Of a DNA stretch of 64,000 nt, positions 1-64,000 are shown piece by piece (the first letter of the stretch is position 1; every line of letters starts with the position of its first letter). This DNA is from Chitinophagaceae bacterium (GTDB lineage: Bacteria > Bacteroidota > Bacteroidia > Chitinophagales > Chitinophagaceae), in contig CANCVE010000012.1 of the NCBI GenBank assembly GCA_947381435.1, positions 1-64,000 of the forward strand, given 5' to 3'. Position numbers and translations under genes: made by a program. Under the pieces are notes generated by a model. The model was given only the letters and a program-made list of their open reading frames with translations, had not been told where the DNA came from and ran no database searches.

Positions 1-353
1 GGGTCGGTAAAATCGGTGAACTTGGTAACTTCTCCTGTGCTGATATACACAAAAGGCAGGGGCTCATTTTTAAGGTGTTTTAGTTTGGCATTAGCATAGC
101 CTTCGCTTTGGTCTTCATGTACATTTATTCGGTGTCCTTCTTCTTCACGCTTAGCTTCAATCACACCACAAGGTTTACCCTCTACAAATAGTACATAATC
201 GGCAGGGCCTACATCTGTCAGATATTCCTTAACAGCAACACCCACACCTGCATTCAAATTCACTTGCCTAATACTTTGAATCAGCCAGCCGCAAGCAATC
301 AGTTGCTTGTCTATATGATCTCTTGCAATTTGTTCAGGGTTTTGATTAACCAT
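1..353 (-). CDS. hsdR: Type I restriction endonuclease subunit R, N-terminal part (runs off the window)
   Basis: The first 117 codons are visible, starting at the ATG complementary to 351-353. The protein reads MVNQNPEQIARDHIDKQL and then contains GPADYVLFVEGKP followed by GVIEAKREE. The Asp of PADYVLF and the Glu-x-Lys of IEAKRE are the PD-(D/E)xK nuclease motif at the start of HsdR proteins, which cut DNA after ATP-driven translocation in complex with HsdM and HsdS. The rest of the gene, including the helicase domains, lies left of the window, as would any hsdM or hsdS in the same operon. The upstream gap of almost 900 bases holds a 21-bp repeat array. The family call is strong; completeness cannot be judged. 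Confidence 0.85.
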   Translation of the reverse strand, partial: MVNQNPEQIARDHIDKQLIACGWLIQSIRQVNLNAGVGVAVKEYLTDVGPADYVLFVEGKPCGVIEAKREEEGHRINVHEDQSEGYANAKLKHLKNEPLPFVYISTGEVTKFTDFTD

Positions 354-581
354 TTTTGTTGATTAGCAATTTTTCTTACAAGTATAGTTCTAAGAATCAG
401 GATTCTTTCTTCAAATTTTCGACAGATACATTTTTTAACCTCTCCAAAGATGCAGAATTGTTTGGAATAAAATAATGTATTTTGATAGGGGTCACTAAAC
501 TGTAAAACGTAGAGACCGTATAGTAGCAGGAGAACCGCTGCAATTACATAATTTATTAAGATTGAAAGTTGGTCTAAATGC

Positions 582-1020
582 ATGAATCGATTCATCAAAA
601 CAATGAATCAATCCACTAAAATCATGAATCGATCCATCAAAACAATGAATCAATCCACTAAAATCATGAATCGATCCATCTAAACAGTCAATCCATTCAT
701 TAAAACTATGAATCGATTCATCAAAATAATGAATCGATCCACTAAAAACATGAATCGATTCATCAAAACAATGAATCCATCCATCAAAAACATGAATCCA
801 TCCATCTAAAACATGAAGCGCTTCATTCAAAAAATGAATAATCCACTAAAAACATCAATCGATTCACTAAAAATATGAATCGATTGATCAAAAACATGAA
901 GCGATTCATTCAAGAAGTGAATTATCCACTGAAAACATGAATCGATCCATCTAAAACATAAATCGATTCACTAAAATCATGAATCGATCCACTAAAAACA
1001 TGAATCGATCCATCTAAAAC
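582..1020. repeat. 21-bp repeat array 1 (about 21 units) between hsdR and fmt
   Basis: Units start at 582, 603, 624, 645, 666, 687, 708, 729, 750, 771, 792, 813, 834, 854, 875, 896, 917, 937, 958, 979 and 1000. The period is 21 bp except for two 20-bp units (834-853 and 917-936). The best units carry the perfect 14-bp palindrome ATGAATCGATTCAT followed by a 7-bp A-rich spacer such as CAAAACA; most units vary at one to four positions. The array lies in a divergent gap (354-1246). The 20-bp units shift the reading frame, so the open frames through part of it are unlikely to be genes. I see nothing else in this gap apart from the fmt promoter. Confidence 0.9.
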
Positions 1021-1202
1021 ATGCTGGAGATTATGGTCAACCATGATAGAACCCATCACCTAATTTGACAGTGATAACAACCTAAAATGATGTGAATGAT
1101 CAAGAAAATTGATTCCAGAATCTTGAAAATAAGAAGTTGGCAAAGTCTGCCAAAAATGAACATAGGCACCGAAACAACCACAAAGCTTATTGCTAAAAGA
1201 TG

Positions 1203-1242
1203 TTGACAGGTGCAATAGAATAGCAATTCCTATTTAGTTTTG
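1203..1242 (+). promoter_or_regulatory. Probable fmt promoter
   Basis: TTGACA at 1203-1208 and TAGTTTTG at 1235-1242 resemble the Bacteroidota -33 (TTG/TTTG) and -7 (TAnnTTTG) elements, though the spacing is a few bases longer than usual. The -7 element ends only four bases before the fmt ATG at 1247, so the transcript would be leaderless or nearly so. Confidence 0.45.
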
Positions 1243-1246
1243 CCCA

Positions 1247-2224
1247 ATGACATTAGCCGATTTGCGTATTGTTTTTTTAGGAACCCCAGATTTTGCTGTG
1301 GCATCTTTGGATGCATTGGTACAAGCAGGATGTAATATAGTTGGCGTAATCACCGCCCCCGATAAACCAGCAGGCAGAGGAATGAAACTAACAGAGAGTG
1401 CTGTAAAGAAATATGCAGTGGAGAAAGGTTTACACATTCTTCAACCAGAAAAGCTAAAGAACCCTTCATTCTTAGAAGAACTTAAAACCCTAAAAGCACA
1501 TGTTCAGGTAGTGGTAGCCTTTAGGATGTTGCCAGAAGTAGTTTGGAACATGCCCCCAATGGGAACCATTAATGTACATGGTTCTTTACTGCCTCAATAT
1601 CGTGGTGCTGCCCCTATAAACTGGGCGGTGATAAATGGTGAAAAAGAAACAGGCGTCACCACCTTTAAACTGCAACATGCCATAGACACAGGAGATATTC
1701 TACTTCAAGCAACAATACCGATAGGTGATGACGAAACCGCAGGAGAACTGCACGACCGCATGATGCACATAGGTGCCTACACTTTGGTGGAAACAATGAA
1801 GGGATTAATTAACGGTGTTGTTAAGCCAGTAAGCCAAGAAAGCTTACCATTAACCATTGACAGTGAGCAGATACCCGAAAACAGTCAATATTTAAAGGTA
1901 AACGAACTAAAACATGCACCTAAGCTATTCACAGAAACCTGCCAGATAGATTGGAATAATGCTGTCGATGATATCTATAACTTGATTAGAGGACTCTCAC
2001 CATATCCAGCCGCATTTACGTTTGTCAATGGTAAGAAATTGAAAGTTTTTAAAGCAACAAAAGAAATCATTAGTCATAATGAAGAGACTGGCAAAGTATT
2101 CACAGACCAAAAGTCGTTTATTAAACTTAGCTGTATTGATGGCTTCATTTCAATTAATGAACTACAACTAGAAGGAAAGAAACGAATGGGAGTAGAAGAG
2201 TTTCTAAGAGGTTTCAGATTTTAA
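1247..2224 (+). CDS. fmt: Methionyl-tRNA formyltransferase
   Basis: This 325-residue protein has the normal Fmt length. It transfers a formyl group from 10-formyl-THF to initiator Met-tRNA in the cytoplasm. Visible motifs are VFLGTPDFAV (9-18), PDKPAGRG (38-45), the catalytic Asn109 and His111 in INVHGSLLPQYRG, and Asp147 in HAIDTGD, matching the Asn-His-Asp triad of the family. The ATG at 1247 gives the N-terminus MTLADLRIVFLG, as in other Bacteroidota Fmt proteins; an in-frame TTG at 1262 is a weaker alternative. A strong terminator follows directly. No def gene is adjacent, unlike in many bacteria. Confidence 0.96.
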   Translation: MTLADLRIVFLGTPDFAVASLDALVQAGCNIVGVITAPDKPAGRGMKLTESAVKKYAVEKGLHILQPEKLKNPSFLEELKTLKAHVQVVVAFRMLPEVVWNMPPMGTINVHGSLLPQYRGAAPINWAVINGEKETGVTTFKLQHAIDTGDILLQATIPIGDDETAGELHDRMMHIGAYTLVETMKGLINGVVKPVSQESLPLTIDSEQIPENSQYLKVNELKHAPKLFTETCQIDWNNAVDDIYNLIRGLSPYPAAFTFVNGKKLKVFKATKEIISHNEETGKVFTDQKSFIKLSCIDGFISINELQLEGKKRMGVEEFLRGFRF

Positions 2225-2246
2225 AAACCACACAAATAAATGTAAT

Positions 2247-2281
2247 AAGGCAAACTGAACCCAAGCAGTTTGCCTTTTTTT
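2247..2281 (+). terminator. Rho-independent terminator of fmt
   Basis: An 11-bp stem AAGGCAAACTG / CAGTTTGCCTT with an 8-base loop is followed by a T tract. It begins 22 bases after the fmt stop. Confidence 0.9.
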
Positions 2282-2369
2282 ATTTACTACTTTCCCCCTA
2301 CTTAATATAATATCTATTAGAAATTAAAAATATTTTATACTTATAGTCTATTACTCTACTAGAATTATA

Positions 2370-2377
2370 TATATTTG
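2370..2377 (+). promoter_or_regulatory. -7 promoter element for the TonB-dependent receptor
   Basis: TATATTTG matches the Bacteroidota -7 consensus TAnnTTTG. If used, the transcript starts near 2384 and has a leader of about 245 bases before the ATG at 2631. Confidence 0.5.
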
Positions 2378-2434
2378 CCGCCAATGGAGATAAATACACT
2401 TAATATTTACAAATTCTTGGCAATAAACGCCTCC

Positions 2435-2524
2435 GAAGTAAGTCTTGTTGCTACTTCTAAAATGTATTTAGTAGAGATTACCTCTCTAAATACTCCACTA
2501 GCTACCTGCTGCCCTTAGGGCTAT
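2435..2524 (+). promoter_or_regulatory. Structured 5' leader of the TonB-dependent receptor mRNA, class unknown
   Basis: Three hairpins follow one another: GAAGTA/TACTTC (2435-2440 with 2452-2457), a 12-bp stem broken by one bulge (2464-2476 with 2482-2493; arms GTATTTAG/CTAAATAC and AGAG/CTCT), and a shorter one around GCCCTTAGGGC (about 2511-2521). No T tract follows, so this is not a simple terminator. I could not match it to a riboswitch class. It fills most of the gap between fmt and the receptor. Confidence 0.4.
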
Positions 2525-2630
2525 TACACTTTTTACAAATAACTGAAAAAGGCCTAATTATTTAGCCTACAAATTAGATAGAATAAAAATTAACATCAAC
2601 CAACATTTATCAATTAAACATTAGCATTAC

Positions 2631-5246
2631 ATGAAAGAAAAATTCACTAGGAAATTTTTAACTGGTACACTATCAATGGTGTTACTCAGTTCTACCCTAG
2701 GCTATTCGCAAAGCCTTATACAGGGTATTGTATTATCAAAAAATGGCTCAAAAGTACCAGCATCAAGCATCCACATCAAAGGATCGAATGTAGTTGCGAT
2801 AGCCGATAGCAACGGAAACTTTCAAATCAACTCTAGCAATCCATTACCAGTTATTTTAGAAGTAAGCTCAGTAGGTTATTTTAAAAAACAATTTAAAGTA
2901 ACAACCTTACAAAACACACCATTCGAAATTCGTTTGGACGACAACAATGTCCTAACAGAAGTGCTTGTTACCTCAAGAAGACGCCAAGAAGTAGCACAAG
3001 ATATTCCTATTCCCATTTCGGTATTGGGTGGTAGTAAGGTAGAAGAAGCAGGCGCTTTCAATGTTAATAAACTTAAAGAATTGGTTCCTTCTGTACAATT
3101 ATACTCTTCTAATCCTAGAAACACTACCCTAAACATTAGAGGTCTAGGGTCTACCTTCGGATTGACTAATGATGGTATTGAACCAGGCGTAGGTTTTTAC
3201 ATTGATGGAGTTTACCATGCTCGTCCTGCAGTAACCTCTTTAGACTTTGTAGATTTAGACCGTATTGAGGTTCTAAGAGGACCTCAAGGTACATTATTTG
3301 GTAAAAACACGACTGCTGGTGCATTCAACGTTTTCACCAAAAAACCAACCTTTACACCAACGGCTAAAGCTGAATTGAGCTATGGAAACTATAACTTTAT
3401 TCAAGCTAAAGCCTCTGTATCGGGCGGAATAACCAAAAACATAGCCGCTAGATTCTCATTTTCTGGTACACAAAGACAAGGAACACTATTTAACGAAACT
3501 TCACAACAATACTTTAGTGGTCTTAATAATGTAGGTGTTAAAGGACAAATATTATGGTTACCAACCGACAAATTAGAAGTATTATTCTCGGGAGATTATA
3601 ACCAACAAAGCCCAGACGGGTATGCATTGGTGGTTGCTGGAGTAACTAAAACATTGCGTTCAGGATATCGCCAATACGATTCAATTGTTAAAGATTTGAT
3701 TGCCGCTAACCCTAACAATCCGAACTACGCATATCCTAAAATTGATCCATATTCCAGAAAGGTTGAAACTAACTCATGGAAGCACAACCAAGTAATTAGT
3801 GGTGCACATGTAAATATTGATTACAAAATAGGTAAAGGAACTTTAACCTCTACCACTGCTTGGCGTTTCTGGGATTGGGATCCAGTTAATGACCGTGATT
3901 TCACTTCTATCCCAGCTTTAACTAAATCTCAAGGTTCTTCAAGACATAACCAATATTCGGAAGAAATTAGGTATGCAGGTAATATTAACAAGAAAATTTC
4001 TGGTGCAATAGGAGCATATTATCTATATCAAAATTTAGCTACTCCTACTCCACAATTAGAAGAAGTAGGTCCTGCGCAGTGGCGCTTTGCTGCAACAAGC
4101 AGAACGGGTGCTCAAGCTAAATACAGTACACCTGGTTTATTGGACAACTACGGTATAAAAACAGATTTTAATTTAAAAACTACTTCTGCCGCTGTTTTTG
4201 GTCAAATAGATTGGGAAGCGCTTAAGGGTGTACACATATTACCAGGTTTGAGGTATAACTATGATAAAAAAGACTTGGACTATTCAAGAACTACTTACGG
4301 AGGTTTACAAACAACTGATGCTGCATTGTTAGCATTGAAAAAAGCTGTTTATTCAAACCAAGCGTTTAGCACAAATACCGATAACACAAATTTATCTGCT
4401 AACTTAACCATTTCTTACCGCCCTACTGAAAATCTTAATGCGTATGCAACTTACTCAAACAACTACAAATCTGTTGGTTTGAATTTAGGTGGCTTACCAA
4501 CGATTGGGTCTAGCGATACTGCAGACATATCGCTTGCAAAAGTAAAACCAGAATATGTACAACATTATGAAGTAGGTGTAAAAACAAGACCATTCCAAGG
4601 GGCAACTTTAAACGTTACTGTATTTAACACAGATATTAAAGATTACCAAACTAACGTTCAAGTACCTCAAATAGGTTTAAATAGAGGTTATTTAGCTAAT
4701 GCAGAAAAAGTTAACGTAAAGGGAGTTGAAATAGATGCTCGTTACCAATATACAGCCGATTTTAGTGCTAATGCTTCATTGGCATATACAGAAGGTAAAT
4801 ATGTTTCTTTTAAAAATGCCCCTCTTCCATTGGAAGAAACAGGAAAAACTGTTAACGGACAACAACAAGCATTCAAAGATGCTTCAGGTGGAACATTACC
4901 AGGTATTTCTAAATGGAATGTTTCTGGTGGTTTTGAATGGAGCTTTTCAAAAGGTAAATTCTTAAACAGAACAGGTAAATTCTTCTTAGCATCAGACGCG
5001 TCATATCGTTCAGACTACTCTTCAAACCCTACTCCTTCAGCCGTATTGAACATTAACGGTTATGCTTTACTTAATTCTCGTCTAGGATTTAAATCTGATA
5101 ACTTCAGCTTCTTTGTTTGGGGAAGAAACTTAACAGGCACTAACTATTTTGAGCAATTGCAAGCAGCAGCAGGTAACTCTGGCTTATATGCAGGTGTATT
5201 AGGAGATCCTAGAACTTATGGAGCAACTATTAACTTTAAGTTTTAA
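2631..5246 (+). CDS. TonB-dependent outer-membrane receptor with carboxypeptidase-like N-terminal domain
   Basis: This 871-residue protein has a signal peptide (residues 1-27, ending near GYSQS), a carboxypeptidase-regulatory-like beta domain (about 29-105, with the Bacteroidota pattern ILEVSSVGY), a junction TEVLVTSRRR, a plug domain (about 118-230, with IDGVY and VLRGPQGTLFGKNTTAG), and a 22-strand barrel ending in INFKF with a C-terminal Phe. It imports a substrate across the outer membrane using TonB energy. No SusD partner follows, so a siderophore, metal or cofactor receptor is likelier than a SusC glycan importer. The substrate is unknown. A long structured leader precedes it and a terminator follows. 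Confidence 0.92.
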   Translation: MKEKFTRKFLTGTLSMVLLSSTLGYSQSLIQGIVLSKNGSKVPASSIHIKGSNVVAIADSNGNFQINSSNPLPVILEVSSVGYFKKQFKVTTLQNTPFEIRLDDNNVLTEVLVTSRRRQEVAQDIPIPISVLGGSKVEEAGAFNVNKLKELVPSVQLYSSNPRNTTLNIRGLGSTFGLTNDGIEPGVGFYIDGVYHARPAVTSLDFVDLDRIEVLRGPQGTLFGKNTTAGAFNVFTKKPTFTPTAKAELSYGNYNFIQAKASVSGGITKNIAARFSFSGTQRQGTLFNETSQQYFSGLNNVGVKGQILWLPTDKLEVLFSGDYNQQSPDGYALVVAGVTKTLRSGYRQYDSIVKDLIAANPNNPNYAYPKIDPYSRKVETNSWKHNQVISGAHVNIDYKIGKGTLTSTTAWRFWDWDPVNDRDFTSIPALTKSQGSSRHNQYSEEIRYAGNINKKISGAIGAYYLYQNLATPTPQLEEVGPAQWRFAATSRTGAQAKYSTPGLLDNYGIKTDFNLKTTSAAVFGQIDWEALKGVHILPGLRYNYDKKDLDYSRTTYGGLQTTDAALLALKKAVYSNQAFSTNTDNTNLSANLTISYRPTENLNAYATYSNNYKSVGLNLGGLPTIGSSDTADISLAKVKPEYVQHYEVGVKTRPFQGATLNVTVFNTDIKDYQTNVQVPQIGLNRGYLANAEKVNVKGVEIDARYQYTADFSANASLAYTEGKYVSFKNAPLPLEETGKTVNGQQQAFKDASGGTLPGISKWNVSGGFEWSFSKGKFLNRTGKFFLASDASYRSDYSSNPTPSAVLNINGYALLNSRLGFKSDNFSFFVWGRNLTGTNYFEQLQAAAGNSGLYAGVLGDPRTYGATINFKF

Positions 5247-5293
5247 TCATTCATTGTTAAGAAAATAAATAACAATTAGCTGATTTATAAAGC

Positions 5294-5327
5294 ACAGCAA
5301 CTACTCAAGGGTGGTTGCTGCTTTTTT
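5294..5327 (+). terminator. Terminator of the TonB-dependent receptor
   Basis: CAGCAACTAC and GTGGTTGCTG form a 10-bp stem with one G-T pair and a 6-base loop, followed by CTTTTTT. It ends exactly where an upstream in-frame ATG for the next gene would begin, which argues against that start. Confidence 0.85.
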
Positions 5328-5369
5328 ATGGGGAAGTATTTAATTACAATATATGATAACGATAATAAA

Positions 5370-6545
5370 ATGATAAACAATCAGAAAAATGCAAGCTATT
5401 CATTACAGCAACTAGTTTTATATTTTCTTAAAATAGGAACAACTGGCTTTGGTGGCCCTGTGGCACTGGTAGGATATATGCACAAAGATTTGGTAGAAGA
5501 TAGAAAGTGGATTACTGAAGAGGACTTTAAACAAGGTCTCGCATTAGCACAATTGGCTCCAGGTCCTTTAGCGGCTCAATTGTGCATTTATCTAGGCTTT
5601 GTACATTACAGATTAATTGGCGCCACATTGGTAGGTTTAGCATTTGTCATTCCTTCCTTTATAATGGTCGTCCTTCTGGGAATGGCTTATAAACTATATG
5701 GTGGAATATCTTGGATGCAAGCTGTATTTTATGGGGTTGGTGCTGCGGTTATTGGCATTATTGCAAACAGTTCTTATAAGCTAACTACAAAGTCTATCGG
5801 CAAATTCTCTATCCAATCTCTCAAGCAAAACTGGCTCTTATGGTTGTTTTTTGTAGTGGCTGCAGGCCTTACTTTTTATACCAAACAAGAACAACTACTC
5901 CTATTTGTAGCTGTGGGATTTATTTATATGCTTGTAAAAGCTCCACCCAAATGGGCTAAAACCAATACCGCTCAATCCCTTGTTTTCTTACAAATAGGTT
6001 TCTGGAACTATGAAAATGACAAGTTGATTAAGATAGCTATATTCTTCGCCAAAGCTGGTGCGTTTGTTTTTGGCAGCGGATTAGCCATCGTTCCATTTTT
6101 ACATGCAGGAGTGGTAACAGAAAACCATTGGCTAACCGAAAATCAGTTTATAGATTCTGTTGCAGTGGCCATGATTACACCAGGCCCTGTAGTAATTACG
6201 GTTGGTTTTATTGGTTATTTAGTTGCAGGATTTCCGGGGGCATGTGTTGCTGCACTAGCTACGTTTTTGCCTTGCTATTTATTGACAGTTATTCCTGCAC
6301 CATACTTTAAAAAAATATCAAAGAATGAATCAATAAAAGCCTTTGTGAGTGGTATAACAGCAGCCGTGGTTGGTGCATTAGTTGGGTCGGTAATCGTTAT
6401 TGCAACAAGAAACATTGTAGACATTCCTACAGGTTTGATGGCTACTGCCAGTATTCTAGCTTTAATCTATGTAAAAAAGATACAAGAACCTCATATCATT
6501 CTTATTGCAGCAATATTGGGCTGTATTGTCAAGTTGGCTTTATAA
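5370..6545 (+). CDS. chrA: Chromate transporter family protein, two-domain form
   Basis: Two homologous CHR domains are fused: GTTGFGGPVALVGY with LAQLAPGPLAAQ in the first half, and AGAFVFGSGLAIVPFL with MITPGPVVITVGF in the second. The long ChrA form is an inner-membrane protein of about 400 residues with 10-12 membrane segments that exports chromate, possibly in exchange for sulfate. I chose the ATG at 5370 (MINNQKN); the in-frame ATG at 5328 overlaps the preceding terminator's T tract and would add 14 polar residues. The gene ends 23 bases from the converging EVE gene. Transport of chromate itself is family knowledge, not seen here. Confidence 0.9.
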   Translation: MINNQKNASYSLQQLVLYFLKIGTTGFGGPVALVGYMHKDLVEDRKWITEEDFKQGLALAQLAPGPLAAQLCIYLGFVHYRLIGATLVGLAFVIPSFIMVVLLGMAYKLYGGISWMQAVFYGVGAAVIGIIANSSYKLTTKSIGKFSIQSLKQNWLLWLFFVVAAGLTFYTKQEQLLLFVAVGFIYMLVKAPPKWAKTNTAQSLVFLQIGFWNYENDKLIKIAIFFAKAGAFVFGSGLAIVPFLHAGVVTENHWLTENQFIDSVAVAMITPGPVVITVGFIGYLVAGFPGACVAALATFLPCYLLTVIPAPYFKKISKNESIKAFVSGITAAVVGALVGSVIVIATRNIVDIPTGLMATASILALIYVKKIQEPHIILIAAILGCIVKLAL

Positions 6546-6568
6546 ATACTTTCTAATACTATTACTAG

Positions 6569-6982
6569 CTAAACTGTTGTTTCAGATAACTCCATAATTA
6601 CATTCCATTCGTCCTCAGTAACTGGCTGAACAGATAAACGCCCCAATCTTACCAAAGCCATTTGCGAAAGTCGAACATCAGCTTTTACTTGTGCCAACGA
6701 AACTGGTTTAGATAGTCTTTTAAGAGGTGATACTTCTACCACAACCCAATTAGGGTCTTCGGTTGTTGGGTCTTGATAGAACTCCTTTACCAACTTTGCA
6801 ATACCCACCATTTCTAGTCCCTCATTACTATGATACCAAAGCAATAAGTCGCCTTCTTTCATGGCCTTCAGGTTATTTCTAGCCTGATAATTACGCACCC
6901 CATCCCAAAAGGTACGACCTTCTTCCTCAAATTTCTGCCAACTATATTTAAAGGGTTCAGATTTAATTAACCAGTAAGCCAT
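6569..6982 (-). CDS. EVE domain protein (THYN1-like)
   Basis: This 137-residue protein is a single EVE domain: WLIKSEPFKYSW at the start, FWDGVRNYQARNNLK (25-39) and GDLLLWYHSNEG (44-55). The PUA-like EVE fold binds modified bases in DNA or RNA, and some members take part in modified-DNA restriction. It is the last gene of a minus-strand run, 19 bases after the CCG-domain gene. The neighbours are metabolic, so I infer a housekeeping role rather than defence. Confidence 0.9.
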   Translation of the reverse strand: MAYWLIKSEPFKYSWQKFEEEGRTFWDGVRNYQARNNLKAMKEGDLLLWYHSNEGLEMVGIAKLVKEFYQDPTTEDPNWVVVEVSPLKRLSKPVSLAQVKADVRLSQMALVRLGRLSVQPVTEDEWNVIMELSETTV

Positions 6983-7001
6983 AACAATTACAAATTATAA
7001 A

Positions 7002-7727
7002 TTAATCAAAGTTTGCTAGTACATCTGCTAGGTGAAGCACTTTAATGTTGCTACCTATGTTTTTCAATCGTCCGTCTATATGCATCAAACAACTCATATC
7101 TGTACTGATAATATATTCTGCTTGTGTTTCTTGTGCATTGGTAATCTTCTGATCTGCCATCGCAATACTTATAGACTCAAACTTAACAGCAAATGACCCC
7201 CCAAAACCACAACAAGTCTCTACATCATGCATTTCTACTAACTCCAATCCTTTTACATTGTTCAAAAGTTTGCGAGGTTCTTCCTTTATGTGGCACTCTC
7301 TCAGTCCTGCGCAGCTATCATGGTAGGTAGCGTTACCTGTAAAAGAAGCACCTACGTCTTCTACCTTTAAAACATTTACTAGAAAATCAGAAAACTCAAA
7401 TATGCGCTTACCAATGTCAAGTGCTACTTTATGGTTGGAAGCTGTATCAAATAGTTTAGGATAATAGTTTCTAACAAAGCCTACACAGCTTGCACTTGGA
7501 GCAACTATATAGTCCGAACCACTAAAGTCTTCCATAAACTTATTACAAACATCTTTACTTTCTTGCCAATACCCTGCATTAAATGCAGGCTGACCACAGC
7601 AGGTTTGATTGTCATTATAAGACACGTTACAACCTACTTTCTCCAATACTTTTACCATATTGAAGGCCACCTGCGGATAAAGCTGGTCTATAAAACAAGG
7701 AATAAATAGTTGTACATTCATCTGCAA
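7002..7727 (-). CDS. CCG-domain iron-sulfur oxidoreductase, LutA/YkgE-like
   Basis: The 241-residue protein has two CCG cysteine-rich domains, with QTCCGQPAF (41-49) and ETCCGFGGSF in the second half. Further cysteines lie in IPCFID near the start and in HDSCAGLRECHI. This is the LutA/YkgE size and layout, a subunit of lactate-oxidation complexes in other bacteria; single CCG proteins also serve other quinone-linked dehydrogenases. LutB and LutC partners are absent nearby, so the lactate role is uncertain. It follows ribH by 4 bases and is almost certainly cotranscribed. The start could be Met1 or Met3. Confidence 0.88.
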   Translation of the reverse strand: MQMNVQLFIPCFIDQLYPQVAFNMVKVLEKVGCNVSYNDNQTCCGQPAFNAGYWQESKDVCNKFMEDFSGSDYIVAPSASCVGFVRNYYPKLFDTASNHKVALDIGKRIFEFSDFLVNVLKVEDVGASFTGNATYHDSCAGLRECHIKEEPRKLLNNVKGLELVEMHDVETCCGFGGSFAVKFESISIAMADQKITNAQETQAEYIISTDMSCLMHIDGRLKNIGSNIKVLHLADVLANFD

Positions 7728-7731
7728 TCGT

Positions 7732-8220
7732 TTATTTTCTATCTCTAAAAGATTCCTTTAGGGCAATCATCTTTATAGCAGCAACTGCCGCCTCTTCTCC
7801 TTTATGTCCATGAATACCGCCTACACGTTCAATGGCTTGCTGCTCGGTATTTACCGTTAATACACCAAAAATAACAGGAACATCCAATTGTAAGTTCAGG
7901 GTAGAAATACCATCCGTTACAGACTGACACACATAATCGAAATGTGGGGTATCTCCTCTCACAACAGTTGCAAAAGCTATAAAAGCATCTGCTTTCTTAA
8001 AAGCTTCTTTTTGATAGCAATTAATAGCAAAAGGGATTTCAACTGCTCCCGGCACAGTTACTACCTTGTAAGCTATATTATTCTCATTAAATACGGCAAT
8101 AGCTCCTTCTTCAAGTTTGTCTACTATTGGGCTATTCCATTCTGTTTTTACTATAACTACAAAGGCATCCTTTATGATAGGGATGCCTTTATATAATTCG
8201 TTATTTCCTGTTGAAGCCAT
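7732..8220 (-). CDS. ribH: 6,7-dimethyl-8-ribityllumazine synthase
   Basis: This 162-residue protein performs the penultimate riboflavin step, joining 5-amino-6-ribitylamino-uracil with dihydroxybutanone phosphate. Motifs visible are VPGAVEIPFAI (56-66), VVRGDTPHFDYV (86-97) with the catalytic His93, GVLTVNTEQQAIERVGG, and HKGEEAA near the end. The length and motifs are typical of a icosahedral or pentameric lumazine synthase. It starts one base after the TPR gene stops, so translation is probably coupled. Other rib genes are not in the window. Confidence 0.96.
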   Translation of the reverse strand: MASTGNNELYKGIPIIKDAFVVIVKTEWNSPIVDKLEEGAIAVFNENNIAYKVVTVPGAVEIPFAINCYQKEAFKKADAFIAFATVVRGDTPHFDYVCQSVTDGISTLNLQLDVPVIFGVLTVNTEQQAIERVGGIHGHKGEEAAVAAIKMIALKESFRDRK

Positions 8221-8221
8221 A

Positions 8222-8917
8222 TTATAAGTCAGGTTTTTCTACACTTAAACGACTGATATATTTATCAATTTGAGTTCCTTTCTCAGTCTTAGGATATTTC
8301 TCTTTAACCTCTTTGTAAAAAGAAAGCGCCTTATCTGCTTTACCAATAGTTTCACTTAGTAAACCTGCACGGAACAAATACTCTGCAGAGATACTTTCAT
8401 CTTTCTCAAAAGTAGTAGCAGCTTTTTGGTAGTAATCCACAGCGTCTTCTTTCTTTCCAGATTCTGCTAAGGCATCTGCCAAAGCACCATAAGATACCAT
8501 TTGCACTTGCTTAGCATCAGTTTTAAAATCTTTTAAGTATTCAATGGCTTTGTCAAACTGACCTAGTTTTAAATAACTAACCCCTGCATAATACTTAGCA
8601 AGATTTGCTGACTTAGTGCCACCAAATTCACTGATGATGTATAAAACTCCTTTTGCAGACTCATCTCCATCTAGTACTTTCTTAGAACTGTCTTGAGAAA
8701 AGTATTGTTGAGCCTTGTAAATTAACTCCGCTGCTTTTTGTTCTTTAGGTTTTACTACAAATTCTTTGTAAGCATAGAAACCACCAATTACAACTATTAC
8801 CGCAACAATGCCAACTATGATTTGTCTTCCAAATTTTTGAAAGAACGACTGAACCTTTAATGAATAATCGTCATTATTTACATCTATCGTTGGCAATTCA
8901 ATCTGTGTATCACTCAT
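8222..8917 (-). CDS. Membrane-anchored TPR protein (YfgM-like)
   Basis: This 231-residue protein has a cytoplasmic N-terminus of about 33 residues, one membrane segment (IIVGIVAVIVVIGGFYAY, about 34-51), then TPR-like repeats (YYAGVSYLKLGQFDKAIEYL and AVDYYQKAATTFEKD regions). The layout matches YfgM-type ancillary proteins that hold substrates or bridge to the Sec translocon. It is common in Bacteroidota directly upstream of ribH, as here. The exact function is unknown. It is the first gene of a four-gene run reaching the EVE gene. Confidence 0.85.
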   Translation of the reverse strand: MSDTQIELPTIDVNNDDYSLKVQSFFQKFGRQIIVGIVAVIVVIGGFYAYKEFVVKPKEQKAAELIYKAQQYFSQDSSKKVLDGDESAKGVLYIISEFGGTKSANLAKYYAGVSYLKLGQFDKAIEYLKDFKTDAKQVQMVSYGALADALAESGKKEDAVDYYQKAATTFEKDESISAEYLFRAGLLSETIGKADKALSFYKEVKEKYPKTEKGTQIDKYISRLSVEKPDL

Positions 8918-8969
8918 GTTTATGTTTGTTTTCTGAGAAGCTTAATGTTTGTTGTTTAAAATCGATCTA

Positions 8970-9965
8970 TTAGTCAACTATAAAAGGATAGTTTTGATCA
9001 ATATATATGTCTTTTAGTAATTCGCTGTCATCTGGCCAAGGACTTTCCTCAGCAAATTTCACGCTTTCATCTACCAATACTGCTATCTTATTATCAATTG
9101 CATCCAACTCTGTTTGAGAAGCAAAGCCATTTTCAAGTATTGTTTTTTGAACACGTGTAATAGGATCTTGTTCTTTGTATTCGTCTACCTCATCTTTACT
9201 GCGGTATTTTTGAGGATCACTGATAGAGTGACCCTTGTAACGATATGTCTTCATTTCTAAAAGCGTTGGACCGTCTCCTTCTCTAGCGCGTTTTACAGCT
9301 CTAGCAACGCTTTCATGAACCAATTCTGGCACCATTCCATCTACTTTATCAGCAGGCATTTCATAAGCGTCTGCCAATTTGTAAATATCAATTACATTAC
9401 TAGTTCTTTCTACAGAAGTACCCATTGCATAATGGTTGTTTTCGCAGATAAATATTACTGGTAACTTCCAAAGCATAGCCATGTTAAAGGTTTCATGAAG
9501 AATACCTTGCCTAGAAGCACCATCTCCAAAAAAGCAAAGAACAACATTATCAGTTCCCTTATACTTTTCAGCAAATGCCAATCCAGCACCAGTACCTATC
9601 TGAGCACCAACAATACCATGACCACCAAAAAATTTGTTTTCTTTACTAAAGAAGTGCATACTCCCACCTTTCCCTTTAGAAGAGCCAGTAGCTTTTCCGT
9701 ACAATTCTGCCATTGATGCATTGGCAGATATGCCTTTTGCAAGACCTAAACCATGATCACGATAAGCTGTAATATACGGATCGTCCTGAGTAGTTGCTGT
9801 CATACAGCCAGCAGCAATAGCTTCTTGACCGATATAGGCGTGGAAGAAACCACGAATTTTACCAGCCATTTTGTACATTTCTTCTGCCTTCAATTCAAAT
9901 TGGCGAATGAGTTGCATTAACTCGTACCAATACAGGTATGTCTCTTTAGAAAATTTACTTTGCAT
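8970..9965 (-). CDS. pdhA: Pyruvate dehydrogenase E1 component, alpha subunit
   Basis: This 331-residue protein is full length for PdhA. The thiamine-diphosphate motif runs from GDG (147-149) to ENN (175-177). YRDHG (68-72) and the conserved loop YRYKGHSISDP that bears phosphorylation sites in mitochondrial E1 are also present. With PdhB it decarboxylates pyruvate and loads the E2 lipoyl group. The beta subunit is encoded 26 kb away at 35765-36751 rather than adjacently. A -7 element lies 22 bases upstream of the start, so this is its own transcription unit; the TPR gene starts 52 bases after its stop. Confidence 0.95.
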   Translation of the reverse strand: MQSKFSKETYLYWYELMQLIRQFELKAEEMYKMAGKIRGFFHAYIGQEAIAAGCMTATTQDDPYITAYRDHGLGLAKGISANASMAELYGKATGSSKGKGGSMHFFSKENKFFGGHGIVGAQIGTGAGLAFAEKYKGTDNVVLCFFGDGASRQGILHETFNMAMLWKLPVIFICENNHYAMGTSVERTSNVIDIYKLADAYEMPADKVDGMVPELVHESVARAVKRAREGDGPTLLEMKTYRYKGHSISDPQKYRSKDEVDEYKEQDPITRVQKTILENGFASQTELDAIDNKIAVLVDESVKFAEESPWPDDSELLKDIYIDQNYPFIVD

Positions 9966-9986
9966 CTACTTCAAAAATTAGAGCGG

Positions 9987-9994
9987 CAAATATA
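9987..9994 (-). promoter_or_regulatory. -7 promoter element of pdhA
   Basis: The minus strand reads TATATTTG, a match to TAnnTTTG, giving a transcript start near 9980 and a leader of about 15 bases. I see nothing further I can name between it and the next gene at 10216. Confidence 0.55.
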
Positions 9995-10215
9995 GGAGTT
10001 AAAGATTAATATTAATTCTCTAAGTTAATAAGAAATATGCGTGTTATTTTGAGGTAAAGACAGAGGCTTAACTAAATACCTCCTTAGAATTTAACTTGGA
10101 TTGTAAATGACACACACTAAATTATTAGCTGAATTACTACACAATTAAATTAGTGTAAATTCAAGTGCCTGATAATTCCATTTGGAACAACAGGATTTGA
10201 CGTAGAAACAAAGTA

Positions 10216-10503
10216 CTATTTACTTGTAAAACGTATTAATATTGACAATATCATCCAAAGAAAGAATGATCCATAAGTAATGTAGGTAATGAAGTCATGT
10301 ATTGGTCGAAAAGTAGCCCATTTGGGATTACTTTTTTCCCTGTCTGAAACAAATGCCATACTACCAAAGATTCTGAAATATTGCTTTCTAGCAAAACTCA
10401 ATCTATTTGGTTTATACCAAATAAGTAGTATTAATTTAACCACACAAAGACCTAAAACTATAAAGATCCCGTAAGAAATAAAGAAGTATATGACCGTGTC
10501 CAT
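10216..10503 (-). CDS. Small two-span membrane protein, unknown
   Basis: This 95-residue protein has a membrane segment at about 5-28 (VIYFFISYGIFIVLG region), a basic, aromatic middle with KPNRLSFARKQYFRIFGS, and a second membrane segment at about 72-91. Composition and the sharp hydrophobic blocks argue that it is real, and no longer frame competes. I do not recognise the family. It stands alone, about 135 bases from the GSCFA gene. Confidence 0.6.
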   Translation of the reverse strand: MDTVIYFFISYGIFIVLGLCVVKLILLIWYKPNRLSFARKQYFRIFGSMAFVSDREKSNPKWATFRPIHDFITYITYGSFFLWMILSILIRFTSK

Positions 10504-10637
10504 AAGTTAAGTTGATTGACCAAGAGACAACGAAATGGGGTTTAGATGCTCTTGTTTACAATATTGTATCTGCTAATTAGACAATTTTATAATTAATAAC
10601 GTTGCATTTGCTTATAGACTAGCTACTGCTTATTTTA

Positions 10638-11618
10638 TTAAAATTTGCTTAAAAAACAATCCATTTCTTTAGTAAAGTCCAAATAAGGCAACCTTTTCTT
10701 TAATTCTTCCGTCTTGGCAAGCTGAACTTCTAAAAACTTCTTGTGCTGGTTAGAAGTAGGGTTAAACGGCTTATGATTTCTAGCAATCACCAGCTTTTTT
10801 ATTTCTTCCATCGTAGTTCTAGTGCTTTCATTACAGCAACTTTCAGCAAACTTTTCTAACACAAACTGAGTAGCCGCATAATTTGGATGTGCTAAATCGG
10901 TATCAAAAAAGCGATAATCTCTCAGTACATCAATCACTATTTCATAAGCAGGAAAGTAATGTAGCCTATCAAACTTATTTACCAAATGATGCACTGCCTC
11001 TATCAACCTTGCCTTACTTCTATTATTATCCACCACACCATCTCGTAAATGCCTCACCGGACTAATGGTAAACATTACTTTTAGTTCAGGATTAAACTGA
11101 AATAACCTGAACAAAACAGTATCCAAAGCAACAATGGTCTCCTCGATGGTAGAAAGATGTTTTACAAATGTTTGTGCAGGCATCTTATGGCAATTGGCTA
11201 CAGGTTGTTGCTGCTCTACTAGTTTGTAAACAAAGGAAGAACCTAATGTAATCATCAACCAATCGGCTTGTTTTAAAAAGGTATGAGCTGCTTGTTGCGA
11301 TTGATTTATTTTTTCCAACACCAAATCCTTATCTATCCCCGAAAACCGGCTATGGTGTTGCCAGCAATGCCATGCCTCATTATAGTAAAACAAATCGTCC
11401 TCGGTGTATTGCGTGTTTTCTATGTACGATTCTATGCTTTTACAAACACTAATCGGGTCGAACAATATCCCATGAGGGTTTTGTAGCACCCTAAACTTTA
11501 CTTCTTCTAAGTAGTTCCCAATGTGTTCCGTAAAGCAAGAACCTACCAACATCAACTTGTCATTGTAAGTGATGGGCGGTTGAAGAGACTTTATATTGAT
11601 GTTTGTGAAGAATTGCAA
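10638..11618 (-). CDS. GSCFA domain protein
   Basis: The defining motif GSCFTEHIG sits at residues 26-34, followed by NPHGILFDP and later LGSSFVYKL and DLAHPNYAA. GSCFA proteins resemble SGNH/GDSL esterases: the Gly-Ser-Cys block aligns with the nucleophile region and the late Asp-x-x-His (DLAH) with the catalytic pair. The length of 326 residues is normal. No signal peptide is seen. A 7-bp-period fold-back separates it from the glycosyltransferase. The substrate is unknown. Confidence 0.88.
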   Translation of the reverse strand: MQFFTNINIKSLQPPITYNDKLMLVGSCFTEHIGNYLEEVKFRVLQNPHGILFDPISVCKSIESYIENTQYTEDDLFYYNEAWHCWQHHSRFSGIDKDLVLEKINQSQQAAHTFLKQADWLMITLGSSFVYKLVEQQQPVANCHKMPAQTFVKHLSTIEETIVALDTVLFRLFQFNPELKVMFTISPVRHLRDGVVDNNRSKARLIEAVHHLVNKFDRLHYFPAYEIVIDVLRDYRFFDTDLAHPNYAATQFVLEKFAESCCNESTRTTMEEIKKLVIARNHKPFNPTSNQHKKFLEVQLAKTEELKKRLPYLDFTKEMDCFLSKF

Positions 11619-11628
11619 TTATTTCAGT

Positions 11629-11702
11629 TATTAGTGGTTAGTGATTAGTGGTTAGTGTTACTTGCTAATGGCTAACCACTAACAACTAATAACTAATCAC
11701 TT
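11629..11702. repeat. 7-bp-period fold-back after the glycosyltransferase stop
   Basis: The left arm is made of 7-base words such as AGTTATT, AGTGGTT and AGTGATT; the right arm carries their complements (CCACTAA, CAACTAA, TAACTAA). Together they can fold into an imperfect hairpin. The right arm includes the stop codon of the glycosyltransferase gene (11697-11699). Confidence 0.75.
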
Positions 11703-12863
11703 TTTTCTTCCTGCTTTTTCCCAGAGTACGGATTGATTGCCTTTTAGGTAGCGGACAATGCCTGCCATTACGGCCCAGTTCATCATGCAGAAATAAAAGG
11801 GTATAAAGAGTAGTTTTACTTTTATTTGTCGGCTTTCAAAATACCAACCAAGCAAGGACATGGTATAAAAAGCGGCTTGTGCAAAGAATATAATTTCAAT
11901 GGTAATACTTGAATCTGTGAATACCAATATCCAATTAAGCGCAAAAGCCAATACCATTAAAAAAGGAGTAATCGTCCAACGCAAAACCCGATGGCTTACA
12001 TACTGAAAACTTAATAATGGAAACTGTATAGGTAGTAATAAGTCCTTCAACCAGATGATAGATTGCAACCCTCCCGCGGCAATACGTATCTTTCTTTTCA
12101 GTTCTTCCTTCACGTTTTCCGATGTGTTTTCGCTGGCATAAGCATCTGGTTCGTAAATGATGCGGTAACCTTTTTTTGCTATCAGCATAGAAATCATAAA
12201 GTCGTCTATGATGGCATTGGGCGGCACTGGCTGGTACAAATTGGTACGTATGCTAAACAATTCTCCTGCTGCCCCTACCACAGAATACATTTCAGAATCC
12301 CATGTTTTCAACTTCGATTCGTATTTCCAATACATGCCTTCTCCAGCGGTTGCATCGGCGGTTTCATCTATCTGAACACGCTTTTCACCCGATACAGCTC
12401 CTACTCTTGGGTCGGAATAATGGCGACTAATGTTTAATAGTGCTTGTTTATTCAAGAAAGTATTGGCATCCGTAAACACTACAATATCGGTAGCAATCTC
12501 GTGCATGGTGCGGTGCATGGCGGCTATCTTTCCCCTTCTTTCTGGGGAGTGCAACAGCTTTATCTGCGGGTATTTGCTTACAATATTGGGCGTATCATCC
12601 GAAGAACCATCCGTAACAAATATGTATTGAATCTTATCGGCTGGATAATCTAATGCCAATGTATTTTTTATCTTTTGCTCAATAAAATCCTGTTCATTAT
12701 ACGCTGCCACAACGATGGTAAGCGTTGGCAGATTATCGTATCCTGGCAAAACGGGTTTTCCTTTAAAAATTCTTTTTACTTTTATCATGAAGAAAAGTAC
12801 GATGCCATAACCGAGGTAAGTATAGAATATAAGGAAGAGGCTGATCCAAAATGTAAGCTTCAT
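11697..12863 (-). CDS. Family 2 glycosyltransferase with C-terminal membrane segments
   Basis: This 388-residue protein has an N-terminal membrane segment (about 1-25), a GT2 catalytic domain starting VVAAYNEQDFI, with FVTDGSSDDT, the metal-binding VFTDANT, and a late IIDDFMIS acceptor-side motif, and then about three membrane segments near 285-375. The layout is that of processive or lipid-linked sugar transferases (hyaluronan-synthase-like). The acceptor and sugar are unknown. No polysaccharide cluster surrounds it. It shares its upstream gap with repeat array 2. Confidence 0.88.
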   Translation of the reverse strand: MKLTFWISLFLIFYTYLGYGIVLFFMIKVKRIFKGKPVLPGYDNLPTLTIVVAAYNEQDFIEQKIKNTLALDYPADKIQYIFVTDGSSDDTPNIVSKYPQIKLLHSPERRGKIAAMHRTMHEIATDIVVFTDANTFLNKQALLNISRHYSDPRVGAVSGEKRVQIDETADATAGEGMYWKYESKLKTWDSEMYSVVGAAGELFSIRTNLYQPVPPNAIIDDFMISMLIAKKGYRIIYEPDAYASENTSENVKEELKRKIRIAAGGLQSIIWLKDLLLPIQFPLLSFQYVSHRVLRWTITPFLMVLAFALNWILVFTDSSITIEIIFFAQAAFYTMSLLGWYFESRQIKVKLLFIPFYFCMMNWAVMAGIVRYLKGNQSVLWEKAGRKK

Positions 12864-13044
12864 AAGCGAGAGTTTCTGGGGGTAAATATATTAGTTTTAG
12901 CAAATCAGATTTTGCTCTCTTAAATAAACCATCTGCAAAATGATTTTTAATTAATCGTAATAGTCATAGTCTCATAGCTATTACCTCCCAAATGAGAGTC
13001 AATTCTTCCATTTGAAAGTAACGCTTTTAGGGCTTGCTCATTTC

Positions 13045-13256
13045 GTCTAATCACTACCTCATTAAGCGAAATCACTTCCTGATTAAGCGAAATGAGTACC
13101 TGATTAATTGAAATGAATACCTCATTAAACGAAATGAGTACCTGATTAATTGAAATGAATACCTTATTAAGTGAAATGAATACCTTATTAAACGAAATCA
13201 CTACCTCATTCATTGAAATCAGTAAGGCATTTCAATGAATGAGGTAGTGATTAGAC
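13045..13256. repeat. 21-bp repeat array 2 with inverted ends
   Basis: Units start at 13061, 13082, 13103, 13124, 13145, 13166, 13187 and 13208, all 21 bp, with the core GAAATGARTACCT. The outer ends are exact inverted copies of 19 bp (13045-13063 and 13238-13256). At the right end a perfect 24-bp inverted repeat (13196-13219 with 13229-13252, 9-base loop) ends the array. It lies in a divergent gap between the glycosyltransferase and a lipoprotein gene. I see no gene or site in the remaining 13257-13711; a 62-codon minus-strand frame there is unconvincing. Confidence 0.9.
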
Positions 13257-13711
13257 TTGAGTTTTCTGCGAAAATGCATCTTCCCAATTTTTCAAGCCTT
13301 ATCGAATTGAACCAAAAGGAGCAGAAATTGTACAAAGAAGTTTGTAAATTAATATATCGAGAAGTAAAATCAAACTTGCTAAGAATGAAAACAATGCTAC
13401 TTTAACTGATTAAGTCTTGCTCTTCACGACAAAGGATGACATTATTATCCTGTTGAGTATTTATCCATACAAAGGAGATGCAACAATTAGCAAGTACTAT
13501 TGATTTACGCCTGCTTGAAAAAAAATAATTCCTACTTGTTTTAAATAAAATGATTTCATTTGTTAAACGATAAGACCCCATGAAGTTCATAAAAGAATAA
13601 ATTAGGATACAACTTTGATTATCGAAAAGTGCGGCATTAATAGGGTATCCTTCGGTTATTTGAAAATATACAAATCACAAGACTGCTATTGAGTTTAAGA
13701 AATAAAAATGA

Positions 13712-14161
13712 ATGAAATATATTACTCTGATTCTTATTATCTGTTTGTCATTTAATTCTTGTGATTATATCTATAAAGCTGGAAACAGGACTAAGCTTAT
13801 GGGTATTTTAATAGAAACAAAAGTCAATAATTGTGTAATAAGAAAGCATATTGATTCAGTCATTTACGCTGGTAAATTATCTTTCCCAGATTCTCTTAAT
13901 CAATGGCTAATTCTCCCTAGCGATGTACAATATATTCCTGAGGATAATAAAATACTTTATTTTAGAGATTCTCCTGAAGAGCTATATCAATTATCTATTG
14001 ACGGAGATTTACGATTACAAGGTGTACATAGAAGCAAAAAGGATGAAGAATGGATATACGAAAAAAGCGAACTATCAAAAAAGGAGTTGGAAAGAATTAT
14101 TTCTAGGATTAATACTTCTATTTTAATTCCATTAGTCACTTTAAAAGATACTTGCAATTGA
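13712..14161 (+). CDS. Small lipoprotein, unknown function
   Basis: This 149-residue protein has a lipoprotein signal peptide, MKYITLILIICLSFNSC, with the lipidated Cys at 17. The mature part is mixed charged and polar with an acidic, lysine-rich C-terminal third and no motif I recognise. It is probably anchored on the periplasmic face of a membrane. It begins a plus-strand run of small genes leading to lpxD. Confidence 0.65.
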   Translation: MKYITLILIICLSFNSCDYIYKAGNRTKLMGILIETKVNNCVIRKHIDSVIYAGKLSFPDSLNQWLILPSDVQYIPEDNKILYFRDSPEELYQLSIDGDLRLQGVHRSKKDEEWIYEKSELSKKELERIISRINTSILIPLVTLKDTCN

Positions 14162-14200
14162 AACTCTATGTTCGTGGTTGTTAAACAAAGAGCTTCCCTA

Positions 14201-14292
14201 ACTGCGGATAGAAAGGGGTTTGATATCCCGACACTCAATAATGTTTAAAATTCTTCCTCCTTCTTTTAATTAAGTTGATTTCGTTGACAGGA
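14201..14292. repeat. Duplicated intergenic segment, copy A
   Basis: This stretch shares ACTGCGGAT and, further on, a block of about 40 bases beginning AAAATTCTTCCT and continuing TTCTTTTAATTAA, with the sequence at 14849-14968. It probably carries the promoter of the gene at 14324. Confidence 0.7.
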
Positions 14293-14323
14293 ATTGGATA
14301 AATTGCACCAATAAAATAATATT

Positions 14324-14542
14324 ATGCCGCAGACTTCAACTGTTCAATCACCCACATTTACACAAATAGTTGAGAAGCTGCAAACATTAAACGACGCAGA
14401 ACTGAAACAAGCTGTTAATCTTCCAGATGAGTTACAATTAAAATTAGACAAAGGGATGCAGGATTTTGAGAGTGGCAACTATATTACCAATGAACAAATG
14501 AAAGCAAAATCAGCAACTCGCAGACAAGGCCTAAATCAATAA
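14324..14542 (+). CDS. Antitoxin-like small protein without a visible toxin
   Basis: The 72-residue protein has a helical, charged profile ending in FESGNYITNEQMKAKSATRR, which resembles the tail of RelE/ParE-linked antitoxins of Bacteroidota (a 'G-x-YIT-x-EE-x' pattern). No toxin frame follows: the next gene encodes a two-span membrane protein. It may be a remnant of a toxin-antitoxin pair. It lies between two copies of a duplicated intergenic segment, consistent with rearrangement here. The family call is tentative. Confidence 0.55.
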   Translation: MPQTSTVQSPTFTQIVEKLQTLNDAELKQAVNLPDELQLKLDKGMQDFESGNYITNEQMKAKSATRRQGLNQ

Positions 14543-14556
14543 ATCATATATACTTT

Positions 14557-14787
14557 ATGAAGCGTAGAATTAAAATTTATAATATTTTGGGGTATGTATT
14601 TATCTTCTTGCAATTAGCTAGTTATGCTGGTTCTACATCTGAAAAAGTTGATTACGTTAGTGTTTATGAAAAAGTTGGGTACTATGTTGGTTATAATATA
14701 CTGTTGATAGTAGCAATCATTTTCTTTATTAGTGCTAGGGAATTAAAAAAGAAAATTAAAGCTGAAGAGAATCAAAAATCCATATAA
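14557..14787 (+). CDS. Small two-span membrane protein, unknown
   Basis: This 76-residue protein has two hydrophobic segments (about 9-24 and 48-61) joined by a polar loop containing EKVDYVSVYEKVG, and a lysine-rich tail KKKIKAEENQK. It starts 14 bases after the antitoxin-like gene and is probably cotranscribed. I do not recognise it. Confidence 0.5.
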   Translation: MKRRIKIYNILGYVFIFLQLASYAGSTSEKVDYVSVYEKVGYYVGYNILLIVAIIFFISARELKKKIKAEENQKSI

Positions 14788-14848
14788 ACCAAATATCAGA
14801 TAGTCGGAATGTAAATTGTTCATGTACGTTAATCATAGAGCATTTCAA

Positions 14849-14968
14849 ACTGCGGATTGAAGGGTTTTACAATCCTTCTACCCCACATATAGCCCATAGC
14901 AGAATACCTATCAAATTCAATTTCCAAAATTCTTCCTACTTCTTTTAATTAAATTGATTTCATTTGTC
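14849..14968. repeat. Duplicated intergenic segment, copy B
   Basis: This is the second copy of the segment at 14201-14292, with ACTGCGGAT near the left end and the AAAATTCTTCCT block at 14936 onward. An extra stretch of about 40 bases separates the two blocks. It precedes lpxD. Confidence 0.7.
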
Positions 14969-15014
14969 AACTAATAAACAACACGCAAACCCAATAATTT
15001 ATAAACAAATAACG

Positions 15015-16013
15015 ATGAAGTCATTCAGTGTAGAAGAAATAAACGTAGCCCTAAAAGGTATATTGGTTGGCAGTACTACCCAACAAATAACAGCACCAGA
15101 ACAATTGGAGTTTGCCACAGATACCCAGATAACTTTTATTGGGAGTAAAAAATACATCAAACTTTGGGAGACGTCTAAGGCTTGTGCGGCTATTGTAAAT
15201 GAAGGTTTTGATATAGAACCTGGCGAAAACAGGGCTTTGATAGTGGTGAAGAATGCAGACATTGCCATGGCGCAATTGCTGGAATTGTTTGTAGAAGAAG
15301 GACCTGTATTTGAAGAAGAGATACACCCTACTGCGGTGATTCACGCAACGGCTTCTATTGGTAAAGGAACCAAAATTGGGGCGGGATGCTATATTGGTAA
15401 AAACGTGGTGATAGGCAACGGAACCATCATTTACCCCAACGTAACCATCATGGATAACGTGACCATTGGAAGTATGACAACTATTTGGTCGGGCACGGTG
15501 ATACGTGAACGCAGCGTGATTGGTAGCTATTGTATTTTTCATGCTAATGTGAGTATTGGTGCCGATGGATTTGGTTTTAGACCAAGCCCTGATGGAAGGG
15601 GATTATTGAAAATACCTCATATTGGTAACGTAGTAATTGGTAATGGCGTGGAGATTGGCGCAAATAGTTGCGTGGATAGGGGTAAATTTAGTTCTACCGT
15701 TATAGGCGATGGTTGTAAGATAGATAACCTTGTACAGATAGGGCATAACTGCAAAATGGGGCGTTGTTGCATTATGGCAGGAAGCAGTGGATTGGCTGGT
15801 TCTGTTACGCTTGGTGATGGGGTAATAATTGGCGGCGGTGCTTGTATATCAGATCATGTTACACTTGGCAATGGCGTTTTGGTAGGCGGACAATCGGGCG
15901 TTATCAACAACTTCGAAGATGGCAAAAAGGTTTTGGGCTACCCTGCAATAGACTCTAGAGACGCCTTGAAACAATGGGTGATATTGAGAAAATTAGTGAA
16001 GGAAAGCAAATAG
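15015..16013 (+). CDS. lpxD: UDP-3-O-acylglucosamine N-acyltransferase
   Basis: From the ATG at 15015 the product has 332 residues, close to the usual 340. It adds the N-linked acyl chain in lipid A synthesis. An N-terminal uridine-binding domain (about 1-95) is followed by a left-handed beta helix of hexapeptide repeats; IGADGFGF, DRGKFSSTVIG and the catalytic His in QIGHNCKMG are the LpxD signatures. The frame extends upstream to a TTG at 14964, but that adds 17 polar residues absent from the family. It lies outside the usual lpxD-lpxC-fabZ-lpxA cluster, so a second lpxD elsewhere is possible. Confidence 0.93.
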   Translation: MKSFSVEEINVALKGILVGSTTQQITAPEQLEFATDTQITFIGSKKYIKLWETSKACAAIVNEGFDIEPGENRALIVVKNADIAMAQLLELFVEEGPVFEEEIHPTAVIHATASIGKGTKIGAGCYIGKNVVIGNGTIIYPNVTIMDNVTIGSMTTIWSGTVIRERSVIGSYCIFHANVSIGADGFGFRPSPDGRGLLKIPHIGNVVIGNGVEIGANSCVDRGKFSSTVIGDGCKIDNLVQIGHNCKMGRCCIMAGSSGLAGSVTLGDGVIIGGGACISDHVTLGNGVLVGGQSGVINNFEDGKKVLGYPAIDSRDALKQWVILRKLVKESK

Positions 16014-16077
16014 TTGTTAGTTGTTAGTTATTAGTGGTTAGTTTTTTCAACACTAACCACTAATCACTAACAACTAT
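16011..16077. repeat. 7-bp-period fold-back between converging lpxD and cyclotransferase genes
   Basis: Words TAGTTGT, TAGTTAT, TAGTGGT on the left are mirrored by ACCACTA, ATCACTA, ACAACTA on the right around a short T-rich loop. Both stop codons (16011-16013 and 16074-16076) are part of the arms, so the hairpin probably ends transcription from both sides. Confidence 0.8.
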
Positions 16078-16892
16078 TTTTCAGTAAGTCCCTTTACTTC
16101 AAATATCATGGGCCAGTACTTGCCTGTTATGAATAACCGCTTGGTGGCATTATCATAAGCTATTCCGTTCAGTACTTCGGCCTTATCCGCGTATTGTGGG
16201 AAGTATTTTTCTTTCGTATTACTAAAATCTGCCTTGCCAATAACCTTTCCACTTTCAGGATCTATTTTAATGATGATATCCGATTGCCAGATGTTAGCCA
16301 ATATATATCCGTTAATATATTCCAACTCATTAATATTTGCTACCGGACCATTATTATCCATAACACCAACAATACTCAGTAATTTAAAGGTTTCGGGATC
16401 GCGGAAATAAAGATTATTACTACCATCACTGTTTATCAATTGCTTGCCGTTATTGGTCATTCCCCATCCTTCGCCATCATAAGTAAATTCCTTTAGCTTG
16501 GTAAAAGTCTTGGCATCATACTGAAAGCAAGTCTTTTCCTTCCAAGTCATCTGGTAAATCTTATTGTTCAAGATAGTTATTCCTTCACCAAAGTACTTTT
16601 TATCCAATGGAGTGCTTTTGGTAGACTTTCCCGTTTTCAAATCAATAGTTACCAACTTACTTGTACCATATTGTCCGCCACTTTCGTAGAGGGTATTATT
16701 ATTAAATTCCAAACCTTCTGTATAAGTAGAGGTATCGTGGGAAAATTGGTTGGTTATGGTATAAGTAAGTTGTGGTGGCTCATTGTTGGCAACATTATTT
16801 GTCGATGGAGTATTCTTTACATCATGATTACCACATGAAATTAGGAAAAGGATAGAAAGAACAAACGGTATCTTATTAGTCATTTTTTTCAT
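16074..16892 (-). CDS. Glutaminyl-peptide cyclotransferase-like lipoprotein
   Basis: This protein is a plant/bacterial-type glutamine cyclotransferase: a five-bladed beta propeller with TYTEGLEF, LYESGGQYGTSKL, YFGEGIT, and GWGMTNNGKQL. It would cyclise N-terminal glutamine to pyroglutamate on exported proteins. A lipoprotein signal with LFLISC places it outside the cytoplasm. I prefer MKKMTNKIPF at 16892; the frame extends nine residues further to 16919 with no gain. In T9SS organisms N-terminal pyroglutamate is common on secreted proteins, which suits this role. The length is 272 residues. Confidence 0.9.
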   Translation of the reverse strand: MKKMTNKIPFVLSILFLISCGNHDVKNTPSTNNVANNEPPQLTYTITNQFSHDTSTYTEGLEFNNNTLYESGGQYGTSKLVTIDLKTGKSTKSTPLDKKYFGEGITILNNKIYQMTWKEKTCFQYDAKTFTKLKEFTYDGEGWGMTNNGKQLINSDGSNNLYFRDPETFKLLSIVGVMDNNGPVANINELEYINGYILANIWQSDIIIKIDPESGKVIGKADFSNTKEKYFPQYADKAEVLNGIAYDNATKRLFITGKYWPMIFEVKGLTEK

Positions 16893-17049
16893 TAAAGTAT
16901 CTTTAAACATCGGTCGCAAAGGAAAAGTAAAATTGTTGTATAAGTTCTTTGGCGGATAATATTGTTAAATAATTTGCATTTTTTTGATTTATGTAAACTT
17001 CACACCGTTTTGTTTGGTAAGCAAAATTTCTTTTTTCAATCCAATAAAC

Positions 17050-17057
17050 TATGTTTG
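17050..17057 (+). promoter_or_regulatory. -7 promoter element of the DUF2723 gene
   Basis: TATGTTTG matches TAnnTTTG and overlaps the upstream ATG at 17051. Transcription would start near 17063, leaving the ATG at 17084 as the usable start. Confidence 0.5.
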
Positions 17058-17083
17058 CCTCCACTTTTAATAAAACAAAGGAA

Positions 17084-20000
17084 ATGAATTTTAGTAAAGT
17101 CAACAACATTGTAGGGTGGGCAGTATGCCTAATAGCTTGCACCGTTTATATCCTAACAGCCGAAGCAGGAGGTAGCTTCTGGGATTGTGGAGAGTTTGTA
17201 AGTAGCTGTTATAAAGTACAGATACCTCACCCGCCGGGAGCACCGTTATTCATTTTACTGGGTAGAATTTTCATAGTCCTTTTTGGAAACAACCCACTCA
17301 CAGCCGCTAAAGCTGTAAATACTTTGAGTGCTTTGGGAAGTGGTTTCTCTATCTTATTTCTTTTTTGGAGTATTACCCATTTTGCTCGCAGAATACTAAA
17401 AGTAAAAGTAACTGATACCCTTACCGCTTACCAAACTTGGAGCATTATGGGCGCAGGTGTGGTAGGTGCTTTAGCCTATACTTTTAGCGATAGTTTTTGG
17501 TATAGTGCTGTAGAGGGTGAGGTTTATGCCATGAGTTCTTTCTTTACAGCATTGGTGTTTTGGTGCATCCTTAAATGGGAACAAAATGCTGATGAGCCAG
17601 GTTCGGACAGATGGATTATAGCTGTATTCTTCATGATTGGTCTATCAATAGGGGTACACTTATTAAGTTTATTGACCATCCCTGCAACAGTAATGGTTTA
17701 TTATTACAGAAGACAACACACTTTTAACTATAAAGTTATCCGTTCATGGTTCCTTAAAATTATTATTGGTGGCGGTATCCTTGCTTTCATTCTAGCTTTA
17801 ATTAGTGCTAGTAGAGAAGCTAACGATTCACGTGGATTGGCAACAGATACTACCGTGGGCGGCTTGATGATATTGGGTACCGCTCTTGCTGTTGGTGCTT
17901 TGTATTTAATAGAAAAGCTTAGTAAAAACAATAAAGAATATGCGGGTGGTGTTTACATTTTCTTCTTAATTGGTTGTGTATTGCTAGGCATAGTTCAGGT
18001 AGGTGTTATTCAATATAGCATTGGCTTTGCTGGTTATTTTGACAGGCTTTTTGTTAACAGTTTCAACCTTCCTTTTTTCTCTGGGTTTACATTTGCTTTC
18101 ATTGCTATTGCTGTGGGTATCTGGTACGGATTGCGTATTGCCAATAAGAATGGTTGGGCGTTATTGCGAGTGGGTCTTTGGAGCTTTGCTTTTATGTTGA
18201 TTGGTTATAGTTCTTACCTCACTACGATGATTCGTAGTAGCGCAGATCCTGCTATTGATATGTATAATGTAGATAATCCAATTAGCCTTGTTGGGTATCT
18301 AGGTCGTGACCAGTATGGTGATTTTCCTTTGTTGTATGGACAAAAGTTTACCGCTCAACCTGTAGATTATAAAACTACAAGTACTAAATATCAAAAGGGT
18401 AAAGAAAAATATGTAGAGATTGGTAAGGATGGTCACTATGTATATTCTCCGGATGACAAAATGGTTTTACCACGTGTTTGGGATGCTACTAACGATCAGA
18501 ATCATGCTGATTACTATGCTTATATGTTAGATATTAACAAGAATAAGGATGGTAGTTACGACCGTACACCTAACCAAGCCGATAATGTTTATTTCTTTGT
18601 TTCTTATCAGTTTTACTGGATGTATTTCCGTTATTTCATGTGGAATTTCAGTGGTAAGCAGGATGATATCGAAGGTATGTTTGGTGGTAATGTACGCGAT
18701 GGCAACTGGCTTTCAGGCATTCCAATAATTGACAATATATTTTTGGGCGATCAGTCTGCAATGCCTGATAGTATGAAACATAATAAAGCACATAACACCT
18801 TGTTTATGCTTCCTTTCATACTTGGTTTATTAGGGGTTTATTATCAATATAAACACAATAGAGGAGATGGATTTGTAACCTTTTTGTTCTTCTTCTTTAC
18901 GGGAATGGCCATTATTCTTTACCTAAACCAAGCTGGCTATCAGCCGCGTGAGCGTGATTATGCGTTTGCGGGCAGCTTCTACGCTTATGCTATCTGGATA
19001 GGTTTGGGTGTTTTAATGGTTAGCGAATGGTTGACTAAACTTAAACTTTCTCAAACAGTTGCGGCTACTTTGGCTACGTTGAGTTGCTTGTTAGCAGTGC
19101 CAGTTATTATGGGTCAACAAGAATGGGACGATCATGACCGTAGTAAGAAAACTTTGTCTAGAGATTTGGCAAAGGATTACCTAGAAAGCTGTGCGCCAAA
19201 TGCTATCCTATTTACGTTTGGCGATAATGATACTTATCCTTTGTGGTATGCACAAGAAGTAGAGGGCATCAGACCTGATATTAGGGTTATCAACAACAGT
19301 TTATTGGGCATTGATTGGTACATTAATCAACTTCGTTATAAAATAAATCAGAGTGATTCAATAGATGTTATCTATAATATGGATCAGATTGAAGGACGAA
19401 AGAGAGATTATGTTCCTTTTCAAGCAAATGCTAGCTATCCTGATACTCGCTATTACAATTTAGATACAATTATGCGTAGTTATGTGGGTAGCGATGATGC
19501 AGATAAGGTGCAAAACAGAGGTGGTGATGAGTTCATCAATACTTTCCCTGTACATAAATTTTCAGTACCGGTTGATAAGAATTTTGTTCGTAGCAATGGT
19601 ACTGTAACAGCAAAAGACAGTGTTGTAAATCAGTTGCAATTCGATATTCCTAAATCTTCATTGTATAAGAACGATTTGGCAGTCTTAAACATCATTGCTG
19701 CAAACAAATGGAAACGTCCTATCTGTTTTACTTCAAACTTTGGAGAGCTAGGCTTTGGTAAATACTTACGTAAAGATGGTCTTAGCTACCGTTTGGTACC
19801 TGTAGAAGGCGACGAGTGGAATGCTGATTGGGCATTGGACAAAATGATGAACAAATTTGCTTTCGGTAATGCTGATTTGCCTGGTGTTTATTATGATGAA
19901 GAAAACCGCAGACACTTATTATCTATACGTGCTTCCTATGGTGAATTGGCTAGCTATCTTGCTGCCAGAAACAGAAAGGAAGATGCACGTAAGCTATTAG

Positions 20001-20323
20001 AAAAAGCAGATAAGGGTATGAGCCAAGAAAACTTTGCTTACGGAATGGTTAGTCGTGGCAACATGCATAACCGTACTAGCTTGTTATTCTTAGAGGCTTG
20101 TTACAGAGCAGAAGATAAAACATTGGCAACGAAGGTTTACTCGTCTATAAAGAAAGATTTGGAGCAACAGATAAAGTATTACAATACTTTGGAAGGCAAG
20201 AAGGCTGAAAATATGGGCGAAGAAAGAAGAATTGCCGAAAGTTATCTTAAAGGCTTGGAAGACATGAAAAAGAACTTCGAAGGTGTAAAAGTGGTTTCTC
20301 CAGAGCAACCAGTAAAGCAATAA
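17084..20323 (+). CDS. DUF2723 multispan membrane protein, glycosyltransferase-C-like
   Basis: This is a large membrane protein (1079 residues from ATG 17084) with about 12 N-terminal membrane segments and a soluble C-terminal half ending in a TPR-like helical region. The N-terminus carries the DUF2723 signature AEAGGSFWDCGEF and HPPGAPLF; the acidic residue in the first loop resembles the catalytic Asp/Glu of GT-C enzymes such as protein mannosyltransferases. DUF2723 is widespread in Bacteroidota and is thought to act in protein or cell-surface glycosylation; that role is inference here. The ATG at 17051 overlaps a promoter element, so I prefer 17084, which follows AAAGGAA. Confidence 0.88.
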   Translation: MNFSKVNNIVGWAVCLIACTVYILTAEAGGSFWDCGEFVSSCYKVQIPHPPGAPLFILLGRIFIVLFGNNPLTAAKAVNTLSALGSGFSILFLFWSITHFARRILKVKVTDTLTAYQTWSIMGAGVVGALAYTFSDSFWYSAVEGEVYAMSSFFTALVFWCILKWEQNADEPGSDRWIIAVFFMIGLSIGVHLLSLLTIPATVMVYYYRRQHTFNYKVIRSWFLKIIIGGGILAFILALISASREANDSRGLATDTTVGGLMILGTALAVGALYLIEKLSKNNKEYAGGVYIFFLIGCVLLGIVQVGVIQYSIGFAGYFDRLFVNSFNLPFFSGFTFAFIAIAVGIWYGLRIANKNGWALLRVGLWSFAFMLIGYSSYLTTMIRSSADPAIDMYNVDNPISLVGYLGRDQYGDFPLLYGQKFTAQPVDYKTTSTKYQKGKEKYVEIGKDGHYVYSPDDKMVLPRVWDATNDQNHADYYAYMLDINKNKDGSYDRTPNQADNVYFFVSYQFYWMYFRYFMWNFSGKQDDIEGMFGGNVRDGNWLSGIPIIDNIFLGDQSAMPDSMKHNKAHNTLFMLPFILGLLGVYYQYKHNRGDGFVTFLFFFFTGMAIILYLNQAGYQPRERDYAFAGSFYAYAIWIGLGVLMVSEWLTKLKLSQTVAATLATLSCLLAVPVIMGQQEWDDHDRSKKTLSRDLAKDYLESCAPNAILFTFGDNDTYPLWYAQEVEGIRPDIRVINNSLLGIDWYINQLRYKINQSDSIDVIYNMDQIEGRKRDYVPFQANASYPDTRYYNLDTIMRSYVGSDDADKVQNRGGDEFINTFPVHKFSVPVDKNFVRSNGTVTAKDSVVNQLQFDIPKSSLYKNDLAVLNIIAANKWKRPICFTSNFGELGFGKYLRKDGLSYRLVPVEGDEWNADWALDKMMNKFAFGNADLPGVYYDEENRRHLLSIRASYGELASYLAARNRKEDARKLLEKADKGMSQENFAYGMVSRGNMHNRTSLLFLEACYRAEDKTLATKVYSSIKKDLEQQIKYYNTLEGKKAENMGEERRIAESYLKGLEDMKKNFEGVKVVSPEQPVKQ

Positions 20324-20326
20324 ACA

Positions 20327-20560
20327 GAGTCGGAAGTCGATAGTTAAAAGTCGAAAGTTTTTAGTTAAGAATTTAGGGCGGATGGTATGTTGTTGATAAT
20401 TATCTTTGATAATATCGACAAACTCAAAAGCGCAAATTTTGACTAACAACTTTCGACTTTTTTTTATTTTATCTAATGACTTTCAATTCACGACTTACGA
20501 CTTTCAACTCACGACTTTCAACTTACGACTTTCAACTCATATCTCATAACTAACAACTAA
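20327..20560. repeat. 7-bp-period repeats and fold-back downstream of the DUF2723 gene
   Basis: Left part: 7-base steps GTCGGAA, GTCGATA, GTTAAAA, GTCGAAA. Right part: GACTTTC, AACTCAC, GACTTAC repeated about nine times (20478-20540), largely complementary to the left. It starts a few bases after the DUF2723 stop codon and fills the gap to the next gene. Confidence 0.8.
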
Positions 20561-20564
20561 AAGA

Positions 20565-21839
20565 ATGGCCTTAAGCAGAATTTGGAGTGCATTTATATTA
20601 GTAGCCATCAGCGTGGCCTTGTTTAAATGTGTTTACTTTCAGGATGTAGATATTTTTAGTAGAATGGTAGTTGGCAAAGCCGACGACCCAACCAATCTCC
20701 TAAAAGTAGATGGCATCATCCCTACTTGTAAGTCTGCCGTAGATTTATGTATTAATCTAGTTGGCGTAATGGCCCTGTTTATGGGCTTCATGAGTATTGC
20801 AGAAAAAGCTGGCGGTATTCGTTTATTATCCAAAATAATTGGTCCATTCTTTAGTAAACTATTCCCCGAATTGCCCAAAGATCATCCAGCAATGGGTTAT
20901 ATGATGATGAACTTCTCCGCTAATCTCTTGGGTTTAGACAATGCTGCAACTCCCTTTGGCATAAAAGCAATGGAGAGTTTGCAAGAAATAAATACAGAAA
21001 AAGAGACGGCCTCCAATGCGCAAATCATGTTTTTGTGCCTACATGCGGCTGGGTTAACTTTAATTCCTGTTAGTATTATTGCCACAAGGGCATCAATGAA
21101 AGCCGCCAATGCTACCGACATATTTGTGCCCTGCATGATTGCCACGTTCATTGCTACACTTGCCGCCATGCTAATTATTGCCTTTAAGCAGAAGATAAAT
21201 ATGTTGCAACCCATCATTTTAGCGTGGGTTTTAGGTCTTTCTGCCGTAATAGCCTCATTGGTACTTTACCTCACCACACTAAATGCCGTAGGCGTTCAAT
21301 CATTCTCAAAAGTATTGAGTAATGGATTGATACTTTTCATTTTTGTATTGATAATAATGGGTGCCTTATACAAAAAGATAAACATTTTTGATGCCTTTGT
21401 AGAAGGCGCAAAAGGTGGTTTCGAAACCGCCATCCGAATTATACCCTATCTAGTGGGCATGTTGGTAGCCATTAGTTTATTGCGCAGCAGTGGCACATTC
21501 GAAGCCATCATTTCTGGCATGAAAGCAATGTTTGGTTACCTCGGTGCCGATACCCGCTTTGTAGATGGCATTCCTACAGCACTCATCAAACCATTAAGCG
21601 GCGGTGGGGCAAGAGGAATGATGGTTGATACGATGAAAACTTATGGCGCCGACTCATTTGCGGGCAGGTTGGCTTGCATTCTTCAAGGTTCTTCCGATAC
21701 TACCTTCTATGTAATCTCTGTTTATTTTGGGGCTGTTGCCGTAAAAAATACCCGTTATGCCGTTGGCGCAATGCTATTGGCCGATTTGGTAGGCATCATT
21801 ACTTCTATCCTATTGTGTTATTTGTTTTTTGGAAAATAG
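20565..21839 (+). CDS. Nucleoside-recognition (Gate) membrane protein, SpmA-SpmB fusion
   Basis: This 424-residue membrane protein has two Gate domains. The first half has MGFMSIAEKAGGI and FSANLLGLDNAATPFGIKAM, typical of SpmA; the second has FVEGAKGGFETAIRIIPYLVGML and SGGGARGMMVD with a final GSSDTTFYV, typical of SpmB. In Bacillus the two separate proteins affect spore-core dehydration; in non-sporulating Bacteroidota the fused form has an unknown transport-like role. The start ATG lies four bases past a repeat region. A bidirectional terminator lies downstream after repeat array 3. Confidence 0.9.
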   Translation: MALSRIWSAFILVAISVALFKCVYFQDVDIFSRMVVGKADDPTNLLKVDGIIPTCKSAVDLCINLVGVMALFMGFMSIAEKAGGIRLLSKIIGPFFSKLFPELPKDHPAMGYMMMNFSANLLGLDNAATPFGIKAMESLQEINTEKETASNAQIMFLCLHAAGLTLIPVSIIATRASMKAANATDIFVPCMIATFIATLAAMLIIAFKQKINMLQPIILAWVLGLSAVIASLVLYLTTLNAVGVQSFSKVLSNGLILFIFVLIIMGALYKKINIFDAFVEGAKGGFETAIRIIPYLVGMLVAISLLRSSGTFEAIISGMKAMFGYLGADTRFVDGIPTALIKPLSGGGARGMMVDTMKTYGADSFAGRLACILQGSSDTTFYVISVYFGAVAVKNTRYAVGAMLLADLVGIITSILLCYLFFGK

Positions 21840-21918
21840 GAGCTTTTGCTCTCATTTAGCCTCACTATCTACCTCTCACTTATAAAATTAATTTTCTATT
21901 ACTTAAAAGTAATGCGTT

Positions 21919-22128
21919 GAAACTAATGAGTAATGCCGTGAAACTAATGAGAAACGCCATGAAACTAATAAGTTATGCGCTGAAACTAATGAGAAACGCG
22001 ATGAAACTAATTAGTTATGCGATGAAACTAATGAGAAACGCCATGAAACTAATTAGTTATGCGATGAAACTAATGAGAAACGCCGTGAAACTAATTAGTA
22101 TTGAGCTGAAACAAATGAGAAATAATAT
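21919..22128. repeat. 21-bp repeat array 3 (10 units) between converging genes
   Basis: Units start at 21919, 21940, 21961, 21982, 22003, 22024, 22045, 22066, 22087 and 22108, all exactly 21 bp and all beginning GAAAC. Two unit types alternate (GAAACTAATGAGAAACGC and GAAACTAATTAGTTATGC), making a 42-bp super-repeat; the second type contains the palindrome AACTAATTAGTT. A perfect hairpin ATTACTTAAAAGTAAT (21898-21913) abuts the left end. A frame starting with TTG is open through it, but only because 21 is a multiple of 3 and the unit lacks stops. Confidence 0.9.
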
Positions 22129-22163
22129 AAATGAAGGCTTCCTACGCTTACAGATTACAAAAA

Positions 22164-22193
22164 AGCCACAAGAAAATGATATTTCTTGTGGCT
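22164..22193. terminator. Bidirectional terminator between spmAB-like gene and amylomaltase
   Basis: AGCCACAAGAAA and TTTCTTGTGGCT form a perfect 12-bp stem with a 6-base loop. A run of six A lies to the left and a T-rich stretch to the right, so it can work in both directions. Confidence 0.85.
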
Positions 22194-22226
22194 CAATTTA
22201 TTTAAAAGTTCACTGACTTATTGTGC

Positions 22227-25130
22227 TTAATCTCTTCCTGCATCTTTAATCATGGTAGAAAAAACTTTATTGAAAGGAGTTAGTTCCAACAAATCTTCTA
22301 AGGTAATATGCATTCTATAACGCCAGTAATTCTCAGGGTTGGCAGGTACATTTATGCGTTCGTCATTAGGGTTTTGTCTTCTGATGCTTGCATCGCTACC
22401 TAAAATATCTTGCAACTGAAAGATACTCCACATAGCCGGAGAATATAAGTGCTGCGAAATAATGGCCTTATTAACCCATGCATCACAGTAGTAAGGAGCA
22501 TTACCCCATTGACCTAATTCGTTATTGAAGAACTTTTGGATACGAGATTTATCTTCTTCCCACCATCCTCTTATGGTACTCATATCATGCGTAGAAGGCG
22601 TAACCACACTTAGATATGGTGCATCATTTGGATGGAAGAAAGTTTTACTATTATCCTTTGGCATCCGTTGAATCTCTAAACTCAATATGCCTAATTGTTT
22701 CATTACTTCTGGCACACAATCAGGTACTAAACCAAGGTCTTCACCACACACAAGCATATTAGTCACACGCTTTAAGGCAGGAAGTTTTTGCATGGCCTCT
22801 TTTCTCCAGAACTCATCTTGTCTACGGAAGAAATAGTTTACGTATAACTCATCCAGTTGTCTGCGGGTATGTTCATCCAGAAACCTATAGGACGATGTGC
22901 CACTAATGCCGAATCTAAAATGAAACTGTTCGCCATTACTGCCTTCTACTTCAAAAAGAATAACATTACTTATCAAATCAAAAAGACCATGTTTTATCTT
23001 ATTTGTAAAGTTGTCTTTATTCCATTTGGCTAAGTATTGTTCTACTTTCCGCTGCGTATTTACCTCTTGTTTTAGTGTGTAACTACCATTTTGGTTATCA
23101 ATTAAAAACGTCTTCTTAACGTATTCATTGTCGTAACCAAATTTCTCCCAAAGTACATTATCATTAATAAAAGGTTGGGTAAACCTACGATGGTCATACC
23201 AGATCCCCCTTTCTCTAAGCTCATTAATATGTAAACTCAATGCAGGAACAAAATGCCCCATTATGCCTTCTACGGCATGTAATGGAATACTCCAAATACG
23301 AAAGAATCCAAGTACATGGTCTATCCTAAAAGCATCGAAATAATACGTCATTTGCTCAAAACGTTGCTTCCACCAAGCAAAGCCATCTTGCCTCATCTGT
23401 GTCCAGTTGTAAGTAGGAAAGCCCCAGTTTTGTCCCTTTACGGCAAAGTCGTCTGGTGGCGCACCTGCTTGCAAATTCATGTGGTACAATTGTGGGTGCT
23501 GCCAAGCATCTGCACCATTACGAGAGATGCCAATGGCAATGTCTCCCTTTACAATGATACCATTTTGGTGAGCATAATCGGTGGCGGCCTTCAATTGAAG
23601 ATGCAGGTGATACTGAACAAAATAATGTAAGGCAATTGTTTGATAGCTTTCGCTCTTTACATCAATTAAACCAGCAATTTCTTGTTCATTATACAATTTA
23701 TTAGCAGGCCAATTAGAGAACTCTGCAGTACCATACAGGTCACGTAGATAACAAAAGCAAGCATAAGGAACCAACCAATGTTTGTTCAATTCAAAGTAAG
23801 CTTTATAGTCTTTCGACTTGAAAGTTTCTTGACTTTGATTGGCAAATAATTCTTTGATGATGCCCCATTTTGCCGCCATTACTGCATCATAATCCAATGC
23901 GTCTAATCCGTTTAAGCGGAGTTTCTCTTGTTCATTTTCTGCAACTACTTTCTTGCCTGCATAGGTAGAAGCTACTTGCTCAACATTTAGATAAATTGGA
24001 TGCAGGGCAAAAGCAGATATTGACGCATAAGGGTAAGAATCTAACCAGGTATGAGTGGCGGTAGTATCGTTGATAGGCAATATCTGAACGAGTTTTAGTC
24101 CAACTGTTTTACACCAATCTACCAAAGCGGGAATATCCGTAAACTCCCCAACGCCGAAACTGTTTTTACTTTTAAGGCTAAAAACCGGGATGGCAACCCC
24201 TGCACCTTTCCAGGTATCAGCAGGTAAAACAACAAAGCCATCATTTAAAATGGTTTGAATATCCGACTCGGGAGCAGCTTGAACAAACCTGTTTTTGCCA
24301 TCTTCAAATCGTACAAAAGTCTTATTGGCAACATCGTAAACACCATATTTATAAGCAACGGGGAAGTTGTCTTTACTTAAATCGACATGCGCCTCAAAAT
24401 AAACACCGTCCTCAGCTTTCGACATTAGCACCACACTTTCTGGTTGCCAGTTACCCAAACTTCTACTGCTTCCTACCACACAAAGTGTTTGCCCTTTAGC
24501 GAGTAAAGGTGCTTTTGCACGGAATGTATGTGTTTGTTTATTGGGCAATTTAGCCTTTATGGGTGTGTAATTACCCTTTAATAAAACCTTCTGGAAAGGT
24601 TCAGAATAAAAGGCGTTCTCATAATATCCTGCATAGTTCCAAGAATCTATTATGAGGGTATGTGCACCTGTTAACTTAGATGGATTGATACTTTTATCGC
24701 TACCCCAATCGTAGTTGATGTTTCCATCAGTCGTTTTTAGGATGTAGTTATATTTTATTTCTTGATTAATGTCCTGCGGATTCTTTACTTCAACCGTCAC
24801 TCCCCAAAACTCATTGTCTATATAGCTTAAAGGCAGCGCATTCTCGAATGAATCATTGCCCAATAGTTGGTGATTACCACTTATAAATAAGTGTTGACCA
24901 AACTGTGTGGAGAACCGTAATTTAAACGTGATTTGGATATTTGAATCTTGTTTTTCCATTACTGACAAAGCTTTTTTTGAAGATGCTTTAGTGGGCTTTG
25001 CTTTTATTTCTGGTTCTACCACAGGCGTTATCTCTGGATTTACTTCCTTCTTTGCAGAGGTCTTTTTTCTAACAACTTTTTCTATTTCCTCCTCGGGTAC
25101 TTTACTTGTCGCTGCTTTCCTAGTTGCCAA
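22227..25130 (-). CDS. malQ: 4-alpha-glucanotransferase (amylomaltase, GH77) with two starch-binding domains
   Basis: This 967-residue protein disproportionates malto-oligosaccharides in the cytoplasm. Domain order: a lysine/alanine-rich linker (1-65), two CBM20 domains (about 66-170 and 190-300; note GNHQLLGN and GSSRSLGNWQPE), and a GH77 barrel. The catalytic residues are the nucleophile Asp in FDAFRIDHVLG, the acid/base Glu in CGEDLGLVPD, and the Asp of STHDMSTIRGWW. The twin-CBM20 form is like plant DPE2 and several Bacteroidota enzymes. The charged N-terminal extension is unusual. A -7 element lies just upstream. Confidence 0.95.
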   Translation of the reverse strand: MATRKAATSKVPEEEIEKVVRKKTSAKKEVNPEITPVVEPEIKAKPTKASSKKALSVMEKQDSNIQITFKLRFSTQFGQHLFISGNHQLLGNDSFENALPLSYIDNEFWGVTVEVKNPQDINQEIKYNYILKTTDGNINYDWGSDKSINPSKLTGAHTLIIDSWNYAGYYENAFYSEPFQKVLLKGNYTPIKAKLPNKQTHTFRAKAPLLAKGQTLCVVGSSRSLGNWQPESVVLMSKAEDGVYFEAHVDLSKDNFPVAYKYGVYDVANKTFVRFEDGKNRFVQAAPESDIQTILNDGFVVLPADTWKGAGVAIPVFSLKSKNSFGVGEFTDIPALVDWCKTVGLKLVQILPINDTTATHTWLDSYPYASISAFALHPIYLNVEQVASTYAGKKVVAENEQEKLRLNGLDALDYDAVMAAKWGIIKELFANQSQETFKSKDYKAYFELNKHWLVPYACFCYLRDLYGTAEFSNWPANKLYNEQEIAGLIDVKSESYQTIALHYFVQYHLHLQLKAATDYAHQNGIIVKGDIAIGISRNGADAWQHPQLYHMNLQAGAPPDDFAVKGQNWGFPTYNWTQMRQDGFAWWKQRFEQMTYYFDAFRIDHVLGFFRIWSIPLHAVEGIMGHFVPALSLHINELRERGIWYDHRRFTQPFINDNVLWEKFGYDNEYVKKTFLIDNQNGSYTLKQEVNTQRKVEQYLAKWNKDNFTNKIKHGLFDLISNVILFEVEGSNGEQFHFRFGISGTSSYRFLDEHTRRQLDELYVNYFFRRQDEFWRKEAMQKLPALKRVTNMLVCGEDLGLVPDCVPEVMKQLGILSLEIQRMPKDNSKTFFHPNDAPYLSVVTPSTHDMSTIRGWWEEDKSRIQKFFNNELGQWGNAPYYCDAWVNKAIISQHLYSPAMWSIFQLQDILGSDASIRRQNPNDERINVPANPENYWRYRMHITLEDLLELTPFNKVFSTMIKDAGRD

Positions 25131-25149
25131 TGTATTAAAATTTAGACAG

Positions 25150-25157
25150 CAAATCTA
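25150..25157 (-). promoter_or_regulatory. -7 promoter element of malQ
   Basis: The minus strand reads TAGATTTG, a match to TAnnTTTG, about 20 bases upstream of the malQ start. Confidence 0.45.
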
Positions 25158-25334
25158 ATAAAAGTAAATCATACCGTTATCATGTATTTTTTACACATTA
25201 AGTTTGTAATAGTGATTAAATGATTTCAATGAAAGCAATGATGTTATCCCCTTTTAACAAAAGGTGCCAAGAAGCGAAAATGCTTCTGAGGGAATAAGTC
25301 ATTGAATCATTCAAATCATTTATTCAGTGATACT

Positions 25335-27851
25335 TTAAAACAACTCCGGCATTGGGTTGTCATCTTTTGGCAACTCCTCCCACTGCATCTCTACCGTCTT
25401 GGAGTAGTTCATTAGTTTGGCACCTATTGCACGCCATCCCATCAATTCTACCATGTCTGCAATCTTAAATTTAGAACGTGTTGCATTGATACCTGTGCCT
25501 GATTTAACTGACAAAACTGGTTCAGCAATAGAAGTTACGGCTTCGAGCATATTGCCATCTCCCTCCTTTATAAAGAGGTATTTATTCTTGAGGGTAGTAG
25601 TTTCTATCTTAAAACGCTTCACATTGTATTGCTGTTTTGAATGATCTAAATAAACAGCCGTGAACACTTTATTTGCATCGAAACGCTCTATCAAAATAAT
25701 CTTATCCGAATCGAAACGCTGTGTTAGTTCAGTGTCCGTAATTTCGTAATGACCATCATTATACATCACCACTACCTTATCATCTCCTTCAAAACTACCT
25801 AGGTATGTTCCCTTTTCATCAATATTCAACCGACCGAACTGGTCATCAAACCATAGCTTTCTTCCAGCCAATGTACTCCTTCCGGCTTCCTTAAAACGAA
25901 TTGTTTTAATAGGATACTTAGTAACCGTGTTCCCTTGGCTACTACGCCCTTTAATCTCCAATTCCTCGAAATGATATTCGGATTCCTTACTTCTTGCCGT
26001 ACAGTTAGGGCTCAATATAACCTTCACTACCTCAGCTTCTCCATTAGGGTTTGCTGTAAAATAATGCACCTTACTCTTATCGTGTCCCTTGGTAAGGTCA
26101 TAGTCTTTATCACGGGTAATACCAGATACATTAAAACGTTTGGCATACGAATTACCACTTTCTCCATCCAGATAAATCATGTTGTAAGTGGTGCGTTCAT
26201 CATTCTTTTTAAAGATGGCAATATGAATAATGTCCTTACCCACAAACACCTTATCCCCTACCCGCACAATCTTCATGATGCCACGCTTGGTAAAGATGAT
26301 GATGTCGTCTATGTCACTACAATCAAATAAAAACTCTTCTTTCTTCAAGGTAGTACCAATAAAACCTTCCACCCTATTTACATAAAGCTTAGTATTGGCA
26401 ATGGCCACTTGCTGCACACTGATAGTATCGAATAACTTTATCTCCGTCTTCCGTTCCCTTCCCTTGCCATATTTTTTTAATAAGTTCTCAAAATAGGCAA
26501 TGGCAAAGTCGGTAAGATGCTCCAAATCATGGTTAACCTGAGCAATTTCTGCCTCTATGCCCCTTATCTGGTTATTAAGTTCTTCTATATCAAGTTTATA
26601 AATTCTACGTACAGGTTTCTCTGTTAGTTTCAATACATCTTCCCTTGTTACCAGACGTTTCAGCATTGGTTGAAAAGGAACAAAGCCTGCTTCAATTGCT
26701 TGTATAACGGTTTCCCACGACTCATGTTTTTGTTCTAGTTCCTTGTAAATCTTTTCTTCAAAGAATATCTTTTCTAAGGAAGTATAATGCCATTTATCAT
26801 TCAGTTCACCCAGTCTTATTTCTAGCTCACGCTTCAATAACCCTTTCGTTCTTTCTACCGAAACTGATAATAACTCCTGCACGCCTACAAAGCGTGGTTT
26901 ATTGCCTTCGATGATACAGGCATTTGGCGATACACTCACTTCGCAATCAGTAAAGGCATACAATGCATCGATGGTGATATCGGAAGAAATACCTGGCGCC
27001 AAATCAACCTGCACCTCTACATTCTTGCCCGTAAACTCGGTTAACTTCTTAATCTTAATCTTACCTTGATCATTGGCCTTAGTGATGCTTTCGCACAACT
27101 GAGCAACCGTAACCCCAAAAGGTACATCGCGGATGATGAGGCTTTTCTTATCTAGTTCTTCGATAATACAACGCACTTTTATCTTACCCCCACGTTTACC
27201 ATCCTGATAATTGGAAACATCCACCATTCCACCCGTCTGGAAGTCAGGATACAATTCAAACGGTTTTCCTTTTAGGTGCTTAATGGCAGCATGAATAATC
27301 TCGCAGAAGTTATGGGGTAATATTTTAGTAGATAAACCCACCGCAATACCCTCCACCCCTTGTGCCAACAACAGCGGAAACTTCATGGGAAGGGTAACAG
27401 GTTCGTTTTTACGACCATCATAACTCAGTTGCCATTCGGTTGTTTTTGCATTGAAGGCAACATCCAAAGCGAACTTGCTAAGGCGCGCTTCTATGTAACG
27501 GGGGGCAGCGGCAGAATCTCCTGTGCGGATGTCGCCCCAGTTACCTTGTGTATCAATCAGCAAATCTTTTTGTCCTAAGTTCACCAATGCATCACCAATA
27601 CTCGCATCACCATGTGGGTGATATTGCATTGCCTGACCAATAATGTTGGCCACTTTATTAAAACGGCCATCATCCATTTCCTTCATGGCATGAAGAATAC
27701 GACGTTGCACAGGCTTCAAGCCATCCTCCAAAGCAGGAATGGCACGCTCCAAAATAACATAAGAAGCATAATCAAGAAACCAACTTTTGTACTGCCCTTG
27801 CACGCCAGTTTCGTTTTCGAACACCCTATTTTCTACTTTTTCTTTAGCCAT
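25335..27851 (-). CDS. parC: DNA topoisomerase IV subunit A
   Basis: This 838-residue protein is a type IIA topoisomerase A subunit. The quinolone-resistance region reads YHPHGDASIGDALV (77-90) and the catalytic Tyr119 lies in AAAPRYIEARLS. The C-terminal half forms the DNA-wrapping propeller but lacks an obvious GyrA box (QRRGGKG), which with the APRYIE sequence favours ParC over GyrA. With ParE it decatenates daughter chromosomes. No parE is adjacent here. It is transcribed alone; the 230-base gap beyond its start (27852-28084) holds nothing I can name. Confidence 0.9.
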   Translation of the reverse strand: MAKEKVENRVFENETGVQGQYKSWFLDYASYVILERAIPALEDGLKPVQRRILHAMKEMDDGRFNKVANIIGQAMQYHPHGDASIGDALVNLGQKDLLIDTQGNWGDIRTGDSAAAPRYIEARLSKFALDVAFNAKTTEWQLSYDGRKNEPVTLPMKFPLLLAQGVEGIAVGLSTKILPHNFCEIIHAAIKHLKGKPFELYPDFQTGGMVDVSNYQDGKRGGKIKVRCIIEELDKKSLIIRDVPFGVTVAQLCESITKANDQGKIKIKKLTEFTGKNVEVQVDLAPGISSDITIDALYAFTDCEVSVSPNACIIEGNKPRFVGVQELLSVSVERTKGLLKRELEIRLGELNDKWHYTSLEKIFFEEKIYKELEQKHESWETVIQAIEAGFVPFQPMLKRLVTREDVLKLTEKPVRRIYKLDIEELNNQIRGIEAEIAQVNHDLEHLTDFAIAYFENLLKKYGKGRERKTEIKLFDTISVQQVAIANTKLYVNRVEGFIGTTLKKEEFLFDCSDIDDIIIFTKRGIMKIVRVGDKVFVGKDIIHIAIFKKNDERTTYNMIYLDGESGNSYAKRFNVSGITRDKDYDLTKGHDKSKVHYFTANPNGEAEVVKVILSPNCTARSKESEYHFEELEIKGRSSQGNTVTKYPIKTIRFKEAGRSTLAGRKLWFDDQFGRLNIDEKGTYLGSFEGDDKVVVMYNDGHYEITDTELTQRFDSDKIILIERFDANKVFTAVYLDHSKQQYNVKRFKIETTTLKNKYLFIKEGDGNMLEAVTSIAEPVLSVKSGTGINATRSKFKIADMVELMGWRAIGAKLMNYSKTVEMQWEELPKDDNPMPELF

Positions 27852-28084
27852 AATACCAATATAACGCTAATGCTAGCGAATTTCACGAATGTCAATCATT
27901 GTAGCTTAAAACAATATTTATTTTTATTAACATTTTGGAAGAGTAGGGGGATTGGGAGGTAGAAAGTATTAACAATGGATATTTATTGTGGTTGCACTAA
28001 GTAATTAAAGTTTGTAATATTCTTGTTTGATACAAATAAGTCATTCTAAGAAAAGAGATGAGTTTATAGGCAATCTTGAAAGGT

Positions 28085-28396
28085 CTAATCTCCTTTTGTT
28101 CTTTTAGTCCAAATCTTAGGATTTCGGCTTGTATGGAATACGGCAAATATACTCACCGTGTTATTCTCGCCAGTTGTAAAATGCACTAAGAAAGGAAATC
28201 CCTTTATCAGCATACATCGCACGTTCAAGTACCTTATTCCGAATGCTTCTGGATTTAATTTAAGAGAATTGATTTGATGGCTTACCTGTTTTCCAAAGCG
28301 TGTTCCCAAACCCGATGATTGCTTATTGTACCATTCTAAAGAAGATTCAATGTCCGACAAAGCATCTTTGTCAATTAGTATTTTCCATTTTTGCAT
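28085..28396 (-). CDS. RelE/ParE-family toxin
   Basis: The 103-residue protein reads like a ParE/RelE toxin: an N-terminal strand, helix IESSLEWYNKQSSGLG, helix RFGKQVSHQINSLKLNPEAFG, and strands ending in FPFLVHF and VSIFAVFHTSRNP. The FHTSRNP end is a frequent C-terminal pattern in this superfamily. Toxins of this fold cut mRNA on the ribosome or poison gyrase. It lies 3 bases after the antitoxin gene, which precedes it in the operon. Confidence 0.88.
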   Translation of the reverse strand: MQKWKILIDKDALSDIESSLEWYNKQSSGLGTRFGKQVSHQINSLKLNPEAFGIRYLNVRCMLIKGFPFLVHFTTGENNTVSIFAVFHTSRNPKIWTKRTKGD

Positions 28397-28399
28397 AGA

Positions 28400-28624
28400 T
28401 TAGCTCAAGGTTTTAGAAACCATTTCCCAGTTCAACATCCTTTCTGGTTCTTGCTTATTTTTTTCCATCCTTTGCATTACAATGTTTTGGTGCTCTTCAA
28501 ATACTGGCAAAGCATCATCCCACAATACTTCTGTCAACAATTGCTTTTCGGTAACTGATAATGTCTTCACAATGGCAACCAATTCCTGAAAACTAATTTG
28601 TGTGTTTGTTGAACTGCTATTCAT
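28400..28624 (-). CDS. Antitoxin of the RelE/ParE pair
   Basis: This 74-residue protein is the partner of the toxin at 28085-28396. Helical text ISFQELVAIVKTLSVTEKQ is followed by a tail ending in MLNWEMVSKTLS, the usual 'W-x-x-V' toxin-wrapping end of Bacteroidota addiction antitoxins. No separate DNA-binding domain is obvious. The gene order antitoxin-toxin with a 3-base gap supports the pair. Confidence 0.8.
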   Translation of the reverse strand: MNSSSTNTQISFQELVAIVKTLSVTEKQLLTEVLWDDALPVFEEHQNIVMQRMEKNKQEPERMLNWEMVSKTLS

Positions 28625-28719
28625 TGTATGAATTTTTATTCAGTTTAAAGTTAAATAATTTCTTTTATTCCAGCATTATTCAATTAGCAACTGATCTGAT
28701 TACTGTTTACTATTCGCTG

Positions 28720-29103
28720 TCAATTGCTTACTAATTCTTGTTTTGTTTCTACCCAGCTAATAATTTTTTCGGCTTCCTTCAATCCAATATTAGCAATATC
28801 AGCACTCAAATCGCCATCATACCCCATTCCTAGATGTAAAATTTCATAAGAATTTAAGAAACTATTAAGCATCTTTTTATCAATCTTAGTTAGTTGCTCT
28901 TGATACCATTCCACCTTCTTCCTTCCTTTTTTCTTTGCCCCAAATAATCCGTCCAATGCCACTAAAATTGCTAGATAAGCTGTATGACCAGCCATCCGCA
29001 CATATTTTTTATCATGATAGCGACTATCCTCCTTCTGTGCCTTATCTCGCAAAATCTCTTTTGCATTATCCAAGTACCTGTGCGCCTCTTGTATGTGCTT
29101 CAT
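28720..29103 (-). CDS. DUF5618 family protein, copy 1
   Basis: This 127-residue all-helical protein begins MKHIQEAHRYLDNAKEIL and contains KYVRMAGHTAYLA and LHLGMGYDG. I recognise the pattern as DUF5618, small Bacteroidota proteins with a HEPN-like look and no known function. A second copy lies 480 bases upstream and shares about three quarters of its residues, with the first 26 and roughly the last 15 residues identical. The stop codon lies within a 7-bp-period repeat (about 28686-28735). Confidence 0.8.
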   Translation of the reverse strand: MKHIQEAHRYLDNAKEILRDKAQKEDSRYHDKKYVRMAGHTAYLAILVALDGLFGAKKKGRKKVEWYQEQLTKIDKKMLNSFLNSYEILHLGMGYDGDLSADIANIGLKEAEKIISWVETKQELVSN

Positions 29104-29199
29104 TTTTGTAAAGTTATTGATTTAAAATTTGTCCCTACTTATTACAACTAAAAAGCGGGTATCTATTTTATGAGACCTCACACTGTTTACTACTCACTG

Positions 29200-29583
29200 T
29201 TAATTGCTTACCAACTCTTGTTTTGTTTCTACCCAGCTGATAATTTTTTCGGCTTCTTTAAATCCAATGTTTGCTACCTCTGAACTTTTAGTGCCATCAT
29301 AGCCCATTGATAAATGTAGCGTGTCATAGGCTACATTAAAACTATTCAATATCTTTTTGTCTACTTTACCTAACTCTTCCTGATACCACAATACACTCTT
29401 TCTTCCTTTTTTCTTAATGCCAAAAAAGCCGTCAAGTGCTTCTAATACACCTGAATAAGCAGTATGTCCAGCCATTTTTACATACTTTTTATCTCTGAAA
29501 TATCCATCCTCCTTCTGTGCCTTATCTCGCAAAATCTCTTTTGCATTGTCTAAGTACCGGTGCGCCTCTTGTATGTGCTTCAT
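29200..29583 (-). CDS. DUF5618 family protein, copy 2
   Basis: This is a tandem paralogue of the gene at 28720-29103, also 127 residues. The middle part differs (for example GYFRDKKYVKMAGHTAYSG and TLHLSMGYDG) while the ends are the same as in copy 1. The repeated unit is exactly 480 bp measured start to start and includes flanking sequence such as TTGTAAAGTTATTGATT upstream. Both copies sit beside the toxin-antitoxin pair. The function is unknown; HEPN-like nucleic-acid or partner binding is possible but unproven. Confidence 0.8.
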   Translation of the reverse strand: MKHIQEAHRYLDNAKEILRDKAQKEDGYFRDKKYVKMAGHTAYSGVLEALDGFFGIKKKGRKSVLWYQEELGKVDKKILNSFNVAYDTLHLSMGYDGTKSSEVANIGFKEAEKIISWVETKQELVSN

Positions 29584-29611
29584 TTTGTAAAGTTATTGAT
29601 TAAAATATTGG

Positions 29612-29740
29612 TTACCACTAAGTTCACAAGGAAAAAACAAAGGACACAAAAAATTAGTATTTGCTTTTATCATTTCTTAACAAGTATTACATAAACCTTG
29701 TGTTCATTGTGATTTCCTTAGTGTGCTTTGTGGTTAAAAT
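29612..29740. repeat. Fold-back element of CACAAAG/CACTAAG words
   Basis: The left arm (ACCACTAAG, TTCACAAGG, AAAGGACACAA) is roughly complementary to the right arm (TTGTGTTCATTGTG, CCTTAGTG, CTTTGTGGT). Arms of about 40 bases enclose an AT-rich core. It fills the gap between copy 2 of DUF5618 and the next gene's terminator. It resembles the CACATAG fold-backs elsewhere in the window in design but not in sequence. Confidence 0.65.
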
Positions 29741-29771
29741 AGACCAAAGTAGTGACAAGTTTATTACAACT

Positions 29772-29802
29772 AAAAAGCGGCTACCCTTTTCAGAGTACCC
29801 GC
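29772..29802 (-). terminator. Terminator of the gene at 29857-30525
   Basis: On the minus strand GCGGGTAC and GTAGCCGC form an 8-bp stem with one mismatch and a 10-base loop, followed by TTTTTAG. A copy of its T-tract side, reading AACTAAAAAGCGG on the plus strand, also occurs near 29140 upstream of DUF5618 copy 1. Confidence 0.65.
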
Positions 29803-29856
29803 CATTAATAACTAATCTCTAATAACTAACCACTGATAACTAAACACTAACAACTA
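29803..29856. repeat. 7-bp-period repeat abutting a stop codon
   Basis: Seven-base steps TAATAAC, TAATCTC, TAATAAC, TAACCAC, TGATAAC, TAAACAC, TAACAAC run from the terminator up to the stop codon of the next gene at 29857. Confidence 0.75.
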
Positions 29857-30525
29857 TTATGGTACACTCACTTCTACTGTTTGCGAAAAAGCACCAATGC
29901 CTGCCGTATTAAAACCTGCGGCAGAAGCGTCCATTTTGGTGAGTGAAGTAAGGCCATAAAAGTTTGCTGCTGCTCTTGTATTCAATATGATAGAAAAAAC
30001 TATTACTCCTGCCATTGAAACAGTAATTTGATTGCCAGTTACTGTTACTGTAGCATTTTTATTTGCCACTGTGAATAGATACGCATTTAAACCTGCATAA
30101 CTTTTTACAGTAGAACTAACAATACTTGTTCCCAACTGAGAGTTACCGTGCGATTTTAAATCGCTCATAGCCGCCACCGACTTACTCTTTGTAGAGTCGG
30201 ACGAGGTGGACTTATAACCACTCTTATTAATAACAGCCAAGTCTCCATTGGCGTGGGTATCTACATAATTAGCATTTGCAGTAAGCTTAGTTTTCCAATC
30301 GTATTCTGCATTGAAGAAGTTCCCTTTGCCCGAATCGCCACTTTTTACATAGAAAATATAAGTAGATTGCAACAAATCATTTGCTTCACCAATAACAACG
30401 CCCGAGTGTGGCAACAGAGGAAAAGCGTCAGCATTATCTGTCAAATCCTTAGCAACACTAGCTCCAAAAAGCACTTTCGCATCGGTTGGTTCACCCATAA
30501 ATTCGTGGGAAACATGTAATTTCAA
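29857..30525 (-). CDS. Conserved hypothetical protein, unknown function
   Basis: This 222-residue protein has no signal peptide and starts MKLHVSHEFMGEPTDAKVLF. The middle has ANANYVDTHANGDLAVINKSGY, which I have seen in a poorly described family of Bacteroidota proteins of about 200 residues; the C-terminal half is rich in Ser, Thr, Val and Ala and may be a beta sandwich. It ends in VEVSVP. The gene stands alone with its own terminator, and repeat array 4 lies 180 bases upstream of its start. No function can be proposed. Confidence 0.7.
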   Translation of the reverse strand: MKLHVSHEFMGEPTDAKVLFGASVAKDLTDNADAFPLLPHSGVVIGEANDLLQSTYIFYVKSGDSGKGNFFNAEYDWKTKLTANANYVDTHANGDLAVINKSGYKSTSSDSTKSKSVAAMSDLKSHGNSQLGTSIVSSTVKSYAGLNAYLFTVANKNATVTVTGNQITVSMAGVIVFSIILNTRAAANFYGLTSLTKMDASAAGFNTAGIGAFSQTVEVSVP

Positions 30526-30704
30526 TTACATAATCGTTATTTTATTTTTTAATAATCAGGTGAAGTACGACTATCTGTGGAATAAATCATTTTTATTTAA
30601 GCCCTAGTAGAATTTATAAAAATAGTTATGGTTGAAAGAGTTAAAAATGACGAATTAGGAAACACTCAATACGGATTGTGGCGGAAATTGAACGGTTTGG
30701 AAAG

Positions 30705-30951
30705 CAAAGAATACGGTCTTTTGCACAAAGAGTACGGTTTGGAACGCAAACACTACGGTTTGAGGTTCAAACAGTAGTGTTTGCGCTTCAAAGACACGTC
30801 TTTCAACCCAAAACAGGTGTCTTTGCCTCGCAAACAGGTGCCTTTGCCCCGCAAACAGGTGTCTTTGCCTCACAAACAGGTGTCTTTGGACATCAAACCG
30901 TAGTGTTTGCGTTCCAAACCGTACTCTTTGCGCAAAAGAGCGTATTCTTTG
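30705..30951. repeat. 21-bp repeat array 4, a long fold-back
   Basis: Roughly 12 units of 21 bp follow the pattern CTTTG-N4/5-CAAA, each near-palindromic. The whole array folds back: 30705-30763 and 30893-30951 are inverted copies matching at 57 of 59 positions, enclosing 129 bases of further units. The right flank (about 30952-31000) is clearly similar to the right flank of array 7. It lies in a divergent gap (30526-31149). Open frames run through it on both strands, which I take as a by-product of the 21-bp period. Confidence 0.9.
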
Positions 30952-31149
30952 AGGGAGAAAGGGAAGGGACTTGGTCTGAATCAGGATTTTTAGGATGAAA
31001 GAATGGGGAGGATTCTCACCGATGTTGGGTGTTCTTCGCCAAAATCTATAAACCCAGAAACTATATATTTGTAATTGAACTCGTTAATGGAAATTTACTG
31101 TTAAACATTTGCCTCTTCCTAGCGAAAATAAAATATTTAGATAATAATT

Positions 31150-31614
31150 ATGAAAGTATATATTACAAAAGAATTGACAAACGAAGCTCAAGCAAAATTT
31201 AGTGTTCTTGATTTATTAACTAATGAGTTTAAAATCTTTGAAAGCAAATTTTATGGTGAGGATTTGCAACATCTATACATAGGAATCTTTTGCATGAATG
31301 CCAAGTTTTCTCAATTCTTTAAACCATATAAAAGTAAATATAGAAAAGAAGAAAAAGTATATATCCATAAAGGAGTTCAGCTAACAAACCTAGCAGGTAC
31401 ATTTCTTTATGAACTAAGATTGGACTATGAAAAATATGCATCGAAGCCTGACATACGGGAAATATTGGCAAATGATGTTTTAACGTCACTACAAGAGATA
31501 AAAAACTTTAAAAAGATTAAACATTTTGATTTTGATTCTTTTGAGAAAGACTTTAAATCAGTTTTTGAGAGATTAAATTGGTGTAAACCGATAGTTGTCA
31601 CATCTAGCCAATGA
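31150..31614 (+). CDS. Hypothetical protein, unknown
   Basis: The 154-residue protein starts MKVYITKELTNEAQAKFSVL and contains YRKEEKVYIHKGVQL and LAGTFLYELRLDYEKYA. It is mixed alpha/beta with no signal peptide. The opening 'MKVYI' strand and the KVYIHK strand faintly recall Imm44-like immunity proteins, but the resemblance is too weak for a call. It is preceded by repeat array 4 and converges on the acidic protein gene. Confidence 0.55.
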   Translation: MKVYITKELTNEAQAKFSVLDLLTNEFKIFESKFYGEDLQHLYIGIFCMNAKFSQFFKPYKSKYRKEEKVYIHKGVQLTNLAGTFLYELRLDYEKYASKPDIREILANDVLTSLQEIKNFKKIKHFDFDSFEKDFKSVFERLNWCKPIVVTSSQ

Positions 31615-31698
31615 ATACAAAACCAATAAAGTACTGCTAGAAAATAAGAGTACTCGAGTATAACTTCTGTCATGTTCGTTATTGTTACTAAAACAACA

Positions 31699-31732
31699 AC
31701 GGTCAACAACCTTTTTAAAGATTATTGACCGT
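31699..31732. terminator. Hairpin between converging genes
   Basis: ACGGTCAA (31699-31706) and TTGACCGT (31725-31732) form a perfect 8-bp stem with an 18-base loop. No T tract follows on the plus strand, so it may only contribute to termination. Confidence 0.4.
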
Positions 31733-31806
31733 AAGTATAAATAGCTAGTTTGGGCTTGCCATCCAAAGCATTATTTACTTTTCAAAGACTAGCGTATTGA
31801 TGCTTT

Positions 31807-33168
31807 TTAAGTTTCTTTATCCCTTAGGTTTAAGTATTCATTAATCTTGTCACTCATTAAGCGTTGAACCTGATCGAGCAATACAGACGTTAAATCCGTT
31901 TCAGCCAAGAGTTCGTAATAGTAAATAGCCTTCTTTAAATTATTGTTTTGTAGCTCATAAAACGTTTTTAGTAACCAAAATGAATACAACTCATACAAGC
32001 TAAATGATTCTACATTTGGAAACACACTATAAATGTCGTCGCCCTTTACTACATAGTCTATTAAGCTATCATTCTCTTCCAAAATGAGTGTACTGAAGGC
32101 ATAATTTATCTTCGCTATGGGATATTGCAATGACAACCTTTTTAATACTCCCCTAACCTCGGGAACTATTTCTAGGTTTAAATAAATAGAGTCTTCCAAT
32201 ACTTTGACAACAACAACTGGATTATTAGCGTATTTGTGAAGCATTTTTATATTGTGCGTGCTTCTTTCTTCATCCGTTATTGGGTTGCTTTTAGTAACCT
32301 GCTTTAAAAAAGCAATGTCATCATCCTCAAATTCCATTACTTGTTCATCTTGTTCTTGGGTAAAGCCTTCCGGGAAAAAAGGAGCTGATTCAATGTCGAA
32401 ATATTCCTCCCTTTCATCTACAGGAATATCATCGAATAAATCGGGTTGTGTATTTGATAATAACCTCAACGATAACTCTATCATAATAGTTGAAATCTCG
32501 AAGAAGGTTCGATTCTCTCTTTTTTCTTCGTTAATCAAATCTTCTATATCAATAGACGTAACATTGCAAGGGGTAATTGACCCTAATTCATAGTCGTCTA
32601 TTTTGTTAGAGACATCATCGTCATCATCTTCATCATCGTAGTTATCTCCAACATAATAGTTAAAGTTATCCTTGCCTAGTTTTGATGTTAGTTTTTCGTA
32701 AACATGCCTATACTTAAACTCTTGTCCGGGTTGTAGAATCAAACTAGGGAGGCCATTTCTATCGCCTACTTCTACCTCAATTAATGGTATATTGTCATCA
32801 TCTTCCTCCAATATATTTTTTACTGTTTTAAAATCAGGGTGAGGTTGAATGTCATACTCCATTGCAAAATCATGACCTGCATATACTATGTTATGGGCTA
32901 GGTTGTAATCAACCTCTTGAAGCGAGTTTTCGAAATATTCTAATACTTTATCCTCAGGCTCATTAAATAAAAAGTGTGCATCTTTTACACCCAAACAAAG
33001 CAGGTCTATAAGGTAAATACCAACAGTTACATTGCCATTTACGTGCTTTCGCATCACAATTACGTTAGCCATTTTGCTACTTTGCCAATCTCTATTTATA
33101 AAACATTTGTGAATAGGCAAATTTCTAGCTTTTGTTTCTATGTACTTTTTGGGAGATAATTCTTTCAT
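31807..33168 (-). CDS. Acidic conserved hypothetical protein of Bacteroidota
   Basis: The 453-residue protein begins MKELSPKKYIETKARNLPIH, followed by HKCFINRDWQSSKMA and VIVMRKHVNGNVTVGIYLIDLLCLGVKDA. I recognise this N-terminal block from uncharacterised Bacteroidota proteins. The middle holds a very acidic linker (YDDEDDDDDVSNKIDD) and the rest is helical and acidic, TPR-like in places. No signal peptide or membrane segment is seen. The function is unknown. It stands alone beside a fold-back element. Confidence 0.75.
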   Translation of the reverse strand: MKELSPKKYIETKARNLPIHKCFINRDWQSSKMANVIVMRKHVNGNVTVGIYLIDLLCLGVKDAHFLFNEPEDKVLEYFENSLQEVDYNLAHNIVYAGHDFAMEYDIQPHPDFKTVKNILEEDDDNIPLIEVEVGDRNGLPSLILQPGQEFKYRHVYEKLTSKLGKDNFNYYVGDNYDDEDDDDDVSNKIDDYELGSITPCNVTSIDIEDLINEEKRENRTFFEISTIMIELSLRLLSNTQPDLFDDIPVDEREEYFDIESAPFFPEGFTQEQDEQVMEFEDDDIAFLKQVTKSNPITDEERSTHNIKMLHKYANNPVVVVKVLEDSIYLNLEIVPEVRGVLKRLSLQYPIAKINYAFSTLILEENDSLIDYVVKGDDIYSVFPNVESFSLYELYSFWLLKTFYELQNNNLKKAIYYYELLAETDLTSVLLDQVQRLMSDKINEYLNLRDKET

Positions 33169-33340
33169 AATGGCATGAAGGTAAAAGGACTATTTTAGGC
33201 GCATGGGTAAAATTTATTAACATTCATTAATAACAAGTAATTTATTTAAGAAGAAGCTGATCATTTCTATTCTCCGTCAGTAGAGAAGTGTTTGATAAAT
33301 TAACTGATGTTATGCAGTTTTATCCCGAAAGATTAATATT

Positions 33341-33687
33341 TATATAATTTTATGGAGAAGTAAAGAGATTCAACACATAGATTACATAGGAACATAAGAA
33401 ACATAGTTTGGTATGTTAAAGAAAAAAGAAAAGAAAACATAGAAAAAAAGTTTCACTTTTTTCATACTCCAGTCTATTTAACCTAAAAGTGCAACGTTTC
33501 TTTCCTTCTTTTTATTTTTCTATGTGCTTACTATATAACTTTTTCAAAAAAAATGTTGGTTAATGCTACGAAGTAGCATTTCCTATGTGTGCTTTATCTC
33601 AAACCATTTATAAGTAAACCCTATGTGATCTATGTTCCTATGAACCCTATGTGTTTAAGTTCTTTACTTCTCCATAAGTTATATAAC
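33341..33687. repeat. CACATAG fold-back element 1
   Basis: The arms 33341-33406 and about 33617-33687 are inverted copies: both outer ends read TATGGAGAAGTAAAGA and continue with CACATAG, CATAGGAACATA words. The interior (about 33450-33505) has AAGTTTCAC and GTGCAACGTTTC, which recur inverted in the element at 48600-48758. A 16-base word just outside the left arm (33301-33316, TAACTGATGTTATGCA) recurs inverted at 48784-48799. The element fills the gap 33169-33790. Confidence 0.8.
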
Positions 33688-33790
33688 TTGGAAACATTAG
33701 ACCCCTTAATTTTTGACTATGTGTTAGATAAAAAACCTTTGATAGTGCGTTAATAAATATGCGTAAGGTCAGTAAATTAAGTATGCATTC

Positions 33791-34183
33791 CTAGTTTGCA
33801 CTTGTCCGCGATAGTATTATTTCTTCGTATTCTGGTTTTAATTCTAGGTAGACTTTCATGGCTGCGGGATCGCCTTCTTCGGCTTTCTTTTTTATTTCAT
33901 GATAAATATAATTGGAACTGCGGGCAAGGCTTTCTTCTAGTACCTGCAAGTTCTCATTAAATACTTTGGCTAGTTCTTCTATCTTGTCAATCACTGCTTT
34001 TAGCCTAGCCACTTCCTCTGGTGTCGGGTTCTCTAGTTCTTTTAGCCTATTTCCTTCTTCCAATAAGGCATAAAGAACAGCCCCTTGTTGCTCCTGATTC
34101 TCTACAGCAAACTTGCGTACCCGTTCCAAATTCTCTTGAAACTTCTTTTCCGACTCCTCCGTTTCTTTATCGCTATAAAACAT
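33791..34183 (-). CDS. Coiled-coil hypothetical protein
   Basis: The 130-residue protein is almost wholly helical and charged: KKFQENLERVRKFAVENQEQ and EEVARLKAVIDKIEELAKVF suggest coiled coil over about residues 8-95, followed by HEIKKKAEEGDPAAMKVYLE. No signal peptide or membrane segment is present. I do not recognise it. It is divergent from the histidine kinase gene, about 150 bases away. Confidence 0.6.
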   Translation of the reverse strand: MFYSDKETEESEKKFQENLERVRKFAVENQEQQGAVLYALLEEGNRLKELENPTPEEVARLKAVIDKIEELAKVFNENLQVLEESLARSSNYIYHEIKKKAEEGDPAAMKVYLELKPEYEEIILSRTSAN

Positions 34184-34336
34184 GACTATTATTTTTGTTT
34201 AATGAAGATAAGGGCAAACTATTCAATCCAAAAATCTAATTCTTTCTATTCCTTTTAATACTTATCCACCGTTAAATTGTAGGTAAAGGTTTTTTTGTCA
34301 ATTTAATACTACTATGGACTATTTATATTTGCCCTG

Positions 34337-35668
34337 ATGAAGAAAACGCTACCTATTATTGTTATACTTATTACACTTTCCTTATTGGGATTAATTGTAT
34401 TGCAAGCATCCTGGCTAGACAACCTTTTGGTGTTGCGTAGAAGCGAGTTTAATAACAAAATAAACCAAGCTGGCGTATCAGTTGCCGTTGGTTTGTATAA
34501 CGACATGGCCACCGCACCAAGCATTAAATTGCGCAGTAAAATAAACTTTCGCTCATTAGGTACAGGCATGCCGATGCTTATAAATCCGCCTACTGTTGAT
34601 GAGAAGTTTAAGCTGGAAGATGTTCAGCAGAAGTTAGCACAAGCATTTAAAAAAGCCGAATTACAACACCTTAAGTTTGAGTTTGCCATCATTAATAGCA
34701 CAGAAGATTTTGAAATGCATACCCCCAACTTCGAGCAGGCATATTGGGATACGGTGGCTAATAAGCGACTGTTTGTAGGCATTGGTCCCGAAACAGCCGC
34801 CGACCTTGATGGCATCAGTGCACCAGAACACCTGATAGTGATAGTGCCAGATTTTACTAAACAAGTTTGGGGATCTTTGCGCTGGATAATATTGGGTGCC
34901 ATAGGTTTTATGTTGGTAATAATAGCGGCTTTCTTTGTAACGCTTCGTACGCTACTGAACCAGAAGAAACTGAGCGAAATAAAGAGCGATTTTATTAATA
35001 ACATGACGCACGAGCTAAAGACACCTTTGGCAACCATATCATTGGCTGTAGATGCGCTGAAGAACGAAAAGGTTATTAATGACAGAGCTAAACTGAGCTA
35101 CTTTACGGGTATCATTAAGGATGAAAACAAACGGATGAACCGCCATGTAGAATCTATTCTTCAAGCAGCAGTGCAAGAAAAGCAAGAGATGAAACTTAAT
35201 CTTACCGAGATGAATGTTCATTCTATAATTCAGAAGACTTTAGATAATTATGCTTTACAACTAGAGGAAAAGAAGGGCAGTGTAGAACTGAAACTTAATG
35301 CTCAATCGGATTTGGCATTTGTTGATGACATACATTTTACCAATATGTTCTCTAATCTGATTGATAACGCTATTAAATATAGCCATGATAATGTGCTGAT
35401 AAAAGTATCTACACATAGCACTTCAAAGTACTTAATACTATCGGTTCAGGATAATGGCATTGGGATGAGCAGGGAAAGTGTGAAGCACATTTTCGAAAAG
35501 TTCTACAGGGCACACACAGGAAATGTACACAACATAAAGGGGTTTGGCTTGGGAATGAGCTACGTGAAGATGGTAATTGATGCCCACAAAGGAAAAATTA
35601 AAGTAGATAGCGCGCTTGGCAAAGGCACTACATTTACAGTAGAAATACCAAGAAGGCTAGAAGCCTAA
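34337..35668 (+). CDS. Sensor histidine kinase
   Basis: This 443-residue membrane kinase has two membrane segments (about 5-25 and 183-205) flanking a periplasmic sensor region of about 155 residues. It has a HisKA domain with phospho-acceptor His225 in NNMTHELKTPLA and an HATPase with N box NLIDNAIKYS, G1 box VQDNGIGM and G2 box KGFGLGMSY. It autophosphorylates in response to an unknown periplasmic signal. No response-regulator gene is adjacent, so its partner is elsewhere in the genome. A strong bidirectional terminator follows. Confidence 0.93.
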   Translation: MKKTLPIIVILITLSLLGLIVLQASWLDNLLVLRRSEFNNKINQAGVSVAVGLYNDMATAPSIKLRSKINFRSLGTGMPMLINPPTVDEKFKLEDVQQKLAQAFKKAELQHLKFEFAIINSTEDFEMHTPNFEQAYWDTVANKRLFVGIGPETAADLDGISAPEHLIVIVPDFTKQVWGSLRWIILGAIGFMLVIIAAFFVTLRTLLNQKKLSEIKSDFINNMTHELKTPLATISLAVDALKNEKVINDRAKLSYFTGIIKDENKRMNRHVESILQAAVQEKQEMKLNLTEMNVHSIIQKTLDNYALQLEEKKGSVELKLNAQSDLAFVDDIHFTNMFSNLIDNAIKYSHDNVLIKVSTHSTSKYLILSVQDNGIGMSRESVKHIFEKFYRAHTGNVHNIKGFGLGMSYVKMVIDAHKGKIKVDSALGKGTTFTVEIPRRLEA

Positions 35669-35688
35669 TAAAATAAATAGCTTTAAAA

Positions 35689-35730
35689 AGAAAGCCCCGA
35701 AGTTTAATTGCTTCGGGGCTTTCTTTTTTA
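35689..35730. terminator. Bidirectional terminator between the kinase gene and pdhB
   Basis: GAAAGCCCCGAAG and CTTCGGGGCTTTC form a perfect 13-bp stem with an 8-base loop, with A-rich sequence to the left and TTTTTT to the right. Confidence 0.92.
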
Positions 35731-35764
35731 TGTAGATTAAAAGTTAATCATTAAACATTAATCA

Positions 35765-36751
35765 CTATTTCTTAGTATACATTACTTCTTTAACCAACTT
35801 AACGGTTCTTTCTACGTCTGGCAATGCCAAAGCAGTAAGGTTTGGTGCATAGTGCATTGGGGCATCGGCGCTACAAATACGACGGATTGGTGCATCTAAA
35901 TAATCGAAACCTTCTTTTTGTATGCGGTAAGTAATTTCGGAACTGATAGATGCAAATGGCCATTGTTCTTCTACTATCACCAAACGATTTGTTTTCTTTA
36001 CGCTTTCTAAAATTGTTTCCCAATCTAATGGGCGTATAGTACGTAAATCGATTACTTCGGCACTAATACCTTCTTTTTCCAATTCGGCAGCAGCTCCTAA
36101 AGCAACTTTCATCATCTTATTAAAAGAAACTATTGTTACATCTCTACCAGCTCTCTTTACATCAGCTTTACCCAATGGTATGTAATATTCTTCTTCCGGA
36201 ACATCACATTTGTCACCGTACATTACTTCACTTTCAAAGAAAACAACAGGATCTTCTTCGTAGCGAATACATTGTTTTAATAAACCTTTAGCATCGTAAC
36301 CATTAGATGGAGATACTACTTTTAAACCAGGAATATTTGCATAAAGACTATCAAAAGCTGTAGAGTGTTGTGCACCCAATTGGCCAGCACTTCCGTTTGG
36401 TCCACGGAAAACGATAGGGCAACTAATTTGTCCACCACTCATTGCAAGCATTTTAGAAGCGGTATTCAAAATTTGATCAAGGGGCAATACGGCAAAGTTC
36501 CAAGTCATGAACTCAACTATTGGTCTAAGTCCGTTTTGAGCAGCACCCACAGCGATAGCTGCAAAACCAAGTTCAGCAATTGGAGTATCTATTACACGTT
36601 TTGCACCAAATTCTGCCAGCATCCCTTGGCTTACTTTATAGGCACCGTTATACTCGGCAACCTCTTCGCCCATTAAAAATACTCTTTCATCTCTTCTCAT
36701 TTCCTCGTTCATCGCTTCGCGCAATGCTTCTCTGAATGGTATTGAACGCAT
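35765..36751 (-). CDS. pdhB: Pyruvate dehydrogenase E1 component, beta subunit
   Basis: This 328-residue protein is full length. Family landmarks are MGEEVAEYNGAYKVSQG near the start, DTPIAELGFAAIAVGAA, EFMTWNFAVLPLDQI, and GPNGSAGQLGAQHS. The C-terminal transketolase domain has VIDLRTIRPLDWETI and VIVEEQWPFASI. It pairs with PdhA (8970-9965) to form the E1 heterotetramer, which then acts with E2 and E3 enzymes outside the window. Its own -7 element and terminator show it is transcribed alone. Repeat array 5 lies upstream. Confidence 0.95.
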   Translation of the reverse strand: MRSIPFREALREAMNEEMRRDERVFLMGEEVAEYNGAYKVSQGMLAEFGAKRVIDTPIAELGFAAIAVGAAQNGLRPIVEFMTWNFAVLPLDQILNTASKMLAMSGGQISCPIVFRGPNGSAGQLGAQHSTAFDSLYANIPGLKVVSPSNGYDAKGLLKQCIRYEEDPVVFFESEVMYGDKCDVPEEEYYIPLGKADVKRAGRDVTIVSFNKMMKVALGAAAELEKEGISAEVIDLRTIRPLDWETILESVKKTNRLVIVEEQWPFASISSEITYRIQKEGFDYLDAPIRRICSADAPMHYAPNLTALALPDVERTVKLVKEVMYTKK

Positions 36752-36778
36752 ATAATAACTGATTTAAAAATTAGGTTG

Positions 36779-36786
36779 CAAAAATA
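36779..36786 (-). promoter_or_regulatory. -7 promoter element of pdhB
   Basis: The minus strand reads TATTTTTG, matching TAnnTTTG, 27 bases upstream of the pdhB start. Confidence 0.5.
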
Positions 36787-36839
36787 TAGGTTTATAAACG
36801 TAAAACATCAACCTTCAAAAATTGGTTTTTTATCATCCT

Positions 36840-37047
36840 TTAGGAAGATATTAGTCTCCTGAAATTTACTTTTAGCCTCCTAAATATTACAAAAAGCCTC
36901 CTAGATATTACCTCTAGCCTCCTTGCAACAAATTTTAGCCCCCTAAAATATTACGTTAGCCTCCTAAAGTTTATAAAAAGCCTCCTAAAACTTTGCTCTA
37001 GCCCCCTAAAGTAAAAAATTAGCCTCCTAACAATAATGTTTAGGAGC
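36840..37047. repeat. 21-bp repeat array 5 (9 units)
   Basis: Units start at 36853, 36874, 36895, 36916, 36937, 36958, 36979, 37000 and 37021, each 21 bp, with the conserved core AGCCTCCTAAA and a variable AT-rich second half. Both ends carry an inverted half-unit: TTTAGGA just left of the first unit and TTTAGGAGC (about 37039-37047) after the last. Stop codons interrupt the frames, so it cannot be one open frame. It lies in a divergent gap (36752-37206). Confidence 0.88.
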
Positions 37048-37206
37048 ATGTAATTGAACTTTTTATATGGATTGGTTTAGGGAAAGAAATCTGTGAATAC
37101 AACGGGAGATATATTTAAACTAATTTTCCAATCACACTATTACATTACTTCAATTAAAAAGACATTGAAACATAAAGGCTGTTATTTTTGATTAAACGAG
37201 TTCATT

Positions 37207-37977
37207 ATGTTTTTCTCTTTTACTTTATTATTACTTTGTATTGTTTCATTTTCCGCTGGCTTTGTAGATGCCATTGTAGGAGGGGGAGGATTGATACAAT
37301 TGCCTTGTAGCCTATTATTGTTACCACAAATACCTGTAGCAACCGTGATAGGAACACTTAAAATACCAGCTTTTAGCGGGACAAGTTTTGCTGCCTACCA
37401 ATATGTGCGCAAACAAAAACCAAACTGGGCACTACTCATCCTAATGATGGCAATTGCACTTTGTGCGGCATTTCTGGGTTCATTTCTACTTACCATCATT
37501 AGTAATTCGTTTATGAAACCGTTACTTTTTGTCATACTAGCCATTGTAGCAGTGTATACTTATTTTAAGAAAGACTTTGGTCAACATGTTTCAAAAGAAC
37601 ACTCTGTAAACACGCAATATATATATGCGGTATGCATTAGTTTGATCATTGGCATTTATGATGGATTTATAGGGCCGGGTACAGGAAGTTTTTTAGTATT
37701 GGCCTTTGTTAGTTTGATGGGATACGATTTCCTACAATCATCATCTAAGGCTAAGATGGTAAACCTTTCTACCAATTTCGGGTCGATAGTCTTATTCATT
37801 CTAAAAGGAAAGATTATTTGGGCCATTGCTCTACCTATGGCAGTGAGTAATGCAATAGGGGGAATGCTTGGTGCCAAGTTTGCCATTAAAAAAGGGAATA
37901 AATTTATACGCGTGTTTTTTCTCTGTATTGTTACTGCAACACTTTTAAAGTTTGGATATGATGTGTTTTTTAAGTAA
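37207..37977 (+). CDS. TauE/SafE family membrane transporter
   Basis: This 256-residue membrane protein has about eight segments in two repeats. The first repeat begins SAGFVDAIVGGGGLIQLP and the second IGIYDGFIGPGTGSFLVLAF; both glycine motifs are hallmarks of TauE/SafE sulfite or organosulfonate exporters. The substrate is not predictable. The gene lies after repeat array 5 and is followed by a 7-bp-period repeat. The nearest sulfur-related gene is the siroheme reductase 8 kb downstream, which is not clearly linked. Confidence 0.9.
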   Translation: MFFSFTLLLLCIVSFSAGFVDAIVGGGGLIQLPCSLLLLPQIPVATVIGTLKIPAFSGTSFAAYQYVRKQKPNWALLILMMAIALCAAFLGSFLLTIISNSFMKPLLFVILAIVAVYTYFKKDFGQHVSKEHSVNTQYIYAVCISLIIGIYDGFIGPGTGSFLVLAFVSLMGYDFLQSSSKAKMVNLSTNFGSIVLFILKGKIIWAIALPMAVSNAIGGMLGAKFAIKKGNKFIRVFFLCIVTATLLKFGYDVFFK

Positions 37978-37979
37978 AG

Positions 37980-38137
37980 GTGAGTCGAAAGTTGAAAGTC
38001 GATAGTCAAAAGTCGTGACTCGTAAGTTTTGACTCACGATTTTCGATTGACTACACATGATTCACGGCTCACAACTCACGATTCTCGATTAACGACTCAC
38101 TACTGATGTCCATCGACTTTCAACTCCCGATTTTCGA
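37980..38137. repeat. 7-bp-period fold-back after the TauE/SafE gene
   Basis: Steps such as GAGTCGA, AAGTTGA, AAGTCGA, TAGTCAA, AAGTCGT on the left and GACTCAC, GATTTTC, AACTCAC, GACTTTC on the right form a degenerate 7-bp series with inverted halves. It starts 3 bases after the stop codon. The remaining 38138-38265 holds nothing I can name. Confidence 0.75.
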
Positions 38138-38265
38138 ATAAGTTCTGTTAAAAGAAAAAAATAAAAACCCTTCATCACAACATAAGCACCAAGGAAGCCG
38201 TTTTATTTGTACTTTTCGTTTTGATTTAATGTTTAAACGGTCGCAACCTATTATTTATAATATTT

Positions 38266-39159
38266 ATGACAACATATTCTTCTACACAAGCAAGCTTTGA
38301 GAGGCAGAAAAATGCTAAGGCAGCAGGTATTACAATTCTTATATGTGCATTACTTTTTATTGTTTTTTATTGGGTTCATTGGGCACAGCCACAAACACAA
38401 GCGCCTATAGCGGATACTGGAATAGAGGTAAACTTAGGCAATAGCGAAACTGGTGCTGGCGATGTAGCACCTCAACTGCCAGGAGATCCTGCTAAGGATG
38501 CGGCGGCTATTGATAATGCGGCGGCGCCAATATCATTGCCGGCTCAACAAGACCAACAGATTAATGCAGATCCAAATGAAACAAATGATGTTCCAGTAAT
38601 AAATAACCCAACTACTAAAACTATCCCAGCTACACCGAAGAAAACGCCTGCCGTTGAGGTAAAGAAAACTTCGCCTGTCACTATTGCGGCACCACCCTTT
38701 CCTAAACCAAGGGCATTGATGGGAAAGAATTCTGGTGGTAATGGCAATGGCGGTAATGGTGCAGATAGCTATAATGGCGTTACTAATCAGGGCATTGCAG
38801 GCGGCAAAGGTGATCAGGGCAAACAAAATGGCAACCCAAATAGTGATAGTTACAAAGGAAATGCTGCTGAAGGAAAGAGTGGTGTAAGCATAAGAACAGG
38901 CCTTAAAGGAAGAAAAATAAACAAGTATCCCAACTTTGAAGATGATTTTAATGAACCTGGAAAGGTGGCTGTAGACATTACTGTGGATAATGCAGGGAAT
39001 GTAACTGGTGCTTATATTAATCCAAAAGGAACTACTACTCCAAATAAGAATATGTGGAATATTGCCTTGCGTAAGGCAAAGGAATTAAAACTAAACGCTG
39101 CAACCGATGAGGTAGAAGCTGGCACCATACTATTTAGTTTTAAATTGAGAGGAGAATAA
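38266..39159 (+). CDS. tonB: TonB-like energy transducer
   Basis: This 297-residue protein has an N-terminal cytoplasmic stretch, one membrane segment (about 24-41, ITILICALLFIVFYWVHW), a long low-complexity periplasmic spacer rich in Pro, Ala, Asn, Gly and Lys (about 45-210), and a C-terminal domain with KVAVDITVDNAGNVTGAYI and ILFSFKLRGE typical of TonB. It would couple the inner-membrane proton gradient to TonB receptors. In many Bacteroidota exbB, exbD, tonB and folC are adjacent; here only tonB and folC are present. It is separated from folC by a 7-bp-period fold-back. Confidence 0.8.
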   Translation: MTTYSSTQASFERQKNAKAAGITILICALLFIVFYWVHWAQPQTQAPIADTGIEVNLGNSETGAGDVAPQLPGDPAKDAAAIDNAAAPISLPAQQDQQINADPNETNDVPVINNPTTKTIPATPKKTPAVEVKKTSPVTIAAPPFPKPRALMGKNSGGNGNGGNGADSYNGVTNQGIAGGKGDQGKQNGNPNSDSYKGNAAEGKSGVSIRTGLKGRKINKYPNFEDDFNEPGKVAVDITVDNAGNVTGAYINPKGTTTPNKNMWNIALRKAKELKLNAATDEVEAGTILFSFKLRGE

Positions 39160-39162
39160 TAC

Positions 39163-39296
39163 AGTGAACAGTTATCAGTAAATAGTTATGAGTTATTAAC
39201 TATTTAAAACTCTTTACTTTTTACAACTAGCTGAAAACTGTTCAATGATAGCTGTTCACTGTTCACTGATAACTGTTCATTGATAACTGTTTACTG
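39163..39296. repeat. 7-bp-period fold-back between tonB and folC
   Basis: Left words CAGTGAA, CAGTTAT, CAGTAAA, TAGTTAT; right words CTGTTCA, CTGATAA, CTGTTCA, TTGATAA, CTGTTTA, CTGATGA. The halves are complementary. It starts 3 bases after the tonB stop and its last word runs into the folC start codon. Confidence 0.8.
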
Positions 39297-40589
39297 ATGA
39301 CTTACAAGGAAACGCTCGATTATCTTTTTAATAAACTGCCAATGTTTAGCCACATTGGGGCTGCCGCTTTGAAGGTAGATTTAACCAATACTATTTTGCT
39401 CTGCGAGGCTTTGGGAAATCCGCATAAGGATTTTAAAAGCATTCATGTTGCAGGTACAAATGGCAAGGGAAGTACCAGTCATTCACTCGCTGCCATATTG
39501 CAAACAGGGGGTTATAAAACTGGTCTGTACACATCACCACATTTGGTTGACTTTAGGGAACGGATAAAAGTAAATGGCGTATGGTGTGACGAACAATTTG
39601 TAATTGATTTTACCCAAAGTATCATTCCACTCATTGAAAAAATAGCTCCTTCGTTCTTTGAGATTACCGTGGCAATGGCATTTAGCTATTTTGCGGAACA
39701 AAAAGTAGATATTGCAGTTATAGAAGTTGGCCTTGGAGGAAGATTAGATAGCACTAATATCATTACGCCCAAATTGAGTATTATTACTAACATTGGTCTT
39801 GATCATGTAAATATTCTTGGCAATACACTCGAAGAAATTGCCTACGAAAAGGCTGGCATTATAAAACCAAACATACCTGTTGTTATTGGAGAGGCTTTAC
39901 CCAATACTAAACCAGTGTTTATTGATAAAGCAAATAAAGAGAATAGCCCCATCAGCTTTGCACAAGAAGCAAGGCATGTGGTAGATTTCACTACCGAACC
40001 TCACTTGCTTACCATAGAAGTAGCATCGCACAATAAGGATGAACACGAGACTTATCACTTGGATTTACCTGGCTTATATCAGGTAAAAAACCTTCTTACC
40101 ATAATAGAAGCTGCTAGCCAATTGAATCAATTAGGCTTTAACCTATCTAAAGAAACTATTAAGAAAGGATTATCTAATGTAAAACACCTTACCGGACTAC
40201 ATGGCAGATGGGAACTGATAGGAAAAGAGCCAACCACAATTGTAGATGTTGCACACAATGAAGATGGCATTAAACAATTAGTAGCGCAATTAGAATTATG
40301 CCCTTATACCCACTTACATATTGTTATTGGGATGGCAAAGGATAAGGATATAAATAGTGTTCTTGCTTTATTACCAAAGCAGGCGGTGTATTATTTTACA
40401 AAAGCGCAGATACCAAGAGCACTCGATGAGCAAAGTTTGCAAACTCTATCGAATGATTTTGGGTTAAATGGCAGTTGCCACACAACAGTACATCAGGCCT
40501 TACAAGCTGCAAAAGACCATGCACACAAAGACGATATGATATTGGTGTGCGGTAGCGTATTTGTAGTAGGCGAGATATTGTACCCTTAA
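39297..40589 (+). CDS. folC: Bifunctional dihydrofolate synthase / folylpolyglutamate synthase
   Basis: This 430-residue Mur-ligase-fold enzyme adds glutamates to dihydropteroate and folates. The P loop is AGTNGKGSTSHSLA (about 52-65) and the family signature VIEVGLGGRLDSTNI follows. TNIGLDHVNILG and DVAHNEDG are also typical. It has normal length. The ATG at 39297 begins at the end of a 7-bp repeat, and engB follows by 67 bases, possibly in the same transcript. Proximity to tonB is conserved across Bacteroidota. Confidence 0.95.
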   Translation: MTYKETLDYLFNKLPMFSHIGAAALKVDLTNTILLCEALGNPHKDFKSIHVAGTNGKGSTSHSLAAILQTGGYKTGLYTSPHLVDFRERIKVNGVWCDEQFVIDFTQSIIPLIEKIAPSFFEITVAMAFSYFAEQKVDIAVIEVGLGGRLDSTNIITPKLSIITNIGLDHVNILGNTLEEIAYEKAGIIKPNIPVVIGEALPNTKPVFIDKANKENSPISFAQEARHVVDFTTEPHLLTIEVASHNKDEHETYHLDLPGLYQVKNLLTIIEAASQLNQLGFNLSKETIKKGLSNVKHLTGLHGRWELIGKEPTTIVDVAHNEDGIKQLVAQLELCPYTHLHIVIGMAKDKDINSVLALLPKQAVYYFTKAQIPRALDEQSLQTLSNDFGLNGSCHTTVHQALQAAKDHAHKDDMILVCGSVFVVGEILYP

Positions 40590-40656
40590 ACCAACCAAAT
40601 CATTCAAATAAAAACGTCCTTTAGCATATATAATTTCAGAACGCTATCTTTACACG

Positions 40657-41298
40657 ATGCAAATTATATCAGCTACTTACGTTATCTCTTCTCCAGATGT
40701 TGCCCAATGCCCACCTCCCGATAGGCCAGAATATGCATTTATAGGGCGTAGTAATGTGGGAAAATCATCCCTCATCAACTCTATTTGCAAACAACAAAAG
40801 CTTGCTAAAACATCATCATCTCCCGGAAAGACTCAGTTGATTAATCATTTTGCCATAGAAAGTACAAATGGTCCAAAGTCACCAAGAATGAAATGGAATC
40901 TTGTCGATTTGCCGGGATATGGTTATGCCGTCATTTCTCAAAGTACCCGCAGACGTTGGGAACAGATGATTGAAAACTACTTACGTAAACGACCAAATCT
41001 TATTAATGTATTTGTATTGATTGATAGTCGTCACAGTCCTCAAAAAATAGATTTAGCCTTTCTTACACAGCTTGCAGAATGGCAAATACCCTTTACGTTA
41101 GCTTTTACTAAATCTGATAAAGAAAAACCTGGTGCTGTAGAGCGTAATGTGAAAGCATTTTTGGATGCAATGCGCGAAACATGGCAGTTTTTGCCGCAGA
41201 GTTTTGTAACTAGTGCTGCCAAAAACAAAGGCCGAGAAGAAATATTAGATTTAATTGAACGTTATAATGCAGAATGGGAAGAGACTCAGAAGCTATAA
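40657..41298 (+). CDS. engB: Ribosome biogenesis GTPase EngB/YsxC
   Basis: This 213-residue TRAFAC GTPase acts in late assembly of the large ribosomal subunit. Motifs are G1 GRSNVGKSS (30-38), the switch-I stretch SSPGKTQLINHF, G3 DLPGYGYA, G4 TKSDK, and G5 TSAAKNKG. The length matches the family. An inverted-repeat terminator lies between it and the converging nitroreductase gene. Confidence 0.95.
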   Translation: MQIISATYVISSPDVAQCPPPDRPEYAFIGRSNVGKSSLINSICKQQKLAKTSSSPGKTQLINHFAIESTNGPKSPRMKWNLVDLPGYGYAVISQSTRRRWEQMIENYLRKRPNLINVFVLIDSRHSPQKIDLAFLTQLAEWQIPFTLAFTKSDKEKPGAVERNVKAFLDAMRETWQFLPQSFVTSAAKNKGREEILDLIERYNAEWEETQKL

Positions 41299-41345
41299 AC
41301 TGAAACTGATTAATATTAACAAGTTCATATTAACCTCATAAAAAA

Positions 41346-41428
41346 GGTTGCATAAATGTTCTCTGTTAAACTGTGGCAAAGAAAAGTATCTCTTGCCACA
41401 ACAATAAACCGAAAACCTTTATGCAACC
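41346..41428. terminator. Nested inverted repeat between converging genes
   Basis: The outer arms GGTTGCATAAA (41346-41356) and TTTATGCAACC (41418-41428) are perfect complements; inside, TGTGGCAAAGA and TCTCTTGCCACA pair. It probably serves as a terminator for both engB and the nitroreductase gene, though no long T tract is present. Confidence 0.65.
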
Positions 41429-41451
41429 AGTATTCTTAAAGAATCGAAACC

Positions 41452-42078
41452 TTAGATGAATTTAAACAATAAGTCTTTGTCTCTACGCACTTTTGGCAAA
41501 CCAGCTAACCAGTCGCCTTCATGACGGTAGCCCAATGTCATCACCAATGTAGCATTTAAACCTAATTCAGTTAAGCCTAAAATTTCATTGTATTGTGCAG
41601 GTACAAAACCTTCCATTGGTGTAGCATCTACTTGTTGTTCTGCTGCTGCAGCAAGACCGATACCTAAGCCTATATAAGCTTGTTTTGCATTCCAGATAGC
41701 TTTTTGCTCTTCAGAAAGATGTGCTATAGAACCATTAATATAGCCTTTATAGTCATTTAAAGCTTCAAGCGGTAATCCTCTTTTGGTAGCTATATCAGCT
41801 ATAAAAGTATCCACTTGCTCAGCAGAAACATTCGTCCATGTTGCAAATACAATTAGGTGAGAAGAATCTACAATCTGAGTTTGACCATAAGATGCAGGTG
41901 TCAATTTTTCTTTAACTGCGGGGTCAGAGATTACCAATACAGTGTAAGGTTGTAAACCAAAAGATGAAGGTGCCAATTGGATAGCATCAAGGATTGCATT
42001 TAGTTTCTCGTCAGAAACTTTTTCACCATTCATCTTCTTCGTAGCGTAACGCCATTTTAAGTTGTCAATTAAACTCAT
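41452..42078 (-). CDS. NAD(P)H-dependent nitroreductase family protein (NfsB-like)
   Basis: This 208-residue FMN enzyme has RYATKKMNGEKVSDEKL, the FMN loop APSSFGLQPY (36-45), WNAKQAYIGLG and MEGFVPAQYNEILGL near the C-terminus. These are NfsB/YfkO-type landmarks; the enzyme would reduce quinones, nitroaromatics or similar with NAD(P)H. It forms dimers in the family. It is transcribed singly, with the GNAT gene 120 bases upstream. Confidence 0.92.
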   Translation of the reverse strand: MSLIDNLKWRYATKKMNGEKVSDEKLNAILDAIQLAPSSFGLQPYTVLVISDPAVKEKLTPASYGQTQIVDSSHLIVFATWTNVSAEQVDTFIADIATKRGLPLEALNDYKGYINGSIAHLSEEQKAIWNAKQAYIGLGIGLAAAAEQQVDATPMEGFVPAQYNEILGLTELGLNATLVMTLGYRHEGDWLAGLPKVRRDKDLLFKFI

Positions 42079-42198
42079 TTCTTTTAATTTTAAATGTTTA
42101 TAAATAATGCTTTGTGCGTTATTGATTGAGGTGCAAAAATAATCGCTTAGATAAATGTATGTACATCGAATTTGGAAAAAAGGTTTGGTTATACCTAG

Positions 42199-42753
42199 TT
42201 ATTTGTTCCAGTCCCATAGAACAACATTCCAGTTAATTCCTCCATAAACTTGAGAAGTAATTACGATGAATCCAATTGACAAGTGTGCATTTAAAGAGCG
42301 TAAATTATTAGTTGCCACATCAGTAATGCAGTATTGAAATTTGCTTGAAAGATTTTCTTTAAAATAATTGTATAATATTCTGGATATTCCCATTCCTCTA
42401 AAATCTTTTGCAACACACAATTGTCCTACTACAACATAATTAGCGTTTTTTAGAGAATCGCCATTAAAGCTTACTTGATCTATGGAATCGAACAATTCTG
42501 CCAATAAAGCATGATTATGCCTTATGGATTTTAATGAAACCAAAGCATAGCCAATTACTTTATCTCCGTGTTTGGCAATTATAGAAGGGTGCGCATGGTG
42601 CATTTCTGTTAAAAAGGATAAAGAATATTCTGCAGATAAATATCCTTCCAATAGGGCATCTGATTGAGTTACATTTTGGTGTAGGTTTAATACTTGCAAT
42701 TGTTTTATTCCTTCCAGTTCTACCTCATCTGATACAAACTTAATAGTAATCAT
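42199..42753 (-). CDS. GNAT-family N-acetyltransferase
   Basis: This 184-residue protein has the GNAT core: VIGYALVSL strand, VVGQLCVAKDFRGMGISRILYNYF with the acetyl-CoA loop (the R/Q-x-x-G-x-G/A pattern seen as RGMGIS), then VATNNLRSLNAHLSIGF. The acceptor is unknown. It lies 23 bases after the PAP2 gene and is probably cotranscribed with it. Confidence 0.88.
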   Translation of the reverse strand: MITIKFVSDEVELEGIKQLQVLNLHQNVTQSDALLEGYLSAEYSLSFLTEMHHAHPSIIAKHGDKVIGYALVSLKSIRHNHALLAELFDSIDQVSFNGDSLKNANYVVVGQLCVAKDFRGMGISRILYNYFKENLSSKFQYCITDVATNNLRSLNAHLSIGFIVITSQVYGGINWNVVLWDWNK

Positions 42754-42776
42754 TGTAATTTTTGTTACTTAATTAA

Positions 42777-43367
42777 TCAGAGTGCTAGAGGGAAATAAAC
42801 TGCAATTCTTCTATTATAAACGGATGATACCATAAAACCAAGACCACATCCTAAGAGTGCTCCGAATAAAATATCGAGTGGATAGTGTACACCTACATAT
42901 ATCTGGCCATAGGAAATAGAAGCAGCCCACAAAAAGAATAACCATTTGTAATTGGAAAAGTAAGGTTTTACTGTTTGAGTTATAAACACGGCAAAGCCAA
43001 AATGATTGGTGGCATGTGATGAAGTAAAGCTGTAACCACCAGAGCAATGATCTAGAAGAAGCCGAACTTGAAACTGCATTTCTGGATCGGAACAAGGCCG
43101 AAGTCGCATAAAGTATGGTTTAATAAGTGAACTACTTACTTGATCAGAGATGAGAATGTTTAAGAGTGCAAAAGTAAGCCATGGCCATGTCTTTTTGCCA
43201 AAATTGAAAAACATAAAAGCCAATAGAAAAACATAAAGAGGTACCCAAGTATTTCCTTCTCGCCACCACGGGTATACTTTATCTAGAATAGGATTGGTTA
43301 ATTTACTATTAATAAGAACGAAAAGGTTTTGGTCAGCCTGAATTAACCAATCAATAAAGTGAGCCAT
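42777..43367 (-). CDS. PAP2-superfamily phosphatase
   Basis: This 196-residue membrane protein has about five segments. The PAP2 motifs are C1 KPYFMRLRP (83-91), C2 SFTSSHATNHFG (113-124, catalytic His118) and C3 GQIYVGVHYPLD (154-165, His161, Asp165). The Arg of the standard C3 motif is Gln155 here. The nearest roles are undecaprenyl-pyrophosphate phosphatase or a lipid phosphatase acting on the outer face of the inner membrane. It is followed by a GNAT gene with a 23-base gap. Confidence 0.88.
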   Translation of the reverse strand: MAHFIDWLIQADQNLFVLINSKLTNPILDKVYPWWREGNTWVPLYVFLLAFMFFNFGKKTWPWLTFALLNILISDQVSSSLIKPYFMRLRPCSDPEMQFQVRLLLDHCSGGYSFTSSHATNHFGFAVFITQTVKPYFSNYKWLFFLWAASISYGQIYVGVHYPLDILFGALLGCGLGFMVSSVYNRRIAVYFPLAL

Positions 43368-43463
43368 GTTTACGAAAGCATTTATTTGCAGATAGAAAAA
43401 GAAAAAGTAATTGAGAACAGTTGAGCAATCAATTCAAAATTTAAAACAAAGAATTTAAAATTT

Positions 43464-44783
43464 CTATTGCTCCAAGTTCTTCTTTACCTCTTCTATTTTG
43501 AGTTTTAGTTCTTCATTACTTTTTTCGACACTGGAAATCTTTTCAGTTATGTCTGCAATGTCTTTTTCTACTTCAGCAAGTTTATTACTTACTTCTTCAA
43601 TGTCTTTTTTTACCTCAGCAATTTTTAGTTCCTTTTGTCCTACTTTCTCTGCCATCCTCTCCTTGAATGTGTCAGTCCATGCAGTATTAAGTTTCTCTTG
43701 CATATCAGCAAGATCTTCTGAAATCTTCTTCAAGAACTCTCTTTGGTTCACTAGTCTGCCTTGCTGTCTACTATGGAAATCTTTTTTATTTACCAATATT
43801 CGCTCAAGGTTACCCTTATCTGCTGTTCTCTTTTCTAGTTTCTCCGTTAGTACATTCAAAAAGTCAGTTTGCTTTACCAACCATTCCGCCCTTTTAAGTT
43901 CATTTAGTTTCTTTCTTTCTTCCCATTCCTCTTGTTTTTTCTGCATCTCAGCTCTGTGAGATTCCCAAGTTTTGTTTAGTTCGGTGCCAATTAATTCTAG
44001 TGTACTATATATTTTTTGCTTGTCTTCTCTAGTTATTTCTTCTTGGTTTTCATTAAGCACACGCCTCACATCCCTCAATCCTTCCGACTTCATCTTAAGT
44101 GAACTCTTTGGATCTGCTTCCTTATTTGTAATTATCCATTCTACTGCTGTTTGCTCGGCTCCAATGCTAATGAAGTAGGCAACTAACTGCTTCAACGATT
44201 CATATAATGTTCTTGTAGATGCATCAGGATGACACGATTCAATTATTTCAATAAGTATAGTTGAGAGTTGATGTGACTGATTAATCCGTTCATTTTTTTT
44301 CTCCCTCAAGGTAGCATAATAGGCATCCTCTTCTACTCTAAGGGTTTCCCTTATGTGATTAAACTTATCCCAAGCGTTTGTTCTTCTATCTTTTGATGGC
44401 CATCTCGATTGTTTAAAGCTATCGAATGCTTTATCCGTTAAGCTTTTTAAATGTATGATATCGTCCTTTTCAGGATTCTTAACATAAAATCCTTCGCTTA
44501 CCAAAGCTTCTATTTCTTTTATTTGTTGTTCAGCATTGGCAGCAAATTCTTCATTCTCATGAGTTATCAGGTCTTGTTTCTCTTTTAGGGTTGTAGCAAG
44601 CGTTTCAAACAAGTTTAGAGTAGTTTGTTTTTCATTTGAATCCGCAAAAGTTGTTGCCCTAAAGTGCTCCGTAATTTCACTCTTCATTTGCCACAAAGTC
44701 TTGCTATTTGGGTTGTCGTGTCCAAAGGCCTTAATTAGCTCGTCAAATTTTTCAATTTTGTGTATTAACTCAATTGCTGTCAT
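43464..44783 (-). CDS. Large coiled-coil protein, unknown
   Basis: The 439-residue protein is cytoplasmic and almost entirely helical. The last 190 residues are a continuous coiled coil (WEERKKLNELKRAEWLVKQ through EELKLKIEEVKKNLEQ). The N-terminal half has a tryptophan-containing helical repeat, for example SRWPSKDRRTNAWDKF, with a slight likeness to DUF349, not enough to call. It stands alone. A structural or nucleoid role is possible but unsupported. Confidence 0.65.
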   Translation of the reverse strand: MTAIELIHKIEKFDELIKAFGHDNPNSKTLWQMKSEITEHFRATTFADSNEKQTTLNLFETLATTLKEKQDLITHENEEFAANAEQQIKEIEALVSEGFYVKNPEKDDIIHLKSLTDKAFDSFKQSRWPSKDRRTNAWDKFNHIRETLRVEEDAYYATLREKKNERINQSHQLSTILIEIIESCHPDASTRTLYESLKQLVAYFISIGAEQTAVEWIITNKEADPKSSLKMKSEGLRDVRRVLNENQEEITREDKQKIYSTLELIGTELNKTWESHRAEMQKKQEEWEERKKLNELKRAEWLVKQTDFLNVLTEKLEKRTADKGNLERILVNKKDFHSRQQGRLVNQREFLKKISEDLADMQEKLNTAWTDTFKERMAEKVGQKELKIAEVKKDIEEVSNKLAEVEKDIADITEKISSVEKSNEELKLKIEEVKKNLEQ

Positions 44784-45162
44784 AAAATTAATCTTACGCT
44801 TAAAATAATGCTATGTCTCTGTATTCTGCCAACGAATTTTATCTTAATATTCAATACAACAAATTTATAGGCAATTCATTGTATTTATATCAATTCATAA
44901 ATAACAATTTCCCACATATATTTCTTCTTTCTTTTTGTGACGATACTGTTATAAAATTTCGCTTTTAGAAATAATAATTAATAAAACTAAGATAAACAGT
45001 GTTATATCACAGCTTTTCAAGTTACTAATTGGTGAATCTAGCTCAAAATTCTACATGTTCGTAAAATAAAGTTTGTAGATGAAAAGTCATTCTATTACTT
45101 TCGCATTGTCTATATTCTTCATAGGCTATTTATTTACAATCATTCATCAATACATAAATTAG

Positions 45163-47268
45163 ATGCAAAGCTTTCGCACCGAGTTAGAAAATCCATTAGT
45201 AGAAAGGGATATTATTGAATTAGAACAAAAGATTAAGGCATTCCGTGATGGCAAAATTCCTGATGAAAAGTTTCGTAGCCTTCGTTTAGCACGTGGTGTT
45301 TATGGTCAGCGTCAACAAGGGGTTCAAATGGTTCGTATAAAATTACCTTATGGTAAAATGACTTTCGCTCAATGGAAACGTATCTCAGATGTTTCTGATG
45401 AGTTCTCTACCGGAAACCTTCACCTTACCACAAGGCAAGATGTACAAATTCACTATGTAAGTCTTGAACGTACACCAGAATTGTGGAGCCTGCTTGAAGA
45501 AGAAAGCATCACCATGCGTGAAGCTTGTGGTAACACGGTTCGTAATGTTACTGGATCTGATATTGCTGGTGTTGACCCAGAAGAGCCTTTCGACATCACC
45601 CCTTATGCTCATGCTATCTTCGAATACTTCTTACGTAAACCCTTTGGTCAAGAACTAGGTCGTAAATTTAAGATAGCTGTTTCTAGCAGCGAAAAAGATA
45701 CTGCACTAGTTTTTATGCACGACCTAGGTGCTATCCCTCGAATTAAAGTGATTGATGGCAAGGAAGTTCGTGGATTTAAAGTAGTTGTTGGTGGCGGTTT
45801 GGGTGCACAACCTTTCCTTGCCCATACCACTCACGAGTTTTTGGAAGAAGATTTATTAATACCTTACATAGAGGCGGTTATTCGTGTATTTGATAGAAAT
45901 GGTGAGCGTAATAGCCGCCATAAAGCACGTATCAAATTCTTGATCAACCAAGTTGGCATTGATGCTTTTAATGAATTGGTTGCTGCCGAACAAAAAGCTG
46001 TTAGTATCAAGACCTATAAAGTAGATACTAATGCTCATACAGAAAGTAGTTTGCCTACTGCAACCTTTACTCCACAGGATGTTAAAATAAAGAATCCGCT
46101 AGCTTTTGAACTTTGGAAGAATACCAACGTGAAAGAGCAAAAACAAAAAGGATATTATTTAGCATTTGTACGTGTGCCTAACGGAAACATAAGTTCTGAT
46201 GTTAGCCGCAGATTAATAGAAAAGTTACAGCCAGTTATTGCGGACGATGTTCGTGTTACCATCACCCAAAACCTTCAATTCCGTTACATTAAGCCAGAAA
46301 ACTTGGAATATGTGTACAGTGTTTTGGAAGCGGAAAACTTAGTTTCTCCAGGTTATGGTAGTGCTGCGGATATTGTTTCTTGCCCAGGTACCGATACTTG
46401 CAATCTTGGTATTTCTAATAGTACTAGCCTTGCAGTTGTTTTATCTTCTGTTATTGAAGATGAATATCCTGAGTTATTATTGAACCAAGACATTGCCATC
46501 CGCATAAGTGGATGTATGAATTCTTGCGGTCAGCACGGCATTGGCACTATTGGCTTTCACGGAAGTTCATTAAAAGTAAAAGATAAGGTTGTCCCTGCCG
46601 TTCAGGTTTTGATTGGTGGCGGAAACCTTGGTGGAGGCGATGGACGCATTGCAAATAAAGTATTAAAAGTACCTAGTAAGCGTGCTCCAGAAGTGGTTAG
46701 GTATGTAGTGGACGATTTTACTGCTAACAAACAAGCCGAAGAAACTTTATTGCAATATACTTTTAGGGTTGGAGAAAGATATTTCTACGATTTATTGAAA
46801 CCCCTTACTAATACTGCCACATTAGAAGCAGATGAATACATTGATTGGGGTAAGGTAGAAACCTTTGCTACAGCAATTGGCGTAGGAGAGTGTGCAGGCG
46901 TAATGATTGATCTAGTTTCTACGTTAATATTTGAAGCAGAAGAAAAGATTGATTTGGCTGATTCTAGCTTTGCTAATCATGCTTATGCAGATAGCATCTA
47001 TTTTGCTTATGCAGGATTCATCAATACTGCCAAAGCTCTATTATTAAATCATCAAGTACAGTGTAATACACAAACTGGCATAATGAAAGATTTTGATGCA
47101 CACTTTACTTCAAAAGGATTGTATAGCGGTGCTGAAAGTTTTACAGAACTTGTTCTACAAATAAATAAGAACGAGCCAACTGCCGAGTTTGCAGCCTCTT
47201 ACCTACAACAAGCAAAGGCTTTTGTTGAATATGCTAAGGCTTATAAAGAAGAAGCAGTTACTGCATAA
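45163..47268 (+). CDS. Siroheme-dependent nitrite/sulfite reductase hemoprotein with C-terminal extension
   Basis: The 701-residue protein has two ferredoxin-like half-domains (VYGQRQQGVQMVRI and FSTGNLHLTTRQDVQIHYV early, then the second repeat) and the 4Fe-4S/siroheme cysteines C407 and C413 (SCPGTDTC) with C451 and C455 (GCMNSC). It would reduce sulfite or nitrite by six electrons. The last 140 residues (FATAIGVGECAGVMIDLVST onward) are a helical HEPN-like domain found fused in Bacteroidota proteins. No cysDN, sirohaem-synthesis or flavoprotein gene is nearby. The 378-base upstream gap (44784-45162) shows no repeat and only a weak TACTTTCG promoter-like word near 45098. Confidence 0.92.
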   Translation: MQSFRTELENPLVERDIIELEQKIKAFRDGKIPDEKFRSLRLARGVYGQRQQGVQMVRIKLPYGKMTFAQWKRISDVSDEFSTGNLHLTTRQDVQIHYVSLERTPELWSLLEEESITMREACGNTVRNVTGSDIAGVDPEEPFDITPYAHAIFEYFLRKPFGQELGRKFKIAVSSSEKDTALVFMHDLGAIPRIKVIDGKEVRGFKVVVGGGLGAQPFLAHTTHEFLEEDLLIPYIEAVIRVFDRNGERNSRHKARIKFLINQVGIDAFNELVAAEQKAVSIKTYKVDTNAHTESSLPTATFTPQDVKIKNPLAFELWKNTNVKEQKQKGYYLAFVRVPNGNISSDVSRRLIEKLQPVIADDVRVTITQNLQFRYIKPENLEYVYSVLEAENLVSPGYGSAADIVSCPGTDTCNLGISNSTSLAVVLSSVIEDEYPELLLNQDIAIRISGCMNSCGQHGIGTIGFHGSSLKVKDKVVPAVQVLIGGGNLGGGDGRIANKVLKVPSKRAPEVVRYVVDDFTANKQAEETLLQYTFRVGERYFYDLLKPLTNTATLEADEYIDWGKVETFATAIGVGECAGVMIDLVSTLIFEAEEKIDLADSSFANHAYADSIYFAYAGFINTAKALLLNHQVQCNTQTGIMKDFDAHFTSKGLYSGAESFTELVLQINKNEPTAEFAASYLQQAKAFVEYAKAYKEEAVTA

Positions 47269-47289
47269 TACTTTTATAAGTTATATTAC

Positions 47290-47323
47290 AAAGGCCGCCT
47301 CTACTTGGGGTGGCCTTTTTTTG
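47290..47323 (+). terminator. Terminator of the siroheme reductase gene
   Basis: AAGGCCGCC and GGTGGCCTT form a 9-bp stem with one G-T pair around CTCTACTTGG, followed by TTTTTT. Confidence 0.85.
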
Positions 47324-47344
47324 TTTAGTATAGATTGAATCTGT

Positions 47345-47470
47345 AATCAGTTAGCAGTTTGCAGTGAACAGTTATCAGTTAATAGTAATCAGTGAACAGT
47401 TAGCATTAATCTGTAGATTGTACTTTTAACTGCTTTTATTACTGATTGCAGCTAACTTCTAACAATTCAC
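47345..47470. repeat. 7-bp-period repeat between two plus-strand genes
   Basis: Words CAGTTAG, CAGTTTG, CAGTGAA, CAGTTAT, CAGTTAA, TAGTAAT, CAGTGAA, CAGTTAG follow one another at 7-bp steps; the right part (AACTGCT, ACTGATT, GCAGCTAAC) is partly complementary. This copy lies about 80 bases after the stop codon, behind a normal terminator. Confidence 0.8.
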
Positions 47471-47515
47471 TATTCTCTGATTATTAAAATAGTTTTTAAA
47501 CATTAAATATTTAGA

Positions 47516-48541
47516 ATGATGAAATCAGTATTAATTAATGAAGCCTATAAGGTAAGCGTAGTAGAAATGGATGAGCCTAGCTTATCGAGCGATGAGGTGC
47601 TGTTAGAGATTTATTATATTGGTCTTTGTGGTAGCGATTTAAGCTCGTATAAGGGTATGTCTCCAATGGTGGTTTATCCTGTTGTGCCTGGTCATGAGGT
47701 GAGTGCGGTAATTAAAAGCAAAGGCGCAAATGTTCCTGATACTTATGCTGTGGGTGATAGGGTTACTGTAAACCCTTATTCTGCCTGTGGTGTGTGCCCT
47801 GCTTGCCGCATTGGGCGTACAAATACTTGCGAGTATAACCAAACATTAGGCGTTCAACGCAATGGTGCATTGAAAAAGTATTTTGCCATTCATCATAGTA
47901 AACTAATTAAGAGCTCCATTTTAACTGAAAAAGAATTTGCTTTGGTTGAGCCATTAAGTGTGGGTTATCATGCAGCCAATAGAGGAGGCGTTTCGGAAAT
48001 AGATACAGTATTAGTATTTGGTTGCGGTATGATTGGTATTGGAGCCATATTGGCTAGCATCCGTAAGGGTGCCACGGTGATTGCTGTGGATCTTGATGAT
48101 AACAAACTAGAACTTGTAAAAAGTTTTGGCGTAAAACACATTATCAATGCAATGACTACCGACGTAATTACCAGAGTAAAAGAGATAACCAATGGTGAGG
48201 GCGCAAATGTTTGTATAGAAGCTGTTGGTGCCCCTGCTACTTATACTACCGCTATAGAAGCGGCTGCTTTTGGGGGTCGTGTTGTTTATATAGGCTATGC
48301 AAAGAGTGATATTTTGTTTAATACTAGTCTTTTTGTAAAGAAAGAATTAACCATTTGTGGTAGCCGCAATGCACAGTTTGAGTTTAGACCAGTAGTTCAG
48401 ATGCTGGAAGACAAGACAATTGATGCGGATAAATTGATTACTAAAATTTATCCAATGGAGCAGACAGGGCAAGCATTGAAGGATTGGAGTGAAATCCCTT
48501 CTGCATTTATCAAGATATTGATAGATGTAAAGAATGCCTAA
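47516..48541 (+). CDS. Zinc-dependent alcohol dehydrogenase (sorbitol/threonine dehydrogenase-like)
   Basis: This 341-residue medium-chain dehydrogenase has the catalytic-zinc ligands in GLCGSDLSSYKG and VPGHEVS, a structural-zinc loop CGVCPACRIGRTNTC (spacing C-x2-C-x2-C-x7-C), and the Rossmann motif VLVFGCGMIGIGAI. Its closest relatives oxidise polyols or uronate-derived sugars (L-idonate, galactitol, sorbitol) or threonine. The true substrate is unknown. It could start at either Met1 or Met2. It is not in an obvious sugar operon. Confidence 0.9.
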   Translation: MMKSVLINEAYKVSVVEMDEPSLSSDEVLLEIYYIGLCGSDLSSYKGMSPMVVYPVVPGHEVSAVIKSKGANVPDTYAVGDRVTVNPYSACGVCPACRIGRTNTCEYNQTLGVQRNGALKKYFAIHHSKLIKSSILTEKEFALVEPLSVGYHAANRGGVSEIDTVLVFGCGMIGIGAILASIRKGATVIAVDLDDNKLELVKSFGVKHIINAMTTDVITRVKEITNGEGANVCIEAVGAPATYTTAIEAAAFGGRVVYIGYAKSDILFNTSLFVKKELTICGSRNAQFEFRPVVQMLEDKTIDADKLITKIYPMEQTGQALKDWSEIPSAFIKILIDVKNA

Positions 48542-48599
48542 AAAATTATTTAATCACCTTTCGCATATTTATCAACACGATAGCAAAGCCTTTTCATTC

Positions 48600-48758
48600 A
48601 ACACATAGGCACATTAGAGACATAGAAAAATAAGGTTAGAAGCGTTGCACTTTAAGGTAACATAGATGAGAGTATAAAAAGTGAAACTTATTTCCTATGT
48701 GTCCTTTTCTTTTTTCTTTTGAACTCAGCTGACTATGTTCCTTATGTGCCTATGTGTT
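48600..48758. repeat. CACATAG fold-back element 2
   Basis: The arms 48600-48625 and 48733-48758 match at 23 of 26 inverted positions (AACACATAGGCACAT then ACATAG). The interior GCGTTGCACTTTAAGGT and AAAAAGTGAAAC is an inverted relative of the interior of element 1 (33341-33687). The 16-base word at 48784-48799 outside its right arm is also shared with element 1. Confidence 0.8.
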
Positions 48759-48850
48759 TAATTTTACTAGATGTGAATAAAAATGCATAACATCAGTTAT
48801 TTAATGATTATCATTTATTGTTTAGGTATACCCTTCACAACTAATTGTAT

Positions 48851-48858
48851 TACTTTTG
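48851..48858 (+). promoter_or_regulatory. -7 promoter element of ndk
   Basis: TACTTTTG matches TAnnTTTG, 21 bases before the ndk start. Confidence 0.55.
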
Positions 48859-48879
48859 CGGCCTTAAACAAAAGATATT

Positions 48880-49296
48880 ATGAGTAACAGAACATTTACA
48901 ATGATTAAACCCGATGCTACGAGTAAAGGGTACACAGGAGCAATTTTAGATCAAATCATTAAAGCTGGTTTTAGTATTAAGGCAATGAAATGGACTAAAC
49001 TAACTGTTGAGCAAGCTGGTTTATTTTATGACATTCATAGAGAGCGTCCTTTTTTCCCTGAGTTAGTAGCTTTTATGAGTAGTGGGCCAATTGTAGCTGC
49101 TATTTTAGAAAAAGATAATGCAGTAGAAGATTTTAGAACTTTAATTGGTGCTACTAATCCTGCAAATGCTGCTGAAGGAACAATTCGTAAGAACTTTGCT
49201 GCTTCTATTGGAGAAAATGCTGTTCATGGAAGTGATAGTGACGACAATGCAACTATAGAAGGAGACTTTTTCTTTTCGAAGTTGGAAAGATTCTAA
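48880..49296 (+). CDS. ndk: Nucleoside diphosphate kinase
   Basis: This 138-residue enzyme balances nucleoside di- and triphosphate pools through a phosphohistidine. It shows [10 protein letters not shown] at the start, RERPFFPEL, the IRKNFA strand, and the active His116 in NAVHGSDS. Length is normal. It is transcribed alone from a TAnnTTTG promoter and shares a bidirectional terminator with the SRPBCC gene. Confidence 0.96.
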
Positions 49297-49401
49297 AAAT
49301 TAACTTAAAGTTTTAAGTTATTTTTAATTTTAATTTAATTTAATCTAATTAATTCTGCAAAATGTATTACTTTTGTAATGTTTTTTAAGGGTTTAGGGTT
49401 G

Positions 49402-49438
49402 AAAAAAGGGCTGTGATTCTTCACGGCCCTTACTTTTT
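49402..49438. terminator. Bidirectional terminator between ndk and the SRPBCC gene
   Basis: AAGGGCTGTGA and TCACGGCCCTT form an 11-bp stem with one G-T pair and a short loop, flanked by AAAA on the left and TTTTTT on the right. Confidence 0.88.
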
Positions 49439-49467
49439 TAATATATCTTCTGATAATTCTTTCTATT

Positions 49468-49968
49468 TTACTGTATGATTGCCAATAAATTATCCAATAA
49501 TTGATGCGTTTTTCCAATAGTTGTTTCAAAACCACTACTCAGCATCTTATCTCTAAATTGAACTGAAGGACAAACCGTATGGATAACAACTTTTGTACTA
49601 TTTCTATTACCATTCTTCAATTCATGAAAGGTAATGGTCTCCAATACAGCATCCATCTTTTGCGGTAATCCTTCAAATTCCGATGTCATACTAATTTTTT
49701 GAGGTACAATTACATCATGATATACACCCCTAAAGCCAAACTTCATTCCATTTGGGTGCGTATGAAAGTGTTTGTAACTGCCACCAGCCTTGCAATCCAT
49801 TATTTCTATCTGCATATTAAGTTCTTTTGGCAAAAACCATTGCACCAATAATTCTGGTGTGGTAAACGCCTTAAAAACAAGTTCTCGCGGTGCATAAAAC
49901 GTTCTCTCTACAAAGTATTCTTGCTTGTTTGGCTCCGCAATTACGATAGTGTTGTTTAGTGTTGACAT
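49468..49968 (-). CDS. SRPBCC (AHSA1/START-like) domain protein
   Basis: This 166-residue protein has the AHSA1 landmarks VERTFYAPRELVFKAFTTPE (18-37), LVQWFLPKE, and FRGVYHDVIVPQKI, ending in a long helix with GFETTIGKTHQLLDNLLA. The fold is a helix-grip pocket that binds a hydrophobic ligand. Such genes often follow an ArsR-type regulator gene in Bacteroidota; none is present here, though two operator-like palindromes lie upstream at 50450-50491. Confidence 0.88.
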   Translation of the reverse strand: MSTLNNTIVIAEPNKQEYFVERTFYAPRELVFKAFTTPELLVQWFLPKELNMQIEIMDCKAGGSYKHFHTHPNGMKFGFRGVYHDVIVPQKISMTSEFEGLPQKMDAVLETITFHELKNGNRNSTKVVIHTVCPSVQFRDKMLSSGFETTIGKTHQLLDNLLAIIQ

Positions 49969-50185
49969 AAAATTTGTGTTTGTTTTATTATTAAATGTAA
50001 TTCGTTTTTGTTGGTACGTACTTACGCAAATCTTCCGTTAAGTTCTAATTTCAAATCTTAATTTATTGAGAAAAAGCCTGACTATTTATTCCAACATTTT
50101 ATTCTAAGGCGTATGGGTTCATTGATGGTAGGGCAATTAAAGCCACTATTGCCTTGCGAGTTGTGGCGAAAATTGCCCAAACAAA

Positions 50186-50410
50186 CAGGGCAAACGCATT
50201 TAATTTTTTTTATACCACATAGCCACAGTAGGCACATAGCTTTTATTATTTCAGGCAGATAAAACGCTTCGCTTTAAGGTCTCATAGCGTTGTAAGCCTG
50301 TATATCCCCGTCTATGTGGCCTTAAAGCGAAGCGTTTCCTTACTGAACACTATGTGGCTATGTGACTATGTGGTATATTTTATCCAATTAATTTTAGTGC
50401 GTTTGCCCTG
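50186..50410. repeat. CACATAG fold-back element 3
   Basis: Three nested inverted pairs are visible: CAGGGCAAACGCA (50186-50198) with its complement at 50398-50410; TATACCACATAG with its complement ending at 50377; and the perfect 18-bp pair AAACGCTTCGCTTTAAGG (50262-50279) and its complement (50320-50337). Between lie 8-base CTATGTGG-type words. The element occupies the gap upstream of the SRPBCC gene. Confidence 0.8.
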
Positions 50411-50449
50411 CCCAAACAAAGTCTACTCTCCTGAAAAAATCATTTATTT

Positions 50450-50491
50450 GCTACCAATTGGTTGCAAATATAAATGCAACTAATTAGTTGC
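50450..50491. promoter_or_regulatory. Pair of operator-like palindromes
   Basis: GCTACCAATTGGTTGC (50450-50465) and GCAACTAATTAGTTGC (50476-50491) are 16-base palindromes (the second perfect) with the shared pattern GCWACYAATTRGTTGC. Their centres are 26 bp apart. This is the form of a dimeric winged-helix repressor site. No regulator gene is adjacent. Confidence 0.5.
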
Positions 50492-50774
50492 GAAAAAATT
50501 TATTTTAAATAATTCAATGAATAGGGTAGGGGAGCGTTTAATGCGATGTGGAGGATGTTTGTATTTAGGAGAAGGCATTTTGTAATGAAGCTTTCATCAA
50601 TTAAAAACTAACAAATAATACGGATACTATTTACTTATCTCTTACAAAAATTTTTTACCTTAAATAGTTGGTTTAATAATTTGTCACTATCGCTTTTGCA
50701 ATTTTACACCCCCTATTTTATTCAACGCTTAGTAAGGCAAACCGTGTAGAGTCTTCTTCATGCCCAAGAAGTAT

Positions 50775-51041
50775 CCAAAAAAGCCTTTTTACTGCTCCCT
50801 GACACCTGATACTACTAAAAAGAGTTGTTTTTACTAGCTTCAGCTCTCTGATGCTACCAAGAAGAGTTGTTTTTGTTAGCTTCAGCTCCCAGATGCTAGT
50901 AAAAAGGGTTGTTTTTACTAGCTTCAGCTCCCTGATACTACCAAAAAGAGTTGTTTTTGGTAGCTTCAACTCTCAGATACTAGTAAAAAGAGTTGTTTTT
51001 ACTAGCTCCAGCTCCCAGAGAGCAGTCTGTAGCTTTTTTGG
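50775..51041. repeat. 21-bp repeat array 6, a series of covarying hairpins
   Basis: Five hairpins with 10-bp arms and 6-base loops start at 50812, 50854, 50896, 50938 and 50980, exactly 42 bp (two 21-bp units) apart. Arms alternate between CTAGTAAAAA/TTTTTACTAG and CTACCAAAAA/TTTTTGGTAG, so changes in one arm are matched in the other. Outer ends are inverted copies (50775-50801 and 51016-51041, sharing CCAAAAAAGC and ACTGCTC). The array lies in a divergent gap (49969-51167); apart from this, the fold-back element and the operator pair I see nothing there. Confidence 0.9.
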
Positions 51042-51167
51042 GTAATCATACAAGATAGCACATTTTAAAAATAAAGCGTTGAATATCCAATGCTTATTGC
51101 CAACTTTGTTAAATCGTTGACGCAGCAACGTGTTTTTACATTTTATTAAATAAATAAAACACTTGTT

Positions 51168-52127
51168 ATGTCTACACGCAATTGGATTCGGTCTGATAAT
51201 TTCATTATCCCCATAGTTAATCGCACGCACATTGCTGCTAAAGAAATTTTCAATAAATTTGATGAAAACCTAGCTGCCGGGATATTAGATACGGCGATAC
51301 ATGATTTATACATTTCTTTTCATCCATTCAATGTTACTTACGATACCTGTTTTGCTGCTTGGAATGCCTTGAAAACAAGCAATCCCGGTAAAACACTGGA
51401 TGTCCAACAAAATGTAGAAGAACTAATTACCAATATTGGCAACTGGGACGTGGCCATTCAGGGCGTACATAACCGTTCGTCAGCTGCCTATAAGTCATTG
51501 TTTCCTAAACACCGTACACCTTTTCAGAGCGGAACGGTAGCAAGTAGGATAATTGCTTTAGAAGCCCTTATTGCCAGCATTGGTACAGATGCAGCATTGG
51601 CTACCGTTAAGGCAGATATTGTAACTTTTTTGGCTGAGTTTAAAGTTGCCCGAACCAAGCAAAGTGGACAGATAACTACCATAGATACTGCCCTTACCGC
51701 TTTGGACGAGGCTACTTTGGCGGCAGCAGAAAAAATGTTTTACGTGTATGGTGGGTTGGTAATGAAGTTTTTTCAGACACCAAAATCGATGGAGGACTAT
51801 ATGCCTGTAGCATTGCTGCAAGAATCGTTTCAAACAACATTTGTTGCTACATTAAAAGACAACAGGCCGAGAAGGATAAATAAACGCAAACTGGATCCAA
51901 CTGAAACGAGCCTCAAGTTTACCGGTTTGGGGCCAGATATTATTCATGCATATTACACAAATGGCTTGGTGAAAACGCTTGGCGTTGGAGATCTTTTTGT
52001 AGTGATAAACCCTAATTCTACTGCTACTTTCAGCCCAACAGAAATGGGCTATACTGACGATAAACGTTGTTTATTTGTAATGAATATGGGTACCGGCAAA
52101 ACAGTGGTAACCATAAAGCTTATTTAA
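51168..52127 (+). CDS. Conserved hypothetical protein, unknown function
   Basis: The 319-residue protein has no signal peptide. The N-terminal two thirds are helical (for example LDTAIHDLYISFHPFNVTYD and IDTALTALDEATLAAAEKMFYVYGGLVMKFF) and the last 90 residues look like a beta domain with GLGPDIIHAYYTNGL, GVGDLFVVINPNSTATF and FVMNMGTGKTVVTIKLI. The GTGKT string resembles a P loop but sits in a strand near the C-terminus and is probably chance. It has its own terminator and lies 126 bases after repeat array 6. I cannot name a function. Confidence 0.7.
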   Translation: MSTRNWIRSDNFIIPIVNRTHIAAKEIFNKFDENLAAGILDTAIHDLYISFHPFNVTYDTCFAAWNALKTSNPGKTLDVQQNVEELITNIGNWDVAIQGVHNRSSAAYKSLFPKHRTPFQSGTVASRIIALEALIASIGTDAALATVKADIVTFLAEFKVARTKQSGQITTIDTALTALDEATLAAAEKMFYVYGGLVMKFFQTPKSMEDYMPVALLQESFQTTFVATLKDNRPRRINKRKLDPTETSLKFTGLGPDIIHAYYTNGLVKTLGVGDLFVVINPNSTATFSPTEMGYTDDKRCLFVMNMGTGKTVVTIKLI

Positions 52128-52148
52128 CTCATCTAATTAATATCAACA

Positions 52149-52183
52149 AAAAGCGGTCATCTCTATTCGGGATGGCCGCTTTT
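52149..52183 (+). terminator. Terminator of the gene at 51168-52127
   Basis: AAAAGCGGTCATC and GATGGCCGCTTTT form a 13-bp stem (with one G-T pair) around a 9-base loop, then TGTTTTT. Confidence 0.88.
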
Positions 52184-52346
52184 GTTTTTAGAAACGCAAT
52201 ACGATATTTGTGTAATGATATTAGTTCATTAATAAGGCCTTTACCTATTTAATTATTCTCCTCCAGAAAATAACTTTTTGTGTATCTGGCTATATTCCAC
52301 CCTTTCTTTCTTTACTTTGTACATATAGTTTCTCTAAAACACTCGT

Positions 52347-52676
52347 ATGCAACTGATACCGAATGGCAGAATATGGATCGATACCCCAAAAGGCTCATTT
52401 CTAGGCTATGGAAGAGTTGAATTATTGGAGAAAATACAAGAAACAGGCTCTATTAGAAAGGCTGCTCTCGAAATGAAAATGTCGTATCAGCAAGCTTGGA
52501 CTTTTGTAAAACAAATGAATGAATCTCTTCCAGAACCTTTGGTTGTTATGCAACGTGGCGGTAAAAATGGAGGCACATCTTTCCTCTCCGAAAAAGGGTT
52601 ATTAGCAGTGCAGACCTTTAAAAGATTTGATGACGCCTTTAAAGTTTTTCTTCAATCACACAATCTTCAGTTATAA
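52347..52676 (+). CDS. ModE-like winged-helix regulator, DNA-binding domain only
   Basis: This 109-residue protein is the N-terminal domain of ModE alone: GRVELLEKIQETGSIRKAALEMKMSYQQAWTFV forms the helix-turn-helix (about 22-54), and QRGGKNGGTSFLSEKG the wing (69-84). The C-terminal molybdate-binding MOP domains of E. coli ModE are absent, so sensing must be indirect or occur through another route. It lies 184 bases upstream of a TonB receptor whose start is preceded by a ModE-type palindrome, which makes that receptor the likely target. Confidence 0.87.
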   Translation: MQLIPNGRIWIDTPKGSFLGYGRVELLEKIQETGSIRKAALEMKMSYQQAWTFVKQMNESLPEPLVVMQRGGKNGGTSFLSEKGLLAVQTFKRFDDAFKVFLQSHNLQL

Positions 52677-52832
52677 TCTGCAACTTTCTTTTTGATGCTA
52701 ATTCTTTTCTACTATTAATCCCCAAAAAGCATCTTTATTACTTTATTTATAGAATAGTAATGCTAGTTCTAACTAGATTTTAATTTATATGAATTTCTTT
52801 TATTTGTTTGAATAATTTCATTCGTTTATTTT

Positions 52833-52856
52833 CGTTATTCTTTAAAATAGATAACG
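52833..52856 (+). promoter_or_regulatory. Predicted ModE-type operator
   Basis: CGTTAT, 12 bases, ATAACG: a 24-bp inverted repeat with the arm sequence and overall length I know for E. coli ModE boxes. It ends four bases before the ATG of the TonB receptor at 52861, so bound ModE would block transcription or translation start. Confidence 0.6.
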
Positions 52857-52860
52857 AGCA

Positions 52861-55419
52861 ATGATGCACAACAATTACCTCTTTATTATTCCGCTAATTC
52901 TTTTTTCTGCAACTGCGCTTTCTCAAGTAAAACTTCCTCCAAAAGAAGATACTAGTAAGCAAAAGGAATTGCAAGAAGTGGTTGTAACTGCTACCAGAAC
53001 GGCAGAAAGTAAGATGCACGCGCCGGTAAGTATTGAAGGATTGAACCAAAAAGATATTACAAAAAGTGCCCAATTTTCTTTTTTTGATGCCATAGAAAAT
53101 GTAAAGGGGGTAGTAATGATTACGCCAAGTCTTGGTTTTAAGGTAATTAATGCAAGAGGGTTTACCAATACCACCAATGTTCGTTTTGTGCAAATGGTAG
53201 ATGGAGCCGATAATCAGGCGCCAACCATCGGTGCACCAATTGCCAACTCGATGGGGCCAACAGACCTAGATATACTAAAAGTAGAAGTAATTCCGGGTTC
53301 TGCCTCTGCCCTTTATGGCATGAATGCTATAAATGGAACCGCTAATTTTATTACCAAGAATCCTTTTTTATACCAAGGACTTAGCATCGCACAGAAAACG
53401 GGCGTAAACCATGTAGGTGATAAGGAAACTACTGCACAACTTTTTAGTGAGACAAACATCAGGTTTGCAAAAGCTATAAACAACCGTTTTGCCTTCAAAA
53501 TCAACGCTACGTACACACAGGGAACAGATTGGGCAGCCGATAGTAAGATAGATTTAAACCCAAATGCCAATAAATCGACAAGTCTATTGGGAAGCCAGAA
53601 TCCGGGAAGTGACTTGGTAAATAACTATGGCGATGAATCTTCTGATAGAAAAACGCTCACGATGGCGGATAAAAAACAATATGTAGTTTCTCGTACGGGT
53701 TATACGGAAAAACAAGTGTCAGATTATGGACTTAAAAACTGGAAGGGCGATTTGTCTGCTTATTTTCGACCAACTAGTACCATGGAAATATCCTATACCT
53801 ATCGTTATGCCAATCTAAATACACTATATCAACGTACCAATAGGTTTCGGTTTGATAACTACTTAATGCAGCAACATCAAGTAAACCTAAAGACTAGAAG
53901 TATTCAGTTTAAGGCTTATGCCACCGTAGAAAACAGTGGAAACTCGTACAATATCCGCTCTATGGCAGAGAATATAGACAACTATTTTAAGCCCTCTACT
54001 AAGTGGTTTAATGATTTTACTAGCCAATATAACAAAGATTATGCACTAGGAAAATCAACAACAGATGCAATGGCTGATGCAAGGGTATTTGCAGATAATG
54101 GACGTCCAAAACCGGGTTCGGCCTTATTTAATCATTTAATAGATACGCTCAAAACAGTAAATAATTGGGATATTGGTGCTGCATTACGTGTAAAAGCAAA
54201 CTTGTACCATGCAGAAATGCAACATGATATTACGGAAAGTCTGCTACCAGATTTAAGACTTAAACATGGATTGAACTTAATGTATGGATTAGATTACAAC
54301 CTATATTCTATTGTTCCCGATGGCAATTATTTCATCAATCCATCAGGAACAGGAAACTTAACCTATTGGAAAACAGGCGGATTTGTACAAGCTACTAAAT
54401 ACTTTTTGAGTAATAAACTGAAGCTAAATGCAGTAGCAAGAATAGATAAAAACCAATACTTTGATGCACTTTTTAATCCGAGATTGGCATTGGTTTATTT
54501 GCATAATGAACGCAATAGTTTTAGGGTTGCTGTGCAGAGTGGAAGCCGTTTTCCTAGCATTTTCGAGGCATTTTCCAATATTAATAGTGGAGGTGTAAAG
54601 AGGGTTGGAGGATTGCCAGTAATGTCTCACGGAATTTTTGAAAACAGTTATACCGATGTATCTGTAAGTGCTTATCAGTTGGCAGTAACAAACGATGTAA
54701 ATAAAAATGGACTCACTACAGCTGCTGCAATTGAAAAAGAAAAAGGTTTGTTGCAAAAGAATACCTACACTTATGTGAAACCAGAAAAAGTGAATAGCTT
54801 AGAACTTGGTTACAGGGGGAAATTGCTAAAAGAAAGGCTGAATATTGACGTTGATTTCTTTTATAACGTATATAAAAACCTGATAGCCCAGATAAATGCT
54901 GATATACCCAACACGAGTAAGGCGGATAGCATCCCTTTTTACCTAAACAGTAAGGCGTTACAACGCAAATATCGCTTGTGGACCAACTCGAAGAGTGTTA
55001 GCTATAACTATGGTGGTACTTTGGGGATAGCTTACCTATTGCCAAAGAATTTTGTGGTTGCAGGAAACTTAACTATTAATAAGCTAGACAGGCAAACTGA
55101 AAATGATGGATTAGAAGATGGTTTTAATACACCGGAATGGATTTATAATGTTTCTTTTGGTAATCAGAACGTTTATAAAAATTTTGGATTTAACCTTAAT
55201 TACAGGCAGCAGGCTGGATATACGTGGCTATCATCATTAGCCAATGGCGAAGTTTCGAGTTATGGGACTACTGATGCACAAGTGAGTTATCTGTTAGCTA
55301 AAGATAATGTTTCTTTTAAGCTTGGGGCTAGTAACCTATTAAACAAATACTATTATTCGTACACAGGAGGTCCATCGGTTGGTGGATTCTATCACCTTAC
55401 CATAGCTTGGGGAATGTAG
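52861..55419 (+). CDS. TonB-dependent receptor under likely ModE control
   Basis: This 852-residue receptor has a signal peptide (1-21, ending TALSQ), a short linker (no carboxypeptidase-like domain), the TonB-box-like ELQEVVVTATRT, and a plug domain with VINARGFTNTTNVRF, MVDGADNQAP and VEVIPGSASALYGMNAINGTANF. The barrel ends in YHLTIAWGM rather than the usual terminal Phe. Because of the adjacent ModE-like gene and operator, I infer a role in taking up molybdate, tungstate or a chelate of them; no experiment shown here supports that. No ABC transporter genes for molybdate are in the window. Confidence 0.88.
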   Translation: MMHNNYLFIIPLILFSATALSQVKLPPKEDTSKQKELQEVVVTATRTAESKMHAPVSIEGLNQKDITKSAQFSFFDAIENVKGVVMITPSLGFKVINARGFTNTTNVRFVQMVDGADNQAPTIGAPIANSMGPTDLDILKVEVIPGSASALYGMNAINGTANFITKNPFLYQGLSIAQKTGVNHVGDKETTAQLFSETNIRFAKAINNRFAFKINATYTQGTDWAADSKIDLNPNANKSTSLLGSQNPGSDLVNNYGDESSDRKTLTMADKKQYVVSRTGYTEKQVSDYGLKNWKGDLSAYFRPTSTMEISYTYRYANLNTLYQRTNRFRFDNYLMQQHQVNLKTRSIQFKAYATVENSGNSYNIRSMAENIDNYFKPSTKWFNDFTSQYNKDYALGKSTTDAMADARVFADNGRPKPGSALFNHLIDTLKTVNNWDIGAALRVKANLYHAEMQHDITESLLPDLRLKHGLNLMYGLDYNLYSIVPDGNYFINPSGTGNLTYWKTGGFVQATKYFLSNKLKLNAVARIDKNQYFDALFNPRLALVYLHNERNSFRVAVQSGSRFPSIFEAFSNINSGGVKRVGGLPVMSHGIFENSYTDVSVSAYQLAVTNDVNKNGLTTAAAIEKEKGLLQKNTYTYVKPEKVNSLELGYRGKLLKERLNIDVDFFYNVYKNLIAQINADIPNTSKADSIPFYLNSKALQRKYRLWTNSKSVSYNYGGTLGIAYLLPKNFVVAGNLTINKLDRQTENDGLEDGFNTPEWIYNVSFGNQNVYKNFGFNLNYRQQAGYTWLSSLANGEVSSYGTTDAQVSYLLAKDNVSFKLGASNLLNKYYYSYTGGPSVGGFYHLTIAWGM

Positions 55420-55502
55420 CTTTAGCAGTAATTAGGGGTTAGTTATTTTTAACAAACCGAAAGTTGAAAAAGCAAGTTTAGATTAAATTACTATAAATTT
55501 TA

Positions 55503-56855
55503 TTAGCTTTTTTTGGAGAACGGACTAATCACTTTAGCTTTAATTAGTGCCACACACTCTGCATATCCATACCTAAACACTTCTCCAAAAGAGTAATTAA
55601 CATGTTTGCGCAGGGCAAAATAGCCAACTAAAATACCAGAAAGCAAGGTAAATGGAGAGGCAAAAGCTACCCCATAGATACTCTTGGTAAAGTATACTCC
55701 AATTAAATCTGTGGTTACACAACTGGCAAGCATTACCAATACTTTATAAAAATTAATTTTTGGCAGATGAATTATGTCTAATGTAACGCCATTAAACCGA
55801 TCTATTGGGTAAAGGATAGCCATTATCATGAATAATCTATATACAACTGGTGCTTCGGTATTAACATATTTTCCTCCACCTAGCAAGCCAATAGCAAAAT
55901 CGGCAAAGAAGAAAGCTAATATAGCCATAGGTATAAACAGCCATGTAAGCATTCCAGAATATTTCTTAAAAATATCCGCCACTCGTGCCATATCATTTTT
56001 GTTGAAGGCAGTAGCCATGCCAGACATACCCGTACCAATAAAACTACGCAATGGAATCTCTACAAACTCCATTAACCTAAGCGGTAAAGTGTAAACAGCA
56101 ACTGCAGCAGGACCTAGAAAAATATTGAGAATAAATGTATCGGCACTACTCAAAAGATTAGAACTAAGGTTGGTTGCCAAACTATATTTTCCATAGTTAG
56201 CAAGTTCTTTAATACAGGTAGTTGTTCGGCTAAAAAATGTTTTAAATTGGGTGTAACGAGCTAGTATACTCGCTAAACTAGTAATAGAATTGGTTACAAC
56301 GTTTATAATTAATAGTTTCTGTAAGGACATTTGATTCAAATAAATGAAAACACTGATGGCTACAATGGTAATGCCATTGTTTACCAATCTGAGCCAAAGA
56401 ATTGCAAGGTATCTTTCATCTGCAACCAATATCCAAAAAGTAACAGTATAAGGAAGTGCACTTATGCAAGTAATAGCAAACCATTTTATAACTATTAAAG
56501 TTCCTTCGCTTTGTATAAGCCCCAGAAATGGGAGTGCCGCTAAACTAATTAAGGCAAATGCAAGGGTGATAGCAATGGCTAAAAACCAAACTGAACCAAG
56601 AACTTCCTTGGCTCTTGCTTTTTCGGTTCCCGCATAAAACTTTACGGTGGCAGTTGATAAAAACCCATTTCTGATAGCATCAGAAAGAGCGTATACAGTA
56701 ACAAAGAAAAACCACATTCCCACATGGGCCTTGTCCATTGCACGATAAATGAGTGCCATGTTGAGTACACTAACAACCGATATGATGCCATTCCCTATGA
56801 GGGCAAGGAAGTGTTTATTTTTTAAGATTTCCAAGTTTGATAATCGCATGAGCAA
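55503..56855 (-). CDS. Polysaccharide flippase-like membrane protein (MOP superfamily)
   Basis: This 450-residue protein has about 12-14 membrane segments and the MOP-superfamily look: LALIGNGIISVVSVLNMALIYRAM at the start, a central NYGKYSLATNLSSNLLSSADTFIL, GPAAVAVYTLPLRLMEF, and PVVYRLFMIMAILYPIDRF. It would flip lipid-linked sugars to the periplasm. No glycosyltransferases or polymerase genes flank it, so the substrate cannot be guessed. Met3 (MRLSN) is an alternative start. Confidence 0.85.
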   Translation of the reverse strand: MLMRLSNLEILKNKHFLALIGNGIISVVSVLNMALIYRAMDKAHVGMWFFFVTVYALSDAIRNGFLSTATVKFYAGTEKARAKEVLGSVWFLAIAITLAFALISLAALPFLGLIQSEGTLIVIKWFAITCISALPYTVTFWILVADERYLAILWLRLVNNGITIVAISVFIYLNQMSLQKLLIINVVTNSITSLASILARYTQFKTFFSRTTTCIKELANYGKYSLATNLSSNLLSSADTFILNIFLGPAAVAVYTLPLRLMEFVEIPLRSFIGTGMSGMATAFNKNDMARVADIFKKYSGMLTWLFIPMAILAFFFADFAIGLLGGGKYVNTEAPVVYRLFMIMAILYPIDRFNGVTLDIIHLPKINFYKVLVMLASCVTTDLIGVYFTKSIYGVAFASPFTLLSGILVGYFALRKHVNYSFGEVFRYGYAECVALIKAKVISPFSKKS

Positions 56856-56951
56856 TGTTAGTCAATAAGCAGTTACAAAGTATCATTAATTTATGATAAT
56901 TTTTACAGGACTACCACATTAGCTTCATTTAGCAAGGTGATATTTTACTCT

Positions 56952-58544
56952 TTACTCTTTGATAAAGACTTTACTAACCAGTTCTTTATTGGTTTGAATC
57001 TTTAAAACATACATTCCTTTGGCAAGATGTTCAATAGAATTTGTAGATAAGGTGTTGTTGCCCAAGTGCAATTGTGTTTTCTGGCTTATACAAGTCTGAC
57101 CACAAGCGTTTATTATTTGCACAGTGGCTTGCGTGTTTGAACTATTCCCAATAGTGACTGTCAATTTATTTTTTACAGGATTAGGATTGATGGCAACAGT
57201 CATTTTAAGGATGGTGTTTTTAAGCGTAATTGTTTTACTGTACACAGAAGAACCGTCTTTTAATACTTGTTTTATTCTGTAATAAATAATCTCTTCATCC
57301 ATCTGTGCATTATCAATGTAAGTGTAACTATTTGAGTAATTAGTAGGTACAATTGTTTCTAATTTCTGGAAATTATTACCATCTTTACTTTTTTCAATGG
57401 TGTAATTAGCAGTAGCCATGTTGCTATTGTTCTGCCATTGTATGTATGGTTTATTATTCAGCCATGAAACATCTGTAACAATAAAGCCAATAGGCAACGG
57501 ATTTTGCTTACTAATTAATAGTTTTAATTGCACAGGTAAATGTTCGCTCATATTGTACAATGCACTCAAAACATCGGGAGGTACCGATACATTAGTAGGG
57601 GCATCAATTAACGCTTTACCTGTATGCAATCCATCCTGACCAACAACATTAAATGTTCCGGGTATATATTTTATACTTTGAGTTCCTTGCATGATGGGGT
57701 TAGTGCAAAGAATATGATCGAACCTTGCGAGCATGGTATTATTCGAAGCACAGTCGCCTATATCTGTAGAACGAGTGCTTTGCGTAAGGTATTTTGCGAA
57801 GGAAGTAGGAGAGCCAGACCAATTCCCTAATTGATTGGGCGGATCGTAAAAGCGTAAAATTGAATCCTTTGGGTTTGTCAGAATCTGAAAGCAAGCTTCG
57901 GTAGAGCTTTGTGTATTAAAGTCACCCATAAAAACAAAATTACCGGCTGTTTTTACGTTGGCACTCATCCAGCTCATAGCACCACTCAGTTCTGTAGCTC
58001 TTTTTGATGCCGAAGATGCACCACTTTCGTCATGCACTACTATTACATTTAGATAAATAGTATCATGATTAGTAACTAATGAAGGGCTTTTATAATAAAG
58101 TTTATGAAGGTTGATATCACTAATATTGTTATCAGCAGAATAAATACTAACTGTACCCAAGTAGCCAAATTTGGAGTTTTTATAGTATAAAGTATTTACT
58201 TTTTTGTAGCCCGAATTGTTGGTAAAATCAACAACACCATAGCAGTTAAGGCAAATACTATCCATAATTGTTCTTTTTATGGAGTCGGATGCCAGTGTTT
58301 TAGGCGTGCCATTAAATTTTTGAAAAGAAACGATATCTGGTGCATTCAAATATTTTAAAATGGTGCGTATATACCCTGGTTTTAGTGGAGATCCTTCTAA
58401 TGGGCAACTCTTTGTAGAAGCAAAGCCAAAATTATTGAGGTTATAAGTTATTAACGAGACGGTATCTGAAAAGTTATTCTGCGCTTTAATTCCATTTATT
58501 AAAGCAAACAAAATAGCTATAAAAAAACTAAAATACTTCATCAC
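56952..58544 (-). CDS. Secreted endonuclease/exonuclease/phosphatase-fold protein with T9SS sorting domain
   Basis: This 530-residue protein has a signal peptide (1-21, ending IKAQ), an EEP catalytic domain (about 28-345; SLITYNLNNFG at the start, VVHDESGASSASKRATEL, and FMGDFNTQSS with the Asp-x-Asn of the active site), a beta-sandwich region, and a C-terminal T9SS type A sorting domain (about 455-530; NPNPVKNKLTV and AKGMYVLKI). It is exported by Sec, then across the outer membrane by the type IX system. DNA or a phospholipid may be the substrate. Confidence 0.9.
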   Translation of the reverse strand: MMKYFSFFIAILFALINGIKAQNNFSDTVSLITYNLNNFGFASTKSCPLEGSPLKPGYIRTILKYLNAPDIVSFQKFNGTPKTLASDSIKRTIMDSICLNCYGVVDFTNNSGYKKVNTLYYKNSKFGYLGTVSIYSADNNISDINLHKLYYKSPSLVTNHDTIYLNVIVVHDESGASSASKRATELSGAMSWMSANVKTAGNFVFMGDFNTQSSTEACFQILTNPKDSILRFYDPPNQLGNWSGSPTSFAKYLTQSTRSTDIGDCASNNTMLARFDHILCTNPIMQGTQSIKYIPGTFNVVGQDGLHTGKALIDAPTNVSVPPDVLSALYNMSEHLPVQLKLLISKQNPLPIGFIVTDVSWLNNKPYIQWQNNSNMATANYTIEKSKDGNNFQKLETIVPTNYSNSYTYIDNAQMDEEIIYYRIKQVLKDGSSVYSKTITLKNTILKMTVAINPNPVKNKLTVTIGNSSNTQATVQIINACGQTCISQKTQLHLGNNTLSTNSIEHLAKGMYVLKIQTNKELVSKVFIKE

Positions 58545-58780
58545 AATTCAATTTTAATTAGCGAATATAGTGGGGGGAATTGCGATTAAAATATTGTTTT
58601 ATTGATAATAGAAGATTATCAATAAATCTTTCATTTCCATATTAAATACCCTAAAGCTTTCAATCTAAAGTCAACTTGCCTCAATGATACGCTTCTTTAC
58701 TATCGAAGAAGTCAATAAATCTTATCCAATAATTAAACTTCTGCAATCCTCTCCCCTCCTACCCCCTAAGTGCATGACAG

Positions 58781-58808
58781 TTGCAAACAACTACAGCACC
58801 TATTTTTG
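58781..58808 (+). promoter_or_regulatory. Probable promoter of the GH28 gene
   Basis: TTG (58781-58783) and TATTTTTG (58801-58808) resemble the Bacteroidota -33 and -7 elements with 17 bases between. The leader would be about 80 bases. Elsewhere in the divergent gap 58545-58894 only a short hairpin CTTCTT/AAGAAG near 58692 is visible. Confidence 0.5.
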
Positions 58809-58894
58809 TGAAAGGCTGACGATAATGTTTCTTGCTAAATGAATATTATAAAGCTTGCGAGAATACCTCATTAATTAAAATAAAATAACAAAGA

Positions 58895-60160
58895 ATGATT
58901 AAACAGCATGGGTACTTAAGGAAAGTTTGTACACTTATGGGGCTATTAGTGGCCTCATTTTATTTTGTAAATGCTACACCACCAGGCAAAGAGTTAAACA
59001 TTACTGCTTGTGGAGCTGTAGGAGACAGCATAACAATTAACACAAAGTCTATTCAGCAAGCAATAGACAAATTGTATAAAGCAGGCGGTGGCACAGTGGT
59101 GGTTTCTAAAGGGATTTATTTAACGGGCGCTTTATATCTTAAACAAGGCGTGAACCTACGAATTGAGGCTGATGGTGTAATAAAAGGTTCTGAAAACGTG
59201 GCAGATTATCCTGCCATAGATAGAAGAATAGAAGGGCATATTGAACCACACTTCTGTCCTGCTTTGATAAATGCTTATGGCATCAAAAACTTGAAAATAA
59301 CAGGGGCGGGTACAATTCAAGGTGGTGGACAAGTGTTTTGGGATGCTTTCCACATAAAAAGAAAGGCTGACCCAAAAACAAAGAATTTAGACGTTTACAG
59401 ACCACAGAACCTGTTTTTACAAGACTGTGAAGGGGCAACAGTAAGCGGTCTAAAATTGAGGTGTTCTGGCTTTTGGAACTTTCATTTGTATAGGTGTAAG
59501 AATGTCAATATCGAAAACCTAGACATCCAAACGCCAAGAGGAGCTCCAAGTACGGACGGTATTGATTTGGATGGATGTAACCACATCAACATAAAAGGTT
59601 GCTACATTTCGGTGGACGATGATTGTATTGCTTTAAAGGGTGGTAAAGGTCAATTTGCAGCCAATGACTCTTTGAATAACTTGCCTACTGAATACATTAA
59701 TGTATCTAACTGTACTTTCAATCTGGGTAATGGCGCTATAACCTTAGGAAGTGAAGCTACAGTAGTACGCCACATTACAATGAATAATTGCAAACTAACT
59801 GGCCCTGCACACAACACGATTTTGAAGATTAAGGTGAGGACGGATACTCCCCAAACGTATGACGACATTAGCATTTCGGACATTGAAATGAATGGCAATT
59901 TTAATATAATTGGTTTGGCAGGATGGTCGCAGTATAAAGACAATAAGGGTTTACCCGATCCTCCGCATACGGTAAGTAATATCTCAATAAAAAATGTGAC
60001 GGGAACAATAGCAAAGTTTGGAGACATCAAACCACCTGAAAATACAGTGCTTTCAAACTTTAGTTTTAGCAATATTCATGTGAAGCCATTGTCGTCTTCC
60101 AATCCAATTAACATTGATGGATTAAAGAACTTCACTGTAAAGGACGTTACTGTAGAATAA
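58895..60160 (+). CDS. Glycoside hydrolase family 28 (polygalacturonase-like)
   Basis: This 421-residue protein has a signal peptide (about 1-28, ending VNATPP) and a pectate-lyase-type right-handed beta helix. The GH28 acidic triad is visible: Asp221 in STDGIDLDG and Asp242/Asp243 in VDDDCIALKGG. The usual GHG motif is GNG (278-280), with Asn279 where the conserved His is normally found. GSE and LKIKVRTD follow. It would cut pectic or related uronic-acid polysaccharides in the periplasm or outside. It converges on the GH2 gene, sharing a terminator with it. Confidence 0.9.
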   Translation: MIKQHGYLRKVCTLMGLLVASFYFVNATPPGKELNITACGAVGDSITINTKSIQQAIDKLYKAGGGTVVVSKGIYLTGALYLKQGVNLRIEADGVIKGSENVADYPAIDRRIEGHIEPHFCPALINAYGIKNLKITGAGTIQGGGQVFWDAFHIKRKADPKTKNLDVYRPQNLFLQDCEGATVSGLKLRCSGFWNFHLYRCKNVNIENLDIQTPRGAPSTDGIDLDGCNHINIKGCYISVDDDCIALKGGKGQFAANDSLNNLPTEYINVSNCTFNLGNGAITLGSEATVVRHITMNNCKLTGPAHNTILKIKVRTDTPQTYDDISISDIEMNGNFNIIGLAGWSQYKDNKGLPDPPHTVSNISIKNVTGTIAKFGDIKPPENTVLSNFSFSNIHVKPLSSSNPINIDGLKNFTVKDVTVE

Positions 60161-60230
60161 GGAATGTTTGAGTTTTGAGAGGTACTTTTTAAGTATTACG
60201 TTATTCGTTTTAAGTTATACTTTAAAAAGA

Positions 60231-60282
60231 AAACTCCGGTTGATAGGCTTTTAAATAAACCTACAAACCGGAGTTCCTTTTT
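60231..60282. terminator. Bidirectional terminator between GH28 and GH2 genes
   Basis: AAACTCCGGTT and AACCGGAGTT form a perfect 10-bp stem around a 25-base AT-rich loop, followed by CCTTTTTT; A-rich sequence precedes it. Confidence 0.85.
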
Positions 60283-60333
60283 TATACCAAATTCTACCTG
60301 TATTAAGTCGAATTCATTAAATGAATTGATGTA

Positions 60334-62982
60334 CTATTTGCTCTCTATAGTAACCTCACTACCCTTCAACCCATCGGCAGTAGCCTTAATAGTAATCTTT
60401 CCAGAAACACCTTTCTTACTACGAACTATTACCAATGCCAATCCATTAAATGCTTTGTATTCATTGGATTGAAAAGAATTCAAATCTGTAGCATCACCAT
60501 TATCTACTGCAACGATTTCTCCTGCACCTGTTACTTCAAACTGTATTTTGTTATTGCTTTTAGGCACCTGAAGTCCTTCTTTATCAGCAACTGTTACGGT
60601 GATATAAGATAAATCATAGCCGTCTGTTTTAATGGTAGTTCTATCTGGAGATAACTGCAATTGACTTGCATCACCAGTAGTTTTCACTTTATCCTCAGCC
60701 CATTTCTCTCCATTTTTATAAGCTATAACCTTCACTTCTCCGGGTTGATAAACCACACTATCCCAACGGAGACGGTATTCGTATTGTGCCTTCTTTTTTC
60801 TACCCATAGATACACCGTTTACAAACAGTTCGGCCTCATCGCCGGAGGTATAAACCTGAACAGGTGTAACCAATCCAACTCTCTCTGACCAATTCCAATG
60901 AGGCAGAATATGTGCCATTGGCAACTCTGGTTTCCAAACTGATTGATATAAATAGAACCTGTCTTTCTTAAATCCACACAAATCAACAATACCGAAATAA
61001 GAACTACGAGAAGGGCAAGCAATCTTACCTAATTCCTTCAATTCCTTTTCGGCCTTATCTTTTTCTGCCTGACTAGAAAAGTTTAGCAAGTTAGTAACAT
61101 CGCTATTAAAAGGAGTAGGTTCTCCTAAATAATCGAAGCCTGTCCATACATATTCGCCCATTGAAAAAGGGTTTTGTTCCAATGCCTTAAACTCTACATC
61201 AGGAGTTGTAGCCCATCTTGGATAATATAAATCGAAAGAACTCACTTGAAACAATCCTTTACTATCATTAACATTTGTTGTAACAGGGAAATAATAAACA
61301 CCTCTAGAACTAACAGTAGAAGAAGTTTCAGAACCAACAAAAGGTTGTTTAGGGTTAAGGGATTTAAACTTAGTATAGTTTCTCACTGCATAGTTTTGTC
61401 CGTAAATGTCAACGCCCTTTTCTAGCCCATTGTTCATTGCTCTATCGCTATTCGATCCAAAAACAGTAGCCCTTGTAGCATCTTCTCCTTTTATATAAGA
61501 AGATAATCTAGCAGAAAGAATTGGCCCAAATGGGGTATTCAAGTCTGGCATTTCATTACCAATGCTCCACATAATTATTGATGGATGGTTTCTATCCCGG
61601 TCAGCTTCAGCCCTTAAATCTCTTGCACTCCAATCATCAAACAGAAGCGAATAGTCATTGCGTGTTTTTCCTTTATGCCAACAATCAAAAGACTCATCCA
61701 TTACCAAAATCCCCATCTTATCGCATAGGTCTAATAATTCTGGGGCAGGCATATTGTGGCTTGTACGCAATGAGTTGAAACCCATTTCTTTCAGTATCTC
61801 TATTTGTCGTTCAGCAGCACGAGTATTAAAAGCAGCCCCCAATGCGCCAAGGTCGTGGTGATTGCAAACGCCTTTTAGCTGTACACGTTTGCCGTTTAAT
61901 AAGAAACCATTTTCTGAATTAAATTCTAGAGTTCGTATGCCAAAAGGTGTTTCGTAGGTATCTATAACCTTTCCATTTTGGGTAACTTTAGTAACTGCAA
62001 CATAGCGCTGTGGGGTTTCGATAGACCATAAAATAGGATTCTTTACAATTGCATCAGCTGAAAAAGTATTTGAATTCCCCTTTGCAACTTTACCTGTTAC
62101 TGCCTTAAAGTTCGCAACCACCGCCCCACTTGGCTTATCATCATTTCCTAATAAATAAATTGCTGTATTAATAGAAACAGAAGCTTCGTTTGGTGATTTA
62201 TTATCTATGGTAACTTTTAAATTGACATTAGATTCTTTATCGTTTACAGTAGGTGTAATAATATAAGTTCCCCATTGAGCAATATGCACAGGATTTGTTT
62301 TTACCAACCAAACATTTCTGTAGATACCACTTCCGGGATACCAACGAGAAGAATTAGCAGGATTGTATACTCTTATTGCCAACACATTATCGCCACTAGC
62401 TTTCAGATAAGGCGTTAAATCTACCCGGAAAGAGTTGTAGCCATAAGCCCAACCGCCTACATATTTACCATTCAGCCAAACCATTGGGTAAGCCATTGCA
62501 CCATCTACATCCAGAAAGAAATCTTTACCCTTATCTGCGGCTGTAACTGTAAAATGTTTTCTATACCAGCCGGCACCCACCCAAGGAAGTTTACCTGTTT
62601 CGCCAGGAAGTTTAATGTCAAATGAACTTTCTACACCCCAATCGTGAGGGAGACTTAGGCTGCGCCAACCATTGTCGTTAAACTTTGGATCAGCATAACT
62701 AATGTCGCCACCCGGGTTCCCATCGGGGCGTTTAGTTGCTTGAACAGAATCGGATGGGCGGGTAAATTGTTCACCATTTGAGCAGAACCAATCTTTTATC
62801 TCCTTGTAATCTAATGTTGTTTTGTACGATTTAATACTCGGATCTTTTATTATTTCTGCAGGGTCATTCTTTACAAACTTCCAATCTGCATTAAATAAAA
62901 CCCTTTCTCTAGGGGCATTTTGAGCATTTACTAACCCGAAGCAAACTATCCCCGAAAGGACAGCAATCATCATTTTTTTCAT
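60334..62982 (-). CDS. Glycoside hydrolase family 2 (beta-galactosidase-like)
   Basis: This 882-residue protein has a signal peptide (1-20, ending LVNAQ), a jelly-roll domain (SLPHDWGVE and GWYRKHFTV; WYPGSGIYRNVW), an immunoglobulin-like domain, a TIM barrel with the acid/base Glu in WSIGNEMPD and the nucleophile Glu in FVGSETSS, a DUF4982-type domain (VQVYTSGDEAELFVNG) and a C-terminal Ig-like domain. It would remove beta-linked galactose or a related sugar in the periplasm. It probably has its own promoter upstream; repeat array 7 lies beyond. Confidence 0.92.
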   Translation of the reverse strand: MKKMMIAVLSGIVCFGLVNAQNAPRERVLFNADWKFVKNDPAEIIKDPSIKSYKTTLDYKEIKDWFCSNGEQFTRPSDSVQATKRPDGNPGGDISYADPKFNDNGWRSLSLPHDWGVESSFDIKLPGETGKLPWVGAGWYRKHFTVTAADKGKDFFLDVDGAMAYPMVWLNGKYVGGWAYGYNSFRVDLTPYLKASGDNVLAIRVYNPANSSRWYPGSGIYRNVWLVKTNPVHIAQWGTYIITPTVNDKESNVNLKVTIDNKSPNEASVSINTAIYLLGNDDKPSGAVVANFKAVTGKVAKGNSNTFSADAIVKNPILWSIETPQRYVAVTKVTQNGKVIDTYETPFGIRTLEFNSENGFLLNGKRVQLKGVCNHHDLGALGAAFNTRAAERQIEILKEMGFNSLRTSHNMPAPELLDLCDKMGILVMDESFDCWHKGKTRNDYSLLFDDWSARDLRAEADRDRNHPSIIMWSIGNEMPDLNTPFGPILSARLSSYIKGEDATRATVFGSNSDRAMNNGLEKGVDIYGQNYAVRNYTKFKSLNPKQPFVGSETSSTVSSRGVYYFPVTTNVNDSKGLFQVSSFDLYYPRWATTPDVEFKALEQNPFSMGEYVWTGFDYLGEPTPFNSDVTNLLNFSSQAEKDKAEKELKELGKIACPSRSSYFGIVDLCGFKKDRFYLYQSVWKPELPMAHILPHWNWSERVGLVTPVQVYTSGDEAELFVNGVSMGRKKKAQYEYRLRWDSVVYQPGEVKVIAYKNGEKWAEDKVKTTGDASQLQLSPDRTTIKTDGYDLSYITVTVADKEGLQVPKSNNKIQFEVTGAGEIVAVDNGDATDLNSFQSNEYKAFNGLALVIVRSKKGVSGKITIKATADGLKGSEVTIESK

Positions 62983-63025
62983 AAGTAATAGTTCAATTGT
63001 CAGAATTACATTTATTAAAACGAAA

Positions 63026-63049
63026 CAAAGCTATGGGAAACGTTTTGGT
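63026..63049 (-). promoter_or_regulatory. -7 element and LacI-like palindrome upstream of the GH2 gene
   Basis: On the minus strand TAGCTTTG (complement of 63026-63033) matches TAnnTTTG. Beside it AAACGTTT (63039-63046) is an 8-bp palindrome with the central CG usual in LacI-family operators. The GH2 start is 44 bases away. The regulator assignment is a guess. Confidence 0.4.
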
Positions 63050-63297
63050 AAAGAAAAGAATATTTAAAAAGGATTAATTGTAGGCAGCTTAATAACCTGT
63101 TAAGAGTAATCTATCGCCACTTTTATAGCAAATAAAATTGACTAATACTCGCAAAACAGTTGTTTTAGGTTTTTCATGAAACGAATTGAACCCAGATTAA
63201 AATTTTTAAAATAGATGACTGTAGCTAAAAGAAGTAAAAAGTAATGATTAAGGGGCGCTAAATAGATAAGTTGGCTGAAACACATCGGTTTAGTGGG

Positions 63298-63544
63298 CAA
63301 AGAATACCCTCTTTTTGACAAACACTACGCTTTGAAGTGCAAACACTACGCTTTGGAGGTTAAAGAGGTGTCTTTGCATTCCAAACACACCTCTTTCAGC
63401 TGCAAACATGCCTCTTTGGAGTTCAAACAGTAGTCTTTGCGTTCCAAACACACCTCTTTGAACTCCAAACACGCCTCTTTGAACTCCAAAGCGTCGTGTT
63501 TGCGCTCCAAAGCGTATTGTTTGCGTAAAAGAGGGTATTCTTTG
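63298..63544. repeat. 21-bp repeat array 7, related to array 4
   Basis: About 12 units with the pattern CTTTG-N4/5-CAAA at roughly 21-bp steps (two 20-bp units). The ends are perfect 18-bp inverted repeats (63298-63315 and 63527-63544), and the match continues inward with about 11 mismatches over 78 positions, so the whole array folds back. The right flank resembles that of array 4. It lies between the GH2 start and the mdh terminator; I see nothing else in 63050-63297. Confidence 0.9.
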
Positions 63545-63603
63545 AGGGAGAAAGGGTAAGGAGTTGGTCTGATTCAAGATTGTTTGGAGGAAAGGATAGA
63601 AAA

Positions 63604-63635
63604 AAAAAGAGGCTGCCCCATAAGAGACAGCCTCA
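63604..63635 (-). terminator. Terminator of malate dehydrogenase gene
   Basis: On the minus strand GAGGCTG and CAGCCTC enclose a 12-base loop and are followed by TTTTTTTT, about 25 bases after the mdh stop. Confidence 0.88.
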
Positions 63636-63660
63636 AAATATTCAATATAAACCTTATTAA

Positions 63661-64000
63661 TTATAAAGTCTTCAATACATCGTTCATGCTTCTTACAGCA
63701 GCGGCACTCTTATCAAAAGCAGCTTGTTCGGTAGCATTTAGTTTGTAATCGATAATTTTTTCAACACCATTCTTACCAATAATTACTGGAACACCTAAGC
63801 AAATATCGCTTTGTCCGTATTCACCATCAAGGGCAACGCAACAAGAGAATAGTTTTTTCTCATCACGAACTATTGCTTCAACCAAAGCAGCTCCGGCAGC
63901 ACCAGGTGCATACCAAGCAGAAGTACCAATCAACTTAGTTAGTGTAGCACCACCCACCATTGTATCGGCAACAATTTTTTGTTGTTCTTCTTCAGTTAAG
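63661..64000 (-). CDS. mdh: Malate dehydrogenase, C-terminal part (runs off the window)
   Basis: The last 113 codons are visible. They contain VGGATLTKLIGTSAWYAPGA, CVALDGEYGQSDICLGVPV and a final helix with SAAAVRSMNDVLKTL. The GATLTKLIGTSA block and the DICLGVPVIIGKNGVEKI block are those of the LDH-like malate dehydrogenases (mdh type 3), which interconvert malate and oxaloacetate in the TCA cycle. The NAD-binding half lies beyond the right edge. Confidence 0.9.
   Translation of the reverse strand, partial: LTEEEQQKIVADTMVGGATLTKLIGTSAWYAPGAAGAALVEAIVRDEKKLFSCCVALDGEYGQSDICLGVPVIIGKNGVEKIIDYKLNATEQAAFDKSAAAVRSMNDVLKTL

Follow-up and report, generated by a model that had tools for sequence, protein, structure and literature searches.

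Arrangement of array 6

What keeps five hairpins in step at an exact spacing of 42 bp upstream of a bacterial gene, and does their pairing matter in a transcript or in the DNA itself? We examined this for array 6 in a stretch of 64,000 nucleotides of a Chitinophagaceae genome (G000; the whole stretch analysed is called the window). An earlier note on this DNA had described five hairpins at exact 42-bp spacing, together with inverted ends that close the array. Our analysis bears out this layout, with 26-nt hairpins starting at 50812, 50854, 50896, 50938 and 50980, and 50772-50784 pairing with 51032-51044 at 92% complementarity. The parts of the locus are as follows (strand is given where one applies):

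50719..50730: left arm of an outer inverted repeat, 12/12 complementary to 51074..51085
50772..51044: array 6, five 42-bp dyad-symmetric units in tandem with inverted ends, in a register common to relatives in three genomes
50772..50784: left inverted end, TATCCAAAAAAGC
50812..50837: hairpin 1, one C.C mismatch
50854..50879: hairpin 2, with a C.T mismatch and a G.T pair
50896..50921: hairpin 3, perfect 10-bp arms
50938..50963: hairpin 4, two pairs with both arms changed
50980..51005: hairpin 5, perfect 10-bp arms
51032..51044: right inverted end, GCTTTTTTGGGTA
51045..51167, + strand: leader from the array to gene X, about 80% identity at the orthologous site in G003
51074..51085: right arm of the outer inverted repeat
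51168..52127, + strand: gene X, 319 aa, uncharacterised family

The outer inverted repeat may be a chance pairing. Dyad axes follow at 21-bp intervals, one in the hairpin loop and one in the linker, and the highest Tandem Repeats Finder (TRF) score belongs to an 84-bp dimer, i.e. unit types alternate. Terminal inverted repeats, by which MITEs are recognised, are present, and the entire 42-bp unit repeats, without the unlike spacers that separate the repeats of a CRISPR. About 1.3 kb (49457-50765), AHSA1-like gene included, is unmatched at the equivalent location in G003; homology on the NDK side restarts there about 130 bp from the array, and the array edge is the break point.

Arm changes and pairing in a transcript

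The earlier note had also claimed that arm changes in the array are compensated. This holds for hairpin 4, whose arms (CTACCAAAAA/TTTTTGGTAG) differ from those of hairpins 3 and 5 (CTAGTAAAAA/TTTTTACTAG) at two pairs with both arms altered, but it does not extend to the array in general: hairpin 1 carries an uncompensated C.C and hairpin 2 an uncompensated C.T, next to one pair altered on both sides. Among the window units alone, three cells had changed on both sides compared with 1.6 expected (P 0.17). The covariation score was reached by 40 of 500 shuffles with 10 units and by 61 of 500 with 15 units from four elements, and in these 15 units 86.7% of the arm cells were paired, compared with 85.3% in shuffles. 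Column pair 12-31, the key to the compensation claim, was unpaired in 9 of the 15; the homologous units mostly carry uncompensated changes at this pair, the very outcome that the earlier note had named as speaking against its claim.

Some results favour pairing kept by selection in a transcript. Folding is predicted to be strong, with the strand forming one long imperfect hairpin (z of -8.0 as RNA and -5.8 as DNA, scores that are overstated because the shuffles break up the tandem repeat). In one unit both arms differ at two pairs, paired cells make up a borderline share in the window alone (P 0.055), and a pool of 24 units yielded P 0.02 for changes on both sides of the inner arms and at most 0.001 for outer-arm measures, values on which we do not rely because two classes of related units are mixed in them. 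Against this stand the key pair that fails in most units and the weaker hairpin at the orthologous site in G003, where 7, 8 and 9 of 13 pairs are held compared with 11-12 in the window; one linker at that site is a perfect palindrome, CTCCCGAACGTTCGGGAG, on the other dyad axis. Moreover, single-side mismatches in the eight palindromic arrays of our sample (G.T 16, A.C 21, transversion 40) show no G-U bias, and wobble tolerance is thus seen on neither strand, and Rfam gave no match anywhere in the window at gathering scores. The same eight arrays hold eleven compensated cells beside 26 uncompensated double changes, nine of the eleven coming from the window array at 573-1023, whose register is spoiled by indels. 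With covariation not convincingly above shuffles, the key pair broken and no wobble bias, the earlier suggestion that pairing is kept by selection is not upheld; selection for RNA pairing in array 6 is not supported, and we regard an RNA-level hairpin array as highly improbable.

Templating of one arm by the other, which the earlier note had also considered, may have acted here and is compatible with hairpin 4, the sole unit in which both pairs changed together. Template switching is an established mutation route for hairpins and, as far as the consulted part of that source describes it, explains both-arm changes without selection on RNA (PMC8794818). It is presented there as a mutation mechanism, whereas we read array 6 and X as an element (PMC8794818). 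If the two-part reading proposed below is confirmed, it also serves as a caution that covariation-like patterns can appear in such arrays without RNA function.

Linkage of arrays to gene X

A 41/42-bp array lies within 1000 bp upstream of 49 of the 66 X genes examined, which are best matches and fetched members rather than a random set (L079, a truncated gene, and L251, the same gene as L231, were left out). The period is 41 bp in 23 of these arrays and 42 bp in 26, with a filter that also let in 40 and 43. The 17 genes without a detected array include three that have less than 400 bp upstream and were scored as misses (L242, L267 and L277); at threshold the misses showed no array of another period except weak ones of period 20 (L268) and 25 (L271). 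Within the genus, 31 of 38 X genes, a part of all matches and excluding two at contig ends (L236 and L247), had an array within 900 bp upstream, compared with 42 of 406 control genes (each encoding 200 aa or more), all taken from array-rich G000 (Fisher P 5e-21). Outside the genus, 18 of 29 X loci had one (P 3e-10 against the same control, which is matched neither to the other genomes nor exactly in span, 900 versus 1000 bp).

The position is one-sided: an array was found downstream of X at only one of the 47 loci with at least 250 bp to inspect, and the upstream arrays, of 2.8 to 19 units, lie a median of 183 bp from the X start codon. For 26 of the 49 arrays the consensus unit qualifies as a palindrome at P<0.05, and neither flank of the array shows a clear promoter signal (2 of 49 in each case). 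Conversely, most arrays are orphans with no X nearby, as there are two X genes in 864 kb holding 102 arrays.

The X protein family

In the genus, 11 of 13 genomes have 1 to 12 X matches, and eight have seven or more. Across the order, the family profile detected X in 31 of 396 sampled genomes, representing 13 of 165 genera; among 395 genomes drawn from the phylum it detected X in 2 (own genome counted in each case). X is under purifying selection, with dN/dS of 0.07-0.16 in eight pairs.

The window protein gave one sub-threshold hit in Pfam, none in NCBIfam, and best E values of 0.23 and 0.65 in PHROGs and PDB. For 33 X members the strongest single hits had E values of 0.0075 (Pfam), 0.0044 (NCBIfam) and 0.004 (PADLOC); these hits differed from one another and each arose in only one or two members, and the family profile had no PDB match under E 0.086. 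No DNA-binding domain was recognised in X, and scans with two other X proteins found no relatives in the viral collection. The structure model, made from one sequence (pLDDT 38), shows helices and then a C-terminal strand region and is too poor for a fold search. By these sequence searches, X is an uncharacterised protein family.

Pitch and sequence of the units

The units of X-linked arrays are mostly unrelated in sequence. Only 29 of 1176 pairs of unit consensuses exceeded all of 100 shuffles (identity >=50%), eight of them at >=60%, and these are mostly close relatives. The closest match between distant genomes is that of L269 (G076) to L274-L276, whose units are 59-66% alike across two families of the order.

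The period behaves otherwise. On a tree of 49 X proteins the 41/42 label changes 9 times compared with 16.4 in shuffles (0 of 200 as low), and with one row per related-unit group 8 times compared with 13.8 (5 of 1000). Removing one of every nominally related pair left 7 changes compared with 9.4 (12 of 300), and the genus by itself gave 7 compared with 9.5 (70 of 1000). We conclude that across the order pitch follows the X lineage, with no more than suggestive evidence inside the genus; inheritance of pitch with X is partly shown.

Two paralogues in a single genome, L080 and L091, are 88% identical in X at the amino-acid level and 95% in the leader over 139 bp, yet their units, both of 41 bp, are no more similar than shuffled ones; their homology starts inside the leader about 40 bp from the array, with no match beyond the stop codon. 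At a similar dS (0.5), orthologues have units that are still related (0.55 and 0.64). Among nine close X pairs tested, units were related in six and unrelated in three, and the argument from duplicates, in which gene and leader are shared and the array is not, rests on one recent pair, L080/L091.

A proposed DNA element in two parts

B-DNA has 10.5 bp per turn, and 41-42 bp correspond to about four helical turns, a pitch for which an RNA helix supplies no reason. We tentatively prefer the reading that X and a helically phased array form a two-part DNA element in which pitch is kept and sequence is free, a reading that we find plausible without holding it to be probable. Array 6 would be the upstream half of a chromosomal element made up of the array, a leader of about 150 bp and gene X, and it would act at the DNA level. 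Because dyads 42 bp apart (41 at other X genes) are spaced by about four turns of B-DNA, they would present equivalent sites on the same face of the helix, open to a multimeric protein, most likely X or a partner. This protein would read spacing and shape rather than sequence, which would leave the array sequence free. Arrays would turn over rapidly through internal slippage, unequal exchange and copying by template switch, the last of which would explain an occasional change on both arms. Contact between X and the array, the DNA-level action, the manner of copying and a role of the element for the cell or for itself are all parts that we infer. A DNA scaffold for a phased multimer is the simplest account, and it is favoured by the X linkage above control genes, its one-sidedness, the two pitches and their fit to the X tree, the mostly unrelated units, the L080/L091 pair, purifying selection on X, mismatch types without a mark of RNA, and the excess of periods near 21n in this genome. 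Against it count the 17 X genes without a detected array, the many arrays far from any X, a palindromic consensus in only 26 of 49 arrays, the weaker tie of period to the X tree on stricter tests, and the failure to recognise a DNA-binding domain in X.

A bolder version, which we consider quite unlikely, is that the leader and X form a cassette that makes its own array, with X or a partner amplifying adjacent DNA, at any site where the cassette lands, into a helically phased tandem array rich in dyads and of an X-specific pitch (41 or 42 bp). The array would then be a product of the element rather than inherited sequence, and orphans would be scars or copies. Such a reading fits the L080/L091 pair.

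Relatives of array 6 and the question of mobility

Searching with array 6 returned two places in its own genome, C12 and C8, and matches in two of 38 relatives, G003 and G005, both of the same genus. A search of 13 genus genomes with the end motifs matched four, of which G006 does not hold an element; the matches L010 and L015 were rejected as not being elements. Seven array-6 elements are known (the window, G000:C8, G003:C463, G003:C149, G003:C284, G005:C5 and G005:C1). All seven carry the left-end motif TTTTTACT and four the right-end motif AGCAGTCTGT; unit number ranges from about 1 to 8, and all five multi-unit elements keep the 42-bp register. Two, G003:C284 and G005:C1, adjoin an orthologue of the window gene X. 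The G005 orthologue is truncated at about codon 57, with in-frame stops; this decayed copy, at G005:C1:210151-210950 (L007, L079), has its start cut off beside the element end.

This distribution could mean that the arrays are mobile palindromes, i.e. REP/BIME-like miniature repeats beside which a leader and X cassette settles, with any action of X optional. Six further places in three genomes carry relatives of array 6, and at four of these the fetched locus contains no X. An X-linked array of this genome (G000:C1:107249) also recurs as two dispersed copies, which match it at 85-86% over 574 and 607 bp, flanks included. We found no element beside the orthologous flanks examined for three array-6 sites. 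Mobility would however leave unexplained why the period tends to follow the X clade and why the array nearly always lies on the upstream side of X, and neither a target duplication nor an exact element end was established. The copies of G000:C1:107249 do not share the ends of the copied unit and show no target duplication; empty sites were not found either, the flanks of three array-6 sites not being syntenic in the relatives searched. In L235 (G000:C1), array and X are separated by a REP-like palindrome, GCGTCATTGCGAGGCACGAAGCAACC (reverse strand, 1254-1340), and homology with one orphan copy extends through it.

REP/BIME sequences and their RAYT genes are likewise intergenic palindromes, some adjoining a gene family and many orphaned (PMC3733652), and orphan copies dispersed in the genome are found here as well. 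Compared with what the consulted part of that source describes, X bears no recognisable likeness to a Y1 transposase, the array is one-sided and a strict 41/42-bp tandem, and unit sequence differs between most X genes (PMC3733652). The associated gene of REP-RAYT systems is a Y1 (HUH) transposase, and X lacks such a domain: Y1_Tnp matched neither the window protein (E up to 10) nor appeared among the families listed for the 33-member alignment. Y1 genes themselves occur in 12 of 13 genus genomes, and of 30 Y1 loci (1.7-3.3 kb) 7 had arrays of period 21 or 41-42, 6 had other repeats only and 17 had none, an array share close to that predicted from array density alone (118 per Mb). On balance we hold the mobile-palindrome explanation to be doubtful, though a serious competitor.

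Arrays across the genomes

Array 6 belongs to a large population. The 864 kb sampled from this 4.88-Mb genome contain 102 arrays with a score of at least 70 (118 per Mb), and of the 91 with periods 15-90, 73 lie within 1 bp of 21, 42, 63 or 84, where a uniform spread would put 16% within 1 bp of 21n. In 240 kb of G005, 13 of 15 arrays are near 21n; in 469 kb of other genera it is 1 of 6, at one sixth of the array density. These calls depend on TRF settings and come from one window genome and relatives that are drafts.

Could these be neutral minisatellites, with slippage and template switching at work and a pitch set by DNA mechanics? X would then be linked by circumstance and might sit in long, recently rearranged intergenic regions. 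The abundance of arrays agrees with this: the 102 arrays of the sample include 91 of period 18-90, which fall into 63 families by shared 12-mers and are distributed over intergenic types roughly in proportion to gap length. So do the turnover of units between species and the weak link between period and clade inside the genus. Among intergenic counterparts, array 6 and the CAAACA family at 30667-30910 (in G005) keep their array in a relative, 13055-13224 has a counterpart without an array in G003, and after 21839 an unrelated array of the same pitch stands at the counterpart position in G005. What neutrality does not account for is an X linkage far above that of other genes, which is moreover one-sided and recurs in other families of the order, and we rate it as rather unlikely.

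Several further observations concern the arrays at large. Downstream of one gene, the window has a 42-bp array (21908-22123) and G005:C19 an unrelated 21/42-bp array (L186:1860-2023). The window arrays at 30667-30910 and 63319-63523 form one family (CAAACA..GTCTTTG), and each makes up a giant inverted repeat whose arms, about 107-110 nt long, match at 70-72%; the former has a related array at its G005 counterpart. Heptad-type arrays (7/14/21/28 bp) occur at 20478-20558, 29806-29856, 38031-38100, 39228-39302 and 47343-47411, and a heptad-type stretch at 16008-16080 has many both-strand matches in G003 and G005; 29612-29760 belongs to a dispersed family, about 150 bp long, that has numerous copies in G005. 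The heptad-type arrays look like a class separate from the 21n dyad arrays, and some of their words resemble TAACTGA (PMC4679880). Heptamer repeats of that kind are intergenic tandems reported from five Bacteroidetes, many just upstream of start codons (PMC4679880). Their units are of 7 nt and, in the consulted part of that source, come with no comparable partner gene (PMC4679880).

A terminator reading was rejected, as arrays are not enriched between convergent genes (according to a crude ORF caller that called ORFs in 12 of 44 arrays). Predicted curvature exceeded that of shuffled units at P<0.05 in 13 of 73 arrays (mean z 0.36, standard error 0.19), a weak signal, computed with a wedge table, that we leave out of the argument.

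The leader motif and origin-like loci

The motif TTATNCACA, which we take to be DnaA-box-like, occurs in 9 of 55 leaders (L078, L080, L082, L083, L091, L094, L231, L239 and L240) at -103 to -114 and on one strand only, compared with 0.5 expected in shuffles; the window copy has it in degenerate form. Iteron origins and plasmid centromeres have helically phased repeats by the gene of a protein that may bind them, and the phased repeats beside X, with a DnaA-box-like site in some leaders, resemble this. X loci might then be origin- or centromere-like, with iteron-like repeats, a DnaA-box-like site and X as initiator or partition protein. The motif is however not independent evidence, because the leaders that bear it are homologous, and the other 46 of 55 lack it. 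X has no Rep or Par match in Pfam, NCBIfam, PHROGs or PDB, is present in several copies per genome, and in the window version matches nothing in the phage and plasmid collections; unlike the repeats of origins and centromeres, its units are not conserved with the protein. Such a locus is, in our judgement, very unlikely.

A leader adjoining an array of fixed pitch is also a feature of CRISPR loci. X arrays differ from these in having no spacers and no conserved repeat sequence, and no cas genes were found among the seven neighbouring window proteins checked.

Implications

We found no description of such arrays or of X in the open-access papers searched, which does not prove their absence from print, and we know of no bacterial counterpart in which repeat spacing is tied to a protein family while the sequence is free. 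The two-part element that we tentatively propose may explain why these genomes hold so many arrays of about 21n bp that are unrelated in sequence. Its confirmation would imply either that DNA is recognised by its pitch or shape, or that there is an activity that writes repeats of a set length.
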